Positions 1-64,000 of a stretch of DNA of 64,000 nucleotides are shown one piece after another (the first letter of the stretch is position 1; every line of letters begins with the position of its first letter). This DNA is from Acetohalobium arabaticum DSM 5501 (GTDB taxonomy: Bacteria; Bacillota; Halanaerobiia; Halobacteroidales; Acetohalobiaceae). Where the stretch lies: contig NC_014378.1 of assembly GCF_000144695.1 (NCBI RefSeq), forward strand, positions 62,001 to 126,000. Reading direction: 5' to 3'. The position numbers and the translations under genes were made by a program. Under the pieces are notes generated by a model. It was not told the origin of the DNA, made no database searches, and was given only the letters and a program-made list of their open reading frames with translations.

Positions 1-422
<422 letters not shown>

Positions 423-467
423 GCTTATAGTTATTAGTTAGAAAATAGTTTTACGTTCTGGTTAATT

Positions 468-500
468 GGACAGCTCATTCTATGGGCTGTCTGATTGCTT
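468..500 (+). terminator. Weak terminator-like hairpin after gdhA
   Basis: A stem with arms GGACAGC and GCTGTCT around a short loop lies 45 bp after the gdhA stop and is followed by GATTGCTTTT. The T tract is interrupted, so termination may be partial. Confidence 0.45.
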
Positions 501-529
501 TTAAGTAAAGAGAATAGAGGAGGAAGATA

Positions 530-1372
530 ATGTTTGAGATTATAGAAAAGAAGGCTTTAGCGTCAGAGATTGTTTCTCTTATTGTTGAAGCACCTCTGAT
601 TGCTGCAAAGGCTGAGCCGGGGCATTTTGTAGTTGTCCGTGTTTCTGAAACAGGTGAGAGAATTCCCTTGACTATTGCGGATTATAATCGGGATAGAGAA
701 ACTATTGAGCTGATTATTCAGGCAGTAGGATACTCAACAATTCAGCTATCAAAGCTTGAAGAAGGCGACCAGCTGCTTGATGTTTTAGGACCATTGGGTG
801 AACCAGTGGAGATTGAAAAGCTTGGAAGAGTAGTCTGTGTTGCTGGAGGAATAGGTGTAGCGCCGATCTATCCTAAGGCTAAAGAGTTAAAGGAAGCTGG
901 TAATGAGATTATAAGTATTATCGGAGCTCAGACAGAAGAGAAGCTGATTATGCAGGATAGAATGGAGTCTATTTCTGAAGAACTCTATTTAGCTACTGAT
1001 GATGGCTCAATAGGACATGAAGGCTTTGTAACAGAGGTATTGGAATCAGTGTTAGAAGAGAATGAAGTAGATGAGGTAATTGCTATTGGTCCAGTGGTGA
1101 TGATGAAAGCAGCCTGTGAAGTAACGGCAGATTATGGTATAGATACTGTAGTTAGCTTGAATCCGATTATGGTTGATGGTACTGGTATGTGTGGAGGCTG
1201 TCGAGTGACTGTTGGTGGCGAAAACCGCTTTGCCTGTGTTGATGGACCGGCTTTTGATGGACATAAGGTAGACTTTGTTGAATTAATGAGGCGCCAGGAC
1301 CATTACCATCCTCAGGAAGAGAAAGCTATGCACCGCTGTAAGTTAGAAGAGGAGGTGGGCAGAGATGGCTAA
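530..1372 (+). CDS. nfnA: NfnA-type FAD/[2Fe-2S] subunit of NADH-dependent ferredoxin:NADP+ oxidoreductase
   Basis: A 280-residue protein of the ferredoxin-NADP reductase-like family, also annotated as sulfide dehydrogenase beta subunit or dihydroorotate dehydrogenase electron-transfer subunit. With NfnB it forms the cytoplasmic flavin-based bifurcating transhydrogenase that couples reduced ferredoxin and NADH to reduce two NADP+. The FAD domain (about 1-95, with RIPLTIADY) precedes the NAD-binding domain (VCVAGGIGVAPIYP near residue 105). The cluster site has Asp216, Cys221, Cys224 and Cys236, reproducing the unusual Asp-plus-three-Cys ligand pattern described for Thermotoga NfnA. The start has GAGGAGG 7 bp upstream. 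The gene overlaps nfnB by 8 bp, so the two are translationally coupled. Assignment as NfnA rather than PyrK rests on the following nfnB and the absence of pyr genes. Confidence 0.92.
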   Translation: MFEIIEKKALASEIVSLIVEAPLIAAKAEPGHFVVVRVSETGERIPLTIADYNRDRETIELIIQAVGYSTIQLSKLEEGDQLLDVLGPLGEPVEIEKLGRVVCVAGGIGVAPIYPKAKELKEAGNEIISIIGAQTEEKLIMQDRMESISEELYLATDDGSIGHEGFVTEVLESVLEENEVDEVIAIGPVVMMKAACEVTADYGIDTVVSLNPIMVDGTGMCGGCRVTVGGENRFACVDGPAFDGHKVDFVELMRRQDHYHPQEEKAMHRCKLEEEVGRDG

Positions 1373-2741
1373 TAGACAGAAGATGAAGAAGCAGCAGCCT
1401 GAAAAGAGAATTAATAACTTCCAGGAAGTAGCCTGTGGCTATACTAAAGAGGAAGCAGTAAAGGAAGCAGAACGCTGTCTTCAGTGTAAAGATTCGCCCT
1501 GTGTTGACGGCTGTCCAGTAGAAGTTCCGATTCCTGACTTTATTGAGGAGATTACTAATGAAAACTTTGATCAGGCAGCTGAACTGGTCAAAGAGAAGAA
1601 TGCTCTGCCGGCTATCTGTGGAAGGGTCTGTCCACAGGCGGAACAGTGTGAAGCAGAGTGCATTCTAGGTAAGAAAGGTCAGCCAGTTGCTATCGGTGCC
1701 TTAGAGAGATTTGTTGGTGATTATGAATTAAAACAGGATAGAGAAATTGAAGCTAAAACTGATAAAGATATCAAAACAGCAGTTGTTGGTTCTGGACCAG
1801 CCGGTTTGACAGCAGCGGCTGATATGGCAAAGCTTGGCTATCAAGTAACAGTTTTTGAAGCTTTATCAGATCCAGGCGGTGTTCTTCGATATGGTATTCC
1901 GGAGTTTAGACTGCCTAAATCAATTGTAGATGAAGAAGTACAGGAGATAGAAAATTTAGGAGTAGAGGTAAGACCTAATACTTTGATTGGTTCTACTCTT
2001 ACCTTTGATGATCTACAAGAAGAGGGTTATGAAGCAGTCTTTGTCAGTACTGGGGCCGGTCTGCCTTACTTTTTAGGAATTCCTGGTGAGAACTTAAATG
2101 GAGTCTACTCAGCCAATGAATTCTTAACACGAGTTAATTTGATGAATGCTTATAGATTTCCTGAGTACCAGACACCAATAGAAGTAGGAGATCATGTGGC
2201 TGTCGTAGGTGCTGGAAATGTAGCTATGGATTCAGCCAGAACAGCACTGCGGTTGGGAGCTGAGGAAGTTTCAATAGTTTACCGCCGTTCTAGAAATGAA
2301 ATGCCGGCTAGAGAAGAAGAGATTGAACATGCTGAAGAAGAGGGAATAGATTTTAAGTTACTACGGAATCCGGTTAAGATTCTCGGTAATGAAGAGGACT
2401 GGGTAGCAGAGTTAGAATGTGTTGAGATGGAATTAGGTGAACCAGACAGCAGCGGACGGCCGCGGCCGATTCCAATTGAAGATTCTAACTTTACTATTCC
2501 TGTAGAGACAGTAGTTATTGCAATTGGGCAGGGTCCTAATCCATTGTTATCTAAAAAAGAATTAAATTTAGAGACTACTGAATGGAATAGCATAGTCGTA
2601 GATGATGATACGTATCAGACATCAATTCCTGGTGTCTTTGCTGGTGGTGATGTAATCGGCGGTTCAGCAACAGTAATTGCCGCTATGGGTGATGGACGAA
2701 AGGCTGCTCGAGAGATTGATAAGTATTTACAGCAGAAATAA
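1365..2741 (+). CDS. nfnB: NfnB-type large subunit, GltD-like flavoprotein
   Basis: A 458-residue homologue of the glutamate synthase small subunit GltD, here the NADPH-binding, bifurcating-FAD subunit of Nfn. The N-terminal domain holds two sets of cysteines for [4Fe-4S] clusters (CLQCKDSPCVDGCP near 38-51, then CGRVCPQAEQCEAEC near 84-98). An FAD dinucleotide fold follows (VVGSGPAGLTAAADMA near 141), then an NADPH fold (VVGAGNVAMDSARTALRLGA near 281) and a C-terminal FAD-contact motif (GVFAGGDVIGG). Length and domain order are those of NfnB/SudA proteins. No gltB is present nearby and nfnA overlaps its start, which argues against a glutamate synthase subunit. A strong terminator follows. 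Confidence 0.93.
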   Translation: MANRQKMKKQQPEKRINNFQEVACGYTKEEAVKEAERCLQCKDSPCVDGCPVEVPIPDFIEEITNENFDQAAELVKEKNALPAICGRVCPQAEQCEAECILGKKGQPVAIGALERFVGDYELKQDREIEAKTDKDIKTAVVGSGPAGLTAAADMAKLGYQVTVFEALSDPGGVLRYGIPEFRLPKSIVDEEVQEIENLGVEVRPNTLIGSTLTFDDLQEEGYEAVFVSTGAGLPYFLGIPGENLNGVYSANEFLTRVNLMNAYRFPEYQTPIEVGDHVAVVGAGNVAMDSARTALRLGAEEVSIVYRRSRNEMPAREEEIEHAEEEGIDFKLLRNPVKILGNEEDWVAELECVEMELGEPDSSGRPRPIPIEDSNFTIPVETVVIAIGQGPNPLLSKKELNLETTEWNSIVVDDDTYQTSIPGVFAGGDVIGGSATVIAAMGDGRKAAREIDKYLQQK

Positions 2742-2752
2742 TAGATAAGTCA

Positions 2753-2800
2753 GCCAGCCACTAATTCATTATGAATTAGTTGGCTGGTTTTTATTTTTTT
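2753..2800 (+). terminator. Rho-independent terminator after nfnAB
   Basis: Near-perfect palindrome with arms CCAGCCACTAATTC and GAATTAGTTGGCTGG, followed by a long T-rich tract (TTTTTATTTTTTT). It closes the nfn operon. Confidence 0.9.
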
Positions 2801-2860
2801 ACACGTCTCCTTTCTAATCTGAATAGTATGTTGTAGTAGTTTAGAAAGGAGATGATCAGA

Positions 2861-3871
2861 GTGGAAAGAATACAAAGCTTAGTTAAGAAGTATTATAATC
2901 AAATATTGAGTCTTAAGAATGTTGTCGGTGTTGGCTGTGGATATAAGGAAGTAGATAATACAGAAACAGATGACGAGGCATTAGTAGTTTTAGTCGAAGA
3001 GAAGTTAGATAAGGATGAATTAGAATCACATGAGTTAGTACCTGAGCAAATAGAGAATACAGATACTGATGTAGTTGAGGTAGGAGAGTTAGAATTATTG
3101 GCTTCGCGAATGGAACGGCTACGTCCGGCGCAACCAGGGGTAAGTATCGGCCATTATAGAGTTTCAGCGGGGACCTTTGGAGCAGTAGTGAAAGATAGAC
3201 AGACTAAAGAACCGTTAATTTTATCCAATAATCATGTACTGGCTAATCTGAGTACTGGCCATGATGACCGGGCTAAAAAGGGAGATCCTATCTTGCAGCC
3301 GGGACAGCATGATAAGGGGGAGCGTGATCGTGATGTTATTGGTCATTTAGAAAGATTTAGCCCCTTGCACAGAAAAACAGAACCAGCATCAAGTGCTGTT
3401 ATACAAGGGGTAGAGAATCTTTTAAATGGAGTTGGTGATGTAGTTAAATTTCCTTATTTAATTAAGTTTATTCGAAAAAATAAGACCAGTAATTTAGTTG
3501 ATTGTGCAGTAGCTAAACCGGTTTCTGAGGATGTAATAAGTGATAAAATTTTGGAAATTGGTAAGGTAGAAGGAATTAAGCAGCCTAAAGTAGGCATGGG
3601 AGTAGTTAAAAGCGGTAGAACGTCTGGACGGACTGAGTCTAAAATTAAGGCAGTACATGCTACAGTGGAAGTATCTATTACCGGTAACGAAAAGGGGGTC
3701 TTTAATGATCAAATTATTACAAAACCTTTTTCTAAGCCGGGAGACAGCGGTTCATTAATTTTAGACCATGATCGTAGTGCAGTAGGATTATTATTTGCTG
3801 GTTCGGAGAAAAGTACTGTCTGTAATCGAATTAGTAATGTACTAGATGAATTAAAGGTAGAATTTATTTGA
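2861..3871 (+). CDS. Trypsin-like serine protease-fold protein (NAL1-like)
   Basis: A chymotrypsin-fold peptidase family protein with an apparent catalytic triad: His125 in LSNNHVLA, Asp214 in LVDCAVAKP and Ser296 in KPGDSGSLIL (numbered from GTG 2861). There is no signal peptide or membrane segment, so a cytoplasmic location is expected. It resembles the bacterial relatives of plant NARROW LEAF 1; substrates are unknown. An ATG at 2852 lies inside the Shine-Dalgarno sequence AAAGGAGATGATC, so the in-frame GTG at 2861, with 7-9 bp spacing, is the better start. The N-terminal 90 residues are very acidic, as in salt-adapted proteins. The gene is monocistronic between a terminator and the feo promoter. 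Confidence 0.75.
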   Translation: MERIQSLVKKYYNQILSLKNVVGVGCGYKEVDNTETDDEALVVLVEEKLDKDELESHELVPEQIENTDTDVVEVGELELLASRMERLRPAQPGVSIGHYRVSAGTFGAVVKDRQTKEPLILSNNHVLANLSTGHDDRAKKGDPILQPGQHDKGERDRDVIGHLERFSPLHRKTEPASSAVIQGVENLLNGVGDVVKFPYLIKFIRKNKTSNLVDCAVAKPVSEDVISDKILEIGKVEGIKQPKVGMGVVKSGRTSGRTESKIKAVHATVEVSITGNEKGVFNDQIITKPFSKPGDSGSLILDHDRSAVGLLFAGSEKSTVCNRISNVLDELKVEFI

Positions 3872-3929
3872 TGGTAATAAGCTGTGGTTGATTTAACTAT
3901 ATCAGCCGTTTTAAGTATTATTAAAAAAA

Positions 3930-3958
3930 TTGACATAATAAAATAACTCTGCTATAAT
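3930..3958 (+). promoter_or_regulatory. SigA-type promoter of feoAB
   Basis: TTGACA at 3930-3935, 17 bp, TATAAT at 3953-3958: both hexamers are perfect. It lies 107 bp before the feoA start. Confidence 0.9.
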
Positions 3959-4007
3959 ATATGCATAATTAAAAATGGTTCTTAGGGATGTTTTTTTAAA
4001 TTTTATT

Positions 4008-4026
4008 GATAATGATTTTCAATTAT
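4008..4026 (+). promoter_or_regulatory. Fur-box-like operator upstream of feoA
   Basis: GATAATGATTTTCAATTAT matches the 19-bp Fur consensus (GATAATGATAATCATTATC) at 13 positions, including the whole left half. It sits downstream of the predicted transcription start, where a bound iron-loaded repressor would block feoAB. The repressor identity (Fur or another family member) is inferred. Confidence 0.6.
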
Positions 4027-4064
4027 ATAAATAAATTGATTAATCTTAAATGGAGGGGACAGTG

Positions 4065-4301
4065 ATGAATTATATGACACTACATCAATTAAAACAGGGA
4101 GCAAGCGGTAAAGTAATTGATTTTAACGGCGGCTGTGGATTAGTTAATAAATTAAATTCTATGGGAATTCGGGAGGGAAAAGAGATAACTAAAATAAGTA
4201 ATTCTTTTATTGGAGGACCTGTAACTGTTCAATTGGATAATGCTAAAATCGCAATTGGTAATGGAATGGCAGAAAAGATTATCATCGAGGAGAATAATTA
4301 A
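4065..4301 (+). CDS. feoA: Ferrous iron transport protein A
   Basis: A 78-residue SH3-like FeoA, a small cytoplasmic partner of the FeoB iron(II) transporter. The core MTLHQLKQGASGKVIDFNG, the GCGLVNKLNSMGIREGKEI segment and the C-terminal VQLDNAKIAIGNGMAEKI are characteristic of the family. An ATG at 4050 lies immediately upstream of the ribosome-binding site GGAGGGG, so translation most likely starts at ATG 4065 (or GTG 4062). The stop codon overlaps the feoB ATG by one base (TAATG). Regulation by iron is suggested by the perfect SigA-type promoter and Fur-like box upstream. Confidence 0.95.
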   Translation: MNYMTLHQLKQGASGKVIDFNGGCGLVNKLNSMGIREGKEITKISNSFIGGPVTVQLDNAKIAIGNGMAEKIIIEENN

Positions 4302-6112
4302 TGAATGTCTTTTTGATGGGAAATCCTAATGTAGGCAAGAGTGCTTTATTTTCTCGTTTAACTGGAACGAATGTTACTTCCTCTAATTATGCTGGTACTA
4401 CAGTTGAATATACAGCGGGTAAGATGGAATGGCAGGATGATGTAATTGATATCATAGATGTACCCGGTACTTATTCATTGGACCCAACTAATCAGGCTGA
4501 AGAAGTAGCTGTTGAAATGATATCTGATGCTGATTTGATCATTAATGTACTTGATGCTACTAATTTAGAACGGAATCTTAATCTTACACTACAGCTTCTT
4601 GAACAGGATGTTCCTATGATAGTTGCACTTAATTTTTGGGATGAGGTTCAACACCGCGGAATTGAGATTGATATTGATAAATTGGAGGAGTATCTAGGAG
4701 TACCAGTAATTCCTACTTCAGCTACAAAAGGGAATGGAATTAGAAATTTAATTGAGTTATTTGATTATAGGAAAGTTACTCAGTATGATAGCAGAACTAC
4801 TGAAGAGCGTTGGTCAGAGATCGGTAAGATTGTAGAAGAAGTACAAGCAATTGATTATGATGGACATTCCTGGTTGGATAGGTTGGAAGATTTATCTATT
4901 AAGCCTTTAACTGGATTACCGATTGCTATTTTCGTTTTACTTCTTTCGTTTAAAATTATTCGTTTTATCGGTGAAGGGTTAATTGGTTATGTAACAGAGC
5001 CTTTTTTTGAAGTGGTTTATAGACCAGTTATTATGTGGTTGAGTGAGCTGTTAGGCAGCCAGGGATTTATTCATGATTTATTGATCGGCCAGTTAGTTGA
5101 AGGGCAGGTTGATTTCGAACAGTCCTTTGGTTTATTGACAACAGGAATCTTTATTCCATTCGCGGCAGTATTGCCATATATTATTGCTTTCTATTTTATT
5201 TTAGGTTTTTTAGAAGATACAGGTTATTTACCGAGACTGTCAGTTTTAAGTGATAATTTAATGCATAAAGTTGGTCTGCATGGTTTTTCTATAATTCCTA
5301 TGATTTTAGGATTTGGCTGTAATGTTCCAGCTGCATTAGCAGTGCGGACACTAGAAAGTAGACGGGAGAAGTTTATTGCCAGTACTTTGATGGCTATTTC
5401 AGTTCCCTGTATGTCCCAGACGGCTATGATTGTGGGATTATTAGGGTCTTATAGTAATAAATATATCTGGTATGTATTTGGAACTTTAGCTGTAGTCTGG
5501 ATTATAGCTGGATTTTTGCTTAATAAGTTATTGCCGGGCTTTAGTTCTGATTTACTGCTGGAGATTCCCCCTTTAAGAATACCGAATCCAGGGATTGTAG
5601 TTAAGAAATTATGGATTAGGATGTTAAGCTTTCTTCGGGAAGCTATTCCTTTTATGCTGGCAGGAGTTTTGATTGTTAACATCTTTTATTTTCTGGGAGT
5701 CTTTGACCTGATGGCAGTAATCTTAGGACCGGTTTTGGATAAGGTTTTTGGCCTACCCCAGGAGGCTATTTCAGCTCTATTAATGGGCTTTTTAAGAAAG
5801 GATTTAGCTATGGGGATGCTGGTCCCGCTTGATTTAACAGTTAAGCAGTCAGTTATAGCCAGTGTAATTCTTACTATCTATTTTCCCTGTGTAGCTACTT
5901 TTATGGTTTTAATAAGAGAGCTAGGATTTGTTGATATGCTGAAGGCTACAGCGGTAATGTTAATTTCTACTTTAGTAGTTGGAGGTTTTGTTAATTTTGC
6001 CTTTCAAGGCGGTGGATTTACACCACAGAGTTGGTTGGTTCTGGTCGGAATTGTATTATTGATTAGATTTCTTCCTAATATAGTAGAGAATGAAGAGGTT
6101 AATTCAGTTTAA
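4301..6112 (+). CDS. feoB: Ferrous iron transporter FeoB
   Basis: A 603-residue membrane GTPase that imports Fe2+. The N-terminal G domain shows G1 GNPNVGKSALFSRLTG (residues 7-22), G2 YAGTTVE, and G3 DVPGTYSL. A helical spacer follows, then the membrane region with two gate modules (FAAVLPYIIAFYFILGFLEDTGYLPR and the PFMLAGVLIVNIFYFLGVFD half) and the conserved GFGCNVPA Cys motif. It is at the short end for FeoB and has no C-terminal FeoC-like domain. Translation is coupled to feoA. A terminator follows directly. Confidence 0.96.
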   Translation: MNVFLMGNPNVGKSALFSRLTGTNVTSSNYAGTTVEYTAGKMEWQDDVIDIIDVPGTYSLDPTNQAEEVAVEMISDADLIINVLDATNLERNLNLTLQLLEQDVPMIVALNFWDEVQHRGIEIDIDKLEEYLGVPVIPTSATKGNGIRNLIELFDYRKVTQYDSRTTEERWSEIGKIVEEVQAIDYDGHSWLDRLEDLSIKPLTGLPIAIFVLLLSFKIIRFIGEGLIGYVTEPFFEVVYRPVIMWLSELLGSQGFIHDLLIGQLVEGQVDFEQSFGLLTTGIFIPFAAVLPYIIAFYFILGFLEDTGYLPRLSVLSDNLMHKVGLHGFSIIPMILGFGCNVPAALAVRTLESRREKFIASTLMAISVPCMSQTAMIVGLLGSYSNKYIWYVFGTLAVVWIIAGFLLNKLLPGFSSDLLLEIPPLRIPNPGIVVKKLWIRMLSFLREAIPFMLAGVLIVNIFYFLGVFDLMAVILGPVLDKVFGLPQEAISALLMGFLRKDLAMGMLVPLDLTVKQSVIASVILTIYFPCVATFMVLIRELGFVDMLKATAVMLISTLVVGGFVNFAFQGGGFTPQSWLVLVGIVLLIRFLPNIVENEEVNSV

Positions 6113-6120
6113 AGCAGATA

Positions 6121-6151
6121 AACGCCTCCCAAGAATAGGAGGCGTTTTTAT
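6121..6151 (+). terminator. Terminator of feoAB
   Basis: Stem AACGCCTCC / GGAGGCGTT with an 8-base loop, followed by TTTATTT, starting 9 bp after the feoB stop. Confidence 0.9.
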
Positions 6152-6195
6152 TTGAGTAAGAATATAATTCTCTACTGCATATAATAAATTATAGA

Positions 6196-6217
6196 TATAG
6201 AATAGGTCTATTCTATA
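6196..6217. promoter_or_regulatory. 22-bp palindrome before the glycosyltransferase gene
   Basis: Two perfect 10-bp arms (TATAGAATAG and CTATTCTATA) are separated by GT. The site is just downstream of a TATAAT (6180-6185) and about 27 bp before the start of the next gene, a position typical for a repressor operator. No regulator gene is adjacent. An RNA hairpin role is possible but the stem is AT-rich. Confidence 0.5.
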
Positions 6218-6240
6218 AATAAGGATCTTTAGGAGGATTA

Positions 6241-7866
6241 ATGGTGCGGCTTATATTCCACTTGCAGACTCTGCTTAATAGGATAGAGAATTTATTAATT
6301 AAAGACTTATTGGCAGATTTAGAGGAAGAGTTAGAAATAGAGATTTATTTTCAACAGCAAGACTTAAACCTAATCGAGTATAAGCAAGTGGATTTAGTAA
6401 TTACTGATAATTATACAACAGCTAAACTGTTATCTGAACGGAAGACAATACAGGTTATTTATTGGTATAGAGGCTGGAATGATAACTTAGAAACCAATAA
6501 TCAGTCTGATTTTACAGTAGTAGTAACAGAGGACAGCAAACTGGACAGCCTTCCGGATAATTTACAGGAAAGAGCAGTAGTTATTCCCTTTGGAGTAAAA
6601 GAAGAATTCTATAAATCGATATCAGAAGAAAAGTTAATAACAATAGAAAAACGGAGAATTATAATTCCCGGTTATGGATTAACTAGAAAGGAAATAGAAT
6701 TTTTAATTAATGCTGTGGAGTTAATTAATGATACTTGCCCAATTGAAGTTATTATTTTGAGCAGAGATGAATTAATATTTGATACAGAAGTGGCTTATAA
6801 AGTAATAGATATTGAATCTTCACAAGAGAGAATAATTCAGTATGCTAGTGCTGAGTTGGCTTTAGTAATTAAGGGGAAGAGAAATTATAGATTAACTACT
6901 TTAGAACTTATGGCTTCTCAAACGCCAATAATAATTATTGATAAAGATATATCTTGGAATTCTATTATAGATGATTACTCTGAATTGATTGAATTCAATA
7001 GAAAGCAGATTGGAGTTAGAGCTTTAAAGTTATTAAGGGATAATACATCAGCTAAAAAACTTATTAAAAAAGGATGGGAGATAGCCAAAAGCCATCAATG
7101 GCAGAAGACAATTCAAAGATGGAGTGATTTAATTACCGAAGAATCTGCTGATATTGATTTAGGTATCAGTAAGGAAAGAAGAATAGATATAATTTTAGTT
7201 AATAATAATAAACCAAAAATATTAAAGGACTGTGTAAGAAATATTCAGGAAAATACTGATTTTAATTATAGAATAGTAGTAATTGATAATTATGGTTGCA
7301 GAAGCAGTCTGCAGGATTTTAGATCTTCAAGTGGGCTAGTTATAATAGAGCCTAAAAAGGGATTAGGTTATGCTCAGGCCTATAATTATGGAATTAAAGC
7401 AGGTAGCAGTCAATATATTCTATTGATGGATACTTCCTTTCGAACTACTGTAGGTTGGTTGGATTCTTTATTAAGTATCCTACAGAGGGAGAATGAAGCA
7501 GCTATTGTTAAGCCTCAGATATGGAATGAAGATAAAGAGAGGATAGGTTTGGAGCTGAATGAATTATTTGAACAGACTTCATTTCAAAGTGAAGAAGAGT
7601 GGCTAAATACTAATAGAGCAGTATATTTATTTGGTAGAGAATTAGTGGCTGACCTAGGTTACTTTGATAAGTACTATTCATTCTATTTTGAGACTATTGA
7701 TTATCTACTTCAAGCTAAAAGGATAGGATATAACTTCTATGATTCTAAAGAGAGTAATCTTTATAAAGTGAAACAGGAAGCTGGCTTTACTGTAAAAGAA
7801 AGCCAGGAGCTTATCAATGATCGTGAATTATTTATTAGAAGATGGAAACCGGCTGATTTAAAGTAG
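6241..7866 (+). CDS. Two-domain glycosyltransferase-like protein (GT-B-like + GT2-like)
   Basis: A 541-residue protein. Residues about 1-300 resemble a GT-B/GT4-type glycosyltransferase (VIPFGVKEEF, a second Rossmann half, and an LTTLELMASQTPIIIID segment like the GT4 donor loop). Residues about 315-540 resemble a GT2 fold (RIDIILVNNNKPKILKDCVRNI, GLGYAQAYNYGIKAG, YILLMDTSF). The GT2 metal-binding DxD position reads MDTS and the usual ExxD acceptor motif is not evident, so that half may be degenerate or non-catalytic. No signal peptide or TM segment is seen. ATG 6241 has AGGAGG 4 bp upstream; GTG 6244 has better spacing and is an alternative start. It stands alone, with a palindromic putative operator upstream; a role in cell-surface or spore-surface glycosylation is only a guess. 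Confidence 0.65.
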   Translation: MVRLIFHLQTLLNRIENLLIKDLLADLEEELEIEIYFQQQDLNLIEYKQVDLVITDNYTTAKLLSERKTIQVIYWYRGWNDNLETNNQSDFTVVVTEDSKLDSLPDNLQERAVVIPFGVKEEFYKSISEEKLITIEKRRIIIPGYGLTRKEIEFLINAVELINDTCPIEVIILSRDELIFDTEVAYKVIDIESSQERIIQYASAELALVIKGKRNYRLTTLELMASQTPIIIIDKDISWNSIIDDYSELIEFNRKQIGVRALKLLRDNTSAKKLIKKGWEIAKSHQWQKTIQRWSDLITEESADIDLGISKERRIDIILVNNNKPKILKDCVRNIQENTDFNYRIVVIDNYGCRSSLQDFRSSSGLVIIEPKKGLGYAQAYNYGIKAGSSQYILLMDTSFRTTVGWLDSLLSILQRENEAAIVKPQIWNEDKERIGLELNELFEQTSFQSEEEWLNTNRAVYLFGRELVADLGYFDKYYSFYFETIDYLLQAKRIGYNFYDSKESNLYKVKQEAGFTVKESQELINDRELFIRRWKPADLK

Positions 7867-7899
7867 AGAGAGGATAGTTGATATTCTGTGGAATTATAC

Positions 7900-7986
7900 C
7901 TATCCACATAGGTTATCCACAGAATGTGCAAAAGCCTGTGGAAAATGTGGATAAGTGCCTGTATATAATAGTTTTTCTGTGGATAT
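7900..7986. promoter_or_regulatory. DnaA-box cluster 1
   Basis: In 87 bp there are two perfect TTATCCACA boxes (7913-7921 on +, 7946-7954 on -) and three with one mismatch (7900-7908 on +; 7937-7945 and 7978-7986 on -). The cluster lies between the glycosyltransferase and the CAP gene and has no initiator gene or long AT-rich unwinding element next to it. It resembles the DnaA-box clusters that titrate DnaA away from oriC in Bacillus; function here is inferred. Confidence 0.6.
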
Positions 7987-8031
7987 ATCTGTAGAAAACT
8001 CAAATAACCTGCTTGATTGTTAAGAATTACA

Positions 8032-8061
8032 TTCAACTTTTAGAAATTTCTATGCTATAAT
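8032..8061 (+). promoter_or_regulatory. SigA-type extended -10 promoter of the CAP gene
   Basis: TTCAAC (8032-8037), 18 bp, TATAAT (8056-8061) preceded by TGC, an extended -10. It lies 65 bp before the start at 8127 and 46 bp after the last DnaA-like box. Confidence 0.65.
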
Positions 8062-8126
8062 CAGAATAAGATTATATAAGTAACAAGTAATTTACTTATA
8101 AATAATAAACTGTGAGGAGCATAATT

Positions 8127-8891
8127 ATGCGTGGAGATAAGTATATTGCCTCTCTATTGATTATAGTTCTGTTGTTGCCTAGTTTGATGGTCTTATTCTG
8201 GACAGGTCCGGTGTATGCTGTTTCAGGATTGGATAATCTGGAATCAAATAGCAGCTTTTTATCAGTATTAAAAGGATTGGTAGCTCTTTTTATCTTGAAT
8301 AAGATAATCGGTAATGGAGATTCTGCTTCAGCAGAGCCGCCTCAAGAAGATGATCCAACTCCTATTGATAATGGGGATAATAATTCAGAGGATAATGTTG
8401 TTATAGAAGAGCCTGGGGATAATGAAGATAGTAGCTATTCAGATCAGAAAGATAATAGTTCTACAGATGAAACTGCTACTGATTGGACTGAAATGGAAGT
8501 AACAAGTATGACTTCTGCTGAAGCAGAGATGTTACAGCTTTTGAATCAGGAGCGGACTCAGCGCGGTTTAGAACCGCTACAGGTGGACTTAAGATTAGTC
8601 CAGGTAGCGCGGGCTAAAAGCCAGAATATGATTGATGAGGATTACTTTGCCCATCAGTCGCCAACATTAGGATCACCTTTTGATATGATGCAGGCCTTGA
8701 ATATCAGTTATGATTTTGCTGGTGAGAATATTGCTGGTGCTGGAACAGTAGCGCGAGCTCATAAACACTTAATGGAAAGTCCTGGACATAGAGAGAATAT
8801 TCTGCGGCCGCGATTTACACATGTCGGGATCGGTATTATTGAAGGTGGGCCTTACGGGATGATGTTTTCTCAAGAGTTTATTGATAAATAA
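8127..8891 (+). CDS. Secreted/anchored CAP (SCP-like) domain protein
   Basis: A 254-residue exported protein of the YkwD type. An N-terminal hydrophobic signal or anchor (IASLLIIVLLLPSLMVLFW) is followed by an acidic Asn/Asp/Ser-rich linker (about 65-125) and a C-terminal CAP domain starting at LLNQERTQRGLEPLQVD. The CAP signatures are present: the His in YFAHQSP, GENIAGA, and HLMESPGHRENILRPRF. In sporulating Firmicutes such proteins occur on the cell or spore surface; their activity is mostly unknown. A GTG at 8112 precedes the ribosome-binding site GAGGAG, so ATG 8127 is the start. A terminator follows. Confidence 0.88.
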   Translation: MRGDKYIASLLIIVLLLPSLMVLFWTGPVYAVSGLDNLESNSSFLSVLKGLVALFILNKIIGNGDSASAEPPQEDDPTPIDNGDNNSEDNVVIEEPGDNEDSSYSDQKDNSSTDETATDWTEMEVTSMTSAEAEMLQLLNQERTQRGLEPLQVDLRLVQVARAKSQNMIDEDYFAHQSPTLGSPFDMMQALNISYDFAGENIAGAGTVARAHKHLMESPGHRENILRPRFTHVGIGIIEGGPYGMMFSQEFIDK

Positions 8892-8917
8892 AGTTGAATA
8901 CTTGTAATTTTATTTTT

Positions 8918-8956
8918 AAGCGAGATGGTAGAGTAATTAGCCGTCTCGCTTTTTTA
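8918..8956 (+). terminator. Terminator after the CAP gene
   Basis: Arms AAGCGAGATGG and CCGTCTCGCTT (one G-T pair) enclose an AT-rich loop and are followed by TTTTTATTTT. Confidence 0.88.
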
Positions 8957-9057
8957 TTTTGTTTGAATTTAGATGCACGAAATAAAGCTTAGTACATAAA
9001 TATAATTTAAATTCATAGATGCTGGATTAGGTTTAATTTTGGTAAAGTGCAGCTTTA

Positions 9058-9614
9058 TTGATATATTGTGTCACCTGCAATATTTTCGTATATACCTCTT
9101 ATTTGTAATTGCCTAGTATAATCAATATGAGTTCATTCATGATATTGCAGGAATAGTCAATATATATCCGCCGCTTGTCGTTCGCTCAACATCCTGTTTC
9201 GCTCACTGTCAAAAACTGGTCCTCCACCGTCCGTGGTTCCGGACCAGTTTTAAGAGTCGCTATGGACACATATTGACTATTGATAATAGAATATATTGAA
9301 CTACAAATAGTCAACATTTCTCTGGAGCGACTCTTAAAAAGAACTTGGAGCCATGGAGGTTGTAGAATAATTTCTTTTTGTTCTTAGTCCTTTAGATTTG
9401 CTCAATACTACCATATTTAGCTCTAAAGGTTACTCCCATAGCCAGTCATTGGTTTGTATGCTGGCTATGGCGGAAAGTTCTTTTTTGAGAGTGAGTGAGA
9501 CAGGACGTCGAGCGAATGGCAAGCGTAAGAGATTTGTTGACTATAATCTGCAATATCTCAAACGAACGGTAAACGTTTGCAAGATATCAACTCTAAACTG
9601 CAACATTATATCAA
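9058..9614 (+). mobile_element. Nested inverted-repeat element, copy 1 (557 bp)
   Basis: Ends are TTGATATATTGTG on the left and a near-complement (ACATTATATCAA) on the right. Inside, left and right arms are imperfect inverted repeats of each other: ATTGCAGGAATAGTCAA and the CGCTTGTCGTTCGCTC region pair with TTGACTATAATCTGCAAT and GAGCGAATGGCAAGCG. Inner hairpins include AAACTGGTCC/GGACCAGTTT, AAGAGTCGCT/AGCGACTCTT and CCATAGCCAG/CTGGCTATGG. About 195 bp at the left and 125 bp at the right are nearly identical to copy 2 (9 or fewer visible differences). No plausible transposase is encoded: the open frame at 9398-9673 only follows the repeat. It is best described as a MITE-like or otherwise non-autonomous element. 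The right end lies 18 bp before the promoter of the next gene. Confidence 0.75.
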
Positions 9615-9632
9615 TTTTAATTAGTTTAGTTC

Positions 9633-9660
9633 ACAATTTTTGGATTTATATCATATTGTA
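9633..9660 (+). promoter_or_regulatory. Sigma-K-like promoter of the first Cys-rich protein gene
   Basis: AC at 9633-9634, 17 bp, CATATTGTA at 9652-9660, matching the sigma-K pattern AC-N16/17-CATAnnnTA. The surrounding sequence, TTCACAA to TATATCATATT, is nearly repeated before the paralogous gene at 10933. Confidence 0.65.
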
Positions 9661-9707
9661 TAATGACTTGTAAAAAGTAGGAGAGAACTATAAAAGGAGG
9701 TGAAAAA

Positions 9708-10799
9708 ATGTCAAAATTTAATTTACAAGAAAAAAATAACAGCAATGTGAATGGTAATGACTTTGCAGTAGAAGTACCTTTTTGTTGCGTTCAGGTTGTT
9801 CCAGGAAATCTGGAAGTGGTAGAAGATAGACTTGAAGCTGAGGATCTTAAAATGACCTTTACTCCTAAGTTAGAATGCTGTATCAAAGAAGAAGATTTAT
9901 CTTGTATTGCAGATAATGTATCATGTTCCATTGATGGAGAGGTATTAAGACTAGTTGGCTGTATTGAATATGCTATATCAACTATAAATGGTACTCCTGA
10001 TCCAGTTAGGGGGGACTTTTCTACCGAAGCTCCTCAACAGAATTCTGCTGATGTTAGCTGTAAAAGCACTGTGTGTGTAAATGAGATTATCTGTTGTGGT
10101 CAAGATTTAGAGTGTCCGGATGATTTAGATCTCAATGAGATAACTGTTAACTTTGAAGATGCTAAAGTTAAAGACTGTCCTAAGTGGGCTGATGAACCTG
10201 ATAAGAAGATTATTAAGTTTACAGGGAAATTTAGACTTCCAACATTACCAACCTGTCCTGATGAGAATGGAAATGGTAATGGCGATGGAAATGGCAACGG
10301 AAATGGCAATGGAAATGATAATGGTGATAATGGAGATGAAGAAGTATGTGGCTGTCAGGTAACTGGTGACTTAAATACTGGTGGAAATCCAGATGAAAGA
10401 GTTGACTTAAACTTACAGGTCTGTACAGGTTGTACTCCAGAAAATAGTTTAGTAAGTTATAATAATACGTTAGAAGACAACGATATTCAATTAGATCTAT
10501 CACCGGATGATGAAGAACCTGAAGGAATTGATTTAGTAACTTGTGAAGAAATTGCAGAGATTGAAGGTGGATTAAGGGCAACTATTGAAGGCCAAGCATC
10601 GGTCACAGTTGGTGAGGATTCGTTTGCTGCTTGTGACTTCACTATAGTAGTTACAGATACTCCCCCTCCTACTTCAGACACAATAGAAGAAGTGGAGATA
10701 ATCTGTGATGATCAATCAGTGCATACTGTTACTGAACCAATTGAAGGTGCTCAGGCAATTAATATTCAAGATATCTGTCCACTTCCACCCCAACAATAG
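9708..10799 (+). CDS. Cys-rich spore-surface candidate with Asn-Gly linker
   Basis: A 363-residue protein of no family I can name. Residues about 18-185 form a domain shared with the next gene: VEVPFCCVQVVPGNLEV, KLECCIKEE, CKSTVCVNEIICC and KVKDCPKWADEPDKKIIKFTGKF, rich in Cys-Cys pairs. A Gly/Asn/Asp repeat linker (DENGNGNGDGNGNG, about 184-210) leads to a unique C-terminal half with several Cys and a TPPP segment. There is no signal peptide. Cys pairs, low complexity, a sigma-K-like promoter and SPOCS neighbours point to a mother-cell-made, disulfide-cross-linked coat, exosporium or appendage protein; this is inference. The ribosome-binding site AAAGGAGGTGA is 7 bp before the ATG. Confidence 0.7.
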   Translation: MSKFNLQEKNNSNVNGNDFAVEVPFCCVQVVPGNLEVVEDRLEAEDLKMTFTPKLECCIKEEDLSCIADNVSCSIDGEVLRLVGCIEYAISTINGTPDPVRGDFSTEAPQQNSADVSCKSTVCVNEIICCGQDLECPDDLDLNEITVNFEDAKVKDCPKWADEPDKKIIKFTGKFRLPTLPTCPDENGNGNGDGNGNGNGNGNDNGDNGDEEVCGCQVTGDLNTGGNPDERVDLNLQVCTGCTPENSLVSYNNTLEDNDIQLDLSPDDEEPEGIDLVTCEEIAEIEGGLRATIEGQASVTVGEDSFAACDFTIVVTDTPPPTSDTIEEVEIICDDQSVHTVTEPIEGAQAINIQDICPLPPQQ

Positions 10800-10849
10800 A
10801 ATGGAATAAACTATCTTTAATGAAAATTACGTTTGTAATATTTTAATTC

Positions 10850-10877
10850 ACAACTTTTAGATTTATATCATATTATG
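10850..10877 (+). promoter_or_regulatory. Sigma-K-like promoter of the second Cys-rich protein gene
   Basis: AC at 10850-10851, 17 bp, CATATTATG at 10869-10877. It is a clear duplicate of the promoter at 9633-9660 with small changes (ACTTTTAG for ATTTTTGG). Confidence 0.6.
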
Positions 10878-10932
10878 TAATGAATTACGGAAAAAAATAG
10901 AAAAGGATCTGCAAAAGGAGGGGAGAATAGAG

Positions 10933-11778
10933 GTGGATTTTGCAATGACCGCTGATAATGTACTGGAGTATTTTAGAGCAGAAGATGATTCAGAAGCATC
11001 AACAGAGGAAGAAGTAGAAATTACAGTTTTCAGCGCAGAAGATAATAGTGATGATTCACTTGGTGATTTTAATCTGGCCGCTGAAGAGATAGGAGAACAA
11101 GTAGAAGATGATGAAACTGAGATTGAAGCTGAAGAGGTAGAGGAGCAAGTAGAGAATAGTAGTCAACAAGATAAAAATAAGAAAGGAGGTGAAAATATGG
11201 AAGAACAAGAAGTTAATTTACAGCATGGAAGTGATGATTTTGCAGCAGAAGTACCTTTCTGCTGTGTTCAGGTCGTTCCAGGAAATCTTGAAGTGATAGA
11301 AGATAGACTTGAAGCTGAGGATCTTAAAATGACCTTTACTCCTAAGTTAGAATGCTGCATCAAAGAAGAAATGCTAGAGTGTACTGCAAATGGTGCAAAC
11401 TGTCAGATTGATGGAAAAGTAGTAAGATTGGTCGGCTGTATTGAATATGCCATATCGACTATAAACGATATTCCTGATCCAATTAGGGGTGAATTTTCTA
11501 CCGAAGCTCCTCAACAGAATTCCGCTGATGTTAGCTGTAAAAGCACTGTATGTGTGAATGAGATTATCTGTTGTTGCGAAAGAGATGAGTCAACTCTAAT
11601 AGATACAGATTTATGTGATGATTTAGATAGTTTATTAGACAATATAGAAGTTAAATTTAAAGCTGCTAAAGTTAAAGACTGTCCTAAATGGGCTGATGAA
11701 CCTGATAAGAAAATTATTAAGTTTACAGGGAAATTTAAGCTTCCAAAGTTGAATAATCTTCCTGCTAGTAATTCTTAA
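10933..11778 (+). CDS. Cys-rich spore-surface candidate, paralogue; likely two translation starts
   Basis: From GTG 10933 (AAAGGAGGGG 10 bp upstream) the protein has 281 residues: an acidic, Glu/Asp-rich 88-residue leader, then the same Cys-rich domain as the gene at 9708 (VPFCCVQVVPGNLEV, KLECCIKEE, CKSTVCVNEIICCC, KVKDCPKWADEPDKKIIKFTGKF), but no Asn-Gly linker or C-terminal half. Inside the frame, at 11182-11196, lies a perfect AAAGGAGGTGAAAAT followed by ATG 11197, the same ribosome-binding site used by the paralogue. A second, 193-residue product starting at Met89 is therefore very likely and may be the main one. Nucleotide identity with the paralogue is high in blocks, indicating recent duplication or gene conversion. 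Role in the spore surface is inferred. Confidence 0.7.
   Translation: MDFAMTADNVLEYFRAEDDSEASTEEEVEITVFSAEDNSDDSLGDFNLAAEEIGEQVEDDETEIEAEEVEEQVENSSQQDKNKKGGENMEEQEVNLQHGSDDFAAEVPFCCVQVVPGNLEVIEDRLEAEDLKMTFTPKLECCIKEEMLECTANGANCQIDGKVVRLVGCIEYAISTINDIPDPIRGEFSTEAPQQNSADVSCKSTVCVNEIICCCERDESTLIDTDLCDDLDSLLDNIEVKFKAAKVKDCPKWADEPDKKIIKFTGKFKLPKLNNLPASNS
11182..11199 (+). promoter_or_regulatory. Internal Shine-Dalgarno and start codon
   Basis: AAAGGAGGTGAAAATATG lies in frame inside the gene at 10933-11778 and would start a 193-residue form. The same bases encode KGGENM in the long form. Confidence 0.75.
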
Positions 11779-11817
11779 TCTAATAGTTTAAAAATAATAA
11801 GTGATTTAGAAAAGCCT

Positions 11818-11850
11818 AAGCTGCTCCTAATCAAGGAGCAGCTTAATTTT
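11818..11850 (+). terminator. Terminator after the second Cys-rich protein gene
   Basis: Perfect 11-bp arms AAGCTGCTCCT and AGGAGCAGCTT around AATCA, followed by AATTTT. Confidence 0.85.
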
Positions 11851-12033
11851 AAATTAGTATCACATTTCAGTCTTTTAATTAATATTATATTAATAAGTTT
11901 GATAAATTCGGATGGTGGTTGAAAGTAAAAAATGAACTTGAAGAGAAATTTTAGGAGAATATTATTCAACAAGAGCAGCTAACTGTTCTTACCAGTACTT
12001 CTGTATTGAAAATAAGTGTAATGGGGTGGAAGA

Positions 12034-12684
12034 ATGAAGACTTATCGATTAGAAGAAGAACAGGTCTACAGTACTCAGCAAAGAGAAGTCAGCAGGCCCC
12101 AAGTTTATAGTACGTATTTAGATCGGTGTGGAAATAGACAGAATAGAGAATCTAAGCCGTCTAAACAGAGTCCAATTAATAGATTAGTTTATAAGAAACA
12201 GAATTTAATTAGAAATGGAGATTTTTCACATTGGAAGAATCAGGATCAACCAAAGTTCTGGCAGGGTAAAAACATAACTCAGACATCTACTTCTAAAACT
12301 GGTGCTAAAGCTGTACAGTTAAATCAGATTACAGATGGAGAAAGTAAAAATGGATCTCAGCTGTGGCAGAAAGGTGAATGCTGCAGTAATATCAAGGTTA
12401 ATCTACAGTTTTCGATTGCTACATTAATAATTGACAGTAGTAAACCGCTGCCTTGTAATCCAGAGATTACAGTAGAGCTTAACTGGTTAGATAGTAAAGG
12501 GGATAAGCTGGATACAGGATTGGAATTTATAATTCCGGCTGATAGTATACCGGCTGCCCAGTGGACCTTCTTCAGTAGAGTATCCAGTGCGGCTCCACAG
12601 GGTACTGAAGGTTTTTTATTATTATTTGCTGTAGATGCGGGAACGCCTGTAGCCTTGGATAATCTTAATTTGATTACATTATAA
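12034..12684 (+). CDS. Putative carbohydrate-binding (jelly-roll) spore-surface protein
   Basis: A 216-residue protein. After a polar 60-residue N-terminus the sequence LIRNGDFSHWKNQDQPKFW begins what looks like a galactose-binding-like beta-sandwich of the CBM4 type (N-G-D-F-S-x-W opening, ... closing with VALDNLNLITL, the usual LDNV-like last strand). No signal peptide, consistent with assembly from the mother-cell side. It is probably co-transcribed with the SPOCS gene 35 bp downstream. A role in binding glycan on the spore surface is an inference from fold and neighbours. The ribosome-binding site is ATGGGGTGG, somewhat weaker than its neighbours. Confidence 0.6.
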   Translation: MKTYRLEEEQVYSTQQREVSRPQVYSTYLDRCGNRQNRESKPSKQSPINRLVYKKQNLIRNGDFSHWKNQDQPKFWQGKNITQTSTSKTGAKAVQLNQITDGESKNGSQLWQKGECCSNIKVNLQFSIATLIIDSSKPLPCNPEITVELNWLDSKGDKLDTGLEFIIPADSIPAAQWTFFSRVSSAAPQGTEGFLLLFAVDAGTPVALDNLNLITL

Positions 12685-12719
12685 TCTTAACAAAGTGGGT
12701 TAGAAGGAGGGGTTAAGTA

Positions 12720-14024
12720 GTGTCAAATTTTGAACAGCAGGTTAATCTTAAGCGATTAGAATTGGATCGAACTGTTAATAAGATTAAGGACATCAAAGCT
12801 GAGGTAGAGGCTGTAGAATCAAAGGTTAGAGAAGGGAAGATAATCTTTAGCGGTGTAGTTGCAGAGGATATTATCTATGTTGGGCAGGAAGGTATTATCT
12901 ATCATCAGTTTGAGGAACTGGATTTTAGTATCTGTTTGCCAGTAGAAAAAGAAAGTGAGGATCAAGAAGTGGAGCTTACTCCCTGGATTGAATATCTTGA
13001 TTTTCAACTTGCGGATGAGGGCAAGCATCTAGAGCAGAAGATAATGTTGAAAGTACATACTCTGTTAATGAAGGAATCTCAACTAAAGGTAAAACCTGGA
13101 GCAGCAGATACTTATCGGGTAGCTGTTATAGTTAACGAGGTTGAAAAAGAGCAGATAATTGAGGATAAATTTAGTTTTAGATCAGAAATGAACCGGCTTA
13201 AGCAAGTTGAAGAAGCAACAGCTGAGGTAAAGAATTTAGAGTCTAAGCTTGTCAGTGGGCAGGCAATAATTCAGGGTAAGTTACGACAACAGTTCTTTTT
13301 CTGTGATGAACAGGATATCAGCCGCCAGGAGGAGCGGGAGTCTACCTTTGATGTTTCTGTAGATATTCCTGATGTAAATTCTGATCTACAGCTAGAGGTT
13401 GAACCCCTAATAGATTCACTTGACTGGCAAGTAATTGGTCCTGAAACTATTTCAACTCGGATAGTATTGAAACTCCAGTTGAGAATAATTGATTTTAGAG
13501 AGATGGGTTTAGCTTTAAATCCTACTGGTCCGACAATGGTATTGGATGAAGCTGTTTTGAGCAATCAGAAACAGACTATAGAGGTTAATACTTTTGAATT
13601 AGAATCATTTGCTTCTAATATTAGAAATATAGATGTAGAGTTAACAGACTTAGAGCTGGGAATGATTTCTGATTATATTATAGTCGAGGGCCAGCTTGAG
13701 TATGATATATATTATTTAGCTAACCTCCAAACTGAGCCCAATGTAGAATGCTATCAACAGGAGGCTGTACCATTTTCTACTCTTATAAAAACCTGTGGAA
13801 TCGAAACAGGAATGGAAGTGGTGATTAAAGAGGCAACAGAGGTTGAAGAGATTGAATTGCTTAATAATAAGACACTTAAGCAGGAGACGCTTATAGATTT
13901 AGAAGTTTCAGTTTTTAAAAGAGAGCAGGTTAATGTAACTGTTGATGAAACTGGAAGATTGATTACTGGTCAAGTGGTAATTGATGAAGGAATTGAGGAA
14001 TTTATAATCGATATTTCTACTTAA
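12720..14024 (+). CDS. SPOCS (DUF3794) repeat protein, putative spore-coat component
   Basis: A 434-residue protein with three repeats of the SPOCS type, at about 20-140, 155-275 and 290-425. Each shows an opening VKNLESKLVSGQAIIQGKL-like strand pair, a central Y/F-x-(D/E) turn and a closing KLQLRI-like strand. The family (named for SipL, SpoVID and coat proteins) acts in anchoring and assembling the spore coat on the forespore surface. There is no LysM domain. Start GTG 12720 has AGGAGGGG 9 bp upstream. It is 35 bp behind the putative carbohydrate-binding gene, so the two form an operon. No clear sigma-K box was seen before this pair. Confidence 0.75.
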   Translation: MSNFEQQVNLKRLELDRTVNKIKDIKAEVEAVESKVREGKIIFSGVVAEDIIYVGQEGIIYHQFEELDFSICLPVEKESEDQEVELTPWIEYLDFQLADEGKHLEQKIMLKVHTLLMKESQLKVKPGAADTYRVAVIVNEVEKEQIIEDKFSFRSEMNRLKQVEEATAEVKNLESKLVSGQAIIQGKLRQQFFFCDEQDISRQEERESTFDVSVDIPDVNSDLQLEVEPLIDSLDWQVIGPETISTRIVLKLQLRIIDFREMGLALNPTGPTMVLDEAVLSNQKQTIEVNTFELESFASNIRNIDVELTDLELGMISDYIIVEGQLEYDIYYLANLQTEPNVECYQQEAVPFSTLIKTCGIETGMEVVIKEATEVEEIELLNNKTLKQETLIDLEVSVFKREQVNVTVDETGRLITGQVVIDEGIEEFIIDIST

Positions 14025-14042
14025 AAGTTATGGTTATTGGAG

Positions 14043-14070
14043 TTAGCCGACTACTTAAGTAGCCGGCTAA
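14043..14070. terminator. Hairpin between convergent SPOCS and alanine symporter genes
   Basis: TTAGCCGACTACTTAA pairs with TTAAGTAGCCGGCTAA in a 28-bp near-perfect palindrome placed between convergent stop codons. T tracts are weak on both sides, so efficiency is uncertain. Confidence 0.5.
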
Positions 14071-14076
14071 TAGAAG

Positions 14077-15447
14077 TTATTTTACTAAGTTTATATCTTC
14101 ATCAAGAGATGGATCGAAGTACTTTCGACTTATTTTAATAATGATACCGGATAATCCTAATAGGGCAATTAAGTTAGGAATAATCATCATAGCATTTGCT
14201 ACATCGGAAATAGCCCAAATTAAGTTCAGCTTACTATTAGCTCCAATTAATATACAAAGTAAGTATAGAATTTTATATGGTTTAACTGCTTTATTTCCTA
14301 ATAAGTATTCAACACATTTTTCTCCATAGAAGCACCAACCTAGAGCTGTAGAAAAAGCAAAGAAGATAATTCCAATTCCAATTAGAAATCCTCCTGGACC
14401 TGGCATTCCTACATTAAATGCTTCGGTAGTTAATGCAGCTCCTGTTAGCCCACTATTCCAGACACCAGTTACTATAATAGTTAAAGTAGTTAGAGTACAA
14501 ATAAGAATTGTATCAATGAAAGTTCCTGTCATTGCAATTAAACCTTGTCGTACTGGACTATTTGTTTTAGCAGAAGCATGAGCAATTGGAGCACTACCAA
14601 CACCTGCTTCATTAGAGAATACTCCTCGTGAAACACCACGCTTAATAGCCATCATAACTCCTGCACCGGCAAAACCACCTACAGCAGACTGCCCGTTAAA
14701 AGCCGAAGTAATGATTAAAGATATAGCTTCAGGAAGTTCCCCGAGATTAGTTAAGAGAATATATGCAATTGATAGGATATAAAGTGCACTCATAAGAGGA
14801 ACAATTTTACCAGCTACTTTAGCAATACGTTTGATTCCTCCTAGTACTACCATACCAACTAAGATTGCCATTATAGTTCCTGATACCCAAGTTGATATTC
14901 CGAAGTTAGCGTCTAAGGCATCGGCCAAAGAGTTAGCTTGTACTGTAGCACCAATTCCAAACCAGGATACCAGTATTCCACAGAATGCAAAGAAAATTGC
15001 TAGAGGTCTCCATTTTTTTCCTAAGCCTTTTTCTATGTAGTACATTGGACCACCTGACATTTCACCAGCTTCATTTTTAACTCTATATTTAACAGCTAAA
15101 ACTCCTTCAGCAAATTTGGTAGCTGTACCAAATAAAGCAGCGATCCACATCCACAAGGCAGCTCCTGGACCACCTAATGAGATTGCAGTAGCAACTCCTG
15201 CTATGTTTCCAGTTCCAATTGTTGATGATAAAGCTGTAGCTAAAGCTTCAAATCCTGAAACATCTCCTTCACCTTCATCATCATTCTTGGTAAAGATTAA
15301 TTTTAGAGCATGAGGAAGCTTTGTTATAGTAATAAATCGTAATCTTAAAGTTAAGTAGATTCCTGTCCCTATAAGTAAAACTAACATTGGAACACCCCAG
15401 ACTATTCCACTAGCTGCATTAAAGAAGCTTAATAATTGTTTTTGCAT
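14077..15447 (-). CDS. alsT: Sodium:alanine (glycine) symporter, AGCS family
   Basis: A 456-residue integral membrane protein that brings alanine or glycine into the cell with Na+. The family signature GGPGAALWMWIAALFGTATKFAE is present, with about ten hydrophobic helices, the GGPMYYIEKGLG motif, and SNEAGVGSAPIAHASA. Length and sequence are normal for AgcS/AlsT proteins. The start ATG has GGAGGT upstream. It is the only metabolic gene inside the spore-surface locus and is on the opposite strand. A promoter and an intrinsic-terminator hairpin in its long leader suggest attenuation control (see separate entries). Confidence 0.95.
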   Translation of the reverse strand: MQKQLLSFFNAASGIVWGVPMLVLLIGTGIYLTLRLRFITITKLPHALKLIFTKNDDEGEGDVSGFEALATALSSTIGTGNIAGVATAISLGGPGAALWMWIAALFGTATKFAEGVLAVKYRVKNEAGEMSGGPMYYIEKGLGKKWRPLAIFFAFCGILVSWFGIGATVQANSLADALDANFGISTWVSGTIMAILVGMVVLGGIKRIAKVAGKIVPLMSALYILSIAYILLTNLGELPEAISLIITSAFNGQSAVGGFAGAGVMMAIKRGVSRGVFSNEAGVGSAPIAHASAKTNSPVRQGLIAMTGTFIDTILICTLTTLTIIVTGVWNSGLTGAALTTEAFNVGMPGPGGFLIGIGIIFFAFSTALGWCFYGEKCVEYLLGNKAVKPYKILYLLCILIGANSKLNLIWAISDVANAMMIIPNLIALLGLSGIIIKISRKYFDPSLDEDINLVK

Positions 15448-15822
15448 TTTTATGTACCTCCATTATATTTTTGAAAATTGAGTTAATATACAATTGATAA
15501 ATAAAAGTAAAGATAATAAATATTAAGTCAATTAATTCAAAATTTTGTTAAATTTCACCTCCCTTATGTAAGTGAATTTAGTCTTAAATGATTATTTTGT
15601 GGTAAAACTCACAATCACAAAAATAAAAAACAGAGATAGCTAATTTACTTCTAGCTATCTCTATTCTAAAAATTAGTTTAGATAAATATTATATCATATA
15701 AATGTTTTTTTGCAATTAGGTTATTGAATAATTAATTTCATATAAATTGGCTAGCAAGTTAAATTTAACTTCTAAGTTATATCGTTCTTTTCTATAATTT
15801 ATTTCATTGGTTAACTTTACTC
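15448..15822. other. Intergenic region between alsT and the small membrane protein gene
   Basis: About 375 bp of AT-rich sequence. It holds the alsT leader with its terminator hairpin and the minus-strand SigA-like promoter described separately, plus a TTTTGTG / CACAAAA inverted repeat at about 15594-15621. No coding frame with a good ribosome-binding site was found. Confidence 0.6.
15632..15662 (-). terminator. Intrinsic terminator in the alsT leader
   Basis: On the minus strand arms AGAGATAGCTA and TAGCTATCTCT are followed by GTTTTTTATTTTTG, a full U tract. It lies 185 bp upstream of the alsT start and only about 25 bp after a predicted promoter (TTGCAA at 15710-15715, TATAAT at 15688-15693). 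It may be an attenuator or end a tiny RNA; I recognise no glycine riboswitch or T-box in the short stretch before it. Confidence 0.7.
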
Positions 15823-15849
15823 ACTTTTTACAATAATGAACATATAATA
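15823..15849 (+). promoter_or_regulatory. Sigma-K-like promoter of the small membrane protein gene
   Basis: AC at 15823-15824, 16 bp, CATATAATA at 15841-15849, fitting AC-N16/17-CATAnnnTA. Confidence 0.6.
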
Positions 15850-15885
15850 TATTGAAAGAGATAGAGCTTGAGAGGAGGAGGTTAT

Positions 15886-16101
15886 ATGATTGGAGTACTG
15901 GTAGTTATTGCTGTAGTAGTGTTAGTAAATATTCTGTTAACTGCAAGTTATATCTACTTATTTATTGACTATTTTAATCTATTTAAAGAAGATACAAGAA
16001 GCTTTATTATCAACTATAATAGGTCTTTTGAACAAGAATCTGTAGATGATCAGAATCTAAATCACTGTGAGCAGGAGTATATTGAAACCTTTGCTGATTA
16101 G
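15886..16101 (+). CDS. Small single-pass membrane protein, unknown
   Basis: A 71-residue protein with an N-terminal membrane helix (about residues 2-32, IGVLVVIAVVVLVNILLTASYIYLFI) and a polar C-terminus. Translation starts at ATG 15886, 5 bp after GGAGGAGG; an upstream in-frame TTG at 15868 precedes that site and is not used. The family is not recognised. A sigma-K-like promoter and its position inside the spore-surface locus suggest expression in the mother cell. A terminator follows. Confidence 0.7.
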   Translation: MIGVLVVIAVVVLVNILLTASYIYLFIDYFNLFKEDTRSFIINYNRSFEQESVDDQNLNHCEQEYIETFAD

Positions 16102-16120
16102 AGTTTTAAAGATTAATTCT

Positions 16121-16155
16121 AACCGGGATAAAGATTTTATCTCGGTTATTTTTTT
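16121..16155 (+). terminator. Terminator after the small membrane protein gene
   Basis: AACCGGGATAAA pairs with TTTATCTCGGTT around GAT and is followed by ATTTTTTT. Confidence 0.9.
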
Positions 16156-16157
16156 GC

Positions 16158-16185
16158 ACATTTCGCTTTTGGCCGGCATATAATA
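16158..16185 (+). promoter_or_regulatory. Sigma-K-like promoter of the SPOCS-gvpF/L operon
   Basis: AC at 16158-16159, 17 bp, CATATAATA at 16177-16185, a full match to AC-N17-CATAnnnTA, 37 bp before the GTG start. It is the best example of the set. Confidence 0.7.
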
Positions 16186-16221
16186 TTAAAGAGAAGAGCT
16201 TTATCTGTGAGGTGAGGTAGA

Positions 16222-17505
16222 GTGGTTGATTTAACTGGAATTGAATTGGTAGAGGTTCCAGTATTAGTTGAAGAAGGTAATGCTCAGGAGATGTTAGTTA
16301 CTGAGTTTGAATTAGTGGAATCAGCTAAACAAGTAAAGAGTGTTGATTCTGTAATTAAAAACTTAAACTGCGAAATAATAGAGGATAGAGTGATTGTAGA
16401 GGGGAAGATACATAAACAGATCCTTTATATTGCTGAAGAGGATTTGGTTCGTTACCAGAAAGAAGAATTTGAATTCAGTACTTTACTTAGTCTGCCTGGA
16501 GTTAAGCCGAGAATGGATGTTAGGATTAATGCTGTAATTAAAGGGGATAATACTGAATTATTAGAAGAGGGCAGTCTGATTAAGCAGAAGACATTATTGG
16601 ATATTCATGTTTTGGTAGAAAAGAGAGAAAGATTATTTGTAGAATTAGGCTCTAAGGAGCTAGTGGTTGTGGATAGAATTGTTGGTGAGAATAATAATCA
16701 GACTATAATAGAGGGGTTATTAGAATTGGAGATTCCTGCTTTTAAAATAATGGATATTGAAGTCCAATTGGAGGACATCTCTATAAAAATTTTTACTGAT
16801 AAAGTCATTGTAGAAGGAAATATAAAAGAAGAAATTTACTTTATAGATCAAAAGAGAGTAGAATGTTATTGTAAAAAGAAATTATCATTCATTCAATTTA
16901 TTGATCTGGTAGGGGTCAAACCAGGGATGAATATTAATCTTGATTCTGAAATCAGAGATATCCAGTATAGATTAAGTGGTGATGGGGTAGAGCTATCACA
17001 GAGGGTAATGATTAATTCTATAGCCAAAGCAACAGATAGAATAGAGGCAAATCTTAAGGTTGATTCTGAAGGAAAAGAGGTGCGGCTGTCTAAGCTAATT
17101 AATAAAACAGAGGAGCAGATTTTAGAAGAATTTCTTATTTCTTTGGATACTCCAGCAGTTAAGATTAAGAATGTTGATATTGAGATGGCTGATATAGAAT
17201 CAGAATTGATGACAGATAGAGTTATTCTGACCGGAAGATTAAAACAGAATATTTGCTTTATTGGAGAGAATAATATTGAGCGCCATCAGCAGAAGATAAC
17301 TTCTATTGATCTATTTTTAGATTTACCTGGAGTTTCACCTATAGATACAGCTGTTGATGTAGAATCAGAGATTATGTTTGTTAAATCGGACTTAGCTTCA
17401 GCTGGAGAGAGGCTAAAAGAGAAAGCAGTTCTCAAATTTTCTATTAAAGCTTTTCAAGATCCCCCTGTTACAGAAGAGATAGCTGTAGTATCAGTAGAAG
17501 ATTAG
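16222..17505 (+). CDS. SPOCS (DUF3794) repeat protein, operon partner of GvpF/L
   Basis: A 427-residue protein with three SPOCS repeats (about 25-140, 160-275 and 305-420). Repeated features are VKSVDSVIKNLNCEIIEDRV / MDIEVQLEDISIKIFTDKV / IKNVDIEMADIESELMTDRV, each followed by VEGxIKxxIYFI, a basic turn, and SLPGVKP-like FxxFIDLPGV. It is related to the protein at 12720 but clearly diverged. The GTG start has GAGGTGAGG upstream. It is 46 bp before the GvpF/L-like gene on the same strand, without a terminator between them, so both should come from the sigma-K-like promoter at 16158. Coat or gas-vesicle anchoring is inferred. Confidence 0.75.
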   Translation: MVDLTGIELVEVPVLVEEGNAQEMLVTEFELVESAKQVKSVDSVIKNLNCEIIEDRVIVEGKIHKQILYIAEEDLVRYQKEEFEFSTLLSLPGVKPRMDVRINAVIKGDNTELLEEGSLIKQKTLLDIHVLVEKRERLFVELGSKELVVVDRIVGENNNQTIIEGLLELEIPAFKIMDIEVQLEDISIKIFTDKVIVEGNIKEEIYFIDQKRVECYCKKKLSFIQFIDLVGVKPGMNINLDSEIRDIQYRLSGDGVELSQRVMINSIAKATDRIEANLKVDSEGKEVRLSKLINKTEEQILEEFLISLDTPAVKIKNVDIEMADIESELMTDRVILTGRLKQNICFIGENNIERHQQKITSIDLFLDLPGVSPIDTAVDVESEIMFVKSDLASAGERLKEKAVLKFSIKAFQDPPVTEEIAVVSVED

Positions 17506-17551
17506 CTGGTGTTAGAAGGTTGATTATTTAAAAATAGGGAGGAAGCTAGCA

Positions 17552-18349
17552 GTGGAAAAAGGTTTTTATCTGTATTGTGTTTTAAACTCTACAGAAGAGT
17601 TAGATATTAATATATTAGGTATAGATAATAAACATGAACCATATATTATTTCTTGTCAGGAAGTAGGAATTTTAGTAAGTGAGGTCATGCTTTCTGAATT
17701 TGGCCAGCAAGAATTGGCTGAAAAGGTACAGGACCTGGCCTGGCTGCAGAGAAAAGCTAAGCGGCATGAGCAGGTTATAGAAGAAGTTATGAGTAAGACA
17801 TCAGTAATTCCGCTTACCTTTGGAGTTATCTTTAAGAAGGAGATTAGGCTCAAAGAAGCCATTTCTCAATCATTACCTGAAATTAAAGAAACCTTTGAAG
17901 TAATAAATGGTTGTGAGGAATGGGGTTTAAAGCTTTATTGTGACTTTCTGCAGCTTAGAGATTCTATGTCAAAGATCAGTCCTGAAGTAAAGGAGATAGA
18001 GAGCAGACTGGAAAAGAGTCAGGGCGCAAGTATGGAATTTTTAGAACAGAGGTTAGAGCAGGAACTGGATAACAAAGTAAAGAAAGAGGCCTTTAGAATA
18101 GCAGATGAGATATATGAAGAATTATCAACGATAGCAGTTCAGGATCAGCTAAATAAAATAGAAGATCTAGAGATTGATGGTTTTTCAAAGCCTATGCTGC
18201 TTAACTCTGTTTATCTTATAGGTAAAGATAGGTCGTCTGATTTATTGATAAAATTAAAGGAGCTGGAGGTTAATTATTCTGATTTAGGATTTTATTTTTA
18301 TTATTCAGGTCCTTGGCCCCCTTATAATTTTTCTTATTTAGAATTATAG
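17552..18349 (+). CDS. Gas vesicle protein GvpF/GvpL homologue
   Basis: A 265-residue member of the GvpL/GvpF family, which in gas-vesicle producers is a minor or assembly protein that contacts the main shell protein GvpA. Family marks are YLYCVL at the N-terminus, HEQVIEEVMSKTSVIPLTFG (about 71-90), EEWGLKLYCD (about 126-135), a charged helical middle, MLLNSVYLIG, and the near-invariant C-terminal GPWPPYNFSYLEL. Length is normal. No GvpA, GvpN or other gas-vesicle gene is in the window; the gene instead follows a SPOCS coat-type gene in one operon with a mother-cell-type promoter. Start GTG 17552, with GGGAGGAAG 7 bp upstream. Its function on spores is inferred. Confidence 0.93.
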   Translation: MEKGFYLYCVLNSTEELDINILGIDNKHEPYIISCQEVGILVSEVMLSEFGQQELAEKVQDLAWLQRKAKRHEQVIEEVMSKTSVIPLTFGVIFKKEIRLKEAISQSLPEIKETFEVINGCEEWGLKLYCDFLQLRDSMSKISPEVKEIESRLEKSQGASMEFLEQRLEQELDNKVKKEAFRIADEIYEELSTIAVQDQLNKIEDLEIDGFSKPMLLNSVYLIGKDRSSDLLIKLKELEVNYSDLGFYFYYSGPWPPYNFSYLEL

Positions 18350-18400
18350 AAGCAGAAAGTAATTTATCACTTATGGAATTAATATTATTAATATAGGGAT

Positions 18401-18814
18401 TTAATTGAGATTGAATCTTTCTGTAGCTAACTTTACTGCATCTGGATTATAGAGAAGGAATAATAATTTCTCTTTATAAAAGTAATTAGTTTTAATCTTA
18501 AAGATATGGATTAGCCTATTATCCTTAGAGCCGATCATAGTTACTTTATAATTTCGATATTTAATTTCGTCAACTTGGCCTCTAAGGATTATAATTAAAA
18601 GTTCATCTTCAGCTAAATTATCGGTTAGTTTAGGGAGCTGATAGGCAGCAGTTATTTCTTCAGCTTCAGTTAAGTTAGAGAAGATATGGATTTTTACTGC
18701 TGAATCTTTGTTTAGCAGCTCATGGTTTTTAATTAATTCTGCATCATATAGATCAATGGGAATGTATTCTACTGCTGGATAGGGAAAAATTTCATCCGGA
18801 TAACTAAAAGACAT
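18401..18814 (-). CDS. Hypothetical protein in the spore-surface locus
   Basis: A 137-residue soluble protein with no domain I recognise; it is a mixed alpha/beta sequence without signal peptide, Cys or repeats (MSFSYPDEIFPYPAVEYIPI opening). A strong ribosome-binding site (AAGGAGG) is 6 bp before the ATG, which supports it as a real gene. Its start faces the start of the SipL-like gene, the two being divergent, and both have a sigma-K-like promoter in the space between. A role in spore-surface assembly is suggested only by context. Confidence 0.65.
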   Translation of the reverse strand: MSFSYPDEIFPYPAVEYIPIDLYDAELIKNHELLNKDSAVKIHIFSNLTEAEEITAAYQLPKLTDNLAEDELLIIILRGQVDEIKYRNYKVTMIGSKDNRLIHIFKIKTNYFYKEKLLFLLYNPDAVKLATERFNLN

Positions 18815-18847
18815 ATTATCCTCCTTAAAATTTTGAGACTATACTAT

Positions 18848-18875
18848 ATATTTATGTTTCAAAAGGGAAAACTGT
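18848..18875 (-). promoter_or_regulatory. Sigma-K-like promoter of the minus-strand hypothetical gene
   Basis: Read on the minus strand: AC (18874-18875), 17 bp, CATAAATAT (18848-18856), about 35 bp before the ATG at 18814. Confidence 0.55.
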
Positions 18876-18920
18876 GAACGTTAATCAATATTTGGTAATA
18901 ATTACCTAAATGTTTTGTAC

Positions 18921-18947
18921 ACATTTCCATTTATGGTGCATATAGTA
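18921..18947 (+). promoter_or_regulatory. Sigma-K-like promoter of the SipL-like gene
   Basis: AC at 18921-18922, 16 bp, CATATAGTA at 18939-18947, 47 bp before the ATG. A TATAAT overlaps the end of the box but has no good SigA -35. Confidence 0.65.
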
Positions 18948-18993
18948 TAATGAAAGGTTTAAGTGTTTATTTTTAAAAAGGAGGAGTGAAAGT

Positions 18994-20598
18994 ATGGCAG
19001 TACAGTGTAGAGATCGAACTGTTAGAGTAGAATATGTAGTTGATGAAGATACAGTTAGAGAATCTGTCAGTGGAGAATTGACAGTTCCAGATGAAAAGCC
19101 TGATATCGAACGGGTATTAGAGGTTACCACAGAAATTAGTACAGAGACGGCTACAGTTGAAGAGGGCGGAGTTGATTTAGATATTGAATTAGAAGTAGGG
19201 GTGTTATATGTAGCAGATGTCCCTGAAGATGATCCACAACAGCCGGTACATTTTTTTGAAGGGCCAGTTAGTGTTAGTAACTTTGTTGAGTTACCAAATG
19301 CAGAACCAGGAATGCATGTTATAACTGATGTCCAGATTATTAGAACTAGTAGTGACTTTATCGATGAGAGAACTATTGAGGTGACGGCTACATTACGTAA
19401 GTTTGCTAAAGTAGTAGAGTTTAGACAGATGACAATTGTTACTGACATTACTGGTTTAGAGCATGGCCTTATAGATAAGGAATTATTGAGATTGAATGAT
19501 GTAATTGATGAAAATGTAATTACTGAAGTTGTAGCTGGGGAGATAGATGTTCCTGAGGAGAAGCCTCCAATTGAAAGAATTCTTAGAGTTCAGGGAGATC
19601 TTATTGGTGAGCCCGAAACTACAGTTGTGGATGGAGCAGTTATAGTTGAAGGAACTATTGAAGGAGGAGTTGTTTATGTAGCAGCTACAGATGAAGGGGA
19701 TCAGCCAGTTCACTTTTTTGAAGGAACCTTTACCTTTTCCTATGCTGTAGATGTTCCTGAAGTTTCAGAAGCTGATGATTTATCTGTTTTCACAGATGTA
19801 ACTGTAAGACAGATAACTGCTAGTTTTGTAGATGATGGAACAACTGGATTTGACATAGTATTAGAGATCTTTACTAAAGTAACAGAACCAATCCAGATAG
19901 AAGCAGTTGTGGATGTTGATAGTGATAAGATAGAAGTTGAAAAAGAGCTATTGAGAGTAGAAGAAGTAATCGGGGAGAATACTATTACTGAAACTATTAC
20001 AGGTAATGTTAATGTACCTGCTGGTAAACCTGATGTAGAAAGAATTCTGGCTGGAACCAATGCTACAGTTTTAAATCCAACGGCTACAGTCCAGGATGGT
20101 GGAGTCTTAATTGATGGAGAGATTGAAGGAGCAGTAATCTATGTAGCAGATGTGCCCGAAGATGAACTACAGCAGCCGGTGCATTTTGTAGAAAACTTCT
20201 TTAACTTCAGTAACTTTGTAGATGTTAGTGGGGCGGAGGAAGGAATGACAGCCTATGCTAATGTATCAGTAGTTAATGTTAGATATAGCCTATTAAATCA
20301 AAGAACAGTTGAATTGACTACTACCTTACAGAAGTTTGCTAAGGTTGTACAGTTTAGACAGTTAGAGATTGTAACTGACTGTATTGCAGTGTCTCCAATT
20401 GTTGATGAGCCCTGTGAGGATCGGCCTTCATATGTAGTTTATGTTGTTCAGCCGGGAGATACTCTCTATAAGATTGCTCGCAGATATGGTACTACTATTG
20501 ATGCTATTGTAGAAGCTAATGATATTCCAGATCCTGACCGGATTGATGTTGGGCAGAAGCTGTGTATTCCTAAGAAGATAATTGATCCTAAAGGATAA
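18994..20598 (+). CDS. SipL-like spore-coat morphogenesis protein (three SPOCS domains + LysM)
   Basis: A 534-residue protein with three SPOCS repeats (about 1-155, 160-315, 320-470) and a C-terminal LysM domain (YVVQPGDTLYKIARRYGTTIDAIVEANDI). Each repeat contains VPxxKPxIERIL and GxVxYVAxxPExxxQPVHFFE. This architecture is that of Clostridioides SipL, the functional counterpart of SpoVID, which binds the coat-basement ATPase SpoIVA and ties the coat to the forespore; LysM could bind peptidoglycan or SpoIVA. The repeats are more alike than in SipL, suggesting internal duplication. A second SipL elsewhere in the genome cannot be excluded. ATG start with AAGGAGGAGTG upstream; terminator directly after. 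Confidence 0.85.
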   Translation: MAVQCRDRTVRVEYVVDEDTVRESVSGELTVPDEKPDIERVLEVTTEISTETATVEEGGVDLDIELEVGVLYVADVPEDDPQQPVHFFEGPVSVSNFVELPNAEPGMHVITDVQIIRTSSDFIDERTIEVTATLRKFAKVVEFRQMTIVTDITGLEHGLIDKELLRLNDVIDENVITEVVAGEIDVPEEKPPIERILRVQGDLIGEPETTVVDGAVIVEGTIEGGVVYVAATDEGDQPVHFFEGTFTFSYAVDVPEVSEADDLSVFTDVTVRQITASFVDDGTTGFDIVLEIFTKVTEPIQIEAVVDVDSDKIEVEKELLRVEEVIGENTITETITGNVNVPAGKPDVERILAGTNATVLNPTATVQDGGVLIDGEIEGAVIYVADVPEDELQQPVHFVENFFNFSNFVDVSGAEEGMTAYANVSVVNVRYSLLNQRTVELTTTLQKFAKVVQFRQLEIVTDCIAVSPIVDEPCEDRPSYVVYVVQPGDTLYKIARRYGTTIDAIVEANDIPDPDRIDVGQKLCIPKKIIDPKG

Positions 20599-20623
20599 TT
20601 GAAGATTAGAATTTAAGCATAGA

Positions 20624-20652
20624 AGACTGCAGATTTTCCTGCAGTCTTTTAA
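20624..20652. terminator. Bidirectional terminator between sipL-like gene and rnj
   Basis: AGACTGCAG pairs with CTGCAGTCT around a 6-base loop, followed by TTTT on the plus strand. The hairpin reaches the rnj stop codon of the opposite strand. Confidence 0.8.
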
Positions 20653-22322
20653 ACTTCCATAATTAAAGGCAGGATTACGGGATTGCTGTTTAAATGCTTC
20701 CGTAATAAGGAGTTGATACCGGCTTTGATTCTGGATTTTAATTTAGAATTCTGGTCAATATTCTCTATATCGGCTCTATCTAAGATCTTGGCTACTTTAG
20801 ATTTGGCTTTATTCAGAAGAGTTTCCGTCTGGGAGTTCTGCTGATAAGTAACCCCTCGAGAAGTAAGATCAGGTCCTCCGATTATTCTATCGGTTTCCCT
20901 ATCGATAGTAACCATAACAGTTATAATTCCATCTTCACTTAAAGATTGACGGTCCTCTAAAACAGTATTATCCAAGCTGCCGGTTTGAGAACCATCAATT
21001 AATATCTTACCGGTAGGAACTTTATCTGTTATTTTGGCTTCATCTTTTGTTAATTCAAGTTTGATGCCGTTGGGAGTAACAAAGATATTCTCCTTGGGAA
21101 TTCCAATTTCTTGGGCTAATAGAGCATGATGATGTAAGTGTCTGTACTCACCATGGACAGGAATGAAGTATTGGGGTTTGGTTAAATTAAGCATTAACTT
21201 TAATTCTTCCTGAAAGCCGTGGCCAGAAACATGGATATGGTCATGGCTGTAATAGATAACATCGGCCCCAGTCTCCAGCAGTTGATTAATGGTATTACTG
21301 ACAGCTACTTCATTGCCGGGGATGGGAGTAGCTGAAATAATAACAGTATCCTGAGGAGTAACTTCAATCTGGCGATGGTCGCCGCGGGCAATTCTAGTTA
21401 AGGCTGCCATTGGTTCACCCTGACTTCCGGTCATCAAGATTACTACTTGCTCTGGATTATATTTATCAATATCATTAATATCTATTAACATTTCAGCAGG
21501 TAAATCCAGATGGCCTAACTTTCTGGCAATTTTGACAGTCTTAATCATGCTTCTACCGCTGATGGCTACTTTTCTATCATATTCTTTAGCTATTGAAACT
21601 ACTTGCTGCAGTCGGTGAATATGGCTCGAAAAGGCAGCAGCAATGATTTTTCCTTGGGCAGTTCGAAATTGATCCTGCAGAGATTTGCCGATAGAGCTTT
21701 CGGATCTGCTATATCCTTTCTGTTCTGCATTGGTGCTATCCGATAGAAGAGCCAATAATCCTTCTTCTCCTAAGTGGGCCAGCTTATAAAAATCAGTTAA
21801 ATCATCATTGATTGGATTTTGGTCAATCTTAAAGTCACCAGTATATAGAATCTGTCCTACAGGAGTTGTGATTGATATAGCAGCAGCATCAGGTATACTG
21901 TGGCTGACATTGATGAATTGGATTTGAAAGTTATTTATTTTGGTTTTCTCTCTAGGTTGAACTTGATTTAATTCTGTCTTGTGAAGCAGTTTATTTTCTT
22001 TTAATTTTTCTTTAACTAAGGCTATGGTTAATTCAGTACCATAGATTGGTATATTAATTTCTGAAATCAGAAAAGGCACTGCTCCAATATGGTCTTCATG
22101 ACCGTGGCTTAGTAATAATGCCTTTACCTGCTGTTTATTCTCCTGTAAATAGGTTATATCTGGAATAACATAGTCAACCCCAGGCATATTATCAGTCGGA
22201 AACATAATTCCGGCATCCAGAACTAAAATTTCATTTTGATATTCAACTGCTATCATATTACTGCCGACTACACCTTTGCCGCCTAATTGAATAATACCGA
22301 TTCTATCTAGATTTTCTGTCAT
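20649..22322 (-). CDS. rnj: Ribonuclease J
   Basis: A 557-residue metallo-beta-lactamase/beta-CASP nuclease with 5'-exo- and endonuclease activity on RNA, central to mRNA decay and rRNA processing in Firmicutes. Present are the metal motif SHGHEDHIGAVPFL, the SHSIPDAAAI motif, the GDFKID strand, the beta-CASP segment with SDSTNAE, and the motif-C region HVSGHGFQEEL, HGEYRHL, followed by the C-terminal dimerisation domain. Start ATG 22322 has AAAGAGGTGA upstream; an in-frame GTG 30 bp earlier has none. RnjA and RnjB cannot be told apart here. It lies downstream of an array of DnaA boxes. Confidence 0.95.
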   Translation of the reverse strand: MTENLDRIGIIQLGGKGVVGSNMIAVEYQNEILVLDAGIMFPTDNMPGVDYVIPDITYLQENKQQVKALLLSHGHEDHIGAVPFLISEINIPIYGTELTIALVKEKLKENKLLHKTELNQVQPREKTKINNFQIQFINVSHSIPDAAAISITTPVGQILYTGDFKIDQNPINDDLTDFYKLAHLGEEGLLALLSDSTNAEQKGYSRSESSIGKSLQDQFRTAQGKIIAAAFSSHIHRLQQVVSIAKEYDRKVAISGRSMIKTVKIARKLGHLDLPAEMLIDINDIDKYNPEQVVILMTGSQGEPMAALTRIARGDHRQIEVTPQDTVIISATPIPGNEVAVSNTINQLLETGADVIYYSHDHIHVSGHGFQEELKLMLNLTKPQYFIPVHGEYRHLHHHALLAQEIGIPKENIFVTPNGIKLELTKDEAKITDKVPTGKILIDGSQTGSLDNTVLEDRQSLSEDGIITVMVTIDRETDRIIGGPDLTSRGVTYQQNSQTETLLNKAKSKVAKILDRADIENIDQNSKLKSRIKAGINSLLRKHLNSNPVILPLIMEV

Positions 22323-22344
22323 TTTAAAGTCACCTCTTTTAAAG

Positions 22345-22485
22345 TTAATCACACTTTCAACAAGTTATCCACAAGAACACCAGGAGTTATACACAAATAC
22401 AAGCCTGATAATTAGGGAATTTGTAAACTTATCCACATTATCCACAGATTGATCCACAATATTGTTAACAAGTTATTGTGAATAA
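22345..22485. promoter_or_regulatory. DnaA-box cluster 2
   Basis: In 141 bp there are five matches to TTATNCACA: TTATCCACA at 22365, 22429 and 22438 (the last two in direct tandem), TTATACACA at 22387, and TTATTCACA on the minus strand at 22477-22485. TTAATCACA (22345) and TGATCCACA (22450) differ by one base. The density is like that of an origin, but dnaA, dnaN or rpmH are not here. Titration sites of the Bacillus DBC type or DnaA control of rnj are the likely roles. Confidence 0.7.
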
Positions 22486-22487
22486 AT

Positions 22488-23003
22488 TTATTGCGTGATC
22501 TTCAATTTCTGTCCCGGATGGATTAAATCTGGATTTTTTAACTGGTTTATCTTTACTAATTCTGCTACAGAAGTATTAAATTTTTGTGCTATTTTATATA
22601 ATGTATCTCCCGGCTGGACTTTATAGATAGTATAATCTGGATTAGGATTGGAGTTTAGATTGTTATAGATATGAATAGGAGTTCCTACTTCTACTTGTTT
22701 ATATATATCTTTTACATCAGTATTATACATTCGAACACAGCCATTGGAGACAGCTTGCCCGATAAGCCAGGGCTGATTAGTGCCATGGATTCCATGAGTC
22801 TGCCAGGTGAATTGAATCCAACGTGAACCTAATGCACCACCGGGATTTTTTCGTTTAAGCAATACTTCAAAATTACCAGTCGGAGTAGGTGTTGAAGCTT
22901 TGCCAATTGCTACTGGATAATGACCAAGCAGCTCTGAATTTTGATAGAGTTCTAGATAGCGCTGTTCTAAATTGATTACAATTTTCTTATTAATATTATT
23001 CAC
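22488..23003 (-). CDS. L,D-transpeptidase (YkuD domain) with C-terminal LysM
   Basis: A 171-residue protein. The YkuD catalytic domain (about 6-115) has the signature HGTNQPWLIG...SNGCVRMYN with the active Cys, an enzyme type that forms 3-3 cross-links in peptidoglycan. A LysM domain follows (YKVQPGDTLYKIAQKFNTSVAELVKINQL). The order is reversed relative to B. subtilis YkuD, where LysM is N-terminal. There is no signal peptide or membrane helix, as for YkuD, which is a sporulation protein made in the mother cell. A sigma-K-like promoter lies upstream (23062-23088), supporting a spore-cortex or coat role. Start ATG has GGGGAGGTGA upstream. Confidence 0.88.
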   Translation of the reverse strand: MNNINKKIVINLEQRYLELYQNSELLGHYPVAIGKASTPTPTGNFEVLLKRKNPGGALGSRWIQFTWQTHGIHGTNQPWLIGQAVSNGCVRMYNTDVKDIYKQVEVGTPIHIYNNLNSNPNPDYTIYKVQPGDTLYKIAQKFNTSVAELVKINQLKNPDLIHPGQKLKITQ

Positions 23004-23061
23004 CTCCCCTGAAAAAATATGTAGGTAATTGGTTATTCGATAGTAATTTGTAGGACTATAT

Positions 23062-23088
23062 TATTATATGGTTTAAATTTAAAATTGT
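23062..23088 (-). promoter_or_regulatory. Sigma-K-like promoter of the L,D-transpeptidase gene
   Basis: Minus strand: AC (23087-23088), 16 bp, CATATAATA (23062-23070), about 60 bp before the start. Confidence 0.6.
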
Positions 23089-23189
23089 TAGTAATTAGTA
23101 TAAAGCAGGAATTAATAACATCCAGGTTTAAATATTATCCATGGATGTCAGATTAAGTTGGGTTTTAGCTCTAATAAAGTGTAACTTAA

Positions 23190-23511
23190 TTGATATATTG
23201 TGTCACCTGCAATATTTTCGTATATACCTCTTATTTGTAATTGCCTAGTATAATCAATATGAGTTCATTCATGACATTGCAGGAATAGTCAATATGTATC
23301 CGCCGCTTGTCGTTCGCTCAACATCCTGTTTCGCTCACTGTCAAAAACTGGTCCTCCACCGTCCGTGGTTCCGGACCAGTTTTAAGAGTGAGTGAGACAG
23401 GACGTCGAGCGAATGGCAAGCGTAAGAGATTTGTTGACTATAATCTGCAATATCTCAAACGAACGGTAAACGTTTGCAAGATATCAACTCTAAACTGCAA
23501 CAATATATCAA
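23190..23511 (+). mobile_element. Nested inverted-repeat element, copy 2 (322 bp)
   Basis: Same ends as copy 1: TTGATATATTGTG at the left, CAATATATCAA at the right. The whole element can fold on itself: outer ends, ATTGCAGGAATAGTCAA with TTGACTATAATCTGCAAT, CGCTTGTCGTTCGCTC with GAGCGAATGGCAAGCG, and a central AAACTGGTCC/GGACCAGTTT hairpin. It equals copy 1 with about 235 bp removed between two AGAGT repeats, the rest being almost identical. The open frame at 23307-23546 follows the repeat and has no ribosome-binding site; I do not call it a gene. The right end is 57 bp before ispE. Confidence 0.75.
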
Positions 23512-23567
23512 TTATGTGCATATTAAGTTCACACAAAATAATTTAAATTGATAAGGAGCTGATAAAT

Positions 23568-24455
23568 ATGAAATCTAAATTACAAGTAACTGCTCAGGCA
23601 AAGATAAATCTATTATTGGATGTTATAGGTAGACGGGATGATGGATATCATAAAGTAGAGATGGTTATGCAGAGTATAGATTTAGCTGATCGGTTAGAAT
23701 TTACTCGGTTGCAGAAAGGGATTGAAATAAAGGTGGATCATCCGGAGGTACCTAGTGGAGAAGAGAATTTGGTCTACCAGGCAGTGGAATTACTGTTTGA
23801 TCGATATGGTTTAGAGGGCGGTCTGCAGGTTAAGATAAATAAAGAGATTCCAGTAGCAGCCGGTTTAGCTGGGGGCAGTACTGATGCAGCAGCTGCTTTG
23901 GTAGCTGTTAATAAGCTCTGGGAGCTGGGGCTTTCCGTTGAAGAATTACAAAATTTAGGTGCTAAGTTAGGAGCAGATGTCCCTTTCTGTATTAAGGGAG
24001 GTACTTTATTGGCAACAGGTATCGGTACTGAATTAAAGCCTTTAACTCCAGTGCAGAAGTTAGATTTGGTTTTAGTTAACCCGCCTTTTTCTGTTTCCAC
24101 TGCTAAAGTTTATCAGAACTTTAATTTGGATACGGTTAAGGCTCATACTAATTTAGATAGAATGCTTGCTGCGTTAAAAGCTAAGGAAAGGTCAGAAGTC
24201 ATTGCTGCTGCGGATAACTTATTGGCTGAAGTAACTATGGAGCTTTATTCAGAGCTGTTTGAACTGGAGAAAATGCTTCTAAATCTAGGAGCTAGCAAGG
24301 TTTTGATGTCCGGAAGCGGTCCTACTATGCTCGGTTTTGTAGACAATCAATCAGAAGCTGAAAAGTTGGCTAAGCAGTTAAGACTACAGCTGCTAGAAAA
24401 CTATATTATCAAACCGGTTCAGACTGCTTGTCAGGGGATTGCAATTAAGAATTAA
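23568..24455 (+). CDS. ispE: 4-diphosphocytidyl-2-C-methyl-D-erythritol kinase
   Basis: A 295-residue GHMP kinase that phosphorylates CDP-methylerythritol in the MEP pathway of isoprenoid synthesis. Motifs: AQAKINLLLDVIGRRDDGYH at the N-terminus, the ATP loop PVAAGLAGGSTDAAAAL (about 96-112), GADVPFCIKGGTLLATGIG, and SGSGPTMLGF near the C-terminus. Length is normal. AAGGAG is 8 bp before the ATG. As in Bacillus it stands upstream of purR, here with one extra gene between. A mobile-like element has landed just upstream, so its promoter may be supplied by or displaced by that element. Confidence 0.96.
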   Translation: MKSKLQVTAQAKINLLLDVIGRRDDGYHKVEMVMQSIDLADRLEFTRLQKGIEIKVDHPEVPSGEENLVYQAVELLFDRYGLEGGLQVKINKEIPVAAGLAGGSTDAAAALVAVNKLWELGLSVEELQNLGAKLGADVPFCIKGGTLLATGIGTELKPLTPVQKLDLVLVNPPFSVSTAKVYQNFNLDTVKAHTNLDRMLAALKAKERSEVIAAADNLLAEVTMELYSELFELEKMLLNLGASKVLMSGSGPTMLGFVDNQSEAEKLAKQLRLQLLENYIIKPVQTACQGIAIKN

Positions 24456-24472
24456 GGGAGGTATATCTTGGC

Positions 24473-25246
24473 ATGGAGTATAATGCAGTTTTGTTGGCTG
24501 GAGCTGAAAGTGGAGACTTGATGCCTGAAAAATCAAGAATAGATTATGAAGCTTTTATAGAGATAAACGGTAAAGCTATGATTAGTTATGTATTGGAAGC
24601 TTTGAATAATGCTGAAAAGGTAAATCAGATTATTGTTGTAGGGCCTAAAAGTAAAGAAGAATTTTTAACGGTTAAAGGAGCTGATTTAATTGTAGATGCT
24701 AAGGATAGTATAGTTGAGAATATAAGGTTGGGTTTGCAGATTTTAAATAAAGAATTTAACAGCAGTCAACTAGTCTTGCTTACCACGTCTGATATTCCGT
24801 TAGTAACTAGTGAGGCTATTGATAGCTTTATTACTGACTGTGAGCAAGAAGGAGAATACAGCGGATATTATCCTGTAATTCCTGAAGAGGTTAAGCAGAC
24901 AGCTTATCCTGTAGCTGAAAGCACTTCAGTAAGTTTGCAGAATGATATCTATACCGGCGGTAATCTGGCCTTAGTTAGGCCTAAGTTGATTATTAGTTCT
25001 ATTCCTCTGCTGAAGAGAATAATTGACTACCGCAAGAATCCTTTAAAGATGAGCTGGATACTTGGTTTAAAATTTGCTTCTAAGTTGCTTTTTGGCCGTT
25101 TGTCTTTAGGAGAAATAGAAGCTAAAGTTTCAGAATTAGCCGGTGCTTCCTGCAGTGCAGTTGTTACAGATTATCCTGAACTAGGTCTTGATGTTGATAA
25201 TTCACAGGACTTAAAATTAATTCGGGATCTAATTAGTAAGGAGTAA
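24473..25246 (+). CDS. NTP-transferase (MobA-like) domain protein
   Basis: A 257-residue protein of the nucleotidyltransferase (GT-A/MobA-like) fold: NAVLLAGAES at the N-terminus as a variant of the LAGGxxxRMG loop, INGKAMISYVLEAL, and LVLLTTSDIPLVTSEAI, where the Asp of TTSDIP would bind metal. The loop lacks the usual GGRG glycines, so activity and substrate are uncertain. It lies 17 bp behind ispE and is probably co-transcribed. Such genes occur at this place between ispE and purR in related Clostridia-type genomes as far as I recall. No more specific function can be given. Confidence 0.75.
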   Translation: MEYNAVLLAGAESGDLMPEKSRIDYEAFIEINGKAMISYVLEALNNAEKVNQIIVVGPKSKEEFLTVKGADLIVDAKDSIVENIRLGLQILNKEFNSSQLVLLTTSDIPLVTSEAIDSFITDCEQEGEYSGYYPVIPEEVKQTAYPVAESTSVSLQNDIYTGGNLALVRPKLIISSIPLLKRIIDYRKNPLKMSWILGLKFASKLLFGRLSLGEIEAKVSELAGASCSAVVTDYPELGLDVDNSQDLKLIRDLISKE

Positions 25247-25356
25247 AGTTTATTAAAAAGTTTTTTATTTTTGCAGGAGATAGCTTAATCTTTAGAGAAG
25301 GATGAACAAAGCAATGAATTTATTAGATAACGTTCGGAAGGAGTGCTCGTGTAATT

Positions 25357-26184
25357 ATGAAGTTAAGAAGAAGCGAACGGATTGTAGCAATTACTAAGAT
25401 TTTAATCGATAAACCTTATAGATTATTCTCCTTAAATCACTTTACTCAAAAGTTTGATGCTGCTAAATCTACTATTAGTGAGGATCTGTCTATCATTAAG
25501 CGTGTTCTTGCTGCTGAAGATATGGGACAGATTGAAACTATCTCGGGGGCTGCTGGGGGAGTTAGATTTATTCCTAAAAAAACTGCTGGAGATATTGAAG
25601 AGGTTGTAACTGATTTATGTCAGGATTTGTCTGATTCTGACCGGATTCTCCCGGGCGGTTTTTTATATATTACTGATCTCATATTTTCACCAGAAACCGT
25701 TATGGAGATTGGAAAGATATTTGCCACTCAATTTGCTGAACTGGATGCTGATTATGTAATTACTATTGAGACTAAAGGAATCCCAATAGCTTTGGCTACA
25801 GCTCGGGCAATGAATCTACCAGTAATTAGTATTCGTAAGGATAACCGTGTTACAGAAGGATCAGTAGTCAGTATTAATTATGTAACCGGTTCATCAAAGA
25901 AGATCGAAACTATGTCTTTATCCCGCAGAGCCTTATCTGAAGAATCGAAAGTAGTAATTGTTGATGACTTTATGAAGGCTGGTGGAACTGCTAAAGGAAT
26001 GCTGGATTTATTGAGTGAATTTAAAGCAGAAGTTTTAGATATTGGTGTCTTAATGGAGACAGCCCAGCCGGAAAAAAAATTAGTTTCTAACTATACGTCA
26101 TTAATTGTAGTAGACAAAGTAGATGAAGAGAAGCAGCAAGTGGTAGTTAGACCTAGTAATTCCATTTTGGGTAAATCAGATTAG
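25357..26184 (+). CDS. purR: Purine operon repressor PurR (Bacillus type)
   Basis: A 275-residue transcription factor with an N-terminal winged helix (SERIVAITKILIDKPYRLFSLNHF...AAKSTISEDLSIIKR) and a C-terminal phosphoribosyltransferase-fold domain that senses PRPP (VVIVDDFMKAGGTAKGM, about 206-222). It represses purine genes in Firmicutes and should not be confused with the LacI-type PurR. AAGGAG lies 17 bp before the ATG, rather far; GTG 25349 is out of frame. The gene converges with the ATPase gene, their ends overlapping by 4 bp. Confidence 0.95.
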   Translation: MKLRRSERIVAITKILIDKPYRLFSLNHFTQKFDAAKSTISEDLSIIKRVLAAEDMGQIETISGAAGGVRFIPKKTAGDIEEVVTDLCQDLSDSDRILPGGFLYITDLIFSPETVMEIGKIFATQFAELDADYVITIETKGIPIALATARAMNLPVISIRKDNRVTEGSVVSINYVTGSSKKIETMSLSRRALSEESKVVIVDDFMKAGGTAKGMLDLLSEFKAEVLDIGVLMETAQPEKKLVSNYTSLIVVDKVDEEKQQVVVRPSNSILGKSD

Positions 26185-27272
26185 GTTGTTGGTAACAGTT
26201 CGGTTATTATTTCTTTTCTGAGATTATCAATAGCGGTAAAATTCATAGCCTCGATATAATATTCTTCTAAATCATCATGGAGACTTTTGGCTTCAGCAAT
26301 TTTAGTTATTGCTTTGGAGATTAATTCTTCATAATTCTCTTTTGCTTCCAGGCAATTAGATTCAAATTCATCAATTATCTGTTGGTCAATACAATCTAGC
26401 ATATTGATTACTTCGTCATTTTTGCGGTTAGGATTTAATTCATGGGGCGGAGTTCCATTGATTAAAGCTGTATTTAGTTCAGGAATAATAACTGTATCTA
26501 TTTTTTCGGGATCGAAAGCACAGTGATAAAAATAAACTTCATAGCCCTGCATTAAAGCTTCTTTGGCTATCTTTTCTGTTAATTTAGCCTTGCCGCTGCC
26601 TGGCTTTCCCTTTAAAATATACCGTTTTTCTATATCTTTGGTGATATTATTTAGATAATTTACTGGCCCTTGAGGCGTTAAAGCACTAGCAAAGAGGCGT
26701 CTTTCTTCTCCTTTTTTATCAGCAATTTCCGTAGAATTAAAGATTTCAGCCTTCAGATTTTTGATTTTATATTCAATTTTCTGGGGGTCCAGTGCTTCTA
26801 TGTAATTTGATTTCCATTTTTCATAAAATGATTTGGCTATAGCCAAATCGTCATAGGCCAGCTGGAATAAATTCCAGATCTGATTATTAAGCTGTTTTAT
26901 TTCAGACTTATGTTCTTTTAACAGTTTACGGTCCCAGTAGCGGCCTAAATTTATAATTTCATCTACTGCACCTGGATTTTCAGGATCTACTAGATGGGGA
27001 GCAGTTCCGTCTAGAAAGGCTACCTGTAGATCTTTAATTACTATCCCATCTAAAGAATTATTGTCTGATGAACACCAGTGGAATTCAATATCATAGCCTT
27101 CTTCTATCATTCTTTCACCAATCTTCTTCATAAAAGTGGACTTACCTGTTCCTGGGCCGCCTTTGATTATAAATACCTGTTCAGCTTCATATGGTAAATA
27201 GTCATAAAATGAATAGAAGCCCTGTGCTGTGTTGCCGCCGGGAAAGAAATTAATTATACTGCCTTCGTTCAT
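26181..27272 (-). CDS. Tandem P-loop ATPase of unknown function (PRK06851-like)
   Basis: A 363-residue protein made of two similar halves. The first has Walker A GGPGTGKSTFMKKIGERM (about 38-55) and EFHWCSSDNNSLDGIVIKDL; the second has GKPGSGKAKLTEKIAKEALM (about 222-241) and YFYHCAFDPEKIDTVIIPEL. In the second P-loop the Ser/Thr after GK is replaced (GKAK), so that site may not hydrolyse ATP. The family is widespread in sporulating Firmicutes but has no assigned role that I know. A sigma-K-like promoter just upstream suggests mother-cell expression. The ATG has GAGGAGGTAATAAT upstream. Confidence 0.8.
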   Translation of the reverse strand: MNEGSIINFFPGGNTAQGFYSFYDYLPYEAEQVFIIKGGPGTGKSTFMKKIGERMIEEGYDIEFHWCSSDNNSLDGIVIKDLQVAFLDGTAPHLVDPENPGAVDEIINLGRYWDRKLLKEHKSEIKQLNNQIWNLFQLAYDDLAIAKSFYEKWKSNYIEALDPQKIEYKIKNLKAEIFNSTEIADKKGEERRLFASALTPQGPVNYLNNITKDIEKRYILKGKPGSGKAKLTEKIAKEALMQGYEVYFYHCAFDPEKIDTVIIPELNTALINGTPPHELNPNRKNDEVINMLDCIDQQIIDEFESNCLEAKENYEELISKAITKIAEAKSLHDDLEEYYIEAMNFTAIDNLRKEIITELLPTT

Positions 27273-27308
27273 TATTATTACCTCCTCATAAATTCAATCA
27301 TCTACTAT

Positions 27309-27335
27309 TATAATATGTAATAGAATGTAAAGTGT
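27309..27335 (-). promoter_or_regulatory. Sigma-K-like promoter of the tandem P-loop ATPase gene
   Basis: Minus strand: AC (27334-27335), 16 bp, CATATTATA (27309-27317), about 37 bp before the ATG. TATAAT overlaps the box but no SigA -35 is at the right distance. Confidence 0.55.
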
Positions 27336-27497
27336 GAATAATCTATTACTGTGGTAGTTAGCTAAATAAGACTAATCAAATAATTACATGAATCTGACAC
27401 TTATGGGCTTTATAATTGTTTTTTCAAACATTATAATTAATAGTTTTAAGTTTATAACCAATAATTACAATTATAACTACAACTATTTTACATAAGC

Positions 27498-27537
27498 TTG
27501 ACATAAAAATAGTTTTCTGTTAGTATATTTGTATACT
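27498..27537 (+). promoter_or_regulatory. Promoter and palindrome before the MerR-family gene
   Basis: TTGACA (27498-27503), 17 bp, TAGTAT (27521-27526). The palindrome AGTATATTTGTATACT (27522-27537) overlaps the -10, a place suited to autoregulation. Confidence 0.6.
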
Positions 27538-27561
27538 TAGCTTAAAAGGAGTTGAAGATAA

Positions 27562-27963
27562 ATGGCAGATATTGATCCTGATACTCCCGTCTATTCAATT
27601 GGAGTAGTAAAAGAGATGACCGGTTTGACTAGAAGACAGATTCGTTATTATGAGGAAGAGGATTTAGTGAAACCGGCCCGGACAGATGGCAACCAGCGGA
27701 TTTATTCAGAGAATGATATAGAACGCTTAAAGGAAATTAAAGAATTACTGGCAAATGGTTTAAATATTGCTGGGATTCAAAAGCAGTTGGGAAAGGTTTC
27801 AGAACTGGAAAAGGAAAAGCAAAAGAAGCAGCAGAAGAAAGATATTGAATTTGCTGATAAGCTGTCTAAAGTTAGCACAAAAAAATTGAGTTCATTATAT
27901 CCAGTTTCCAATAGGGCTGATTTAGCAAAACTGTTGAATGAAGAAGAAAATGGAATAGAGTGA
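27562..27963 (+). CDS. MerR-family regulator, GlnR-like
   Basis: A 133-residue regulator with an N-terminal winged helix-turn-helix of the MerR type: YSIGVVKEMTGLTRRQIRYYEEEDLVKPAR and GNQRIYSENDIERLKEIKELLANGLNIAGI. This closely follows the Bacillus GlnR/TnrA family, which controls nitrogen genes, and a short C-terminal tail is present as in GlnR. A coiled region rich in Lys/Glu/Gln (about 80-100) would dimerise. No glnA is adjacent, so control of nitrogen metabolism is only suggested by sequence. AAAGGAG is 11 bp before the ATG. Confidence 0.8.
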   Translation: MADIDPDTPVYSIGVVKEMTGLTRRQIRYYEEEDLVKPARTDGNQRIYSENDIERLKEIKELLANGLNIAGIQKQLGKVSELEKEKQKKQQKKDIEFADKLSKVSTKKLSSLYPVSNRADLAKLLNEEENGIE

Positions 27964-28008
27964 AACAGAAATGGTTCCTCGCTGCTCAGCGAGGAACCAT
28001 TTCTGTTT
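27963..28008. terminator. Large perfect hairpin after the MerR-family gene
   Basis: Arms AAACAGAAATGGTTCCTCGCT and its complement (21 bp, perfect) enclose a 4-base loop GCTC, immediately after the stop codon. The T run after it is short (TTT), so it may stop transcription only partly. Confidence 0.7.
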
Positions 28009-28037
28009 GGGACAACTTTTTATAAGGAGGAATAAGA

Positions 28038-29621
28038 ATGAAGCTTGATTTAAAATTAAGCGGTGGGACTGTTGTGGATGGAACCGGCAGGGATAGATTT
28101 AGAACTGATATAGGAATCAAGGATGGAGAGATTGTGAAGTTAGGCGATTTAAAGGAATTAAATGCTTGTATAGAATATAACATTGAGGGTTTAATTATTG
28201 CTCCGGGATTTATAGATATTCATTCTCATTCTAAGTATTCTATTCTGGCCAATCCTAAAGCTTCAGGTAAAGTTTATCAGGGAGTAACAACAGAAGTAGT
28301 AGGAAACTGTGGAAGTTCTGCTGCTCCAGTTACTGACCGGAGTACTGAAGCAGTACAGGATAGTTTAGATAAGTACAATTTAGAACTTGAGTGGCAGAGC
28401 TTTGCAGGTTATTTTGGAGTGTTAGAAAAGAAAGGGACTGCCTTGAATATAGCATCTCTAGTAGGCCATGGTCTGTTACGGAAATCTGTTATGGGGGATG
28501 AACCTCGCAGGCCGACTAACGACGAATTAATTGAAATGAAGCAGTTACTGGCATCTGCCCTAGAGGATGGAGCCTGGGGCTTATCTACTGGCTTAATCTA
28601 TCCTCCTTCTTCTTATGCAGCTACTGAAGAATTAATGGAATTGGCTCAGGTAGCTGCTGAATATAATGGTATATATAGCACACATCTTAGAAGTGAAGGA
28701 GATGAATTAATAAAAGCAGTTAAGGAAGCAATTAAGATTGGCCGAGAAACTGGAGTTTCAGTTGAGATTTCCCATCATAAGGCCATCGGCAAAAATAATT
28801 GGGGTAAAGTAGATAAAACTTTAGAACTGATTACTAAAGCAAGAGATGAAGGATTTAATATTAGCTGTGATATGTATCCCTACCTGGCCACTTCTACAGG
28901 CTTGGCGGCTTTACTACCGGCTAAAATAAAAGAGGGTGGTAAAGAGAAGGTTCTGAGGCGATTACAGAATAAAAAGTCTGTAGCAGAAATAAAACAATAC
29001 TGGCAGCAGAAGCAGCAGCCAAAAGATTATTGGAGTAAGATTCTGATTTCAGAAGTAAGCAGTGATGATAATCAGCATCTAGAAGGTAAGAGTATAACTC
29101 AGATAGCTGAAAGACGAAATCAAAAACCGGCTGACATAGTTATTAAGCTTTTAATTGAAGAAGAGCTGCAGATAAGCATGGTTAAATTCTCTATTTCCGA
29201 AGCTGATCTAAAGAAAGTATTGGAGTTTCCTGAAACAATGATCAGTTCAGATAGCTTGACTAGAGTGAAAGATGGTTTATTGGATCAAGGGAAGCCTCAT
29301 CCTAGGGCTTATGGAAGCTTTCCGCGGGTGATTGATAAGTTTGTTAAAGATAAGGAGCTTCTTACCTTAGAAGAAGCAGTTAAGAAGATGTCCTATCTGC
29401 CGGCTCAGAAACTGGGACTGAATAATAGGGGAGAAATAGCAGTAGGAAAAAAGGCTGATCTGGCTGTATTTGATTTAACAGAATTTACAGATCAGGCTAC
29501 CTACAAGCAGCCTCACCGCTATGCTGCAGGACTTAAGTATTTAATAATAAATGGGCAGCCTGTTGTTGAAGATGCAGAACAGACTTCAGCATTACCGGGT
29601 AGAGTGTTGATTAATTTATAA
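28038..29621 (+). CDS. N-acyl-D-amino-acid deacylase / D-aminoacylase family amidohydrolase
   Basis: A 527-residue metal-dependent amidohydrolase. It has the family start LKLSGGTVVDGTGRDRFRTDIGIKDG, the metal motif APGFIDIHSHSKYS, NCGSSAAP, the STHLRSEGDELIKAV segment, EISHHKAIGKNNWG, SSDSLTR and the C-terminal GEIAVGKKADLAVFD. These enzymes release D-amino acids from N-acyl-D-amino acids in the cytoplasm; exact substrate (D-Glu, D-Asp, broad) cannot be told. The ribosome-binding site AAGGAGGAAT is 7 bp before the ATG. It is an insertion relative to the Bacillus purR-glmU region. Confidence 0.88.
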   Translation: MKLDLKLSGGTVVDGTGRDRFRTDIGIKDGEIVKLGDLKELNACIEYNIEGLIIAPGFIDIHSHSKYSILANPKASGKVYQGVTTEVVGNCGSSAAPVTDRSTEAVQDSLDKYNLELEWQSFAGYFGVLEKKGTALNIASLVGHGLLRKSVMGDEPRRPTNDELIEMKQLLASALEDGAWGLSTGLIYPPSSYAATEELMELAQVAAEYNGIYSTHLRSEGDELIKAVKEAIKIGRETGVSVEISHHKAIGKNNWGKVDKTLELITKARDEGFNISCDMYPYLATSTGLAALLPAKIKEGGKEKVLRRLQNKKSVAEIKQYWQQKQQPKDYWSKILISEVSSDDNQHLEGKSITQIAERRNQKPADIVIKLLIEEELQISMVKFSISEADLKKVLEFPETMISSDSLTRVKDGLLDQGKPHPRAYGSFPRVIDKFVKDKELLTLEEAVKKMSYLPAQKLGLNNRGEIAVGKKADLAVFDLTEFTDQATYKQPHRYAAGLKYLIINGQPVVEDAEQTSALPGRVLINL

Positions 29622-29623
29622 CC

Positions 29624-29652
29624 TTGACATCAAATTATTTCCTTGTTATAAT
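29624..29652 (+). promoter_or_regulatory. SigA-type promoter of glmU-prs
   Basis: TTGACA (29624-29629), 17 bp, TATAAT (29647-29652), both perfect, starting 3 bp after the preceding stop codon. Confidence 0.92.
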
Positions 29653-29732
29653 ATGGTCGGTTGATTGCTATCTTAAATAATTGTTAATTGGATTTAGAGT
29701 AGTTTCGGTTTAATTACCTAAGGAGGTTTAGT

Positions 29733-31091
29733 ATGGCAGAATTAGCCACTATTGTTCTGGCGGCTGGAAAAGGAACTCGAATGAAGTCTAAACTGCCCAA
29801 AGTATTACATAAAATTGGCGGCAAATCAATGGTAGAACATATTATCTCTACTGCTGATACTCTTAATCCTGTTTTAAATATAGCTATTATCGGTTATAAA
29901 AGTGAATTAGTTAAGTCTAACTTGGAAGATTCTAATGTTAAATTTGCTTATCAAAACCAACAGTTAGGAACCGGTCATGCAGTAATGCAGGCTGAAGATC
30001 TATTAGCAGACTTTACTGGTTCAGTACTGGTTCTATGTGGCGATACACCGTTGCTTACGGCTGATACTCTGAATAGATTATTCCAACAACAGCAGAGGGA
30101 AGGAATTGCTGCTGCTGTACTGACTACAGAAGTTGAGGACCCTGCTGGATATGGACGGATTATTCGTGAGCAGACAGGGGATGTTGCACAGATTGTAGAG
30201 GATAAGGATGCTACTGCTGAAGAGAAGAAGATAAAAGAGATTAATACTGGAACCTATTGTTTTGATAGTCAGCTTCTATTTTCGGCTTTAGATAAGATTG
30301 ATAATGATAATGCTCAGGGAGAATATTATTTAACAGATATAATTGAAGTCTTTAAAGAAGAGAATAATCGGGTTGCAGCAGTGGTAACTGATGATAAATC
30401 AGAAATATTGGGAGTTAATACTAGGCGTCATCTGGTTCAGGCAGGGAAGATTCTACAGAAGCGGATCTGTAATCAGCATTTGGATGAAGGGGTAACTATT
30501 ATTGATCCTGAGAATACCTTTATTGATCAGGAAGTGGAGATTGGAAGAGATGTTATTATTCATCCCTTTACTACCATAGAAGGAGAAACTGAGATAGGTG
30601 ATGGAACAGTTATTGGTTCACAGAGCAGAATTATTGACTCTAAATTGGGGTCTGAAGTAACTGTAGAGCATTCTGTTATCCGTGAAGCTGAGATTGGAGA
30701 TAGCACTAAAGTAGGTCCTTTTGCTTATCTACGGCCGGGAACTGAGATTGGCAAGGAAGGAAAGGCCGGCAGTTTTGTTGAAATTAAAGAATCTAAAGTT
30801 GGAAATCAAAGTAAAGTACCTCATTTAAGCTATATAGGAGATACTATGATTGCTGAAGAAGTAAATGTTGGAGCAGGCACTATTACAGCCAATTATGATG
30901 GAGAAGAGAAGCATAAGACAGAGATTCAAAGCCAGGCTTTCATTGGTAGCAACTCTACTTTAGTTGCTCCAGTTGAGATTGGGCAAGGGGCTGTTACTGG
31001 AGCCGGTTCAGTAGTTACCAGAGATGTAGCTGATAATACTTTAGTATTGGGGGTGCCGGCTAAAGAGAAGAATTCTGAAGGGGAAAATTAA
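29733..31091 (+). CDS. glmU: Bifunctional UDP-GlcNAc pyrophosphorylase / GlcN-1-P acetyltransferase
   Basis: A 452-residue enzyme making UDP-N-acetylglucosamine for peptidoglycan. The N-terminal uridylyltransferase domain (about 1-230) has VLAAGKGTRMKSKLPKVLHKIGGKSM and LCGDTPLLT; the C-terminal acetyltransferase is a left-handed beta-helix of hexapeptide repeats (about 250-445), with GPFAYLRPGTEIG, KIGSFVEIK-like GSFVEIKESKVG and GAGTITANYDG. Length and order are typical. It precedes prs as in Bacillus. AAGGAGG is 5 bp before the ATG. Confidence 0.97.
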   Translation: MAELATIVLAAGKGTRMKSKLPKVLHKIGGKSMVEHIISTADTLNPVLNIAIIGYKSELVKSNLEDSNVKFAYQNQQLGTGHAVMQAEDLLADFTGSVLVLCGDTPLLTADTLNRLFQQQQREGIAAAVLTTEVEDPAGYGRIIREQTGDVAQIVEDKDATAEEKKIKEINTGTYCFDSQLLFSALDKIDNDNAQGEYYLTDIIEVFKEENNRVAAVVTDDKSEILGVNTRRHLVQAGKILQKRICNQHLDEGVTIIDPENTFIDQEVEIGRDVIIHPFTTIEGETEIGDGTVIGSQSRIIDSKLGSEVTVEHSVIREAEIGDSTKVGPFAYLRPGTEIGKEGKAGSFVEIKESKVGNQSKVPHLSYIGDTMIAEEVNVGAGTITANYDGEEKHKTEIQSQAFIGSNSTLVAPVEIGQGAVTGAGSVVTRDVADNTLVLGVPAKEKNSEGEN

Positions 31092-31141
31092 GGTTTGGAG
31101 ATAGTCTATTAAGTGTAATTAAACAGGAGGGCAGTTTTATA

Positions 31142-32089
31142 ATGACATCTTATAAAGAAAAGTTGACGGTAGTTACAGGTAATTCGAATCCAAAGTTAGC
31201 TGAAGAAATATGTGATTATTTAGGAACTTCTTTAATAGATGCAGAAGTATTCAGGTTCAGTGATGGTGAGATCAGTGTTACGATCAGAGAAAGTGTTCGC
31301 GGTTCAGATGTTTTTGTTGTACAGCCTACTTGTCCCCCAGTAAACGAGAATATTATGGAATTATTGATAATGATTGATGCCCTTAAGAGAGCATCTGCCC
31401 GTAGTGTTACAGCAGTGGTGCCATACTTTGGTTATGCCCGACAGGATAGAAAAGCCAAGCCTAGAGATCCTATTTCTGCTAAATTGATTTCAAATTTATT
31501 GACTTCATCTGGAGCAGATAGATTAGTTTCTATAGATCTCCATGCAGCTCAGATTCAGGGCTTCTTTAATATTCCAGTTGATCATCTATTGGGTGCACCT
31601 ATCTTGGCAGAATACTTTTTAAATAAAGGCTTAGATGATACTATTGTGGTAGCTCCGGATGTAGGATCAGTTAAAAGATGTCGTGATTTTGCTGAAAGAC
31701 TTGATACTTCAATTGCTATTATTGATAAGCGCCGTCCAGAGCCTAATGTTTCTGAAGTGATGAATATTATCGGCGATGTCTCCGATAAGAATGTTATTTT
31801 ATTGGATGATATGATCGATACTGCCGGAACAATTACTGAAGCCGGCAGAGTATTGAAGAATAAAGGAGCTAAAAAAGTATATGCCTGCTGTACTCATCCG
31901 ATCTTTTCTGGTCCGGCAATTGATCGATTGAAAGAATCGGTTCTAGAGGAAGTAGTAGTTACCAATACTATTCCGCTATCAGAAGAGAAGAAATTGGACA
32001 AGGTTAAGGTATTATCAATTGCTCCTTTAGTGGGAGAAGCACTTGATAGAATCTTTAAAGATTTATCAGTTAGCGTACTCTTTGACTAA
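31142..32089 (+). CDS. prs: Ribose-phosphate pyrophosphokinase
   Basis: A 315-residue class I PRPP synthase that transfers pyrophosphate from ATP to ribose 5-phosphate, feeding nucleotide, His and Trp synthesis. Motifs: FSDGEISVTIRESVRGSDVFVVQPT, YFGYARQDRKAKPRDPISAKL, DLHAAQIQGFF, VVAPDVGSVKR and the PRPP loop VILLDDMIDTAGT. It follows glmU by 50 bp and precedes the L25/Ctc gene, the Bacillus order. AACAGGAGGG upstream of the ATG. Confidence 0.97.
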   Translation: MTSYKEKLTVVTGNSNPKLAEEICDYLGTSLIDAEVFRFSDGEISVTIRESVRGSDVFVVQPTCPPVNENIMELLIMIDALKRASARSVTAVVPYFGYARQDRKAKPRDPISAKLISNLLTSSGADRLVSIDLHAAQIQGFFNIPVDHLLGAPILAEYFLNKGLDDTIVVAPDVGSVKRCRDFAERLDTSIAIIDKRRPEPNVSEVMNIIGDVSDKNVILLDDMIDTAGTITEAGRVLKNKGAKKVYACCTHPIFSGPAIDRLKESVLEEVVVTNTIPLSEEKKLDKVKVLSIAPLVGEALDRIFKDLSVSVLFD

Positions 32090-32095
32090 AAAATT

Positions 32096-32124
32096 TTGAT
32101 TTTTGCTGAAAAAAATGTTAAAAT
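32096..32124 (+). promoter_or_regulatory. SigA-like promoter of rplY
   Basis: TTGATT (32096-32101), 17 bp, TAAAAT (32119-32124), just after the prs stop; each hexamer is near consensus. In Bacillus the equivalent ctc gene is under sigma B, which is not apparent here. Confidence 0.55.
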
Positions 32125-32163
32125 ACTGGTCATGAGGAGAACCTAGAAAAGGAGTGGGTATCA

Positions 32164-32838
32164 ATGGAACGCGTACAGCTTGATGTTGAGTTAAGAGATG
32201 AAACTGGAACAGGGTCAGCCCGTAGATTAAGAGAACAGGGATTAGTTCCTGGAGTTGTTTATGGTCGCAACCAGGAACCGATTAATTTAAAACTAGATGC
32301 TACAGAGCTAGCAGATGTAACAGGTGGAAATGCTATTATTGATTTACAGGTTGATGGTGAAGAGAAGACAGTTATGGTTAAAGATGTGCAAAAGGATGTA
32401 ATTACTGATGAATATCTACATGTAGACTTCCATCAGATTGCTCTTGATGAACCGATTGTGGTAGAGGTTCCAATCTCCCTTGAAGGTGTTGCTGAGGGAG
32501 TAAAAGAAGGTGGGGTTTTACAGAAGACACTTAGAAAGGTAGAAGTTCAATGTCTACCAACAGAAATTCCTTCTGATTTAAAGCTGAATATTTCTGAGTT
32601 AGAGGTAGGAGAGTCCTTACACGTAGGCGATTTAGAAGCCGGTGAAGGCATTGAGCTCACTACTTCTGGTGATGAAGTAGTAGTTACAGTTGTTGCTCCT
32701 ACTGAGCTTGATCTTGATGAGGATGAAGATGAATTAGAAGAAGATCTTGTTACTGAACCAGAAGTTATCGGTGAAGAGCCAGACGAAGAAGGTGAAGAAG
32801 TAGAAGGTGAAGCAGAAGCGGAAACTGAAGAAGCATAA
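32164..32838 (+). CDS. rplY: Ribosomal protein L25 (Ctc/TL5 type)
   Basis: A 224-residue L25 with the 5S-rRNA-binding N-terminal domain (about 1-93, RDETGTGSARRLREQGLVPGVVYG, VDFHQI) and the C-terminal beta domain found in the long Ctc/TL5 form. The tail after residue 180 is almost entirely Asp/Glu with a few hydrophobics, more acidic than usual and in keeping with a halophile. It sits between prs and pth as ctc does in Bacillus. The ribosome-binding site is AAAGGAGTGG. Confidence 0.95.
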   Translation: MERVQLDVELRDETGTGSARRLREQGLVPGVVYGRNQEPINLKLDATELADVTGGNAIIDLQVDGEEKTVMVKDVQKDVITDEYLHVDFHQIALDEPIVVEVPISLEGVAEGVKEGGVLQKTLRKVEVQCLPTEIPSDLKLNISELEVGESLHVGDLEAGEGIELTTSGDEVVVTVVAPTELDLDEDEDELEEDLVTEPEVIGEEPDEEGEEVEGEAEAETEEA

Positions 32839-32866
32839 ATAAATACTTAGATAGATTCTACTGCAG

Positions 32867-32910
32867 GCGTAATCAATTTAAATTGATTACGCTTTTTATT
32901 ATTTTTTTGG
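32867..32910 (+). terminator. Terminator after rplY
   Basis: A perfect 26-bp palindrome, arms GCGTAATCAATTT and AAATTGATTACGC, followed by TTTTTATTATTTTTTT. It ends just upstream of the pth ribosome-binding site, so pth would need read-through or another promoter. Confidence 0.9.
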
Positions 32911-32920
32911 AGGATTGATA

Positions 32921-33481
32921 ATGATGAAGTTAGTTGTGGGCTTGGGTAATCCAGGATTTAAGTATGCAGCAACCAGACATAATATAGGCTTTAGAGTTAT
33001 TGATAATTTTGCTGATAAAAAGCAGATTAAGATTGAAAAGGAGGAACAGGAAGCTTTAACTGGAAGTCTGTATTTTAAAGGAGAGAAAGTAATTTTAGCT
33101 AAACCTCAGACTTATATGAATAATAGCGGACGGGCAGTAGGAAAATTAGTTAACTGGTATGATATTGCTCCAGAGAATGTAATTATTATTTATGATGATC
33201 TGGATTTAAATACTGGCCATTTAAGGATTAAGTCTTCCGGAGGCCACGGCGGCCATAATGGAGTTAAATCTGTCTTTAATCATCTAGGAAGTACTGATAT
33301 TTCCCGGATTAAGATCGGTATCGGACGGCCGCCGGAATATATGACAGTTCCTGACTATGTGCTAGGTAAATTTGATAAAGAAGAGAGGGATAAGGCAGCT
33401 AGAGCCGTTAGGGAAGCGGTTGAAGCTATTGGAGTTATTCTGGATCAGGGAATAGAGCAGGCTATGAATAAATATAACTAA
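32921..33481 (+). CDS. pth: Peptidyl-tRNA hydrolase
   Basis: A 186-residue enzyme that releases peptides from stalled peptidyl-tRNA (spoVC in Bacillus). It shows KLVVGLGNPGFKYAATRHNIGFRVID with the catalytic His, KPQTYMNNSG, IIYDDLDL and the SSGGHGGHNGVKSV loop. GGAGG at 32909-32913 favours ATG 32921 (or the adjacent ATG 32924); an in-frame TTG at 32915 is too close to it. Gene order pth-fin-mfd is conserved with Bacillus. Confidence 0.96.
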   Translation: MMKLVVGLGNPGFKYAATRHNIGFRVIDNFADKKQIKIEKEEQEALTGSLYFKGEKVILAKPQTYMNNSGRAVGKLVNWYDIAPENVIIIYDDLDLNTGHLRIKSSGGHGGHNGVKSVFNHLGSTDISRIKIGIGRPPEYMTVPDYVLGKFDKEERDKAARAVREAVEAIGVILDQGIEQAMNKYN

Positions 33482-33564
33482 GCCATACATATTATTCTTA
33501 TTTTTAACGAATACTTATATGTGAAATGAAATATAGTTTTAACTATGATAGGAGGAAAGTAATT

Positions 33565-33792
33565 ATGAAATTAGTATATTACTGTAGCCAATGTAATGAC
33601 GTAATTGATAGATTGGAAGTTGATGCTGAAGAAATAACTGAAGATAAATTAGGATTTTCTATCTTGACGCCTGGTGAAAAAGAAGATATAATTAATGAAA
33701 CAGAAGATGAAATTGAAATTGGAATTATCTGTGATGATTGTGAAGCAGAGGATGATCTAATTTCTTTAGTGAACAATAATTTAATCCATTAA
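33565..33792 (+). CDS. fin: Anti-sigma-F factor Fin family protein
   Basis: A 75-residue zinc-ribbon-like protein: CSQC near residue 7-10, CDDC near 55-58, with LGFSILTPGEKEDII between. It belongs to the family of B. subtilis Fin (formerly YabK, DUF2757), which inhibits sigma F in the forespore so that sigma G can take over. Location between pth and mfd is exactly that of fin. Translation starts at ATG 33565 after GGAGG; an upstream in-frame ATG at 33526 has no ribosome-binding site. Confidence 0.9.
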   Translation: MKLVYYCSQCNDVIDRLEVDAEEITEDKLGFSILTPGEKEDIINETEDEIEIGIICDDCEAEDDLISLVNNNLIH

Positions 33793-33826
33793 AAGGGGCC
33801 TTGGTAGCTGTTAAGGTCCTTTTTTG
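33791..33826 (+). terminator. Terminator after fin
   Basis: AAAAGGGGCCTT pairs imperfectly with AAGGTCCTTTTTT around an 11-base loop; a run of six T follows. Confidence 0.8.
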
Positions 33827-33858
33827 GTATGTAGGAATGGAATTTAAAAAGGAGTTAA

Positions 33859-36800
33859 GTGGAAATGGAAGCTGGTTTATCTGATTTATTGGCTAAGACA
33901 GAGAAAATTGGAAATCTTAAAAAGAATCTTACTGAAAACTTGAATACCCAACTAGAGGTTAATCTTTCAGTTTCACAGCGGGCGTTTATAGCAGCAAACA
34001 TATATGAGCAAGTAAGTGATAAATTTTTGTTGTTAACTTATAATTGGCAGCGGGCTGCTGAGCTTTATGAAGAATTACTGCGTCTGCTTGCTACTGAAGA
34101 GATTTTTTTATTTCCTCAGTTGGAAGTTCTGCCGCATGAAAGTATTGAAGTTGATATCTCTGTTAAAGTTCAGAGGTTAACAGCTTTAGAGAAGTTAACA
34201 ACTAGAGATGAATCTATAATTATTGCTCCAATTCAGGCCTTGCTGATGAAGCTGCCGCCCGCAGATATCTTTGCTGATTATTCATTTAGAATTGATTTTG
34301 ATTCTACAGTAGAATTAAAAAAGATCAGTTCACAGTTAATAAATCAGGGGTACTGCCGGGTTGATATGGTAGAAAATAAAGGTGATTTCAGTATTCGCGG
34401 CGGAATTATTGATATCTATCCTCTAACGCGAAGTAACCCAGTTCGAATTGAACTCTTTGGTGATGAAGTGGAATCAATTCGGGAATTTGATCTGGCTACC
34501 CAGCGTTCAATTAAGGAATTAAATGATGTTCATATACCGCCGGCAACAGAGATTTTACTGGATTCAGACTCATTACAACAGGGGATAGCTAAATTGAATA
34601 AGGAATTAAAACAGAATAGAGAAGTTTTAATAGAAGATGGGAAGAACAAAGAGGCTAAGGAGTTAGAAAGAAAGCTTGAGACTGACCTGGAACAGATAGA
34701 AGAAGGAATTCAGTTTCCTGCAATCCGGCAGTACTTACCTGCTTTTTATTCAGGATTGTCTACCTTGATTGATTACTTTAATGAAGGTAGTTTGGTCTTT
34801 GATAGTCCAAATCGGATCCAAAAACGTGCTGTAGATTTAATGGATGATCATAATGGATTACGTCTTTCTTTATTGAATCAAGGCAGTGTATTGAGCAGTT
34901 ATGCTAAAAATTTTGCAAGCTTTGAAGAATTATTAACTGAAACTTATGATTATTCTAAATTATACTTAAATAAGACGCAGGAGATAAAAAGTTTAAGGGT
35001 TGATCGAAAGTTAGAATTTAATTTAAAAGAGACGCCGGTTTTTAGAGGACAGATAAATCATTTTTTAGATGAGCTAAAGCAGTTAATAGAGCAGCAATAT
35101 AGAGTAATTATTACTTTATCGACCGAGAGTAAATGTAAGAGGTTGATTAATTCTTTACAAGAAGAAGATTTAACAGCTTTTTATACTGAAGAAATCACAG
35201 ATAAACTACAATCGGGAAATATAGCTGTTACCACTGATGCTTTGCAGAAAGGATTTTCACTGCCAGATTTAAAATTTATTTTATTTACTGAAACTGATAT
35301 CTTCGGTCAGAGTCAGCGTAAAAAGAAACGAAAAACTAAGACTTATGACCAAGGAGCTAAGATTTCTTCTTTTGAAGAACTGAATGTAGGTGATTACGTA
35401 GTCCATGAGAACCACGGAATCGGGAAGTACTTAGGTGTCAAGACGTTAGAGGTTCAAGGACATAATCAGGATTATTTATTGATTAAATATGCTGATGAGG
35501 ATAAACTCTATGTACCTACAGACCAGGTGAATTTAATTCAAAAATATGTTGGAAAAGAAGGTAATAAACCTAAATTATACAGTCTAGGTAGTAATGATTG
35601 GGCCCGCGTGAAGCAGCGGGTTAAAGAATCAGTCCAGGAAATGGCTGAAGAACTGTTAGATATCTATGCTGAGCGCGAAGTAAAGGATGGATATGCTTTC
35701 AGTGAGGATACTGTCTGGCAGCAGGAATTTGAGTCTGATTTTCCTTATGAAGAGACTCCAGACCAACTTAAAACTATTGAAGAAGTTAAAGAGGATATGG
35801 AATCCCCACAGCCTATGGATCGGCTGCTCTGTGGTGATGTGGGCTACGGTAAGACTGAAGTAGCTATCAGAGCTGCTTTTAAAGCAGTATTGGATGGCAA
35901 ACAGGTAGCTATGCTGGTACCGACTACTATTTTGGCCCAACAGCATTTGAATACTTTTATTGATAGATTTGAAGATTATCCTGTTAAAGTAGGAATGTTG
36001 AGTAGATTTAAAACAGCTAAAGAGCAGAAAAAGATAATTGAGGATTTAAAGCAAGGAATAATCGATATTATTATTGGAACCCATAGGATCTTATCAACTG
36101 ATATTGAATTCAATGATTTAGGTTTTTTGATTGTAGATGAAGAACAGCGCTTTGGAGTTAAGCATAAAGAGAGATTGAAGCAGATAAAAAAGAGTATTGA
36201 TGTTTTGACGCTGACGGCAACTCCTATTCCTCGGACGCTCCATATGTCCTTGGTTGGAGTTAGGGATATGAGTTTAATTGAAACACCTCCGCAGAATAGA
36301 TATCCGATTAGAACCTATGTTAGAGAATATAGTGATGATCTAATTCGCGAAGCTATTCGCAAAGAGATAGACCGCGGGGGGCAGGTTTATTTTGTCCATA
36401 ATCGGGTGAAGAATATTGATAAAGTAGCAGCTAAAATTAAGAAGCTGCTGCCTAAGGCTGAAGTAGTAACTGCCCATGGACAGATGAGTGAAGCCAAGTT
36501 AGAGAAGATTATGTTAGGCTTTTTGGATGGTGAGCATGATGTTTTAGTCTGTACCACTATTATTGAAACCGGTCTTGATATTCCTAATGTCAACACTATA
36601 CTTATTAATAATGCTGATCAACTAGGGCTGGCCCAGCTTTATCAGCTGCGCGGCAGAGTAGGCCGGACTAATAGAGTAGCTTATGCTTATTTGCTTTATC
36701 AACAGGATCAGGTTCTATCAGAGGTAGCTGAAAAGCGCTTACAGGCTATAAAGGAATTTACTAACTTAGGTTCTGGATTCAAGATAGCTATGCGTGATTT

Positions 36801-37392
36801 AGAGATTAGAGGTGCCGGTAATATTTTAGGCCCAAAACAGCACGGGCATATTGAGGCAATCGGCTTTTCACTTTATTGTAAGCTGTTAGAACAGGCAGTT
36901 AATGAATTAAAGGGAGAAGATGATGAAGAAGAGGCGGCTGAAATAAATATAGATTTAGAGCTAGATGCTTATATTCCCGAAGACTATATACCTGATTCAA
37001 AACAGAAGATAGAAATCTATAAAAAAATTTCTGGAATTATGAATTTAACTGAAGTAGAAGAAGTTAAAGCTGAATTAAGGGATAGATTTGGAGCCATTCC
37101 TCAGTCGGTATTGAATTTGGTTATGATTTCTAAAATTAAAGTTTTAGCTTTAAATCTGGATGTTAAAAGCATTGAAAGTAAAGATGGGTTAATAATGGTT
37201 AATTTCAATACAGCAGATTATCTATCCGGACCACAGATACTAAAATTGAGTGACCAATACTCTCAACAGATTGGTTTTAAATCAGCTAAGGAACCTGTAT
37301 TGAAGCTTGAAACAGAAGAAAGTGATGTCAAAATTTTAGAAATTTTGGCTGAAGTTCTGGACTACTTAATTGCTAGTCAAGATTTGAAATAA
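33859..37392 (+). CDS. mfd: Transcription-repair coupling factor Mfd
   Basis: An 1177-residue DNA translocase that removes stalled RNA polymerase and recruits UvrA. In order: UvrB-like N-terminal modules (about 1-370, RGGIIDIYPLTRSNPVRIELFGDEVESIREFD), the CarD-like polymerase-interacting domain (LNVGDYVVHENHGIGKYLG, about 510-570), RecG-like motor with Walker A GDVGYGKTEVA and DEEQRFG, TATPIPRTL, the QLRGRVGRTN motif, and the C-terminal regulatory domain. Length is standard. GTG 33859 and ATG 33865 are both possible starts for AAAAGGAG. Confidence 0.97.
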   Translation: MEMEAGLSDLLAKTEKIGNLKKNLTENLNTQLEVNLSVSQRAFIAANIYEQVSDKFLLLTYNWQRAAELYEELLRLLATEEIFLFPQLEVLPHESIEVDISVKVQRLTALEKLTTRDESIIIAPIQALLMKLPPADIFADYSFRIDFDSTVELKKISSQLINQGYCRVDMVENKGDFSIRGGIIDIYPLTRSNPVRIELFGDEVESIREFDLATQRSIKELNDVHIPPATEILLDSDSLQQGIAKLNKELKQNREVLIEDGKNKEAKELERKLETDLEQIEEGIQFPAIRQYLPAFYSGLSTLIDYFNEGSLVFDSPNRIQKRAVDLMDDHNGLRLSLLNQGSVLSSYAKNFASFEELLTETYDYSKLYLNKTQEIKSLRVDRKLEFNLKETPVFRGQINHFLDELKQLIEQQYRVIITLSTESKCKRLINSLQEEDLTAFYTEEITDKLQSGNIAVTTDALQKGFSLPDLKFILFTETDIFGQSQRKKKRKTKTYDQGAKISSFEELNVGDYVVHENHGIGKYLGVKTLEVQGHNQDYLLIKYADEDKLYVPTDQVNLIQKYVGKEGNKPKLYSLGSNDWARVKQRVKESVQEMAEELLDIYAEREVKDGYAFSEDTVWQQEFESDFPYEETPDQLKTIEEVKEDMESPQPMDRLLCGDVGYGKTEVAIRAAFKAVLDGKQVAMLVPTTILAQQHLNTFIDRFEDYPVKVGMLSRFKTAKEQKKIIEDLKQGIIDIIIGTHRILSTDIEFNDLGFLIVDEEQRFGVKHKERLKQIKKSIDVLTLTATPIPRTLHMSLVGVRDMSLIETPPQNRYPIRTYVREYSDDLIREAIRKEIDRGGQVYFVHNRVKNIDKVAAKIKKLLPKAEVVTAHGQMSEAKLEKIMLGFLDGEHDVLVCTTIIETGLDIPNVNTILINNADQLGLAQLYQLRGRVGRTNRVAYAYLLYQQDQVLSEVAEKRLQAIKEFTNLGSGFKIAMRDLEIRGAGNILGPKQHGHIEAIGFSLYCKLLEQAVNELKGEDDEEEAAEINIDLELDAYIPEDYIPDSKQKIEIYKKISGIMNLTEVEEVKAELRDRFGAIPQSVLNLVMISKIKVLALNLDVKSIESKDGLIMVNFNTADYLSGPQILKLSDQYSQQIGFKSAKEPVLKLETEESDVKILEILAEVLDYLIASQDLK

Positions 37393-37461
37393 TTTTTCTT
37401 TCACCTCCTGGGGTATATGTTAAATTTTACATCAATAATTAGTACTATTTAGTGGAGTTAA

Positions 37462-37492
37462 AGAATAAAAATATAAGATTAGCTATATACTA
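37462..37492 (+). promoter_or_regulatory. Sigma-G-like promoter of spoVT
   Basis: AGAATA (37462-37467), 18 bp, TATACTA (37486-37492). Each element differs by one base from the sigma-F/G patterns TGAATA and CATACTA. Bacillus spoVT is sigma-G-controlled. Confidence 0.45.
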
Positions 37493-37546
37493 TGTACAAA
37501 TGGAAGACATTCACATGAATTATAAATTCAAGGAGGTGAAAGCTGG

Positions 37547-37579
37547 TTGGACAGTTATATGACAGAAGAGGCTGTTTAA
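37547..37579 (+). CDS. Short leader peptide ORF before spoVT
   Basis: A near-perfect ribosome-binding site AAGGAGGTGA (37530-37539) lies 49 bp before spoVT, far from its ATG, but 7 bp before a TTG that opens a 10-codon frame (MDSYMTEEAV, stop TAA 37577-37579). The spoVT ATG follows the stop by 9 bp and has only a weak site of its own, so spoVT translation may be coupled to this short frame. Whether the peptide matters or only the coupling cannot be told. Confidence 0.5.
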   Translation: MDSYMTEEAV

Positions 37580-37588
37580 CCAGAAGTT

Positions 37589-38149
37589 ATGAAAGCAACA
37601 GGAATAGTCAGGCGGATTGATGATTTAGGACGTGTAGTTATTCCTAAAGAGATTCGTAGAACTATGCGGATTCGAGAAGGCGAACCGCTAGAGATATTTG
37701 TTGATAGAGATGGAGAGGTTATTTTAAAGAAATACTCTCCTTTAGGTCAGTTGAATGAATTCGCTGAAGAATATGTTGATTCTTTACATGAAGTTACCGG
37801 GTATATAGCCTGTGTTTTAGACCGGGATGTAGTAGTTGCAGTTGCTGGTGCTCCTGATAAGAAGTTTCTGGATAAACCGGTTAGTCAGGCTGCAGAAGAG
37901 GTTATGGATAAACAGGAAACAGTAATTATTGAAGATCCTGGAGCCCATTCTTTTTGTGAAGGCTGCCTTGAAGATGATGAGGATTGTAAATTCAGTGTAC
38001 AGGTTTTAGCTCCAGTTATCTCTTTAGAAGGCAAATCAATTGGTGCTGTTGTTTTAAGTTCTCAAGAACTTGATGATACAATGGGAGATTTAGAAGTTAA
38101 ACTGGCAAATACTGCGGCTGGTTTTTTGGCCAGACAGATGGAGGATTAA
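37589..38149 (+). CDS. spoVT: Stage V sporulation regulator SpoVT
   Basis: A 186-residue forespore transcription regulator with an N-terminal AbrB-type swapped-hairpin DNA-binding domain (MKATGIVRRIDDLGRVVIPKEIRRTMRIREGEPLEIF) and a C-terminal GAF domain (about 60-180). It modulates sigma-G genes late in sporulation. The C-terminal domain holds CEGCLEDDEDC, three Cys in a short stretch. Its place directly after mfd is that in Bacillus. Confidence 0.96.
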   Translation: MKATGIVRRIDDLGRVVIPKEIRRTMRIREGEPLEIFVDRDGEVILKKYSPLGQLNEFAEEYVDSLHEVTGYIACVLDRDVVVAVAGAPDKKFLDKPVSQAAEEVMDKQETVIIEDPGAHSFCEGCLEDDEDCKFSVQVLAPVISLEGKSIGAVVLSSQELDDTMGDLEVKLANTAAGFLARQMED

Positions 38150-38158
38150 TTATTACTT

Positions 38159-38190
38159 AAGGTGAGTCAGTTTGTGGCTCACCTTTTTTC
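38159..38190 (+). terminator. Terminator after spoVT
   Basis: AAGGTGAG pairs with GCTCACCTT (loop 10 bases), followed by TTTTT. Confidence 0.92.
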
Positions 38191-38280
38191 TTGATTTTAA
38201 AAGGGATTTAGAATGTTTTCTTGAATATAGAATGGAGAAAGTATAGAATGTTAGAGTAAGATAAGAAAGGGAGTCAATTG

Positions 38281-39888
38281 ATGGCTGAAAATAGAAAACA
38301 AGGCTTTTTACAGGGGGCTTTGATTTTAACCATAGCAGCCTTTATTAGTAAAGCAATGGGGCTGGTTTATCGTATTTTATTAACTCGTTTAATTGGTAAA
38401 GAGGGAATCGGCCTCTATCAGATGGCTTATCCTATTTATACAATTATTTTAGTGATTTCCAGGTCGGGAATTCCAGTAGCGATTTCTAAATTGGTAGCTG
38501 AAAAGGTAGCAGAAGATAATCGAAAGAGTGCATACAGAATATTCCGAGTGGCTTTAAGTATCAGTTTTATTTTGGGTTTGGTATTTTCAGCAGGCTTAAT
38601 TATTGCTGCTAAACCTTTAGCCCAGAATGTATTACGGGATGCGAGGGCTTTTTATTCTGTCTTAGCTATTGCTCCAGCTGTATTTTTTGTTTCAATAATG
38701 GCTTCTTACCGCGGCTTCTTTCAAGGCTTGCAGACTATGACACCGACGGCTATTTCACAGGTAGTAGAACAGCTAGTGAGAATGAGCACTATGCTGCTTT
38801 TAGCTTACTTATTATTATCCAAAGGAGTCGAGTTTGCTGCTGGTGGTGCAGCTTTTGGAGCAGTGACAGGTGCAGTTGCAGGCCTGACAGTACTGCTTTA
38901 TATCTATTATAAGAATAAACAGGAAGTAGATGAATTTGCTGTAAGTGGTCCTGGAGATAATCTACCAGTACATAGAATATTACAGCGGCTTGCTTCTCTG
39001 GCTATTCCGGTTACCTTAGGTGCTTTAGTACTGCCGTTAATGCAGTTTATCGATGCTACACTTATTCCCTGGCGGCTTCAGGTGGCAGGTTTTAGTATTT
39101 CAGAAGCAACAGGATTATACGGCAATTTTGCTGGAATGGCTATGGTGCTAGTTAATTTTCCAACTATTATTACTGTTTCCCTAGCAGCCAGTTTGGTGCC
39201 GACAATTTCAGAGGCTTTTTCTTTAGGAGAGGATAGATTGATTAAGATTCGAACCCAGTCTGCATTAAGACTAACAGTCTTTATTTGTCTACCAGCAGCA
39301 GCAGGTCTTTTTTTACTGGCTACGCCTCTCAGCCAGATGTTATTTGCTCAGCCGGAAGCAGGGATTCCGCTGCGTTATGTATCTTGGGGAGTTATATTTG
39401 TCTGTCTCCAGCAGACTAGCTCCAGCATCTTACAGGGGATCGGTAAAACGGTTATTCCCGCCCGAAATCTATTTTTAGGAGGAGCTTTAAATGCTGTATT
39501 GAATTATTTTTTAACGGCTATACCCAGCATTGGTATCAGAGGTGCAGCTGTAGCTACTGCGTCTGGTTTCTGTTTAGCTGCTCTTTTAAATTTATTATCA
39601 ATTGCCCTCTTGATTGGTTATGACTATAATTATCGTGATATGTTATTAAAGCCTATTTTAGCTGTAGTAGTTATGAGTCTGTTAGTAAAGCTCTCTTATA
39701 GTCAAGGAATAACTCTGTTACAGAATAATACCCTTTCTACTTTAGGGGCAGTCGTAGTAGGAGCAGTAGTTTATAGCTTAATTCTATTAATAACAGGAGC
39801 AGTAAAGGAGAAGGATCTTAAATTAATTCCTAAGATAGGAGATAGATTAGCAGATATTTTACTTAAACTTGGATTAGTGAGGGGATAG
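38281..39888 (+). CDS. SpoVB/MurJ-like polysaccharide flippase
   Basis: A 535-residue integral membrane protein of the MOP superfamily with about 14 hydrophobic helices, starting FLQGALILTIAAFISKAMGLVYRILLTRLIGKEGIGLYQMAYP, the usual SpoVB/YabM/MurJ-like opening. Such proteins move lipid-linked sugars across the membrane for cortex or capsule synthesis. At this place in Bacillus is yabM (spoVB-like). An in-frame TTG 38278 precedes ATG 38281; AAAGGGAG upstream fits either. It is followed at 1 bp by mazG, so the two are in one operon. Confidence 0.9.
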   Translation: MAENRKQGFLQGALILTIAAFISKAMGLVYRILLTRLIGKEGIGLYQMAYPIYTIILVISRSGIPVAISKLVAEKVAEDNRKSAYRIFRVALSISFILGLVFSAGLIIAAKPLAQNVLRDARAFYSVLAIAPAVFFVSIMASYRGFFQGLQTMTPTAISQVVEQLVRMSTMLLLAYLLLSKGVEFAAGGAAFGAVTGAVAGLTVLLYIYYKNKQEVDEFAVSGPGDNLPVHRILQRLASLAIPVTLGALVLPLMQFIDATLIPWRLQVAGFSISEATGLYGNFAGMAMVLVNFPTIITVSLAASLVPTISEAFSLGEDRLIKIRTQSALRLTVFICLPAAAGLFLLATPLSQMLFAQPEAGIPLRYVSWGVIFVCLQQTSSSILQGIGKTVIPARNLFLGGALNAVLNYFLTAIPSIGIRGAAVATASGFCLAALLNLLSIALLIGYDYNYRDMLLKPILAVVVMSLLVKLSYSQGITLLQNNTLSTLGAVVVGAVVYSLILLITGAVKEKDLKLIPKIGDRLADILLKLGLVRG

Positions 39889-39889
39889 T

Positions 39890-41386
39890 ATGCCAGAACC
39901 AGAATTAAAAGGATTAAAGATAATAGGCTTAGGTTATAAAGGAGTAGATGATTTAACGTTAAAGGCTTATAAGGAACTTAAGAAGGTAGACAAGCTGTTA
40001 GTGAGAACAGATAAGCATCCTGTTATTCCGCATTTTAAAGAAGAAGGAATAGATGTTATATCCTTTGATAATCTATTAGAGAAAGACCTGGATTCTGATC
40101 AGATAGTCAATAGTATCGCTGAGCAGATTAGGGGTTATTTAGATAAAAATATAGAAGTAGACTATGCTGTTCCCGGCAGCCCTTTAGTAGGTGATGAGTC
40201 AGTTAATCGACTGGTGGCTAAGCTACCTGATGATAGAATAGAGGTCCTACCAGGACTAGACTCTTTTGGCTTGTTGAAAAGAAAGTTTAATTTTGATTCT
40301 AATGGCCTACAGATTATGGACAGTTTAGCATTTAGAGTTGAAGATATAGATACTGACCAGAGTCTAGTTTTAACTAATATCAGTAATCAGAAAGCAGCTT
40401 CTAGATTACAAGAAGGCTTATTAGAGGTTTATCCGGCTGATTATTCTATTCAGATAATTGAAGTAGGTAAAGATTATCTAACAGAAAGCCGTAAACTTCT
40501 ACTTCGTAATTTGGATAAGTTAAAAGAAGTTGACCAGTTAATTAATCTTTATATTCCAGCTTTATCAGAGAAAACAGAGGTAGATTTAGATAGGCTAGGA
40601 AGTCTGGATACATTAGTTAAAGTGGTAGCTAAATTGAGAAGTCCTGAGGGATGCCCCTGGGATTTAGAGCAGACACATTATTCTTTGCGGCCGCATTTAA
40701 TTGAAGAGACCTATGAAGTTTTAGAAAGTATAGAACTTAATGATTCTGCTGGATTATGTGAGGAATTAGGTGATCTGTTATTACATGTTGTTTTTCATGC
40801 TCAACTGGCAGAAGAGACAGGAGATTTTACTATAGAGGATGTAATCAGCAGTATTTCAGAAAAAATGATCAGGCGCCATCCTCATGTTTTTGGAACGAAG
40901 GAACTATCGACTTCCGATGAAGTAATAAAGAAGTGGGAAGAGATAAAGGCAACAGAAAAGAATCATAAAGAGAATGAATCCCTTCTGGATATTACCAGAG
41001 GCCTTCCGGCATTGATGGGGGCCCAGGAGATTCAATCTAAAGCTGCAGAGATTGGATTTGATTGGACAGATATAGATGGTGCAGTCGATAAGTTAAAAGA
41101 AGAGTTAGAAGAATTCCAAGAAGCTTTAATGTTTGAGCAGAAGGACTTAGTCAAAGAAGAGTTAGGGGATTTACTGTTTGCTGTAGTTAATGTTAGTAGA
41201 TTTCTGGATTTAGATTCAGAGCTGACTTTACATGATGCTTGTTGTAAATTTAAAGCTAGATTTCAATATATGGAGAAGCTGGCAGATGATAAGTTAAGTG
41301 GAATGTCCTTAACTGAATTAGAAGAATTGTGGCAGAAAGCTAAAGTTAAATTAGAGGAGGAAAAAATTAATGAAAGATTTGAATAA
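39890..41386 (+). CDS. mazG: YabN-like tetrapyrrole-methylase-fold/MazG fusion
   Basis: A 498-residue protein with an N-terminal SAM-dependent tetrapyrrole methylase-like domain (about 5-225, LKIIGLGYKGVDDLTLKAYKELKK and VPGSPLVGDESV) and a C-terminal MazG nucleoside triphosphate pyrophosphohydrolase with two MazG modules (LVKVVAKLRSPEGCPWDLEQTHYSLRPHLIEETYEV, EELGDLLLHVVFHAQ; then LKEELEEFQEAL and EELGDLLFAVVN). The second repeat keeps the EExxE...ExxD metal motif. The MazG part clears abnormal dNTPs; the methylase part has no proven role. It overlaps the carboxypeptidase gene by 17 bp. Confidence 0.93.
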   Translation: MPEPELKGLKIIGLGYKGVDDLTLKAYKELKKVDKLLVRTDKHPVIPHFKEEGIDVISFDNLLEKDLDSDQIVNSIAEQIRGYLDKNIEVDYAVPGSPLVGDESVNRLVAKLPDDRIEVLPGLDSFGLLKRKFNFDSNGLQIMDSLAFRVEDIDTDQSLVLTNISNQKAASRLQEGLLEVYPADYSIQIIEVGKDYLTESRKLLLRNLDKLKEVDQLINLYIPALSEKTEVDLDRLGSLDTLVKVVAKLRSPEGCPWDLEQTHYSLRPHLIEETYEVLESIELNDSAGLCEELGDLLLHVVFHAQLAEETGDFTIEDVISSISEKMIRRHPHVFGTKELSTSDEVIKKWEEIKATEKNHKENESLLDITRGLPALMGAQEIQSKAAEIGFDWTDIDGAVDKLKEELEEFQEALMFEQKDLVKEELGDLLFAVVNVSRFLDLDSELTLHDACCKFKARFQYMEKLADDKLSGMSLTELEELWQKAKVKLEEEKINERFE

Positions 41387-42530
41387 AAAATTAACAATAG
41401 TAATTATTTTGGTATTAAGCAGTCTTTTAGTTGTTGCTAGTCCTGTTTTAGCTGCTTTTGATATAGAAGCTGAATCAGCCATCTTGATGGAAGCTGAAAC
41501 AGGGCAGGTTTTGTTTACTAAGAATGTTACCGAGGAACTGCCTCCAGCTAGTATAACTAAGATCATGACTTTGCTTTTGGCTATGGAGGCTATAGATTCT
41601 GGACAGATGAATTTAGATGATACAGTAATAGCCAGTGAATTTGCTTCTTCTATGGGCGGTTCTCAGATATATCTAGCTCCTAAAGAAAAGATGAAAGTAG
41701 AGACGCTTTTAGAATCAATAGCTATTGCTTCGGCTAATGATGCCTGTGTGGCTCTTGGTGAGCATATAGCTGGAAGTTATCAAAACTTTATTAAAATGAT
41801 GAATGAGAGGGCTTCTGAATTAGGCTTGAAAGATACAAACTTTATTAACAGTACAGGGCTGCCTACAGATGATGGGGCTCATTACAGCAGTGCCCGGGAT
41901 ATAGCCATTATGTCCAGAGAATTAATTAATAAACATCCTAAAGTATTGGACTGGACAAGTATCTGGATAGATAAGATTCGAAATGGAGAATTTACTCTTT
42001 ATAATACTAATGATTTAATCAATTATTATCCAGGAGCTGATGGATTAAAGACTGGCTGGACAGATAAAGCCGGTTATTGTCTAGCAGCTACGGCTAAACG
42101 GGATGGAATGCGGTTGATTTCAGTTGTAATGAAGACAGATAGTGAAGAAGCTAGAATGGAGGAATCGGCTAAGTTACTGAACTATGGTTTCAGTCGGTTT
42201 GATTTAAAGAAGGTAGTCAAACAGGGAGAAGATGTTGGTAAGATAGAAGTAAAAGAGGGGGAAGAGTTAGAAGTTAAAGTGGAAACAGCTGAAGATTTAA
42301 AACTTGTATTGAAGTCTAACGCTGAAGATTTAGAACGGGAAATTGAATTAGAAAAAGAAGTAACAGCTCCAATTGAGAAGGGAGAAATAGTAGGTAAATT
42401 AATTATTAAGCAGGCTGATAAAGAGTTAGGAAGTGTAGATTTAGCTGCAGCTGAGAATGTTAAGCGGGCAGATCTTTTAACTAGGCTATGGAGAATGATA
42501 AGAGACTTTATATTAGGTTTTTTTAAATAA
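41370..42530 (+). CDS. D-alanyl-D-alanine carboxypeptidase (DacF/DacA-like)
   Basis: A 386-residue exported penicillin-binding protein that trims pentapeptide stems of peptidoglycan. It has a signal peptide (KKLTIVIILVLSSLLVVASPVLA), the active-site SITK (PPASITKIMTLLLAMEA), SAND (IASANDACVALGEH) and KTG (GLKTGWTDKAGYC) motifs, then the PBP5-type C-terminal beta domain and a C-terminal amphipathic stretch (LTRLWRMIRDFILGFF) that could hold it to the membrane. AGGAGG lies 10 bp before the ATG, inside the end of mazG. It is an addition compared with Bacillus at this position, fitting a sporulation operon. Confidence 0.93.
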   Translation: MKDLNKKLTIVIILVLSSLLVVASPVLAAFDIEAESAILMEAETGQVLFTKNVTEELPPASITKIMTLLLAMEAIDSGQMNLDDTVIASEFASSMGGSQIYLAPKEKMKVETLLESIAIASANDACVALGEHIAGSYQNFIKMMNERASELGLKDTNFINSTGLPTDDGAHYSSARDIAIMSRELINKHPKVLDWTSIWIDKIRNGEFTLYNTNDLINYYPGADGLKTGWTDKAGYCLAATAKRDGMRLISVVMKTDSEEARMEESAKLLNYGFSRFDLKKVVKQGEDVGKIEVKEGEELEVKVETAEDLKLVLKSNAEDLEREIELEKEVTAPIEKGEIVGKLIIKQADKELGSVDLAAAENVKRADLLTRLWRMIRDFILGFFK

Positions 42531-42589
42531 TTCAATGTATATTCCCTCCTGATTAGAGATAGATTAAGCATAAAGAAGGAGGTTTTAAA

Positions 42590-43531
42590 TTGGATTTTTT
42601 GCGCCAATTAAAATTTAACCGACTGCTAATTGTGAGTTTGATTATAGCAGCAATGGTAGTAGGTAGCAGCTGTACTCAACAACAGCAGCAGGAAGTAGAA
42701 AAGATTGATGAACCTACTATTGAGGTAGTTACAGAGAATGGAGAGACTAAAAGTTTAAATATGGAAGAGTATGTAGCCGGGGTAGTAGCTGGAGAAATGA
42801 AGCCTAATTGGTCGCAGAATGCCTATGGAGCCCAGGCAATAATTGCCCGCACTTTCGCTTTGAAACTGCTTAAGGATGAAGGGACTAATCAAATCAGCGG
42901 TGAGCATGAGAAAGCACAGGCCTATCGGCCGCAAAATATTACTGATGAAATCAGACAGGCAGTAGAGAAAACAAGAGGAGAGGTAGTTACTCATAAGGGA
43001 GAATACATTAAAGGCTGGTTTCATTCCAGTGCTGCCGGTCAGACAACTACTGCTAAAGTAGGTTTAGCCTATGATAAACCAGAACCGGAATACATTACCA
43101 GTGTAGAGTCGCCAGACCAGCATGCTCCTGAGGATGTAAAGTCTTGGATAGTAACTCTCCCTCAAAGTGCTATTTTAAATGTATTAAAAGAAATTAAAGG
43201 TGTCCAAGCAAGCAAAGTAGAGAATATAACAATAGATGATAAAGATGAGACTGGACGTGCTATTGGTCTAACAATAAATTATGGAAATGGTAGTGAAACG
43301 ATCAAAGCTGCTAAGTTCAGAACTTCTATTGGTCCTGATGAGTTGAAGTCTACTTTGATAGAAAGTATAGAAGAAACAGATAATGGATTTATCTTTAAAG
43401 GAAGCGGCTATGGTCACGGTGTTGGCATGAGCCAGTGGGGGGCATATGCTTTAGCTAAAGAGGGACAGAGTCCCGAAGATATTATTAAACATTACTTTAC
43501 AAATATTGAGATTATCAAGAAGTGGAATTAA
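42590..43531 (+). CDS. SpoIID/LytB-domain protein
   Basis: A 313-residue exported protein. An N-terminal hydrophobic anchor (LLIVSLIIAAMVVG) ends in SSC, a poor lipobox, so membrane anchoring by the helix is more likely. The SpoIID domain shows EEYVAGVVAGEM with Glu69 at the position of the catalytic Glu of SpoIID, QAIIARTFAL, and the C-terminal YGHGVGMSQWGAYALAKEGQSPEDI. SpoIID is a lytic transglycosylase that drives forespore engulfment with SpoIIM/SpoIIP. Start TTG 42590 with AAGGAGG. The terminator overlaps its stop. Whether it is SpoIID itself or a paralogue is not decided. Confidence 0.88.
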   Translation: MDFLRQLKFNRLLIVSLIIAAMVVGSSCTQQQQQEVEKIDEPTIEVVTENGETKSLNMEEYVAGVVAGEMKPNWSQNAYGAQAIIARTFALKLLKDEGTNQISGEHEKAQAYRPQNITDEIRQAVEKTRGEVVTHKGEYIKGWFHSSAAGQTTTAKVGLAYDKPEPEYITSVESPDQHAPEDVKSWIVTLPQSAILNVLKEIKGVQASKVENITIDDKDETGRAIGLTINYGNGSETIKAAKFRTSIGPDELKSTLIESIEETDNGFIFKGSGYGHGVGMSQWGAYALAKEGQSPEDIIKHYFTNIEIIKKWN

Positions 43532-43550
43532 TTCCACTTCTTTTTTTTTT
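43518..43550 (+). terminator. Terminator overlapping the SpoIID-like stop codon
   Basis: Perfect 13-bp arms AAGAAGTGGAATT / AATTCCACTTCTT with no loop spare, followed by eight or more T. Confidence 0.92.
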
Positions 43551-43630
43551 GGAGGTAGAAGCCTTAAGTCATAGACTTTCACTTAATAACATAGATATAG
43601 AGTAAGGAGTTATCTAGAAGGAGGATAGAT

Positions 43631-43885
43631 ATGAGTAAACATCAGGTAAGAATGGATAATAGAGAGTTATTGGAGATTGAAGGGGTAATAGAAGTTATTA
43701 ATTTCAGTGATGAACAGATATCTTTGGCTACAGAGTTAGGCCCCTTACTAATTTTAGGAGAAGATTTAAATATACAGCAGTTGAATTTGGATAATGGAGA
43801 ATTAATAGTAGATGGTTATATTAATGGCTTGGACTATTCTCAAGATGATAATGGTGATGGCATTCTCAGTAATCTATTTAAGTAA
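43631..43885 (+). CDS. yabP: Sporulation protein YabP
   Basis: An 84-residue member of the YabP/YqfC family: HQVRMDNRELLEIEGVIEVINFSDEQISLATELGPLLILGEDLNIQQLNLDNGELIVDGYI. Needed for spore formation in Bacillus, molecular role unknown; it is followed by yabQ as usual. AGAAGGAGGATAG precedes the ATG. The gene yabO (S4 RNA-binding), which stands before yabP in Bacillus, is absent here. Confidence 0.93.
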   Translation: MSKHQVRMDNRELLEIEGVIEVINFSDEQISLATELGPLLILGEDLNIQQLNLDNGELIVDGYINGLDYSQDDNGDGILSNLFK

Positions 43886-43916
43886 TAGTAGCTATTCTTA
43901 GTAGAGGTGAATTTCT

Positions 43917-44336
43917 GTGGTTTCACTGGAGATGCAGATTAAGACTTTCATATACATGGTACTTCTAGGCCATCTGTTAGCCTTGCTATTTGATTTTTAT
44001 CGTGTGCTAAGAAGCTTTGGTTATATAAATGATATGGCTACTGCAGCAATTGATTTTATTTTTGCTTTTTTAGGTGCTGGAGTAACCTTTTTTATTCTTC
44101 TTAACAGTAATTTTGGCCAGATAAGATTTTATATTTTTGTTGGATTAGTTCTGGGGATTATAGTCTATCATCAGTTATTTAGCTGTTTGATAATAAGAGT
44201 GATGAGAGTAACTTTAGAGGCTATTATCAAATTAATAACAAAGATAATAAACTTAAGCACTAAGTTATTTAGGCCGGTCAAAGATTTATTAATTAAATTA
44301 AAGAATTTAATTGATGGATTTAAATTTTATAGTTAA
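43917..44336 (+). CDS. yabQ: Spore cortex protein YabQ
   Basis: A 139-residue membrane protein with about three or four helices (IYMVLLGHLLALLFDFYRVL, AIDFIFAFLGAGVTFFILL, FYIFVGLVLGIIVYHQLF) and a basic C-terminal tail. YabQ goes to the outer forespore membrane and is required for cortex. Start GTG 43917, AGAGGTGA upstream. It lies between yabP and divIC, the conserved order. Confidence 0.92.
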   Translation: MVSLEMQIKTFIYMVLLGHLLALLFDFYRVLRSFGYINDMATAAIDFIFAFLGAGVTFFILLNSNFGQIRFYIFVGLVLGIIVYHQLFSCLIIRVMRVTLEAIIKLITKIINLSTKLFRPVKDLLIKLKNLIDGFKFYS

Positions 44337-44421
44337 ATAAAATATAATAGACAGGAGATTGGAATTATACCTAGAAACTCATAAACATCAAAGTTAATTA
44401 AGCAAACAGGAGGCAGAAATC

Positions 44422-44766
44422 ATGCCGAATAGAAAGATAATTAATTTTATCAAGCAATTAATTACTTCCAAAAAAATTATGGTGGTTATATTAATTATAT
44501 TAATTACAGCTGTGTATAGTTTTTTTCGCGTTAGTACTAGAGTGAAAAATATGAAACAAAGATTGAATAGCTTAAAGGCAGAAGCTGAAAATTTAGATAA
44601 AGAAGTTAAGGTTTTAGATAAGAGGCTACAGCATGTTAATTCGAAAGAATTTATAGAAGAAGTAGCTAGAAAAGAATTAGGGCTAGTAAAACCGGGAGAA
44701 GCTCTGTATATAGTAGTTGAAGAAGAAACTGGAGGTCAGGAGAATGAATCAAGCAAGAATCAATGA
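44422..44766 (+). CDS. divIC: Cell-division protein DivIC/FtsB
   Basis: A 114-residue septum protein: cytoplasmic N-terminus, one membrane helix (IMVVILIILITAVYSFF, about 20-36), a coiled coil (about 42-75, MKQRLNSLKAEAENLDKEVKVLDKRLQ) and the FtsB/DivIC end EEVARKELGLVKPGEALYIVVE. It joins FtsL/DivIB in the divisome. The 3' end overlaps the start of tex by 23 bp. Confidence 0.93.
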   Translation: MPNRKIINFIKQLITSKKIMVVILIILITAVYSFFRVSTRVKNMKQRLNSLKAEAENLDKEVKVLDKRLQHVNSKEFIEEVARKELGLVKPGEALYIVVEEETGGQENESSKNQ

Positions 44767-46900
44767 AAAATTAGCAGCTGAATTGAATTTAGCAGTTAAG
44801 CAGGTAAGGAATACAGTTGAGCTATTGGATGAAGGAAATACAATTCCCTTTATTGCTAGATATCGAAAGGAAGCAACTGGCAGTTTAGATGAAACAGAGC
44901 TTAGAGAACTAGATGAAAAGCTGGAATATCTACGTAATTTAGCTGAACGAAAAGAGAAGGTTATTGAATTAATAGATGATCAGGATAAATTAACAGCTGA
45001 GTTAGAAGAAAAGATTAGTCAGGCTTCTAAACTGCAGACAGTAGAAGATCTCTATCGGCCTTACCGCCAAAAACGAAAGACAAGAGCAGCAAAGGCAAAG
45101 GATAAAGGACTAGAGCCTTTAGCTGAATTATTCTTAGCCCAAAAGCTCGAGAGCGGTTCAATCAAAGAGTTAGCCGAAGATTATCTGAATCCTGAAGAAG
45201 AATTAACAGAGATAGAAGATGTTCTGCAGGGAACAAGGGATATCATTGCAGAATATGTGGCTGATAAGCCGGAGGTGCGGCAGGTAGCAAGAAGAATGAC
45301 CTTTGATAAAGGGAGTATTACTTCAGAGGTCAAAGAGGATGAAGATGATAATTATCGGGATTACCATGAGTATCAGGAGGAGGTAGAAGAGGTAGATCCC
45401 TATCAAACATTGGCTCTGAATCGCGGAGAAGATGAAGAGGCTCTACAGGTTAAGGTTGAGGCTCCGGATGAAGATATTATTAGAAAGATTAAAGAGATGA
45501 TAATTGAAAATCAGGCTACTATCTTTTTAGAAGAGATTGAAGAGGCAATTGAAGATGGTTATCAACGTCTGGTTGCTCCTGCCATTGGCCGTGAAGTGAG
45601 AAATAAATTAACTGATGAGGCTGAAGAACATGCTATTAATATATTTGCTGATAATTTGAAAACACTTCTGCTTCAGCCGCCAGTGAGGGATAAAAGAGTC
45701 TTAGGTATTGATCCTGGTTTCAGAACCGGATCCAAAGTAGCAGTGGTTGATGAAATCGGAAACTTATTGGCGACAGCAGCTATCTACCCTCATCCGCCGC
45801 AGAAGAAGGTGAGCGAGGCCAAAGAGCAGCTTGAAGAATTAATAACCGAGTATAATGTTGATTTAATTGCTATTGGAAATGGGACAGCCTGTCGGGAGAC
45901 CGAAGAGTTAGCGGCTGAGATTATTAAAGAGTCTGAATTGGACTTGCATTATGTAATTGTTAATGAAGCCGGGGCTTCGGTTTATTCAGCATCTGAGGTA
46001 GCCCAGGATGAGTTTCCCAAGTTAGATGTTTCGCTGCGGGGCACAGTTTCCATAGCCAGAAGGCTGCAGGACCCGCTGGCTGAATTGGTCAAGATTGATT
46101 CTAAGCATTTAGGAGTAGGGATGTATCAACATGATCTTAATCAGGGTGAATTGGATGAAGCCTTAGAAACAGTAGTTGAGTCTGTAGTAAATTATGTTGG
46201 AGTTGATTTGAATACAGCTTCTACTTCTCTGTTAGGGTATGTAGCAGGAGTTAATAAAACAGTAGCCAATAATATCGTTCAGTGGAGGGAAGAGAATGGT
46301 AAGTTTAGCAGTCGAGATCAACTGAAGGATGTTTATGGGATTGGGCCTAAAACCTTTACCCAGGCAGCAGGATTCTTAAGAATTTTTGATGGAGAGGATA
46401 AGTTAGCAGCGACAGCAATCCATCCCGAATCCTATTCTGCTGCTAGAAAATTATTAAAGGAAACTGGATTTAAACTTAAAGATTTAGACTTTAAAGAGAA
46501 TCAAGACTTGAAAGAAAGATTAAATAACCTAAATCTTAAAGAATTAACAGATAAGATAGGAGTAGGTTTTCCTACTTTATTGGATATTAAAAAGAATTTG
46601 GTCAAGCCTGGTAGAGATCCAAGAGAAGAAATGTCTAAACCTGTATTTAAACAGGAAGTAATGAGCTGGGATGATCTAAAGTCCGGTATGATTCTGCAGG
46701 GCGAGATAAGGAATGTAGTTGATTTTGGAGCCTTTGTGGATATTGGTGTCAAAGAGGATGGTTTGGTACATATCTCTGAAATGAGTTCAGAGTATGTTGA
46801 AGATCCTTTTGAGGTAGTAAAGGTAGGTGATGTAGTTAAAATCAAGATTTTAGAGATTGATTCAGCCAGAAAGCGAATAGCATTGACAATGAATTTTTAA
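44744..46900 (+). CDS. tex: Transcription accessory protein Tex
   Basis: A 718-residue nucleic-acid-binding protein of the Tex family with an N-terminal helical part, a YqgF/RuvX-like domain (RVLGIDPGFRTGSKVAVVDEIGNLLATAAIYP), a HhH region (TASTSLLGYVAGVNKTVANNIVQWREENG...YGIGPKTFTQAAGFLRI) and a C-terminal S1 domain (GMILQGEIRNVVDFGAFVDIGVKEDGLVHISEM). Start ATG 44744 follows GGAGGTCAGGAGA; an upstream in-frame ATG at 44717 has no site. Tex is not at this position in Bacillus. Confidence 0.95.
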   Translation: MNQARINEKLAAELNLAVKQVRNTVELLDEGNTIPFIARYRKEATGSLDETELRELDEKLEYLRNLAERKEKVIELIDDQDKLTAELEEKISQASKLQTVEDLYRPYRQKRKTRAAKAKDKGLEPLAELFLAQKLESGSIKELAEDYLNPEEELTEIEDVLQGTRDIIAEYVADKPEVRQVARRMTFDKGSITSEVKEDEDDNYRDYHEYQEEVEEVDPYQTLALNRGEDEEALQVKVEAPDEDIIRKIKEMIIENQATIFLEEIEEAIEDGYQRLVAPAIGREVRNKLTDEAEEHAINIFADNLKTLLLQPPVRDKRVLGIDPGFRTGSKVAVVDEIGNLLATAAIYPHPPQKKVSEAKEQLEELITEYNVDLIAIGNGTACRETEELAAEIIKESELDLHYVIVNEAGASVYSASEVAQDEFPKLDVSLRGTVSIARRLQDPLAELVKIDSKHLGVGMYQHDLNQGELDEALETVVESVVNYVGVDLNTASTSLLGYVAGVNKTVANNIVQWREENGKFSSRDQLKDVYGIGPKTFTQAAGFLRIFDGEDKLAATAIHPESYSAARKLLKETGFKLKDLDFKENQDLKERLNNLNLKELTDKIGVGFPTLLDIKKNLVKPGRDPREEMSKPVFKQEVMSWDDLKSGMILQGEIRNVVDFGAFVDIGVKEDGLVHISEMSSEYVEDPFEVVKVGDVVKIKILEIDSARKRIALTMNF

Positions 46901-46911
46901 CTTAACTGCAT

Positions 46912-46940
46912 TTGACAATAAGTTTAATATGAGGTATAAT
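46912..46940 (+). promoter_or_regulatory. SigA-type promoter of the S1-domain gene
   Basis: TTGACA (46912-46917), 17 bp, TATAAT (46935-46940), both perfect. Confidence 0.92.
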
Positions 46941-47003
46941 ATCATTAATTAGTGTTAGTCTATCTACACTTAGAAAATCTTTAAGAGGAGGAATTTGTAA
47001 GGT

Positions 47004-47363
47004 ATGTCAGTTGAAGTTGGCAGCGTTGTAGAAGGAAAAGTGAGCGGGATTACAAATTTCGGAGCTTTTGTTGAGCTGTCTGGAGGTGAAACCGGACTTA
47101 TTCATATTTCAGAAATAGCCGATACCTATGTTAAGGATGTTAATGATTATTTAGAGATGAATGAAGAGATTGAGGTAAAGGTTATTTCAATAGATGATGA
47201 CGGTAAAATCGGTTTATCCCTTAAACAGTTAGAGGGAGAAGATAGAAAACCAAAGATGTCTTTTGAAAAGCAGATGAAGAAGTTTATAGAAGAAAGCGAC
47301 GAAAAGCAGAAGCAGTTGAAGAAGAGTATTGAATCTAAACGTGGCGGTGGTTCGCGTTACTAA
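47004..47363 (+). CDS. yabR: S1-domain RNA-binding protein (YabR-like)
   Basis: A 119-residue protein with one S1 RNA-binding domain (about 1-72: VGSVVEGKVSGITNFGAFVELSGGETGLIHISEIADTYVKDVNDYLEMNEEIEVKVISID) and a basic, Lys/Glu-rich tail ending KRGGGSRY. It corresponds in size and place to YabR of Bacillus, which lies between divIC and the tRNA-spoIIE region; its function is unknown. AAGAGGAGG lies upstream of ATG. Confidence 0.92.
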   Translation: MSVEVGSVVEGKVSGITNFGAFVELSGGETGLIHISEIADTYVKDVNDYLEMNEEIEVKVISIDDDGKIGLSLKQLEGEDRKPKMSFEKQMKKFIEESDEKQKQLKKSIESKRGGGSRY

Positions 47364-47388
47364 TATATGAGTTCATAGAATTTAGCTG

Positions 47389-47416
47389 TTGAAAATTTTA
47401 ATCACATGTATATAAT
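47389..47416 (+). promoter_or_regulatory. SigA-type promoter of the candidate structured RNA
   Basis: TTGAAA (47389-47394), 16 bp, TATAAT (47411-47416); predicted start near 47423. Confidence 0.7.
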
Positions 47417-47422
47417 ATTAAT

Positions 47423-47698
47423 TGTTAAACGAGCTATTTAAAAGATAGCATACGAGGTAACTCGTAGCCCTATTGTTTTTACAATAGGGATGGGCGTAAC
47501 TTTGTCAGACGAACCTGTTACTTTCTTAATCGTGAATTACCAATTTGTGCGATTAAGAAGGTGCAAAACTTGCTAATACTTTTAGGATATGCTGAGCATA
47601 TCTGAACTTAGCAAGTTCGGTACTTTAGTGCCGAGAAGCTGACACTGTAATTTTATATCTGTTAATTAGCACCCTCTATTTTTAGGGGGTGTTTTTTA
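47423..47698 (+). ncRNA. Unidentified structured RNA, about 275 nt
   Basis: A stretch without credible reading frames but with its own promoter and terminator and a row of stems: GCTAT/ATAGC (about 47433-47450), ACGAG/CTCGT (47452-47465), CCCTATTG/CAATAGGG (47468-47490), GTAAC/GTTAC (47496-47521), CTTAATCG/CGATTAAG (47525-47557), AACTTGCTAA/TTAGCAAGTT (47567-47617) with an inner ATATGCT/AGCATAT, and CGGTACT/AGTGCCG (47618-47633). The final stem CACCCTCT/AGGGGGTG (47670-47691) has a T tract. It is not tRNA, tmRNA, SRP or RNase P RNA as far as I can see, and I recognise no riboswitch class. It could be a leader of pstS, but pstS has its own Pho-box promoter after the terminator. Confidence 0.55.
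47670..47698 (+). terminator. Terminator of the candidate structured RNA
   Basis: CACCCTCT pairs with AGGGGGTG around ATTTTT (with a C-G pair and G-T wobble) and is followed by TTTTTTAT. Confidence 0.88.
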
Positions 47699-47735
47699 TA
47701 TTTTAATATCATTTTTTCTATTAATTAAAATTTTG

Positions 47736-47805
47736 TTAACTTAAAGATTACCTAGATTTAATGCCTATTTAATCTAAATTTAACATTGATATGTTATCGT
47801 ATAGA
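47736..47805 (+). promoter_or_regulatory. Pho box (five 11-bp repeats) and promoter of pstS
   Basis: From 47736 to 47790 five consecutive 11-bp units begin TTAACT, ATTACC, TTAATG, TTAATC and TTAACA. This is the TTAACA-N5 direct-repeat pattern bound by phosphorylated PhoP/PhoB. The array ends 9 bp before a -10-like TATAGA (47800-47805), as in activated Pho promoters. Confidence 0.8.
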
Positions 47806-47844
47806 TGTAGCAAATAAAACTAAACTTATTAAGGGGGAAAATTA

Positions 47845-48669
47845 ATGTTTAATTCACGTAACTTAGTAATTCTATCGGTATTATTAATGGTATGTATGAT
47901 GTCAGTTGGTGTAGCTTCTGCAAGTGATACGCTAAGTGTTCAGGGGTCTTCTACTGTATTACCTATTGCTCAGAGAGCAGCAGAGGTTTATATGGATCAG
48001 AATCCAGGAGTTAATATTACAGTTAGAGGTGGCGGTTCTGGTAATGGTATTGCAGCTTTAGTTGATGGAGCTGTTGATGTTGCAGATGCTTCTCGATTCA
48101 TCAAGCCAGGCGAGCTTAAACAGGCAGAGGATAATGGAATCTATCCTGTACCACATAGAGTAGCAATGGACGGAATTGCTGCTGTTGTTCATCCAAGTAA
48201 TTCTGTTGATGAATTAACACTAGATGAGATTAAAGCTATCTATACTGGTGAAATTACTAATTGGAAAGAACTAGGCGGAAATGATGAGAGAATCGTTGTT
48301 GTATCTCGTGACTCTAGCTCTGGAACATTTGAAGTATTTGGAGAGATTGCTCTTGAAGGTGAAAGAGTAACTCCTAGTGCATTGATGCAGGCTTCTAATG
48401 GAGCTGTAGCAAGTGTAGTTGCTGATAATGAAAATGCAATCGGTTATGTAGGTTTAGGATACTTATCTGATAATCTTAAAGCTGTTAAGGTTAATGGTGT
48501 CAAGCCGACTAATGCTACTGTAGCTAGCGGTAAGTTTCCAATTGCTCGTCCGCTATTCATGTTTACTGACGGCTGGCCAGAAGGCTTAACTGCTAAGTTC
48601 ATTAACTTTGTTTTAAGTTCAAAAGGACAAGAAATTGCTGAAAATCAAGGTTATGTTCCGCTTCACTAA
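47845..48669 (+). CDS. pstS: Phosphate ABC transporter substrate-binding protein
   Basis: A 274-residue exported phosphate-binding protein: signal peptide (NLVILSVLLMVCMMSVGVASA, cleaved about residue 26; no lipobox Cys at the right place), then VQGSSTVLPIAQ, VRGGGSGNGIAAL, DVADASR, SRDSSSGTFEVF and NAIGYVGLGYL, the residues that hold phosphate in PstS. It lacks the usual lipobox, though a Cys lies within the signal helix. Induced by phosphate lack, judging from the Pho box. AAGGGGGAAAA upstream of ATG. Confidence 0.95.
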   Translation: MFNSRNLVILSVLLMVCMMSVGVASASDTLSVQGSSTVLPIAQRAAEVYMDQNPGVNITVRGGGSGNGIAALVDGAVDVADASRFIKPGELKQAEDNGIYPVPHRVAMDGIAAVVHPSNSVDELTLDEIKAIYTGEITNWKELGGNDERIVVVSRDSSSGTFEVFGEIALEGERVTPSALMQASNGAVASVVADNENAIGYVGLGYLSDNLKAVKVNGVKPTNATVASGKFPIARPLFMFTDGWPEGLTAKFINFVLSSKGQEIAENQGYVPLH

Positions 48670-48703
48670 GAGAAAACTTCTAATTTGATAAATATTTGGT
48701 TCT

Positions 48704-48737
48704 GATATAGAAGGGAGAGGATCCTCCCTTCTATATC
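48704..48737 (+). repeat. Strong hairpin between pstS and pstC
   Basis: Perfect 14-bp arms GATATAGAAGGGAG / CTCCCTTCTATATC with a 6-base loop and no proper T tract. It may protect the 3' end of a processed pstS mRNA or stop part of the transcripts, giving more binding protein than permease. Confidence 0.75.
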
Positions 48738-48771
48738 TATTAATTAATCAGCAAGCTGGAGGTGGAAGTTA

Positions 48772-49653
48772 GTGCACTGGAAGACTAAAGAAAAGATAAT
48801 TAAAGTAGTTCTCTTTATATTTGCTCTATCATCAATATTATTCTTAACAGGAATAGTAATTACATTATTTAATGAAGGTCTTCCTATCTTTGAGAAGGTA
48901 GGAATTTTGGAATTTGTGTTTGGTAAAGAATGGTATCCAACCTATGATCCACCTGGTTTTGGGATTTTTCCTCTGCTTAGTGCTTCTTTAGTGGTTACTT
49001 TTGGGGCTATGATAGTTTCTGTGCCGATAGGAATTGCATCTGCTGTTGTTATTTCTTATATTTTACCGCCTAAAGTAAAGAATATAGTTAAGCCATTACT
49101 TGAGTTATTGGCTGGAATACCATCAGTGATTTATGGATTATTTGGAATGAAGATGTTAGGTCCATTCTTAAAAAATGTTTTTGATCTGCCCACGGGATTA
49201 AATGGATTTACTGCTTCGATCATGTTGGGTATTATGGCGCTGCCGATTATAGTTAGCTTAGCTGAAGATGCTATTTGTTCAGTTCCTAAAAGTTTTAGAA
49301 ATGCTTCTTTAGCTTTAGGTGCTACTAAATGGGAAACAATTAGTCGAGTTATCTTACCTACAGCTTCATCAGGAATAGTGACAGCAGTTATTTTAGGAAT
49401 GGGTAGAGCTATAGGCGAGACTATGACTGTTTTGATGGTAGCCGGTGGTTCGGCAGTTATTCCTAAAGATATATTAATGCCTGTGCGACCAATGACTGCT
49501 AGTATAGCTGCTGAGATGGGAGAAGCCCCAGTAGGTAGTGATCATTATCATGCATTGTTTGGAATCGGTATTGTACTTTTCTTCATCACACTTTTGTTTA
49601 ATATTATAGCGGATATTGCTTCACAGCAGTTTAAGGAGAAGGTGAGTGGATAA
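48772..49653 (+). CDS. pstC: Phosphate ABC transporter permease PstC
   Basis: A 293-residue inner-membrane permease with six helices, the phosphate-permease opening (FALSSILFLTGIVITLFNEGLPIF), the GTLFGIPSVIYG-like LLAGIPSVIYGLFGMK, and the ABC-contact loop NASLALGATKWETISRVILP. Start GTG 48772 after TGGAGGTGG. Its stop overlaps pstA (ATAATGG). Confidence 0.95.
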   Translation: MHWKTKEKIIKVVLFIFALSSILFLTGIVITLFNEGLPIFEKVGILEFVFGKEWYPTYDPPGFGIFPLLSASLVVTFGAMIVSVPIGIASAVVISYILPPKVKNIVKPLLELLAGIPSVIYGLFGMKMLGPFLKNVFDLPTGLNGFTASIMLGIMALPIIVSLAEDAICSVPKSFRNASLALGATKWETISRVILPTASSGIVTAVILGMGRAIGETMTVLMVAGGSAVIPKDILMPVRPMTASIAAEMGEAPVGSDHYHALFGIGIVLFFITLLFNIIADIASQQFKEKVSG

Positions 49654-50579
49654 TGGAGAGTGATAAATCTATCAAGAATGACGGCGTATTAAATCAAAAT
49701 AAACTGAAGATTAGTGATAAGAGTATTGATTTTCGCCATTTGAAACAGAAATTAGTTTTTGGATTATTAGGTTCAACTTTAGTCTTATCTTTGGGAATAT
49801 TAGTCTTAATTATCTACTTTGTATTTAGTAAAGGTCTCAGTGTTATAAGCTGGACGTTTATTTCTGAGATGCCTAAAAATGGTATGACTGAAGGAGGTAT
49901 TTTCCCAGCATTATTAGGGTCTTTTTACTTAATTGTTGGGTCTATAAGCTTTGCTACTCCACTAGGAGTCTTATCTGCTATATATATGACTGAATATGCT
50001 GAGGAAGGAAAGATAATCCGGATTATTAGGATTGGAGTTAATAATTTAGCCGGAGTACCATCAGTAGTCTTTGGACTGTTTGGTTTAGCTGTCTTTGTTA
50101 AATTCTTCAACTTTGGTGTCTCTGTTTTATCGGGGGCTTTGACATTAGGAATTGTTATCTTACCGACAATTATTAGAGCTTCGGAGGAGTCATTAATGGC
50201 AGTTCCTGATGAATATAGAGAAGCTTCATTAGCTTTAGGAGCTACCAGATGGGACACAGTAAAGAATGTTGTTCTACCGGCAGCAGCTCCAGGTATCTTG
50301 ACTGGATGTATTTTAGGAGTTGGTCGAGTTGCTGGTGAGACCGCACCAATTTTATTTACAGCAGCTACTTATTATACAGGCCAATTACCAACTTCAGTTT
50401 TTGATGAGATTATGGCTCTACCATATCAGATTTATGCTTTAGTTACTGCTGGTACTTCCCCAGCCCAACAGACACCACTCGCCTATGGAACGGCTGTAGT
50501 CTTATTATTTTTAGTGATTACTATTAATCTAGTAGCTATTGGGCTTAGATTCTACTATGGTAATATGATTAAAGATTAA
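49653..50579 (+). CDS. pstA: Phosphate ABC transporter permease PstA
   Basis: A 308-residue permease partner of PstC, six helices, with NLAGVPSVVFGLFG, PDEYREASLALGATRWDTVKNVVLP (ABC-contact loop) and GETAPILFTAA. It starts 1 bp inside the pstC end. The usual next genes pstB (ATPase) and phoU are missing; the sequence after the stop is a terminator-like hairpin and a mobile-like element. The ATPase must therefore be coded elsewhere if the system works. Confidence 0.95.
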   Translation: MESDKSIKNDGVLNQNKLKISDKSIDFRHLKQKLVFGLLGSTLVLSLGILVLIIYFVFSKGLSVISWTFISEMPKNGMTEGGIFPALLGSFYLIVGSISFATPLGVLSAIYMTEYAEEGKIIRIIRIGVNNLAGVPSVVFGLFGLAVFVKFFNFGVSVLSGALTLGIVILPTIIRASEESLMAVPDEYREASLALGATRWDTVKNVVLPAAAPGILTGCILGVGRVAGETAPILFTAATYYTGQLPTSVFDEIMALPYQIYALVTAGTSPAQQTPLAYGTAVVLLFLVITINLVAIGLRFYYGNMIKD

Positions 50580-50649
50580 GGATTCTGAATATCCTTTCTA
50601 TAGTAGGATTATAGTTTTCTTTTTTAAAATAAAATGTTATAATAATTAT

Positions 50650-50682
50650 AGATTGCTTGTAAAAGAGCAATCTATTTTATTG
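50650..50682 (+). terminator. Terminator after pstA
   Basis: AGATTGCT pairs with AGCAATCT around TGTAAAAG and is followed by ATTTTATT, 70 bp after the pstA stop. Confidence 0.75.
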
Positions 50683-50751
50683 CTCCAGAAACTATATTTT
50701 TGTAGATTGTGAATAACTCTTATTAAATAGATTAAGTAATGTAGAATTAAA

Positions 50752-51438
50752 TTGATATATTGTTGCAGTTTAGAGTTGATATCTTGCAAACGCTCCGAAA
50801 ATCAGCCCTGATTAATTAGCAATAAATTAACCTTAGAGCTACTGTTTGAATACCCTACTTTATATGTTAACCATTTTCTTTTTTGGGGCTGCTTTAAAGT
50901 CGCTTGTTGCAAGATATCAACTAATTGTGCAAAATTATCTGAGGGAAAGCGTTAAAACCCAAACCAATGAAATTTCTGTTCTGTAATACCATAAATAGTC
51001 AATATATGCTTTCAATAACTCTCATTGGTGATAATCACAGCAATATATTTTATTATCAATAGTCAATATGTGTCCAGAGCGACTCTCACTGACGCTAACC
51101 GCAACGTCCTGTTGCAGCGTCAGTACTAGGACGTCCTGTCCGTCGTAAAACCATGGAGGCTGTAGAGAAACTAATTTTAGCTCCTTGTTTTTGAATCAGA
51201 GCATTAATATTAACTCCCTGCTCAATAAGTTCATCCCATAGCCAGCATTGGTCTGTATGCTGGCTATGGCGGAGGGGCAGTTTTTGAGAGTGAATGAGGC
51301 AGGAGGCCGAATGAACGGCAAGCGGCGGATACATATTGACTATTCCTGCAATGTCATGAATGAGATTATACCGATTATGCTAGGCAACCACAAATAAGAC
51401 ATATATGCGAGAACGTTGTGAAGTGACACAATATATAA
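50752..51438 (-). mobile_element. Nested inverted-repeat element, copy 3 (687 bp, reversed)
   Basis: Same family as the copies at 9.06 and 23.19 kb but in the opposite direction and more diverged: its right-hand end here (read in reverse) gives TATATTGTGTCAC, then TGCCTAGCATAATC and ATTCATGACATTGCAGGAA; its low-coordinate end starts TTGATATATTGTTGCAG and matches the other end of copy 2 over 38 bp. It contains the hairpin CCATAGCCAGCAT/ATGCTGGCTATGG, a TGACGCT/AGCGTCA hairpin, and an extra module at the low end with GTTGATATCTTGCAA repeated inverted. Relative to copy 1 the CCATAGCCAG module is flipped and lies in the other arm. The 79-codon frame on the minus strand (51095-51334) has no ribosome-binding site. 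Confidence 0.7.
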
Positions 51439-51524
51439 ATATTATTGCAATCAGCAGTAGAATTAATTTTATAGAAGAGTGGCCAATAAGCCACTTGATT
51501 CCTTTTAAATAAGAGGTGAAATAA

Positions 51525-52091
51525 ATGGAAAGAAAGCCTACAGCAAAAGACTATAAAGTGATTACCCAGCAGTTAGAAAGAGAACCTAGAAACTTAGTTG
51601 GAATAGCTAAGTGGTGTCAGGAGGGTTATCCGCAAGTCTTAGTTACCTATCCAGTCTTAGAAGAGAAGGACGAATTAAAGCTATTCCCTACAACCTACTG
51701 GTTAAGCTGTCCTAAATTAGTAGAAGAGATATTTAGTCTGGAATCTGAAGGATTAATCCAGCAGGTGCAGGAAGAAATAATGGCTGATTCTAATAAAGAG
51801 CAGGAGTTAACAGCAGCCCATAGAAATTATGCACAGAAGAGAGTTGGATTGCTCAAAGATTCAGATTTAACTAAATTGAAAGAAGAGTATCCAGGCCGCT
51901 GGAAGGTAGTTTCGCAGTCAGGAGTGGGCGGAATTATGGAGAAGGAAGGAATTAAGTGTCTGCATACTCATTATGCCGATTATTTAGTTAATCGGCATAA
52001 TCCAGTGGGAAAGATAGTAGATGAACTGTTAGAGGATAGATTTCTAGACAGCAGTCTGGACGGCTGTAGTATCTGCAGCAAGGAGGATTAG
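51525..52091 (+). CDS. DUF501-family protein
   Basis: A 188-residue soluble protein of the DUF501 family, recognisable by NLVGIAKWCQEGYPQVLVTYPVL, FPTTYWLSCPKLVEEIFSLESEG and the C-terminal CLHTHYADYLVNRHNPVGKIVDE. Function is unknown. In many genomes the gene is next to divIC and ppx; here it is 2 bp before ppx, so the pair is kept. Conserved His residues and a final CSIC suggest a metal site. AAGAGGTGAA precedes the ATG. Confidence 0.9.
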   Translation: MERKPTAKDYKVITQQLEREPRNLVGIAKWCQEGYPQVLVTYPVLEEKDELKLFPTTYWLSCPKLVEEIFSLESEGLIQQVQEEIMADSNKEQELTAAHRNYAQKRVGLLKDSDLTKLKEEYPGRWKVVSQSGVGGIMEKEGIKCLHTHYADYLVNRHNPVGKIVDELLEDRFLDSSLDGCSICSKED

Positions 52092-52093
52092 AA

Positions 52094-52990
52094 ATGCCAA
52101 AGGTAGCAGCGATTGATATTGGAACTAATTCGACGCGTTTGTTAATTGCAAAAATAGAGAAGGACCAAAGTATTAACCCCTTAGCAACAGAATTGAAGAC
52201 GACACGTTTAGGTGCTGGAGTTGATAAAAGCGGTTATTTACAGAATGAAGCCATAATAAGAACAGTAGAGGCCTTAAAAGAGTATGCTGAACTGATTGCT
52301 GATTATCAGGTAGAAGCTGTTAGAGCAGTGGCTACTAGTGCAGTTAGAGATGTTTCTAATCAGCAGGAATTTATTAATGAGGTTAAAACTGATACCGGCA
52401 TAGAAGTAGAGATAATTGACGGCAGCAGAGAGGCTGATCTTTCCTATTTAGGTGCTACTAAAGGACTGGACTGCCAATTGACAGATGATAATTTAGTTCT
52501 GGATATTGGAGGTGGAAGTACAGAATTCATCTTTGGTTCAGAAACTGAAATTAAAGAAAAAGTTAGTGTTGATGTAGGAGCAGTCAGGATGACTGAAAAA
52601 GAAACTAAACTTAAATCGAGACAAGAATTAATTGGTGAGCTATTAAATCCTGTATTGAATAAGTTACAGGGGAGAGTTAAAATGTTATTAGGAGTTGGAG
52701 GAACGATAACTACTTTAGCAGCAGTTGACCAGCAGTTATCACCTTATAATCCAGAAGAGGTGCATGGATACCAATTAGAACTGGAAAGAATTAAAAGAAT
52801 ACTTTCTGATTTAAGTGCTAAGACTATTGATGAGCGGAAAGAGGTAGTCGGTTTACAGCCTGAGCGAGCTGACATTATCGTAGCTGGAGTTCGGATTTTA
52901 TTGGAAGTAATGGATAATCTGAATATATCAGAGATTACAGTTAGTGAAGCAGATATATTGGATGGTCTCATTTATGATTATTGCAAATAA
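52094..52990 (+). CDS. ppx: Exopolyphosphatase/guanosine pentaphosphatase (short form)
   Basis: A 298-residue protein of the ASKHA fold: AAIDIGTNSTRLLIA (phosphate 1), VRAVATSAVRDVSNQQEF, and NLVLDIGGGSTEFIFG (phosphate 2), then GVGGTITTLAAV. It has only the two-domain Ppx/GppA core and no C-terminal HD domain. It hydrolyses polyphosphate or pppGpp. Placed near the pst operon, which fits phosphate metabolism, though separated from it by the mobile-like element. AAGGAGG lies within the end of the preceding gene. Confidence 0.92.
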   Translation: MPKVAAIDIGTNSTRLLIAKIEKDQSINPLATELKTTRLGAGVDKSGYLQNEAIIRTVEALKEYAELIADYQVEAVRAVATSAVRDVSNQQEFINEVKTDTGIEVEIIDGSREADLSYLGATKGLDCQLTDDNLVLDIGGGSTEFIFGSETEIKEKVSVDVGAVRMTEKETKLKSRQELIGELLNPVLNKLQGRVKMLLGVGGTITTLAAVDQQLSPYNPEEVHGYQLELERIKRILSDLSAKTIDERKEVVGLQPERADIIVAGVRILLEVMDNLNISEITVSEADILDGLIYDYCK

Positions 52991-53063
52991 GAGAATAAAC
53001 AAGTAAAATAGAGAATTATGAAGTTAAATGTAATAAACAACTTTTAATTGAGAGTGTTTGCTA

Positions 53064-53092
53064 TTGACCAAAGAGCGGAGATGTATTATAAT
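53064..53092 (+). promoter_or_regulatory. SigA-type promoter of the tRNA cluster
   Basis: TTGACC (53064-53069), 17 bp, TATAAT (53087-53092), 43 bp before the first tRNA. Confidence 0.88.
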
Positions 53093-53134
53093 AGTTCTTG
53101 TCGCTAATGAAGAAGAGAAAGTGAAATATTGAAA

Positions 53135-53224
53135 GCCGGGGTGGCGGAACTGGCAGACGCATCGGACTTAAAATCCGGTGAGCCTTCTGTGCTCGTGTGG
53201 GTTCGAATCCCACCCCCGGCACCA
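53135..53224 (+). tRNA. tRNA-Leu (UAA)
   Basis: GCCGGGG...CCCCGGCACCA acceptor with encoded CCA, long variable arm, anticodon loop CTTAAAA giving UAA, T loop GTTCGAATC. 90 nt, a class II tRNA. Confidence 0.95.
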
Positions 53225-53242
53225 CTTACAGCTAAATAATGA

Positions 53243-53319
<77 letters not shown>

Positions 53320-53328
53320 AACAAACGT

Positions 53329-53405
53329 GGCGGTGTAGCTCAGTTGGCTAGAGCATGCGGTTCATACCCGCAGTGTCTGGGGTTCAAGTCCCTACACCGC
53401 CACCA
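53329..53405 (+). tRNA. tRNA-Met elongator (CAU)
   Basis: GGCGGTGTAGCTCAG...CTACACCGCCACCA with anticodon loop TTCATAC. It closely resembles Bacillus elongator tRNA-Met, so a lysidine-modified Ile tRNA is less likely. CCA is encoded. 77 nt. Confidence 0.9.
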
Positions 53406-53438
53406 TTTTTATGCCCTCAGTTTACATTTTTTTACATA

Positions 53439-53470
53439 AACTCCCTAATTAATAGGGAGTTATTTTTATT
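53439..53470 (+). terminator. Terminator of the tRNA cluster
   Basis: AACTCCCT pairs with AGGGAGTT around AATTAAT, followed by ATTTTTATTT. Confidence 0.88.
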
Positions 53471-53593
53471 TGGGATAAAATGTAAAAAGATCTTGTACGG
53501 CAATCGAGAAGAAACAACAAATATTTGCTGTAAAAAAATGTATAATAGGATTTACAATCATTACTTTAATGCTGAAACTTAGGAGGGGATTAA

Positions 53594-56029
53594 ATGTTTG
53601 CTAAGACGGATTTATCTACTTATAAACGATTAGAAAAAAAGCAGCAGGCCAAAAGCGGTAAGGTAAAAGGTTTAATTAAGAATTTATTTTTAGAATTGGA
53701 CATGCTACATCTAGTCTATTTTTTTATTGGATTAGTGTTAAGCCGAGCAGTATTATCGCCTAAATTACTTCCTTTTGGATTAACATTTTTTGGAGTAGTT
53801 CTCTATCGAAAAATTTATAGTAATGAAAAAACTGGACGAGTTATTTTATTTTTCTGTAGTACATATATGGGATATTATACAGTTTTAGGCTTAAGCTGGG
53901 CTTTAGGGAAATACTTAATTGCTGGTTGTTTATTTACTTTAATTGCTGGTTTTTTAGGGTATAAAGATAAAGTACTTACTAAATGGCAGTTTGCACTTTT
54001 AAATGGAGGAAGTATATTAGTAATTGAAGTTCTTAATTTGGTATTTTTCCCCCAACCATTGTATAATAGTCTGATTCGACTGTTGGGACCGATTTTAATA
54101 GGAGTTCTAAACTTAGTTTTACTTGAAGGCTTAGTACCTTTATTCAGCTCTAAAGAAAACTTTGAAGAGATTAATGCTTTAGCTTTATTGGTTACTCTTG
54201 CTGCGTTTAATGTAGGATTACCCAATATTAACGTAGGAATAGTTAATCTTCCGCGGATATTTAGCAGTTTAATAATTATGTTGATTGCTATTAACAGTGG
54301 AGGTGCTATAGCTGCAGTTGTAGGAATGGTTATTGGGTTGTTTTATGGTATTTCTAATTCTTATACGGTTGAGGTGACCGGTTTATATGCTTTAGCCGGT
54401 TTAGTTAGTGGACATTTTAAGAAAGAAGATAAATTGGGAGTTATTGTTGGTTTTATCCTATCAGTACTATTATATACTATCTTTTTAGTAGAAGTAGGGA
54501 ATATCAATGCTATTGTTAGTGAAGCATTATTAGCTGGAGGGATTATAGCTATAATCCCAAAAGCCATTATTAATTTATTTGAGCCCTGGATTCCTGGAAC
54601 AGAAATCCATTTTACAGAGACTGAACAGCAAAAATCAACCAAAAAGCAGGAAGTTATAAGTAGAGTTCAAGAAATGTCTGGTGTTTTCACAGAATTGGCC
54701 AATGCTTTTGAAGAGAAGGCAGTAGCTGAAGCTAGTGAAGATGATAATTTAGAAGAACTATTAAGTATGCTTACTAATCAGGTCTGTTCAAACTGTGAAT
54801 ACTATAATATCTGTTGGGACCAGGAGTTTTTCAAGACTTATCAGCGGACTGTTGATGCTCTGTCAGTAGCAGAAGAAGAAGGAAGAATAAAGAGTAAAAA
54901 GTTAGATTCAATTATGGGGGGCGACTGTAATCGGTCGGTCAGATTCAGTGATAAAATTAATAGATTCTTGGAAAAATATGAAACGGATACTTTTTGGCAG
55001 CAGAAGATAGAGGATAGTAGAGAGATAATTGGAAACCAATTATCAGGAATCTCTCAAATTTTAGAAAAGATGGGTTCTGATTTAGAGATGGAAGTGAAGT
55101 TTAATAATAATCTACAACGAGCAATTAGAAGTGAACTCCAATCTCATGGTATCTTTCTTAATCAAATAGATATTACTAAAGACCGGCATACTACCAAAAT
55201 GGCTGTAACTAAACAGTCTTGTAATGGAGACCAGGAATGTACCAAACAGATTATTCCTATTTTAAATCAGATGTTAGATCAAAACTTTAAGATTGAGTGG
55301 AGTGAATGTGGAGCAAGCCTTGGAGAGGATCTCTGTTCTTTTGAAATTGCATCTGCTGCTCGTTACTGGGTAGAAACAGGTATAGCTCAAGTTAGTCCTG
55401 ATGGGGAAGAAGTATCAGGAGACAATTATGAAATTATAGAAGTTGATGATAAAGAAACGGTATCAGTTTTAAGTGATGGAATGGGAACCGGAAAGAGAGC
55501 TGCTTTAGAGAGTAATACTACTGTTCAATTAGTAGGAAAATTAATTAATGCTGGATTTGATAAAAAATTAGCCATTAAAACAGTTAATTCAGCTTTGCTA
55601 TTGCGGTCATCGGAAGAAATATTTGCTACTTTAGATATTAGTGCTATTAATCGGTATACAGGAGAAGCCGACTTTATTAAGATCGGTTCAGTACCCACAT
55701 TTGTTAAACGCAGTAATAGAAATATTGAATTAGTTAGAAGTTCTTCTCTTCCAGTAGGAATCATTGATAATATAGATATAGAATTAACCCAAAAGCTACA
55801 GCTTTTACCTGGAGATATGGTAGTGATGGTGACTGATGGAATATTGGACTTACAGGATAATGGAACTAAACAGGAAGAATGGATGCTGCGAATACTGCGG
55901 AATAATTTAATAGATGATCCACAGTCTCTGGCTGAATATATCTTACAGCAGGCTGTTAATTTAAAGAATAGAGTTGATGATGATATGACAGTAGTGGTGA
56001 CTAGATTAAAAGGATACCAAAATAAATAA
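53594..56029 (+). CDS. spoIIE: Stage II sporulation protein E, SpoIIE
   Basis: An 811-residue membrane phosphatase that dephosphorylates SpoIIAA and so activates sigma F in the forespore; it also binds FtsZ. The N-terminal third has about ten hydrophobic helices (residues 30-335), then a linker with CSNCEYYNICWDQEF, and a C-terminal PP2C domain (about 590-805) with VSVLSDGMGTGKRAALES and MVVMVTDGILDLQD holding the metal-binding Asp residues. Length and order match. A -10 (TATAAT 53541-53546) lacks a normal -35, as in the Spo0A-driven Bacillus promoter; a clear Spo0A box was not seen. Start ATG with GGAGGGG. Confidence 0.96.
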   Translation: MFAKTDLSTYKRLEKKQQAKSGKVKGLIKNLFLELDMLHLVYFFIGLVLSRAVLSPKLLPFGLTFFGVVLYRKIYSNEKTGRVILFFCSTYMGYYTVLGLSWALGKYLIAGCLFTLIAGFLGYKDKVLTKWQFALLNGGSILVIEVLNLVFFPQPLYNSLIRLLGPILIGVLNLVLLEGLVPLFSSKENFEEINALALLVTLAAFNVGLPNINVGIVNLPRIFSSLIIMLIAINSGGAIAAVVGMVIGLFYGISNSYTVEVTGLYALAGLVSGHFKKEDKLGVIVGFILSVLLYTIFLVEVGNINAIVSEALLAGGIIAIIPKAIINLFEPWIPGTEIHFTETEQQKSTKKQEVISRVQEMSGVFTELANAFEEKAVAEASEDDNLEELLSMLTNQVCSNCEYYNICWDQEFFKTYQRTVDALSVAEEEGRIKSKKLDSIMGGDCNRSVRFSDKINRFLEKYETDTFWQQKIEDSREIIGNQLSGISQILEKMGSDLEMEVKFNNNLQRAIRSELQSHGIFLNQIDITKDRHTTKMAVTKQSCNGDQECTKQIIPILNQMLDQNFKIEWSECGASLGEDLCSFEIASAARYWVETGIAQVSPDGEEVSGDNYEIIEVDDKETVSVLSDGMGTGKRAALESNTTVQLVGKLINAGFDKKLAIKTVNSALLLRSSEEIFATLDISAINRYTGEADFIKIGSVPTFVKRSNRNIELVRSSSLPVGIIDNIDIELTQKLQLLPGDMVVMVTDGILDLQDNGTKQEEWMLRILRNNLIDDPQSLAEYILQQAVNLKNRVDDDMTVVVTRLKGYQNK

Positions 56030-56125
56030 AGATTAAAGCAGGAACTATGATCTTTTTATCGAAATTAACAATTTAAAGCTGGATTATTAGATATTAACGA
56101 GAATTAACTAGAAGGAGTTGCAAAA

Positions 56126-57526
56126 TTGATTCAACAGGTAAAAGAGACGATTGAAGAATATCAATTGCTGTCAGAAGGTGATAAAGTTATTGTTAGTGTG
56201 TCCGGAGGCCCGGATTCACTTGCCTTATTACATATTTTATGGCGGCTGCAGGATGATTATAATCTTAAACTGCATGTTTTTCATCTGGACCATATGTTCA
56301 GGGGAGAAGAATCACAGAAAGATGCTGAATATGTGGCTCAATTTGCTAATAAATTAAGTATTCCGGCAACTATTGAAGAGTATGATATACCGGCTTATAT
56401 TGAGGAAACTGGCTTATCAAATCAGGCAGCTGCCCGGAAGATTCGCTACGAGCTTTGTACTGAACTGGCTGATAGTCTCAAAGCGGATAAAATAGCTATC
56501 GGTCAGCAAGCTGATGATCAGGCAGAAACAGTATTGATGAATTTTCTTCGCGGGGCCGGGTTGGATGGTTTGAGCGGTATTGAGCCTATCAGAAATGGAA
56601 TCTTTATTCGGCCTTTGTTAGAAGTTTGGCGCAAAGATATTGGAGATTATTGTAAACAGCATGAGTTAGAGCCGCGAATAGATAGTTCTAATTTAAAGCC
56701 TGTTTATTTGCGTAATAAAGTTAGATTGGAACTGGTGCCGTATTTAGCTGAAGAATTTAATTCCTCAATTAAAGAAAATTTAGTCCGTATGGCTGAAATA
56801 TTTAGAGTAGAAAACTCATTTATGGAAAAATATACAGCAGAAAAATATGATCAGCTAGTTATTGAAAGTAATACACAGGAATTAATTTTGGATTTGGAGG
56901 GAATCAAAGATTTAGATTTAGCTATTCAACGCCGGATCTTTAGACAGGCTCTGTTGGATTTTTGTGGTACAAAGAGAGATTATTATACTAAACATATTCA
57001 ACAGATGGTGGAACTATCGATAAATGGAGAGACAGGTAATTTATTACAGTTACCCCAGGGATTACGTTTAAAAAGGAGTTATAACAGATTAAAATTTTAT
57101 TGGAGAGCTGATAAGACAAGAAAAGTAAATAACTTCTCGGAAAGGTATTCTATCCCAGGTAAGTATCAAGTTGAAGAATTGGGAATTGAAATCAACTTGG
57201 ATATTATTAAATTTGAAAATGATTTGCAGGAATTATTAAATTCATCCAGTAAACTTTATTTAGACCATGAATTAATCGGCGATCAGATTAAAGTAAGGAA
57301 TCGTAAAGCTGGTGATCGCTTTCGGCCATTAGGTATGAAAGGCAATAAGAAGTTAAAGGATTTTTTTATTGATGAAAAGATTCCCGCAGCAAGTAGAGAC
57401 CGGATTCCAGTTTTTACTACTATGAATGATGAAATATTTGCAGTAGGTGATTTAAGAATTGATGATAAATTTAGAGTTACTGATCAGACAGAAAAAGTTT
57501 TAGTAATAGATATAACAAAATATTAA
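56126..57526 (+). CDS. tilS: tRNA(Ile)-lysidine synthetase
   Basis: A 466-residue enzyme that makes lysidine at C34 of tRNA-Ile(CAU). The PP-loop VSVSGGPDSLALL (about 25-37), HLDHMFRGEES, GQQADDQAETVLMNFLRGAGLDGLSGI, the middle TilS domain and the C-terminal domain (VRNRKAGDRFRPLGMKGNKKLKDFFIDEKIPAASRDRIPV) are all present. TTG start with AGAAGGAG upstream. It lies 17 bp before hpt, as in Bacillus. Confidence 0.96.
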   Translation: MIQQVKETIEEYQLLSEGDKVIVSVSGGPDSLALLHILWRLQDDYNLKLHVFHLDHMFRGEESQKDAEYVAQFANKLSIPATIEEYDIPAYIEETGLSNQAAARKIRYELCTELADSLKADKIAIGQQADDQAETVLMNFLRGAGLDGLSGIEPIRNGIFIRPLLEVWRKDIGDYCKQHELEPRIDSSNLKPVYLRNKVRLELVPYLAEEFNSSIKENLVRMAEIFRVENSFMEKYTAEKYDQLVIESNTQELILDLEGIKDLDLAIQRRIFRQALLDFCGTKRDYYTKHIQQMVELSINGETGNLLQLPQGLRLKRSYNRLKFYWRADKTRKVNNFSERYSIPGKYQVEELGIEINLDIIKFENDLQELLNSSSKLYLDHELIGDQIKVRNRKAGDRFRPLGMKGNKKLKDFFIDEKIPAASRDRIPVFTTMNDEIFAVGDLRIDDKFRVTDQTEKVLVIDITKY

Positions 57527-57542
57527 AAGGGAGGGAGTAATT

Positions 57543-58094
57543 ATGCGCGATAAATTAGCAGATAAAATTGATGAAATTTTAGTTACAGAGGATGAATTGC
57601 AAGAAAGAATTGCAGAAATGGGAGCAGAAATCACTGCTGATTATAATAGAGATGATGATGTTGTAATGGTAGGTGTTTTACGGGGGGGAATAATTTTCAT
57701 GGCAGATCTTGCCCGTCATGTAAAGCTACCGGTCACTTTTGATTTCATGGATGTTTCTAGCTATGATGGTACTGAATCATCCGGTGTAGTTAGAATAATT
57801 AAAGATTTAGAAGAAAATATTGAAGATAGACATGTTTTAATTGTGGAAGATATAATAGATACAGGTAGGACGTTAAAACATGTAGTTGATTTTTTAGAGA
57901 CTAGAGATCCTGCTAGTATTAAAATATGTACACTATTAGATAAGCCGGAAAGAAGAACTGTAAAGAAAGTTGAAGTTGATTATAACGGTTTTGAAATTCC
58001 TGATGAATTTGCAGTAGGGTATGGACTTGATTATGATGAAAGATATAGAAATGTACCGTTTATTTTTGTTCTAAAACCGAAATTTTATGATTAA
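57543..58094 (+). CDS. hpt: Hypoxanthine phosphoribosyltransferase
   Basis: A 183-residue purine salvage enzyme with VLRGGIIFMADLARH, DFMDVSSYDG and the PRPP loop VLIVEDIIDTGRTL. In Bacillus HprT also binds the products of tilS and ftsH genes around it. AAAGGGAGGGAG precedes the ATG. Confidence 0.97.
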   Translation: MRDKLADKIDEILVTEDELQERIAEMGAEITADYNRDDDVVMVGVLRGGIIFMADLARHVKLPVTFDFMDVSSYDGTESSGVVRIIKDLEENIEDRHVLIVEDIIDTGRTLKHVVDFLETRDPASIKICTLLDKPERRTVKKVEVDYNGFEIPDEFAVGYGLDYDERYRNVPFIFVLKPKFYD

Positions 58095-58125
58095 AAATTA
58101 AATATAATATTCAGAAATTACTTTC

Positions 58126-58154
58126 TTGCTAATTCTATACTTTTGTGATATAAT
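58126..58154 (+). promoter_or_regulatory. SigA-type promoter of ftsH
   Basis: TTGCTA (58126-58131), 17 bp, TATAAT (58149-58154). Confidence 0.8.
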
Positions 58155-58196
58155 AACTAATCGTGATAAGTTAATATAGTCAGAAAGGAGGATTCT

Positions 58197-60155
58197 TTGT
58201 TGAAGCGATTTTCGAAAAATATCGGCTTTTATTTGATAATAATAGCTATAGCATTCTTAATTGCACAGTATTTTATAAGTCCTGCTCCAGTTAAAGCAGA
58301 TTTAAGCTATAGTGAATTTACTCAATTAGTTGAAGCCGGGAAGATAGATAAAGTAACTATAATAGGTCAAGAGTTGGTTAAAGGACAGGTGGCTGATGGT
58401 AAAGAATTTGAGGTAAATATTCCAGGCACCATAGAAAAAGTTGAACAGATTTTACAGAATAATGAAGTAGATATTGAAACAGAGCCAGAACCTGAGCCAC
58501 CTTGGTGGGCAAGTATCTTAGGTTACTTATTGCCGACTATTTTAATTTTTGGATTTTGGTTCTTTATTATGCAGCGGATGCAGGGTGGCGGTAATAAGAT
58601 GATGTCCTTTGGTAAGAACAAAGCTCGGCGCCATGAGGAAGATGAAAAGAAAAAAGTTACCTTTGATGATGTGGCCAATTATGAAGAAGTAAAAGAGGAA
58701 TTAGTAGAGGTTGTAGAATTTCTCAAAAACCCGGATAAATTCAGTAAGTTAGGTGCAGAGATTCCAAAAGGGGTTCTATTAGTAGGCCCGCCGGGAACCG
58801 GTAAGACTCTGATGGCTAGAGCTGTTGCAGGTGAAGCTGGTGTGCCGTTTTTTATCATCAGCGGTTCCGATTTTGTAGAGATGTTCGTTGGAGTCGGTGC
58901 ATCTCGAGTTAGAGATTTATTTGAGCAGGGTAAAGAGAATGCTCCCTGTATTATCTTTATTGATGAATTAGATGCTGTTGGCCGGCAGCGCGGTGCTGGT
59001 GTCGGCGGCGGCCATGATGAACGCGAACAGACATTGAATCAGTTATTAGTGGAAATGGATGGTTTTGAGGCAAATGAAGGTATTATTTTGATGGCAGCTA
59101 CTAATAGGCCTGATGTTTTAGATCCCGCCTTATTAAGACCGGGAAGGTTTGATAGACAGGTTCTTGTTGATAAACCTGATTTCAAAGGTCGTAAAGGTGT
59201 CTTAGAGATTCATGTTCAGGATAAGCCATTGACTGGTGATGTTGATTTAGATATTTTAGCGAAAAGAACTCCTGGCTTTACAGGAGCAGATATGGAGAAT
59301 TTGGCTAATGAAGCTGCAATTTTAGCAGCTAGAAGAAATAAGAAAGAAATTAGTATGTTGGAATTTGATGATGCTATTGATCGAGTCTTGGCTGGTCCTA
59401 AGAAGAAGAGTAGAATTATAAGTGATAAAGAAAAAGATATAGTTTCTTACCATGAAACCGGTCATGCTCTATTAGGTGAATTATTAGAACATGCTGATTC
59501 AACTCATAAGGTTTCGATTATTCCCCGAGGAAGAGCTGGTGGATTTACAGTTAATCTGCCAGAAGCAGATAAGAATTATGTAACTAAATCGGAATTGATT
59601 GATAAAGTAACTTCGCTCTTAGGAGGACGTGTTGCTGAAGAGGTATTTCTTGATGATATCAGTACGGGGGCTCAGAATGACTTAGAACGAGCAACCAAAA
59701 TTGTACGCAACATGGTTACAGATTATGGTATGAGTGAGGAAGTTGGTCCTTTAGCTTTAGGACAGAAGAATGGAGATCAGGTATTCTTAGGACGTGATTT
59801 ATCTAAGGATAAGAATTATAGTGAAGAAGTTGCCTCCTTAATAGATAAAGAGGTTAAAAGATTTGTAGAAGAAGCTTATGATAAAGCCACACGCATATTG
59901 AGTGGAAATAAGGAAATGGTAGAGAAGATGGTAACAGAGCTTAAAGAGGAAGAAACATTGGTTTCTGATGATATTAGACGGATTATTGCTGAATTTAAGG
60001 ATGATTATGAATATAATCCAGATGATGAAGCAGATGAGGAATCAAAAAAAGCAACTAAGAATACAGAGAATACTATTGAGAAAGAAACTGATGATTTAGA
60101 CTCTAAATTAGATGATAGTACGGATAAGAAGATTAATATCAATTTAACAGACTAG
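58197..60155 (+). CDS. ftsH: ATP-dependent zinc metalloprotease FtsH
   Basis: A 652-residue membrane protease. Two helices ([18 protein letters not shown] and [19 protein letters not shown]) enclose an extracytoplasmic part; then the AAA domain with Walker A GPPGTGKT, Walker [12 protein letters not shown], and the second region [20 protein letters not shown]; then the peptidase with HETGH. The last 50 residues are acidic and low in complexity. Two adjacent TTG codons (58197, 58200) can start; AAAGGAGGAT upstream fits both. Confidence 0.97.
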
Positions 60156-60162
60156 ATTTCTA

Positions 60163-60195
60163 AGGGATAGCTAATTAGCTATCCCTATTTCAGTT
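60163..60195 (+). terminator. Terminator after ftsH
   Basis: Perfect palindrome AGGGATAGCTAA/TTAGCTATCCCT (60163-60186), then ATTTCAGTTTTG. The T tract is interrupted. The next 250 bp before fhs are AT-rich, with AGGAGG motifs at 60231 and 60355 but no convincing frame. Confidence 0.65.
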
Positions 60196-60436
60196 TTGGG
60201 AATATAAATTTATAATTTTTTATTAATTTAAGGAGGAATTTTAAACTTTATAATGAATATATTTAAAAACAGGAGAAAATGTAAAAATGTAATAATTAGG
60301 ATCGATGGTAACTAAGATTAAAATAAAATTAATTTCATATAAGGAATAAAGATAGGAGGTGGATGTAGGAATAATTTTATTTAATAATTAAGAAAATTTT
60401 AAAATTAACTAAAATGAAAGGTGAGTGATTTAATTA

Positions 60437-62116
60437 ATGAAGTCGGATATTGAGATAGCTCAGGAAGCAGAATTGAAGCATATTACGGAGATTGCTGAAA
60501 AGTTAGGTTTAAATGAAGATGAAATTGAAATGTATGGTGACAACAAGGCTAAAATTAAGTATGAAGCTTACCAAGAAAGAATGGATAATGAAGACAGTAA
60601 GTTGATCTTAACTACTGCTATTACTCCAACTCCTGCTGGAGAGGGTAAGACAACTACTAGTGTTGGTTTAACTCAGGCCCTTAATCAATTAGGCCATGAT
60701 ACTACAGTTGCTTTAAGAGAGCCTTCTTTAGGTCCTTGTTTTGGAGTTAAAGGTGGTGCTGCTGGCGGTGGTTATTCACAGGTTGTTCCTATGGAAGATA
60801 TTAACTTGCACTTTACTGGTGACATTCATGCAATTGGTGTTGCTCACAACTTGCTTGCAGCAGCAATTGATAATCATATTAAGCAGGACAATGATTTAGA
60901 TCTCAACCCTAATGATATAGTCTTTAGACGAGTTGTAGATATGAATGATAGAGCACTAAGAGAAGTACTGGTTGGTGTTGGTGGTCCTAATGGCCAGGTT
61001 AGAGAAGATGGCTTTATGATTACTGTTGCTTCCGAGGTAATGGCTATTCTCTGTTTAGCAGAGGGAGTTGAAGACTTAAAAGAAAGATTAGGTAATATCC
61101 TAGTTGGTTATACATTTGATGGCGAACCTGTGCAGGCTAAAGAATTAAATGTTCATGGATCAATGGCGGCTTTACTCAAAGATGCCATTAAGCCTAACTT
61201 AGTACAGACTTTAGAAAATACTCCAGCCTTTATTCATGGTGGACCGTTTGCTAATATTGCTCACGGTTGTAATAGTGTAGCAGCTACTAAGTTAGCAATG
61301 AAGACTTCTGATATTACAATTACTGAGGCTGGTTTCGGTGCTGACTTAGGTGCTGAGAAGTTCTTAGATATTAAGTGTCGATTTGCTGACTTGCAGCCTG
61401 ATGCGGTAGTAATTGTTGCTACTGCTAGAGCACTTAAGATGCATGGCGGCATGGATGATGCTAGTGTTAAAGAATTAGAAGAAGAGAATGTAGAAGCTGT
61501 AGAAGCTGGTTTCGAAAACTTAGCTAAACATATTGAAAATATTACTGAAGAATTTAACTTACCTGCAGTTGTAGCTATTAATAGATTCCCTACGGATACA
61601 GAAGCAGAGCTTGAAAAGATTAGAGAACTCTGTGAAGAAAAAGGCGCTAATGTAGCCTTATCTGAAATTTTTGCTAAAGGCGGCGAAGGCGGTCATGAAT
61701 TAGCTGAGAAAGTATTAGAAGCTATGGAAGAAAGTAATGATGATTTCGATCAGCTATATCCAGCTGATATGCCTATTGATGAAAAGATAGAAACTGTTGC
61801 TGAAAAAATCTACGGCGCTGATGGAGTCAACTTTACTGATGGAGCTAAAGAAGATATCGATCGTTTAACTGAGCAAGGATTTGATGATATGCCGGTCTGT
61901 ATGGCAAAGACACAGTCTTCTATTTCTGATGATCCAACTAAGAAAGGAAGACCTACTGACTTTGAAATTACAGTTAGAGAAATTAATGTATCTGCCGGTG
62001 CTGGCTTCTTAGTTGCATTAACTGGTGCAGTAATGACAATGCCTGGTTTACCAAAGGTTCCAGCTGCTGAAGAGATTGATGTTGATGGTGACGGTAATAT
62101 TACAGGCTTATTCTAA
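60437..62116 (+). CDS. fhs: Formate-tetrahydrofolate ligase
   Basis: A 559-residue enzyme that makes 10-formyl-THF from formate, THF and ATP, a step of the Wood-Ljungdahl pathway and of C1 supply for purines. Motifs: [23 protein letters not shown] (P-loop, about 56-78), [21 protein letters not shown], the FTGDIHAI stretch and [25 protein letters not shown] at the C-terminus. Length is normal. The ribosome-binding site AAAGGTGAGTGAT is rather far from the ATG. No other acetyl-CoA pathway gene is near. Confidence 0.97.
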
Positions 62117-62138
62117 GATAGACAAATAGTTGATTTAT

Positions 62139-62169
62139 ACCTGCGGTCTAATTAGGCCGCAGGTTTTTT
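62139..62169 (+). terminator. Terminator after fhs
   Basis: ACCTGCGG pairs with CCGCAGGT around a 10-base loop, then TTTTT. Confidence 0.93.
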
Positions 62170-62196
62170 GCTTTTGGAACTTAATGATGCTATAAT
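62168..62196 (+). promoter_or_regulatory. SigA-type promoter of the DUF2520-panB operon
   Basis: TTGCTT (62168-62173), 17 bp, TATAAT (62191-62196) with TGC before it (extended -10). It starts at the T tract of the fhs terminator. Confidence 0.8.
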
Positions 62197-62231
62197 GTAG
62201 ACGATGAAAAAAATTAATATAAATCTTTGCT

Positions 62232-62345
62232 CTACCGCTCAGATCCTGAATAGGACGGAGACGGTTTAAGCAAATTATTATTGGGCTAACTATGGCCAAA
62301 TAACCTGCTTAACCGTTACCATTGCGGTTAAGCAGGTTTTACTTA
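62232..62345 (+). promoter_or_regulatory. Pan-type leader RNA with terminator (candidate riboswitch)
   Basis: A stem with ACCG/CGGT, CTC/GAG with a bulged A, and TCCT/AGGA closing a GAAT loop (62234-62265) is followed by a strong terminator, AACCTGCTTAACCG/CGGTTAAGCAGGTT (62302-62338) plus T run. The 3' side of the first stem (CGGTTTAAGCA) can pair with the left arm of the terminator (TGCTTAACCG), so the two structures exclude each other. The pan motif, a hairpin with bulged As upstream of panB/panC/panD genes, fits in form and place; the ligand of that class is, to my knowledge, not established. Confidence 0.65.
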
Positions 62346-62363
62346 TTATTAGGGGGTGAATCT

Positions 62364-63269
62364 TTGGAGCAAACAAAAGTAGTAATTATTGGAGCTGGAG
62401 CAGTAGGTAAAAGTTTAGGGTATCTATTAGCCAATAATGGCTATCAAGTTCTCGGTTTTATAAGTCGTAGTCTGTCTTCAGCTCAAGAGGGACAGGAGTT
62501 GGTTGGAGAAGGAATTGCTACTACAGAGTATGGTGATTTTATTTTAAAGGCAGATTTAATCTTCATTACCACTCCAGATCAGGTGATCAGTCAGATTGCT
62601 ACTAAACTTTTTAGGGAAGGATTGGTTAAGAAGGATAGCTGTTTAGTACACTGCAGTGGTGCTCTAACTTCGGAGATTCTATTTTCTGAAGTAGAAAACA
62701 TGAATGAAATTGAATATGGTCGGCTTTCTCTACATCCGTTACAGTCAGTTGCTGATGTTAGGAAAGGGATAGAGGCTTTACCTAATTCTTTCTTTACTAT
62801 CGAGGGTAATGAAGCAGGAGAAGAGATCGGAAAAAAAGTATTGGATACTTTAGATGCTGATTATACAGTAATCCAGAGCTGTGCTAAGCCGCTCTATCAT
62901 GCTGCTGCCTGCGTAGCTTCTAATTACTTAGTAACTATCGTTGACTTAGCATTAAAGATGAATCAACAGGTAGGTATTTCATCTGAAAAGGCTCTGGTAG
63001 GCTTATTACCGTTGATGGAGGGGACACTGCAGAATATCAAAGAGATGGGGATTGTTGAGGCCTTGACCGGTCCTATATCCCGGGGAGATATTAATATAAT
63101 CGAGAATCATTTGGAAGCATTAGAGGAATTTATGCCAGAGAATCTAGATCTATATAAAGAGTTAGGGACTTATACTACAGATATAGCCCGAAGGAAAGGC
63201 AGTATTAATCAAGATAAGGTAATTAAACTTAAAAAGCTACTTGATCAGGAGGGAATAAAAGATGAGTAA
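62364..63269 (+). CDS. Rossmann-like/DUF2520 domain protein
   Basis: A 301-residue NADP-type dehydrogenase-like protein: N-terminal [27 protein letters not shown] and a ketopantoate-reductase-like helical C-terminal domain (DUF2520, HSGALTSE-like [43 protein letters not shown]). It stands right before panB, overlapping it by 8 bp. This suggests it takes part in pantothenate synthesis, possibly as the ketopantoate reductase; that is inference. The true start is TTG 62364 after AGGGGGTGA; an in-frame GTG- or TTG-type codon at 62322 lies within the terminator hairpin. Confidence 0.85.
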
Positions 63270-64000
63270 GGTTACAGTAACAGATTTAAAAACAAAGAAA
63301 GAAGCAGGGGAAAGAATTACAATGTTGACTGCCTATGACTATCCTATGGCCAAAGCTATAGATGAAGCGGGGATTGATATAATCTTAGTAGGAGACTCTT
63401 TAGGCATGGTGGTTTTGGGCTATGATGATACTTTAGCAGTTACGATTGGAGATATGATCCATCATACTAAGGCTGTAAATAGAGGAGTAAAAGATGCATT
63501 AGTAGTTACTGATATGCCCTTTATGTCTTATAAGACTGGAGATATCAGCCAGACAGTCAAAAATGCAGGACGGATTATTAAAGAAAGCGGAGCCCAGGCA
63601 GTAAAAGTAGAAGGCGGTAGTGAAGTAGTAGCCGAGATTGAAGCAGTTGTCAAAGCCGGAATTCCAGTCATGGGACATTTAGGTTTAACTCCCCAATCAA
63701 TTAATCAGTTCGGCGGTTTTAAGGTACAGGGTAAGGAGAGCGAAGCTGCTCAGAAATTGATTACTGATGCCAAAGCCTTAGAAGAAGCAGGTATCTTTGC
63801 TTTAGTTTTAGAATGTATTCCTGCTGTTTTAACTAAAGAAGTTACAGAAGCAGTAGAGGTTCCTACTATCGGTATTGGAGCAGGAAAGGAATCTGATGGT
63901 CAGGTTTTAGTAACTCAGGATCTGCTGGGTATCTTTGCTAACTTTACTCCTAAATTTGTTAGAAAGTATGCTGATTTGAATGACGAGATCAAGACAGCAT
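63262..64000 (+). CDS. panB: Ketopantoate hydroxymethyltransferase (partial at the window end)
   Basis: The frame from ATG 63262 stays open to the end: 246 codons of an enzyme usually about 265-280 long. It begins [56 protein letters not shown], with the Mg-binding [31 protein letters not shown] and IGIGAG motifs typical of PanB. It adds a hydroxymethyl group from methylene-THF to 2-ketoisovalerate, the first step of pantothenate. A panC would be expected after it, outside the window. Its ATG lies in the end of the DUF2520 gene (ATGAGTAA). Confidence 0.96.

Follow-up and report, generated by a model that had tools for sequence, protein, structure and literature searches.

A GvpL-type gas-vesicle family gene behind a sigma-K-type promoter in a coat-gene island of Acetohalobium arabaticum

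The genome of Acetohalobium arabaticum is complete and consists of one contig of 2,469,596 bp, of which bases 62001-126000 (the window, the whole stretch of 64,000 nucleotides, in which all positions below are counted from its first base) were analyzed entirely in silico. The window contains an island of spore-coat genes, and in this island a small membrane protein gene, a triple-SPOCS gene and a gene of the gas-vesicle GvpF/L family follow one another on the forward strand. The features of the island are these:

9708-10799 and 10933-11778: two CryBP1-family (PF07029) proteins; a sigma-K-type promoter lies 48 bp before the first
12720-14024, + strand: second triple-SPOCS protein of the island, 434 aa (PF12673, 85.6 bits)
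15823-15849, + strand: sigma-K-type promoter (AC-N16-CATATAATA, strict motif) of the small membrane protein gene, 36 bp before its ATG
15886-16101, + strand: small protein of 71 aa, first of the conserved trio, with homologues in the same place in 5/5 family genomes
16121-16155, + strand: intrinsic terminator that separates the small gene from the SPOCS promoter (hairpin of -14.7 kcal/mol, z -5.7, then a T tract)
16158-16185, + strand: sigma-K-type promoter (AC-N17-CATATAATA, strict motif) of the SPOCS-GvpF/L operon
16222-17505, + strand: triple-SPOCS (DUF3794/SipL domain) protein, 427 aa (PF12673, 100 bits, three stretches)
17552-18349, + strand: GvpF/L protein of the GvpL type, 265 aa (PF06386), the only GvpF/L of the genome
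18401-18814, - strand: conserved 137-aa protein with no family assigned, a marker of island synteny, in 11 of 13 genomes of the order
18921-18947, + strand: sigma-K-type promoter (AC-N16-CATATAGTA) of the SPOCS-LysM gene, 47 bp upstream
18994-20598, + strand: SPOCS-LysM protein, 534 aa (PF12673 161.6 bits, LysM 68 bits)
22488-23003, - strand: L,D-transpeptidase-LysM protein (YkuD and LysM domains), with a sigma-K-type promoter at 23062-23088 (- strand), 59 bp upstream

The GvpF/L protein is a full-length member of its family: it matches PF06386 with 198 bits (cut-off 23.6, E 3.4e-58) over residues 4-261, it carries the GPWPPYNF end and the HEQVIEE...IPLTFG core, and it retains the positions that are conserved family-wide (Y6, Y8, H72, P87, F90, E123, K127 and GPWP). 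Its AlphaFold model, taken from a run with 32 sequences, has a pLDDT of 93.4 (a run with 5 sequences was poor, with a pLDDT of 56, and was set aside), and the only strong matches to the model are the solved GvpF structures 6l5d (Z 21.6) and 4qsg (Z 21.1), the next match being unrelated (7.5). Both the tree and the profile score place the protein nearest the GvpL type; against the NCBIfam equivalog NF045778 (GvpL) it scores 71 bits, below the cut-off of 200, as do the GvpL-type proteins of the relatives' clusters (81-95), so that this cut-off does not discriminate here. The protein has the same fold as the GvpF and GvpL proteins of gas-vesicle clusters (PF06386; PDB 4QSG, 6L5D), at Z 21-22 across 240 residues, and a common conserved core, with the GvpL type closest, but it differs from them in that its genome holds no GvpA, no GvpG and no second F/L protein, in being the one gvp gene of a coat operon that a sigma-K-type promoter precedes, and in belonging to a long-stemmed clade of its own.

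The SPOCS gene ends 46 bp before the GvpF/L gene, with no terminator-like fold inside the gap, and the SPOCS domain score of its product lies over the Pfam cut-off. SipL of Clostridioides difficile consists of SPOCS plus LysM; the protein at 16222-17505 has SPOCS domains in common with SipL and with other SPOCS-domain (DUF3794) coat proteins, but it differs from SipL in having three such domains and no LysM, and in being paired with GvpF/L. Its promoter, with AC at 16158 and CATATAATA at 16177-16185, lies 37 bp before the GTG start and directly behind the strong terminator hairpin. The original prediction had described a GvpF/L protein with the signature end and core, its place 46 bp behind a triple-SPOCS gene, and an AC-N17-CATATAATA motif upstream of the pair, and each of these is borne out, the first by the PF06386 score and the GvpF fold of the model, the second by three PF12673 domains, and the third by a strict site, of a kind whose placement before genes of the window is beyond chance. 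The gene set is larger than was first noted, for the 71-aa protein, which has a hydrophobic (membrane) segment at its N-terminus, as judged by eye, and a conserved acidic tail, belongs to it and is preceded by a separate promoter of the same kind; at the corresponding position each of the other four family genomes has a match with at most one mismatch. In one family genome (G002, L019 5326-6963) the small membrane protein and the SPOCS protein lie in one open frame, either because they are naturally fused or because a stop codon was lost.

The window has seven sites of the strict motif, AC-N16/17-CATANNNTA, six of which sit 19-59 bp before a same-strand gene start, compared with 0.26 promoter-placed sites under the null, and six were reached in 0 of 200 simulations. 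The six genes, which are in or next to the island, encode a CryBP1 protein, the small membrane protein, the SPOCS protein, the SPOCS-LysM protein, the L,D-transpeptidase-LysM protein and a P-loop ATPase. Among 53 CATANNNTA boxes before genes, at 12 loci of the order, AC stands at 16 or 17 bases in 41 (30 + 11), and the other spacings reach at most 9 each. The genome has a sigma-K gene above the curated cut-off, and the motif of the SPOCS-GvpF/L operon fits a mother-cell promoter, of sigma-K or possibly of sigma-E, which the motif cannot fully tell apart. An ordinary sigma-A promoter was considered and rejected: a TATAAT exists, but its spacing of 19 bp from TTGCAC is poor, and the preference for AC at 16-17 bp in 41/53 boxes favours the sigma-K type.

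The surroundings are those of a coat-gene island whose synteny, around the SPOCS-LysM gene, extends across most of the order. The promoter of that gene is near-identical in the other four family genomes and similar in two genomes of the other family, and its product, in which a SafA/ExsA domain match is weak and below the cut-off, likely has a role in coat/cortex attachment. The CryBP1-family proteins have relatives in G001 of the same family and in G009 and G008, and G009 carries a complete gvp cluster inside the same island. A protein with two P-loop ATPase halves (nSTAND-like) is encoded at 26181-27272 (- strand), and the sigma-K-type promoter that precedes it by 37 bp is conserved in G001; a 216-aa frame at 12034-12684, with a sub-threshold NTTRR-F1 match, adjoins the second SPOCS gene.

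Relatives were sampled as five genomes of the family (G000-G004, G000 being A. arabaticum; Candidatus Frackibacter WG13 and Fuchsiella alkaliacetigena, a species described as spore-forming, are among them), 13 of the order and 59 of the class, and the searches used PF00741 for GvpA, PF05120 for GvpG, PF06386 for GvpF/L and PF12673 for SPOCS. The search of the complete genome for gvpA that had been proposed with the original prediction gave no PF00741 match anywhere in G000, and the same search found GvpA in 15 of 16 other genomes that bear GvpF/L. Neither GvpA nor GvpG was found in G000, G002, G003 or G004, and gvpN, gvpK and gvpO are absent from the annotated neighbours in the window. Across the order, GvpA is confined to G001 and G009, each with a gvp cluster and with GvpG; G001 is the sole family member with gas-vesicle genes, and G009 has such genes and no coat-type GvpF/L. 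An intact SPOCS-GvpF/L pair and GvpA occur together in none of the sampled genomes, a pattern that is suggestive, the family being represented by five genomes. A second, independent orphan, a lone GvpF/L of the other type, lies at 8476-9258 (- strand) of L062 in G055, a 1.8-Mb genome without GvpA, among unrelated neighbours.

The coat-type GvpF/L is present in all five family genomes and in 0 of the 54 others of the class. Its clade is monophyletic (100/100), has a long stem and belongs to that half of the family tree which holds the GvpL type; a shared origin with the GvpL-type paralogue that G001 and G009 carry is not rejected (p-AU 0.196), a recent one with their F-type paralogues is rejected (p-AU 5e-6), and the viral contigs searched contained no relatives. 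The protein is intact in 5/5 family genomes at identities down to 47%, and between G000 and G001 dN is 0.155 and dS 0.99 (dN/dS about 0.16); on this comparison GvpF/L is under purifying selection. The order small membrane protein, SPOCS, GvpF/L is conserved in four of the five genomes (G000, G002, G003 and G004), so that the adjacency, whose conservation in relatives the original prediction required, is found again in G002, G003 and G004, all without GvpA and with SPOCS orthologues that are 42% identical. In these three genomes GvpF/L stands between two SPOCS genes, the second of which is weak in G003. SPOCS and GvpF/L are separated there by a strong hairpin, which in G002 and G003 has a T tract behind it, so simple co-transcription of the two is not assured in G002-G004; a separate GvpF/L promoter was looked for in these genomes and none was found. 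In G001 this SPOCS gene has been lost, leaving a deletion scar in which the SPOCS promoter and the last codons of the SPOCS frame remain before GvpF/L. Because G001 keeps GvpF/L without this SPOCS protein, GvpF/L cannot, on the evidence of these gene arrangements, depend on this SPOCS protein alone.

Taken together, the fold and family of the protein, the absence of GvpA and GvpG, the gene order, the promoter motif, the coat island and the purifying selection support the reading that the ancestor of the family probably recruited a GvpL-type assembly protein for the mother-cell stage of sporulation, where it now functions with no gas vesicles present. Of the two proposals made originally, that the pair ties gas vesicles to the spore and that GvpF/L has been reused as a coat protein, the second is the one favoured, by the conservation of clade and order, the sigma-K-type promoter, the coat neighbours, the purifying selection and the independence of GvpA. 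The first, in which gas vesicles are held on the spore surface by SPOCS and GvpF/L, can draw on the description of gas vesicles on spores (PMC4187190) and on the gvp cluster within the coat island of G009, but it is very improbable: the pair occurs without GvpA in G000, G002, G003 and G004, vesicle genes occur without the SPOCS gene in G001 and without coat-type GvpF/L in G009, a gene distribution on which a tether of present-day vesicles was rejected. If instead the shell protein were so divergent as to escape recognition, GvpF/L could keep its classical role in spore gas vesicles, as its intact fold and core motif would allow. This is improbable too, since GvpA is small and highly conserved and was matched by the same search in nearly all GvpF/L genomes, GvpG is absent as well, and the A. 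arabaticum genome is a complete single contig.

The GvpF/L gene lies near the site at which G009 has its complete gvp cluster, and one G009 paralogue, with which a common origin is tolerated by the AU test, is likewise of the GvpL type; a leftover of a lost gvp cluster, preserved by chance, would, however, hardly be intact in every family genome at such divergence and dN/dS, nor still stand behind a sporulation promoter after a neighbouring deletion, and the chance of this is slight in the extreme. A functionless relic as the present state is ruled out by purifying selection and conservation, while a relic may describe the origin of GvpF/L. A mother-cell protein outside the coat, such as a soluble chaperone or a scaffold at some other place in the sporulating cell, is unlikely, yet has a real share of the probability: promoter and neighbourhood, and not GvpF/L itself, point to the coat, and G001 keeps GvpF/L without this SPOCS gene, but in four genomes GvpF/L has a SPOCS gene as its neighbour, on one side or on both.

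If recruitment into the coat programme is accepted, the following course of events may be envisaged. Late in sporulation, sigma-K (or sigma-E) would transcribe the small membrane protein, SPOCS and GvpF/L genes in the mother cell. The SPOCS protein would attach to the surface of the forespore in the way that SipL docks on SpoIVA in C. difficile. GvpF/L, whose relatives bind the aggregation-prone GvpA, would by analogy with its family serve as an assembly chaperone or a minor structural partner of the SPOCS coat layer, and this is the least certain step. In A. arabaticum sporulation has not been observed (PMC3035264), although the sporulation genes listed as missing from it are few (PMC3533761).

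A wider link between gas vesicles and sporulation in this group, at the molecular level, looks real from the gene arrangements, and is supported because the G009 gvp cluster lies in the coat island and sigma-K-type sites precede gvpA genes; these two observations are independent support for the connection that had been proposed. Strict sigma-K-type sites lie 51-53 bp before the gvpA genes of G009 and G001, and three further gvpA/J genes have strict sites (L068 12411, L071 8203 and L072 11580, in G015 and G183, from two unrelated families of the phylum). In all, 5 of 61 gvpA/J genes are preceded by such sites, compared with a null of 0.17, and 0 of 1000 simulations reach this number; at other cluster genes outside G001 and G009 the count is 0 of 268. 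Less strict promoter matching in front of gvpA gave too much noise to be used. In organisms with these sites, gas vesicles would be produced in the mother cell. Sporohalobacter lortetii and Orenia sivashensis, of the same order as A. arabaticum, bear gas vesicles on their mature spores, and S. lortetii makes them only together with spores (PMC4187190), in agreement with what the original prediction had said of salt-lake anaerobes. Their vesicles were seen by microscopy and no genes were named in the papers found, whereas A. arabaticum has no gas-vesicle shell gene. A description of a gene link between gas vesicles and sporulation was not found in the literature covered, mostly outside subscription journals; the original prediction likewise named no described molecular link.

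The sigma-K-type promoters at the relatives' gvpA genes would explain why microscopists decades ago described spores that carry gas vesicles, and a candidate for the link is thereby provided: gvpA behind mother-cell-type promoters, within a coat-gene island in one relative, and GvpF/L passed into the coat programme, where it outlived the vesicles. It is conceivable, though rather less than an even bet, that gas vesicles are a mother-cell sigma-K product in several anaerobic Bacillota, and that they were mostly lost here while a GvpL-type protein stayed in the coat programme; the coat-type GvpF/L is then perhaps the remainder of ancestral spore gas vesicles. To our knowledge there is no earlier case of a gas-vesicle assembly protein that works without gas vesicles, and if the recruitment is real, it would offer a means of studying what GvpF/L does on its own.
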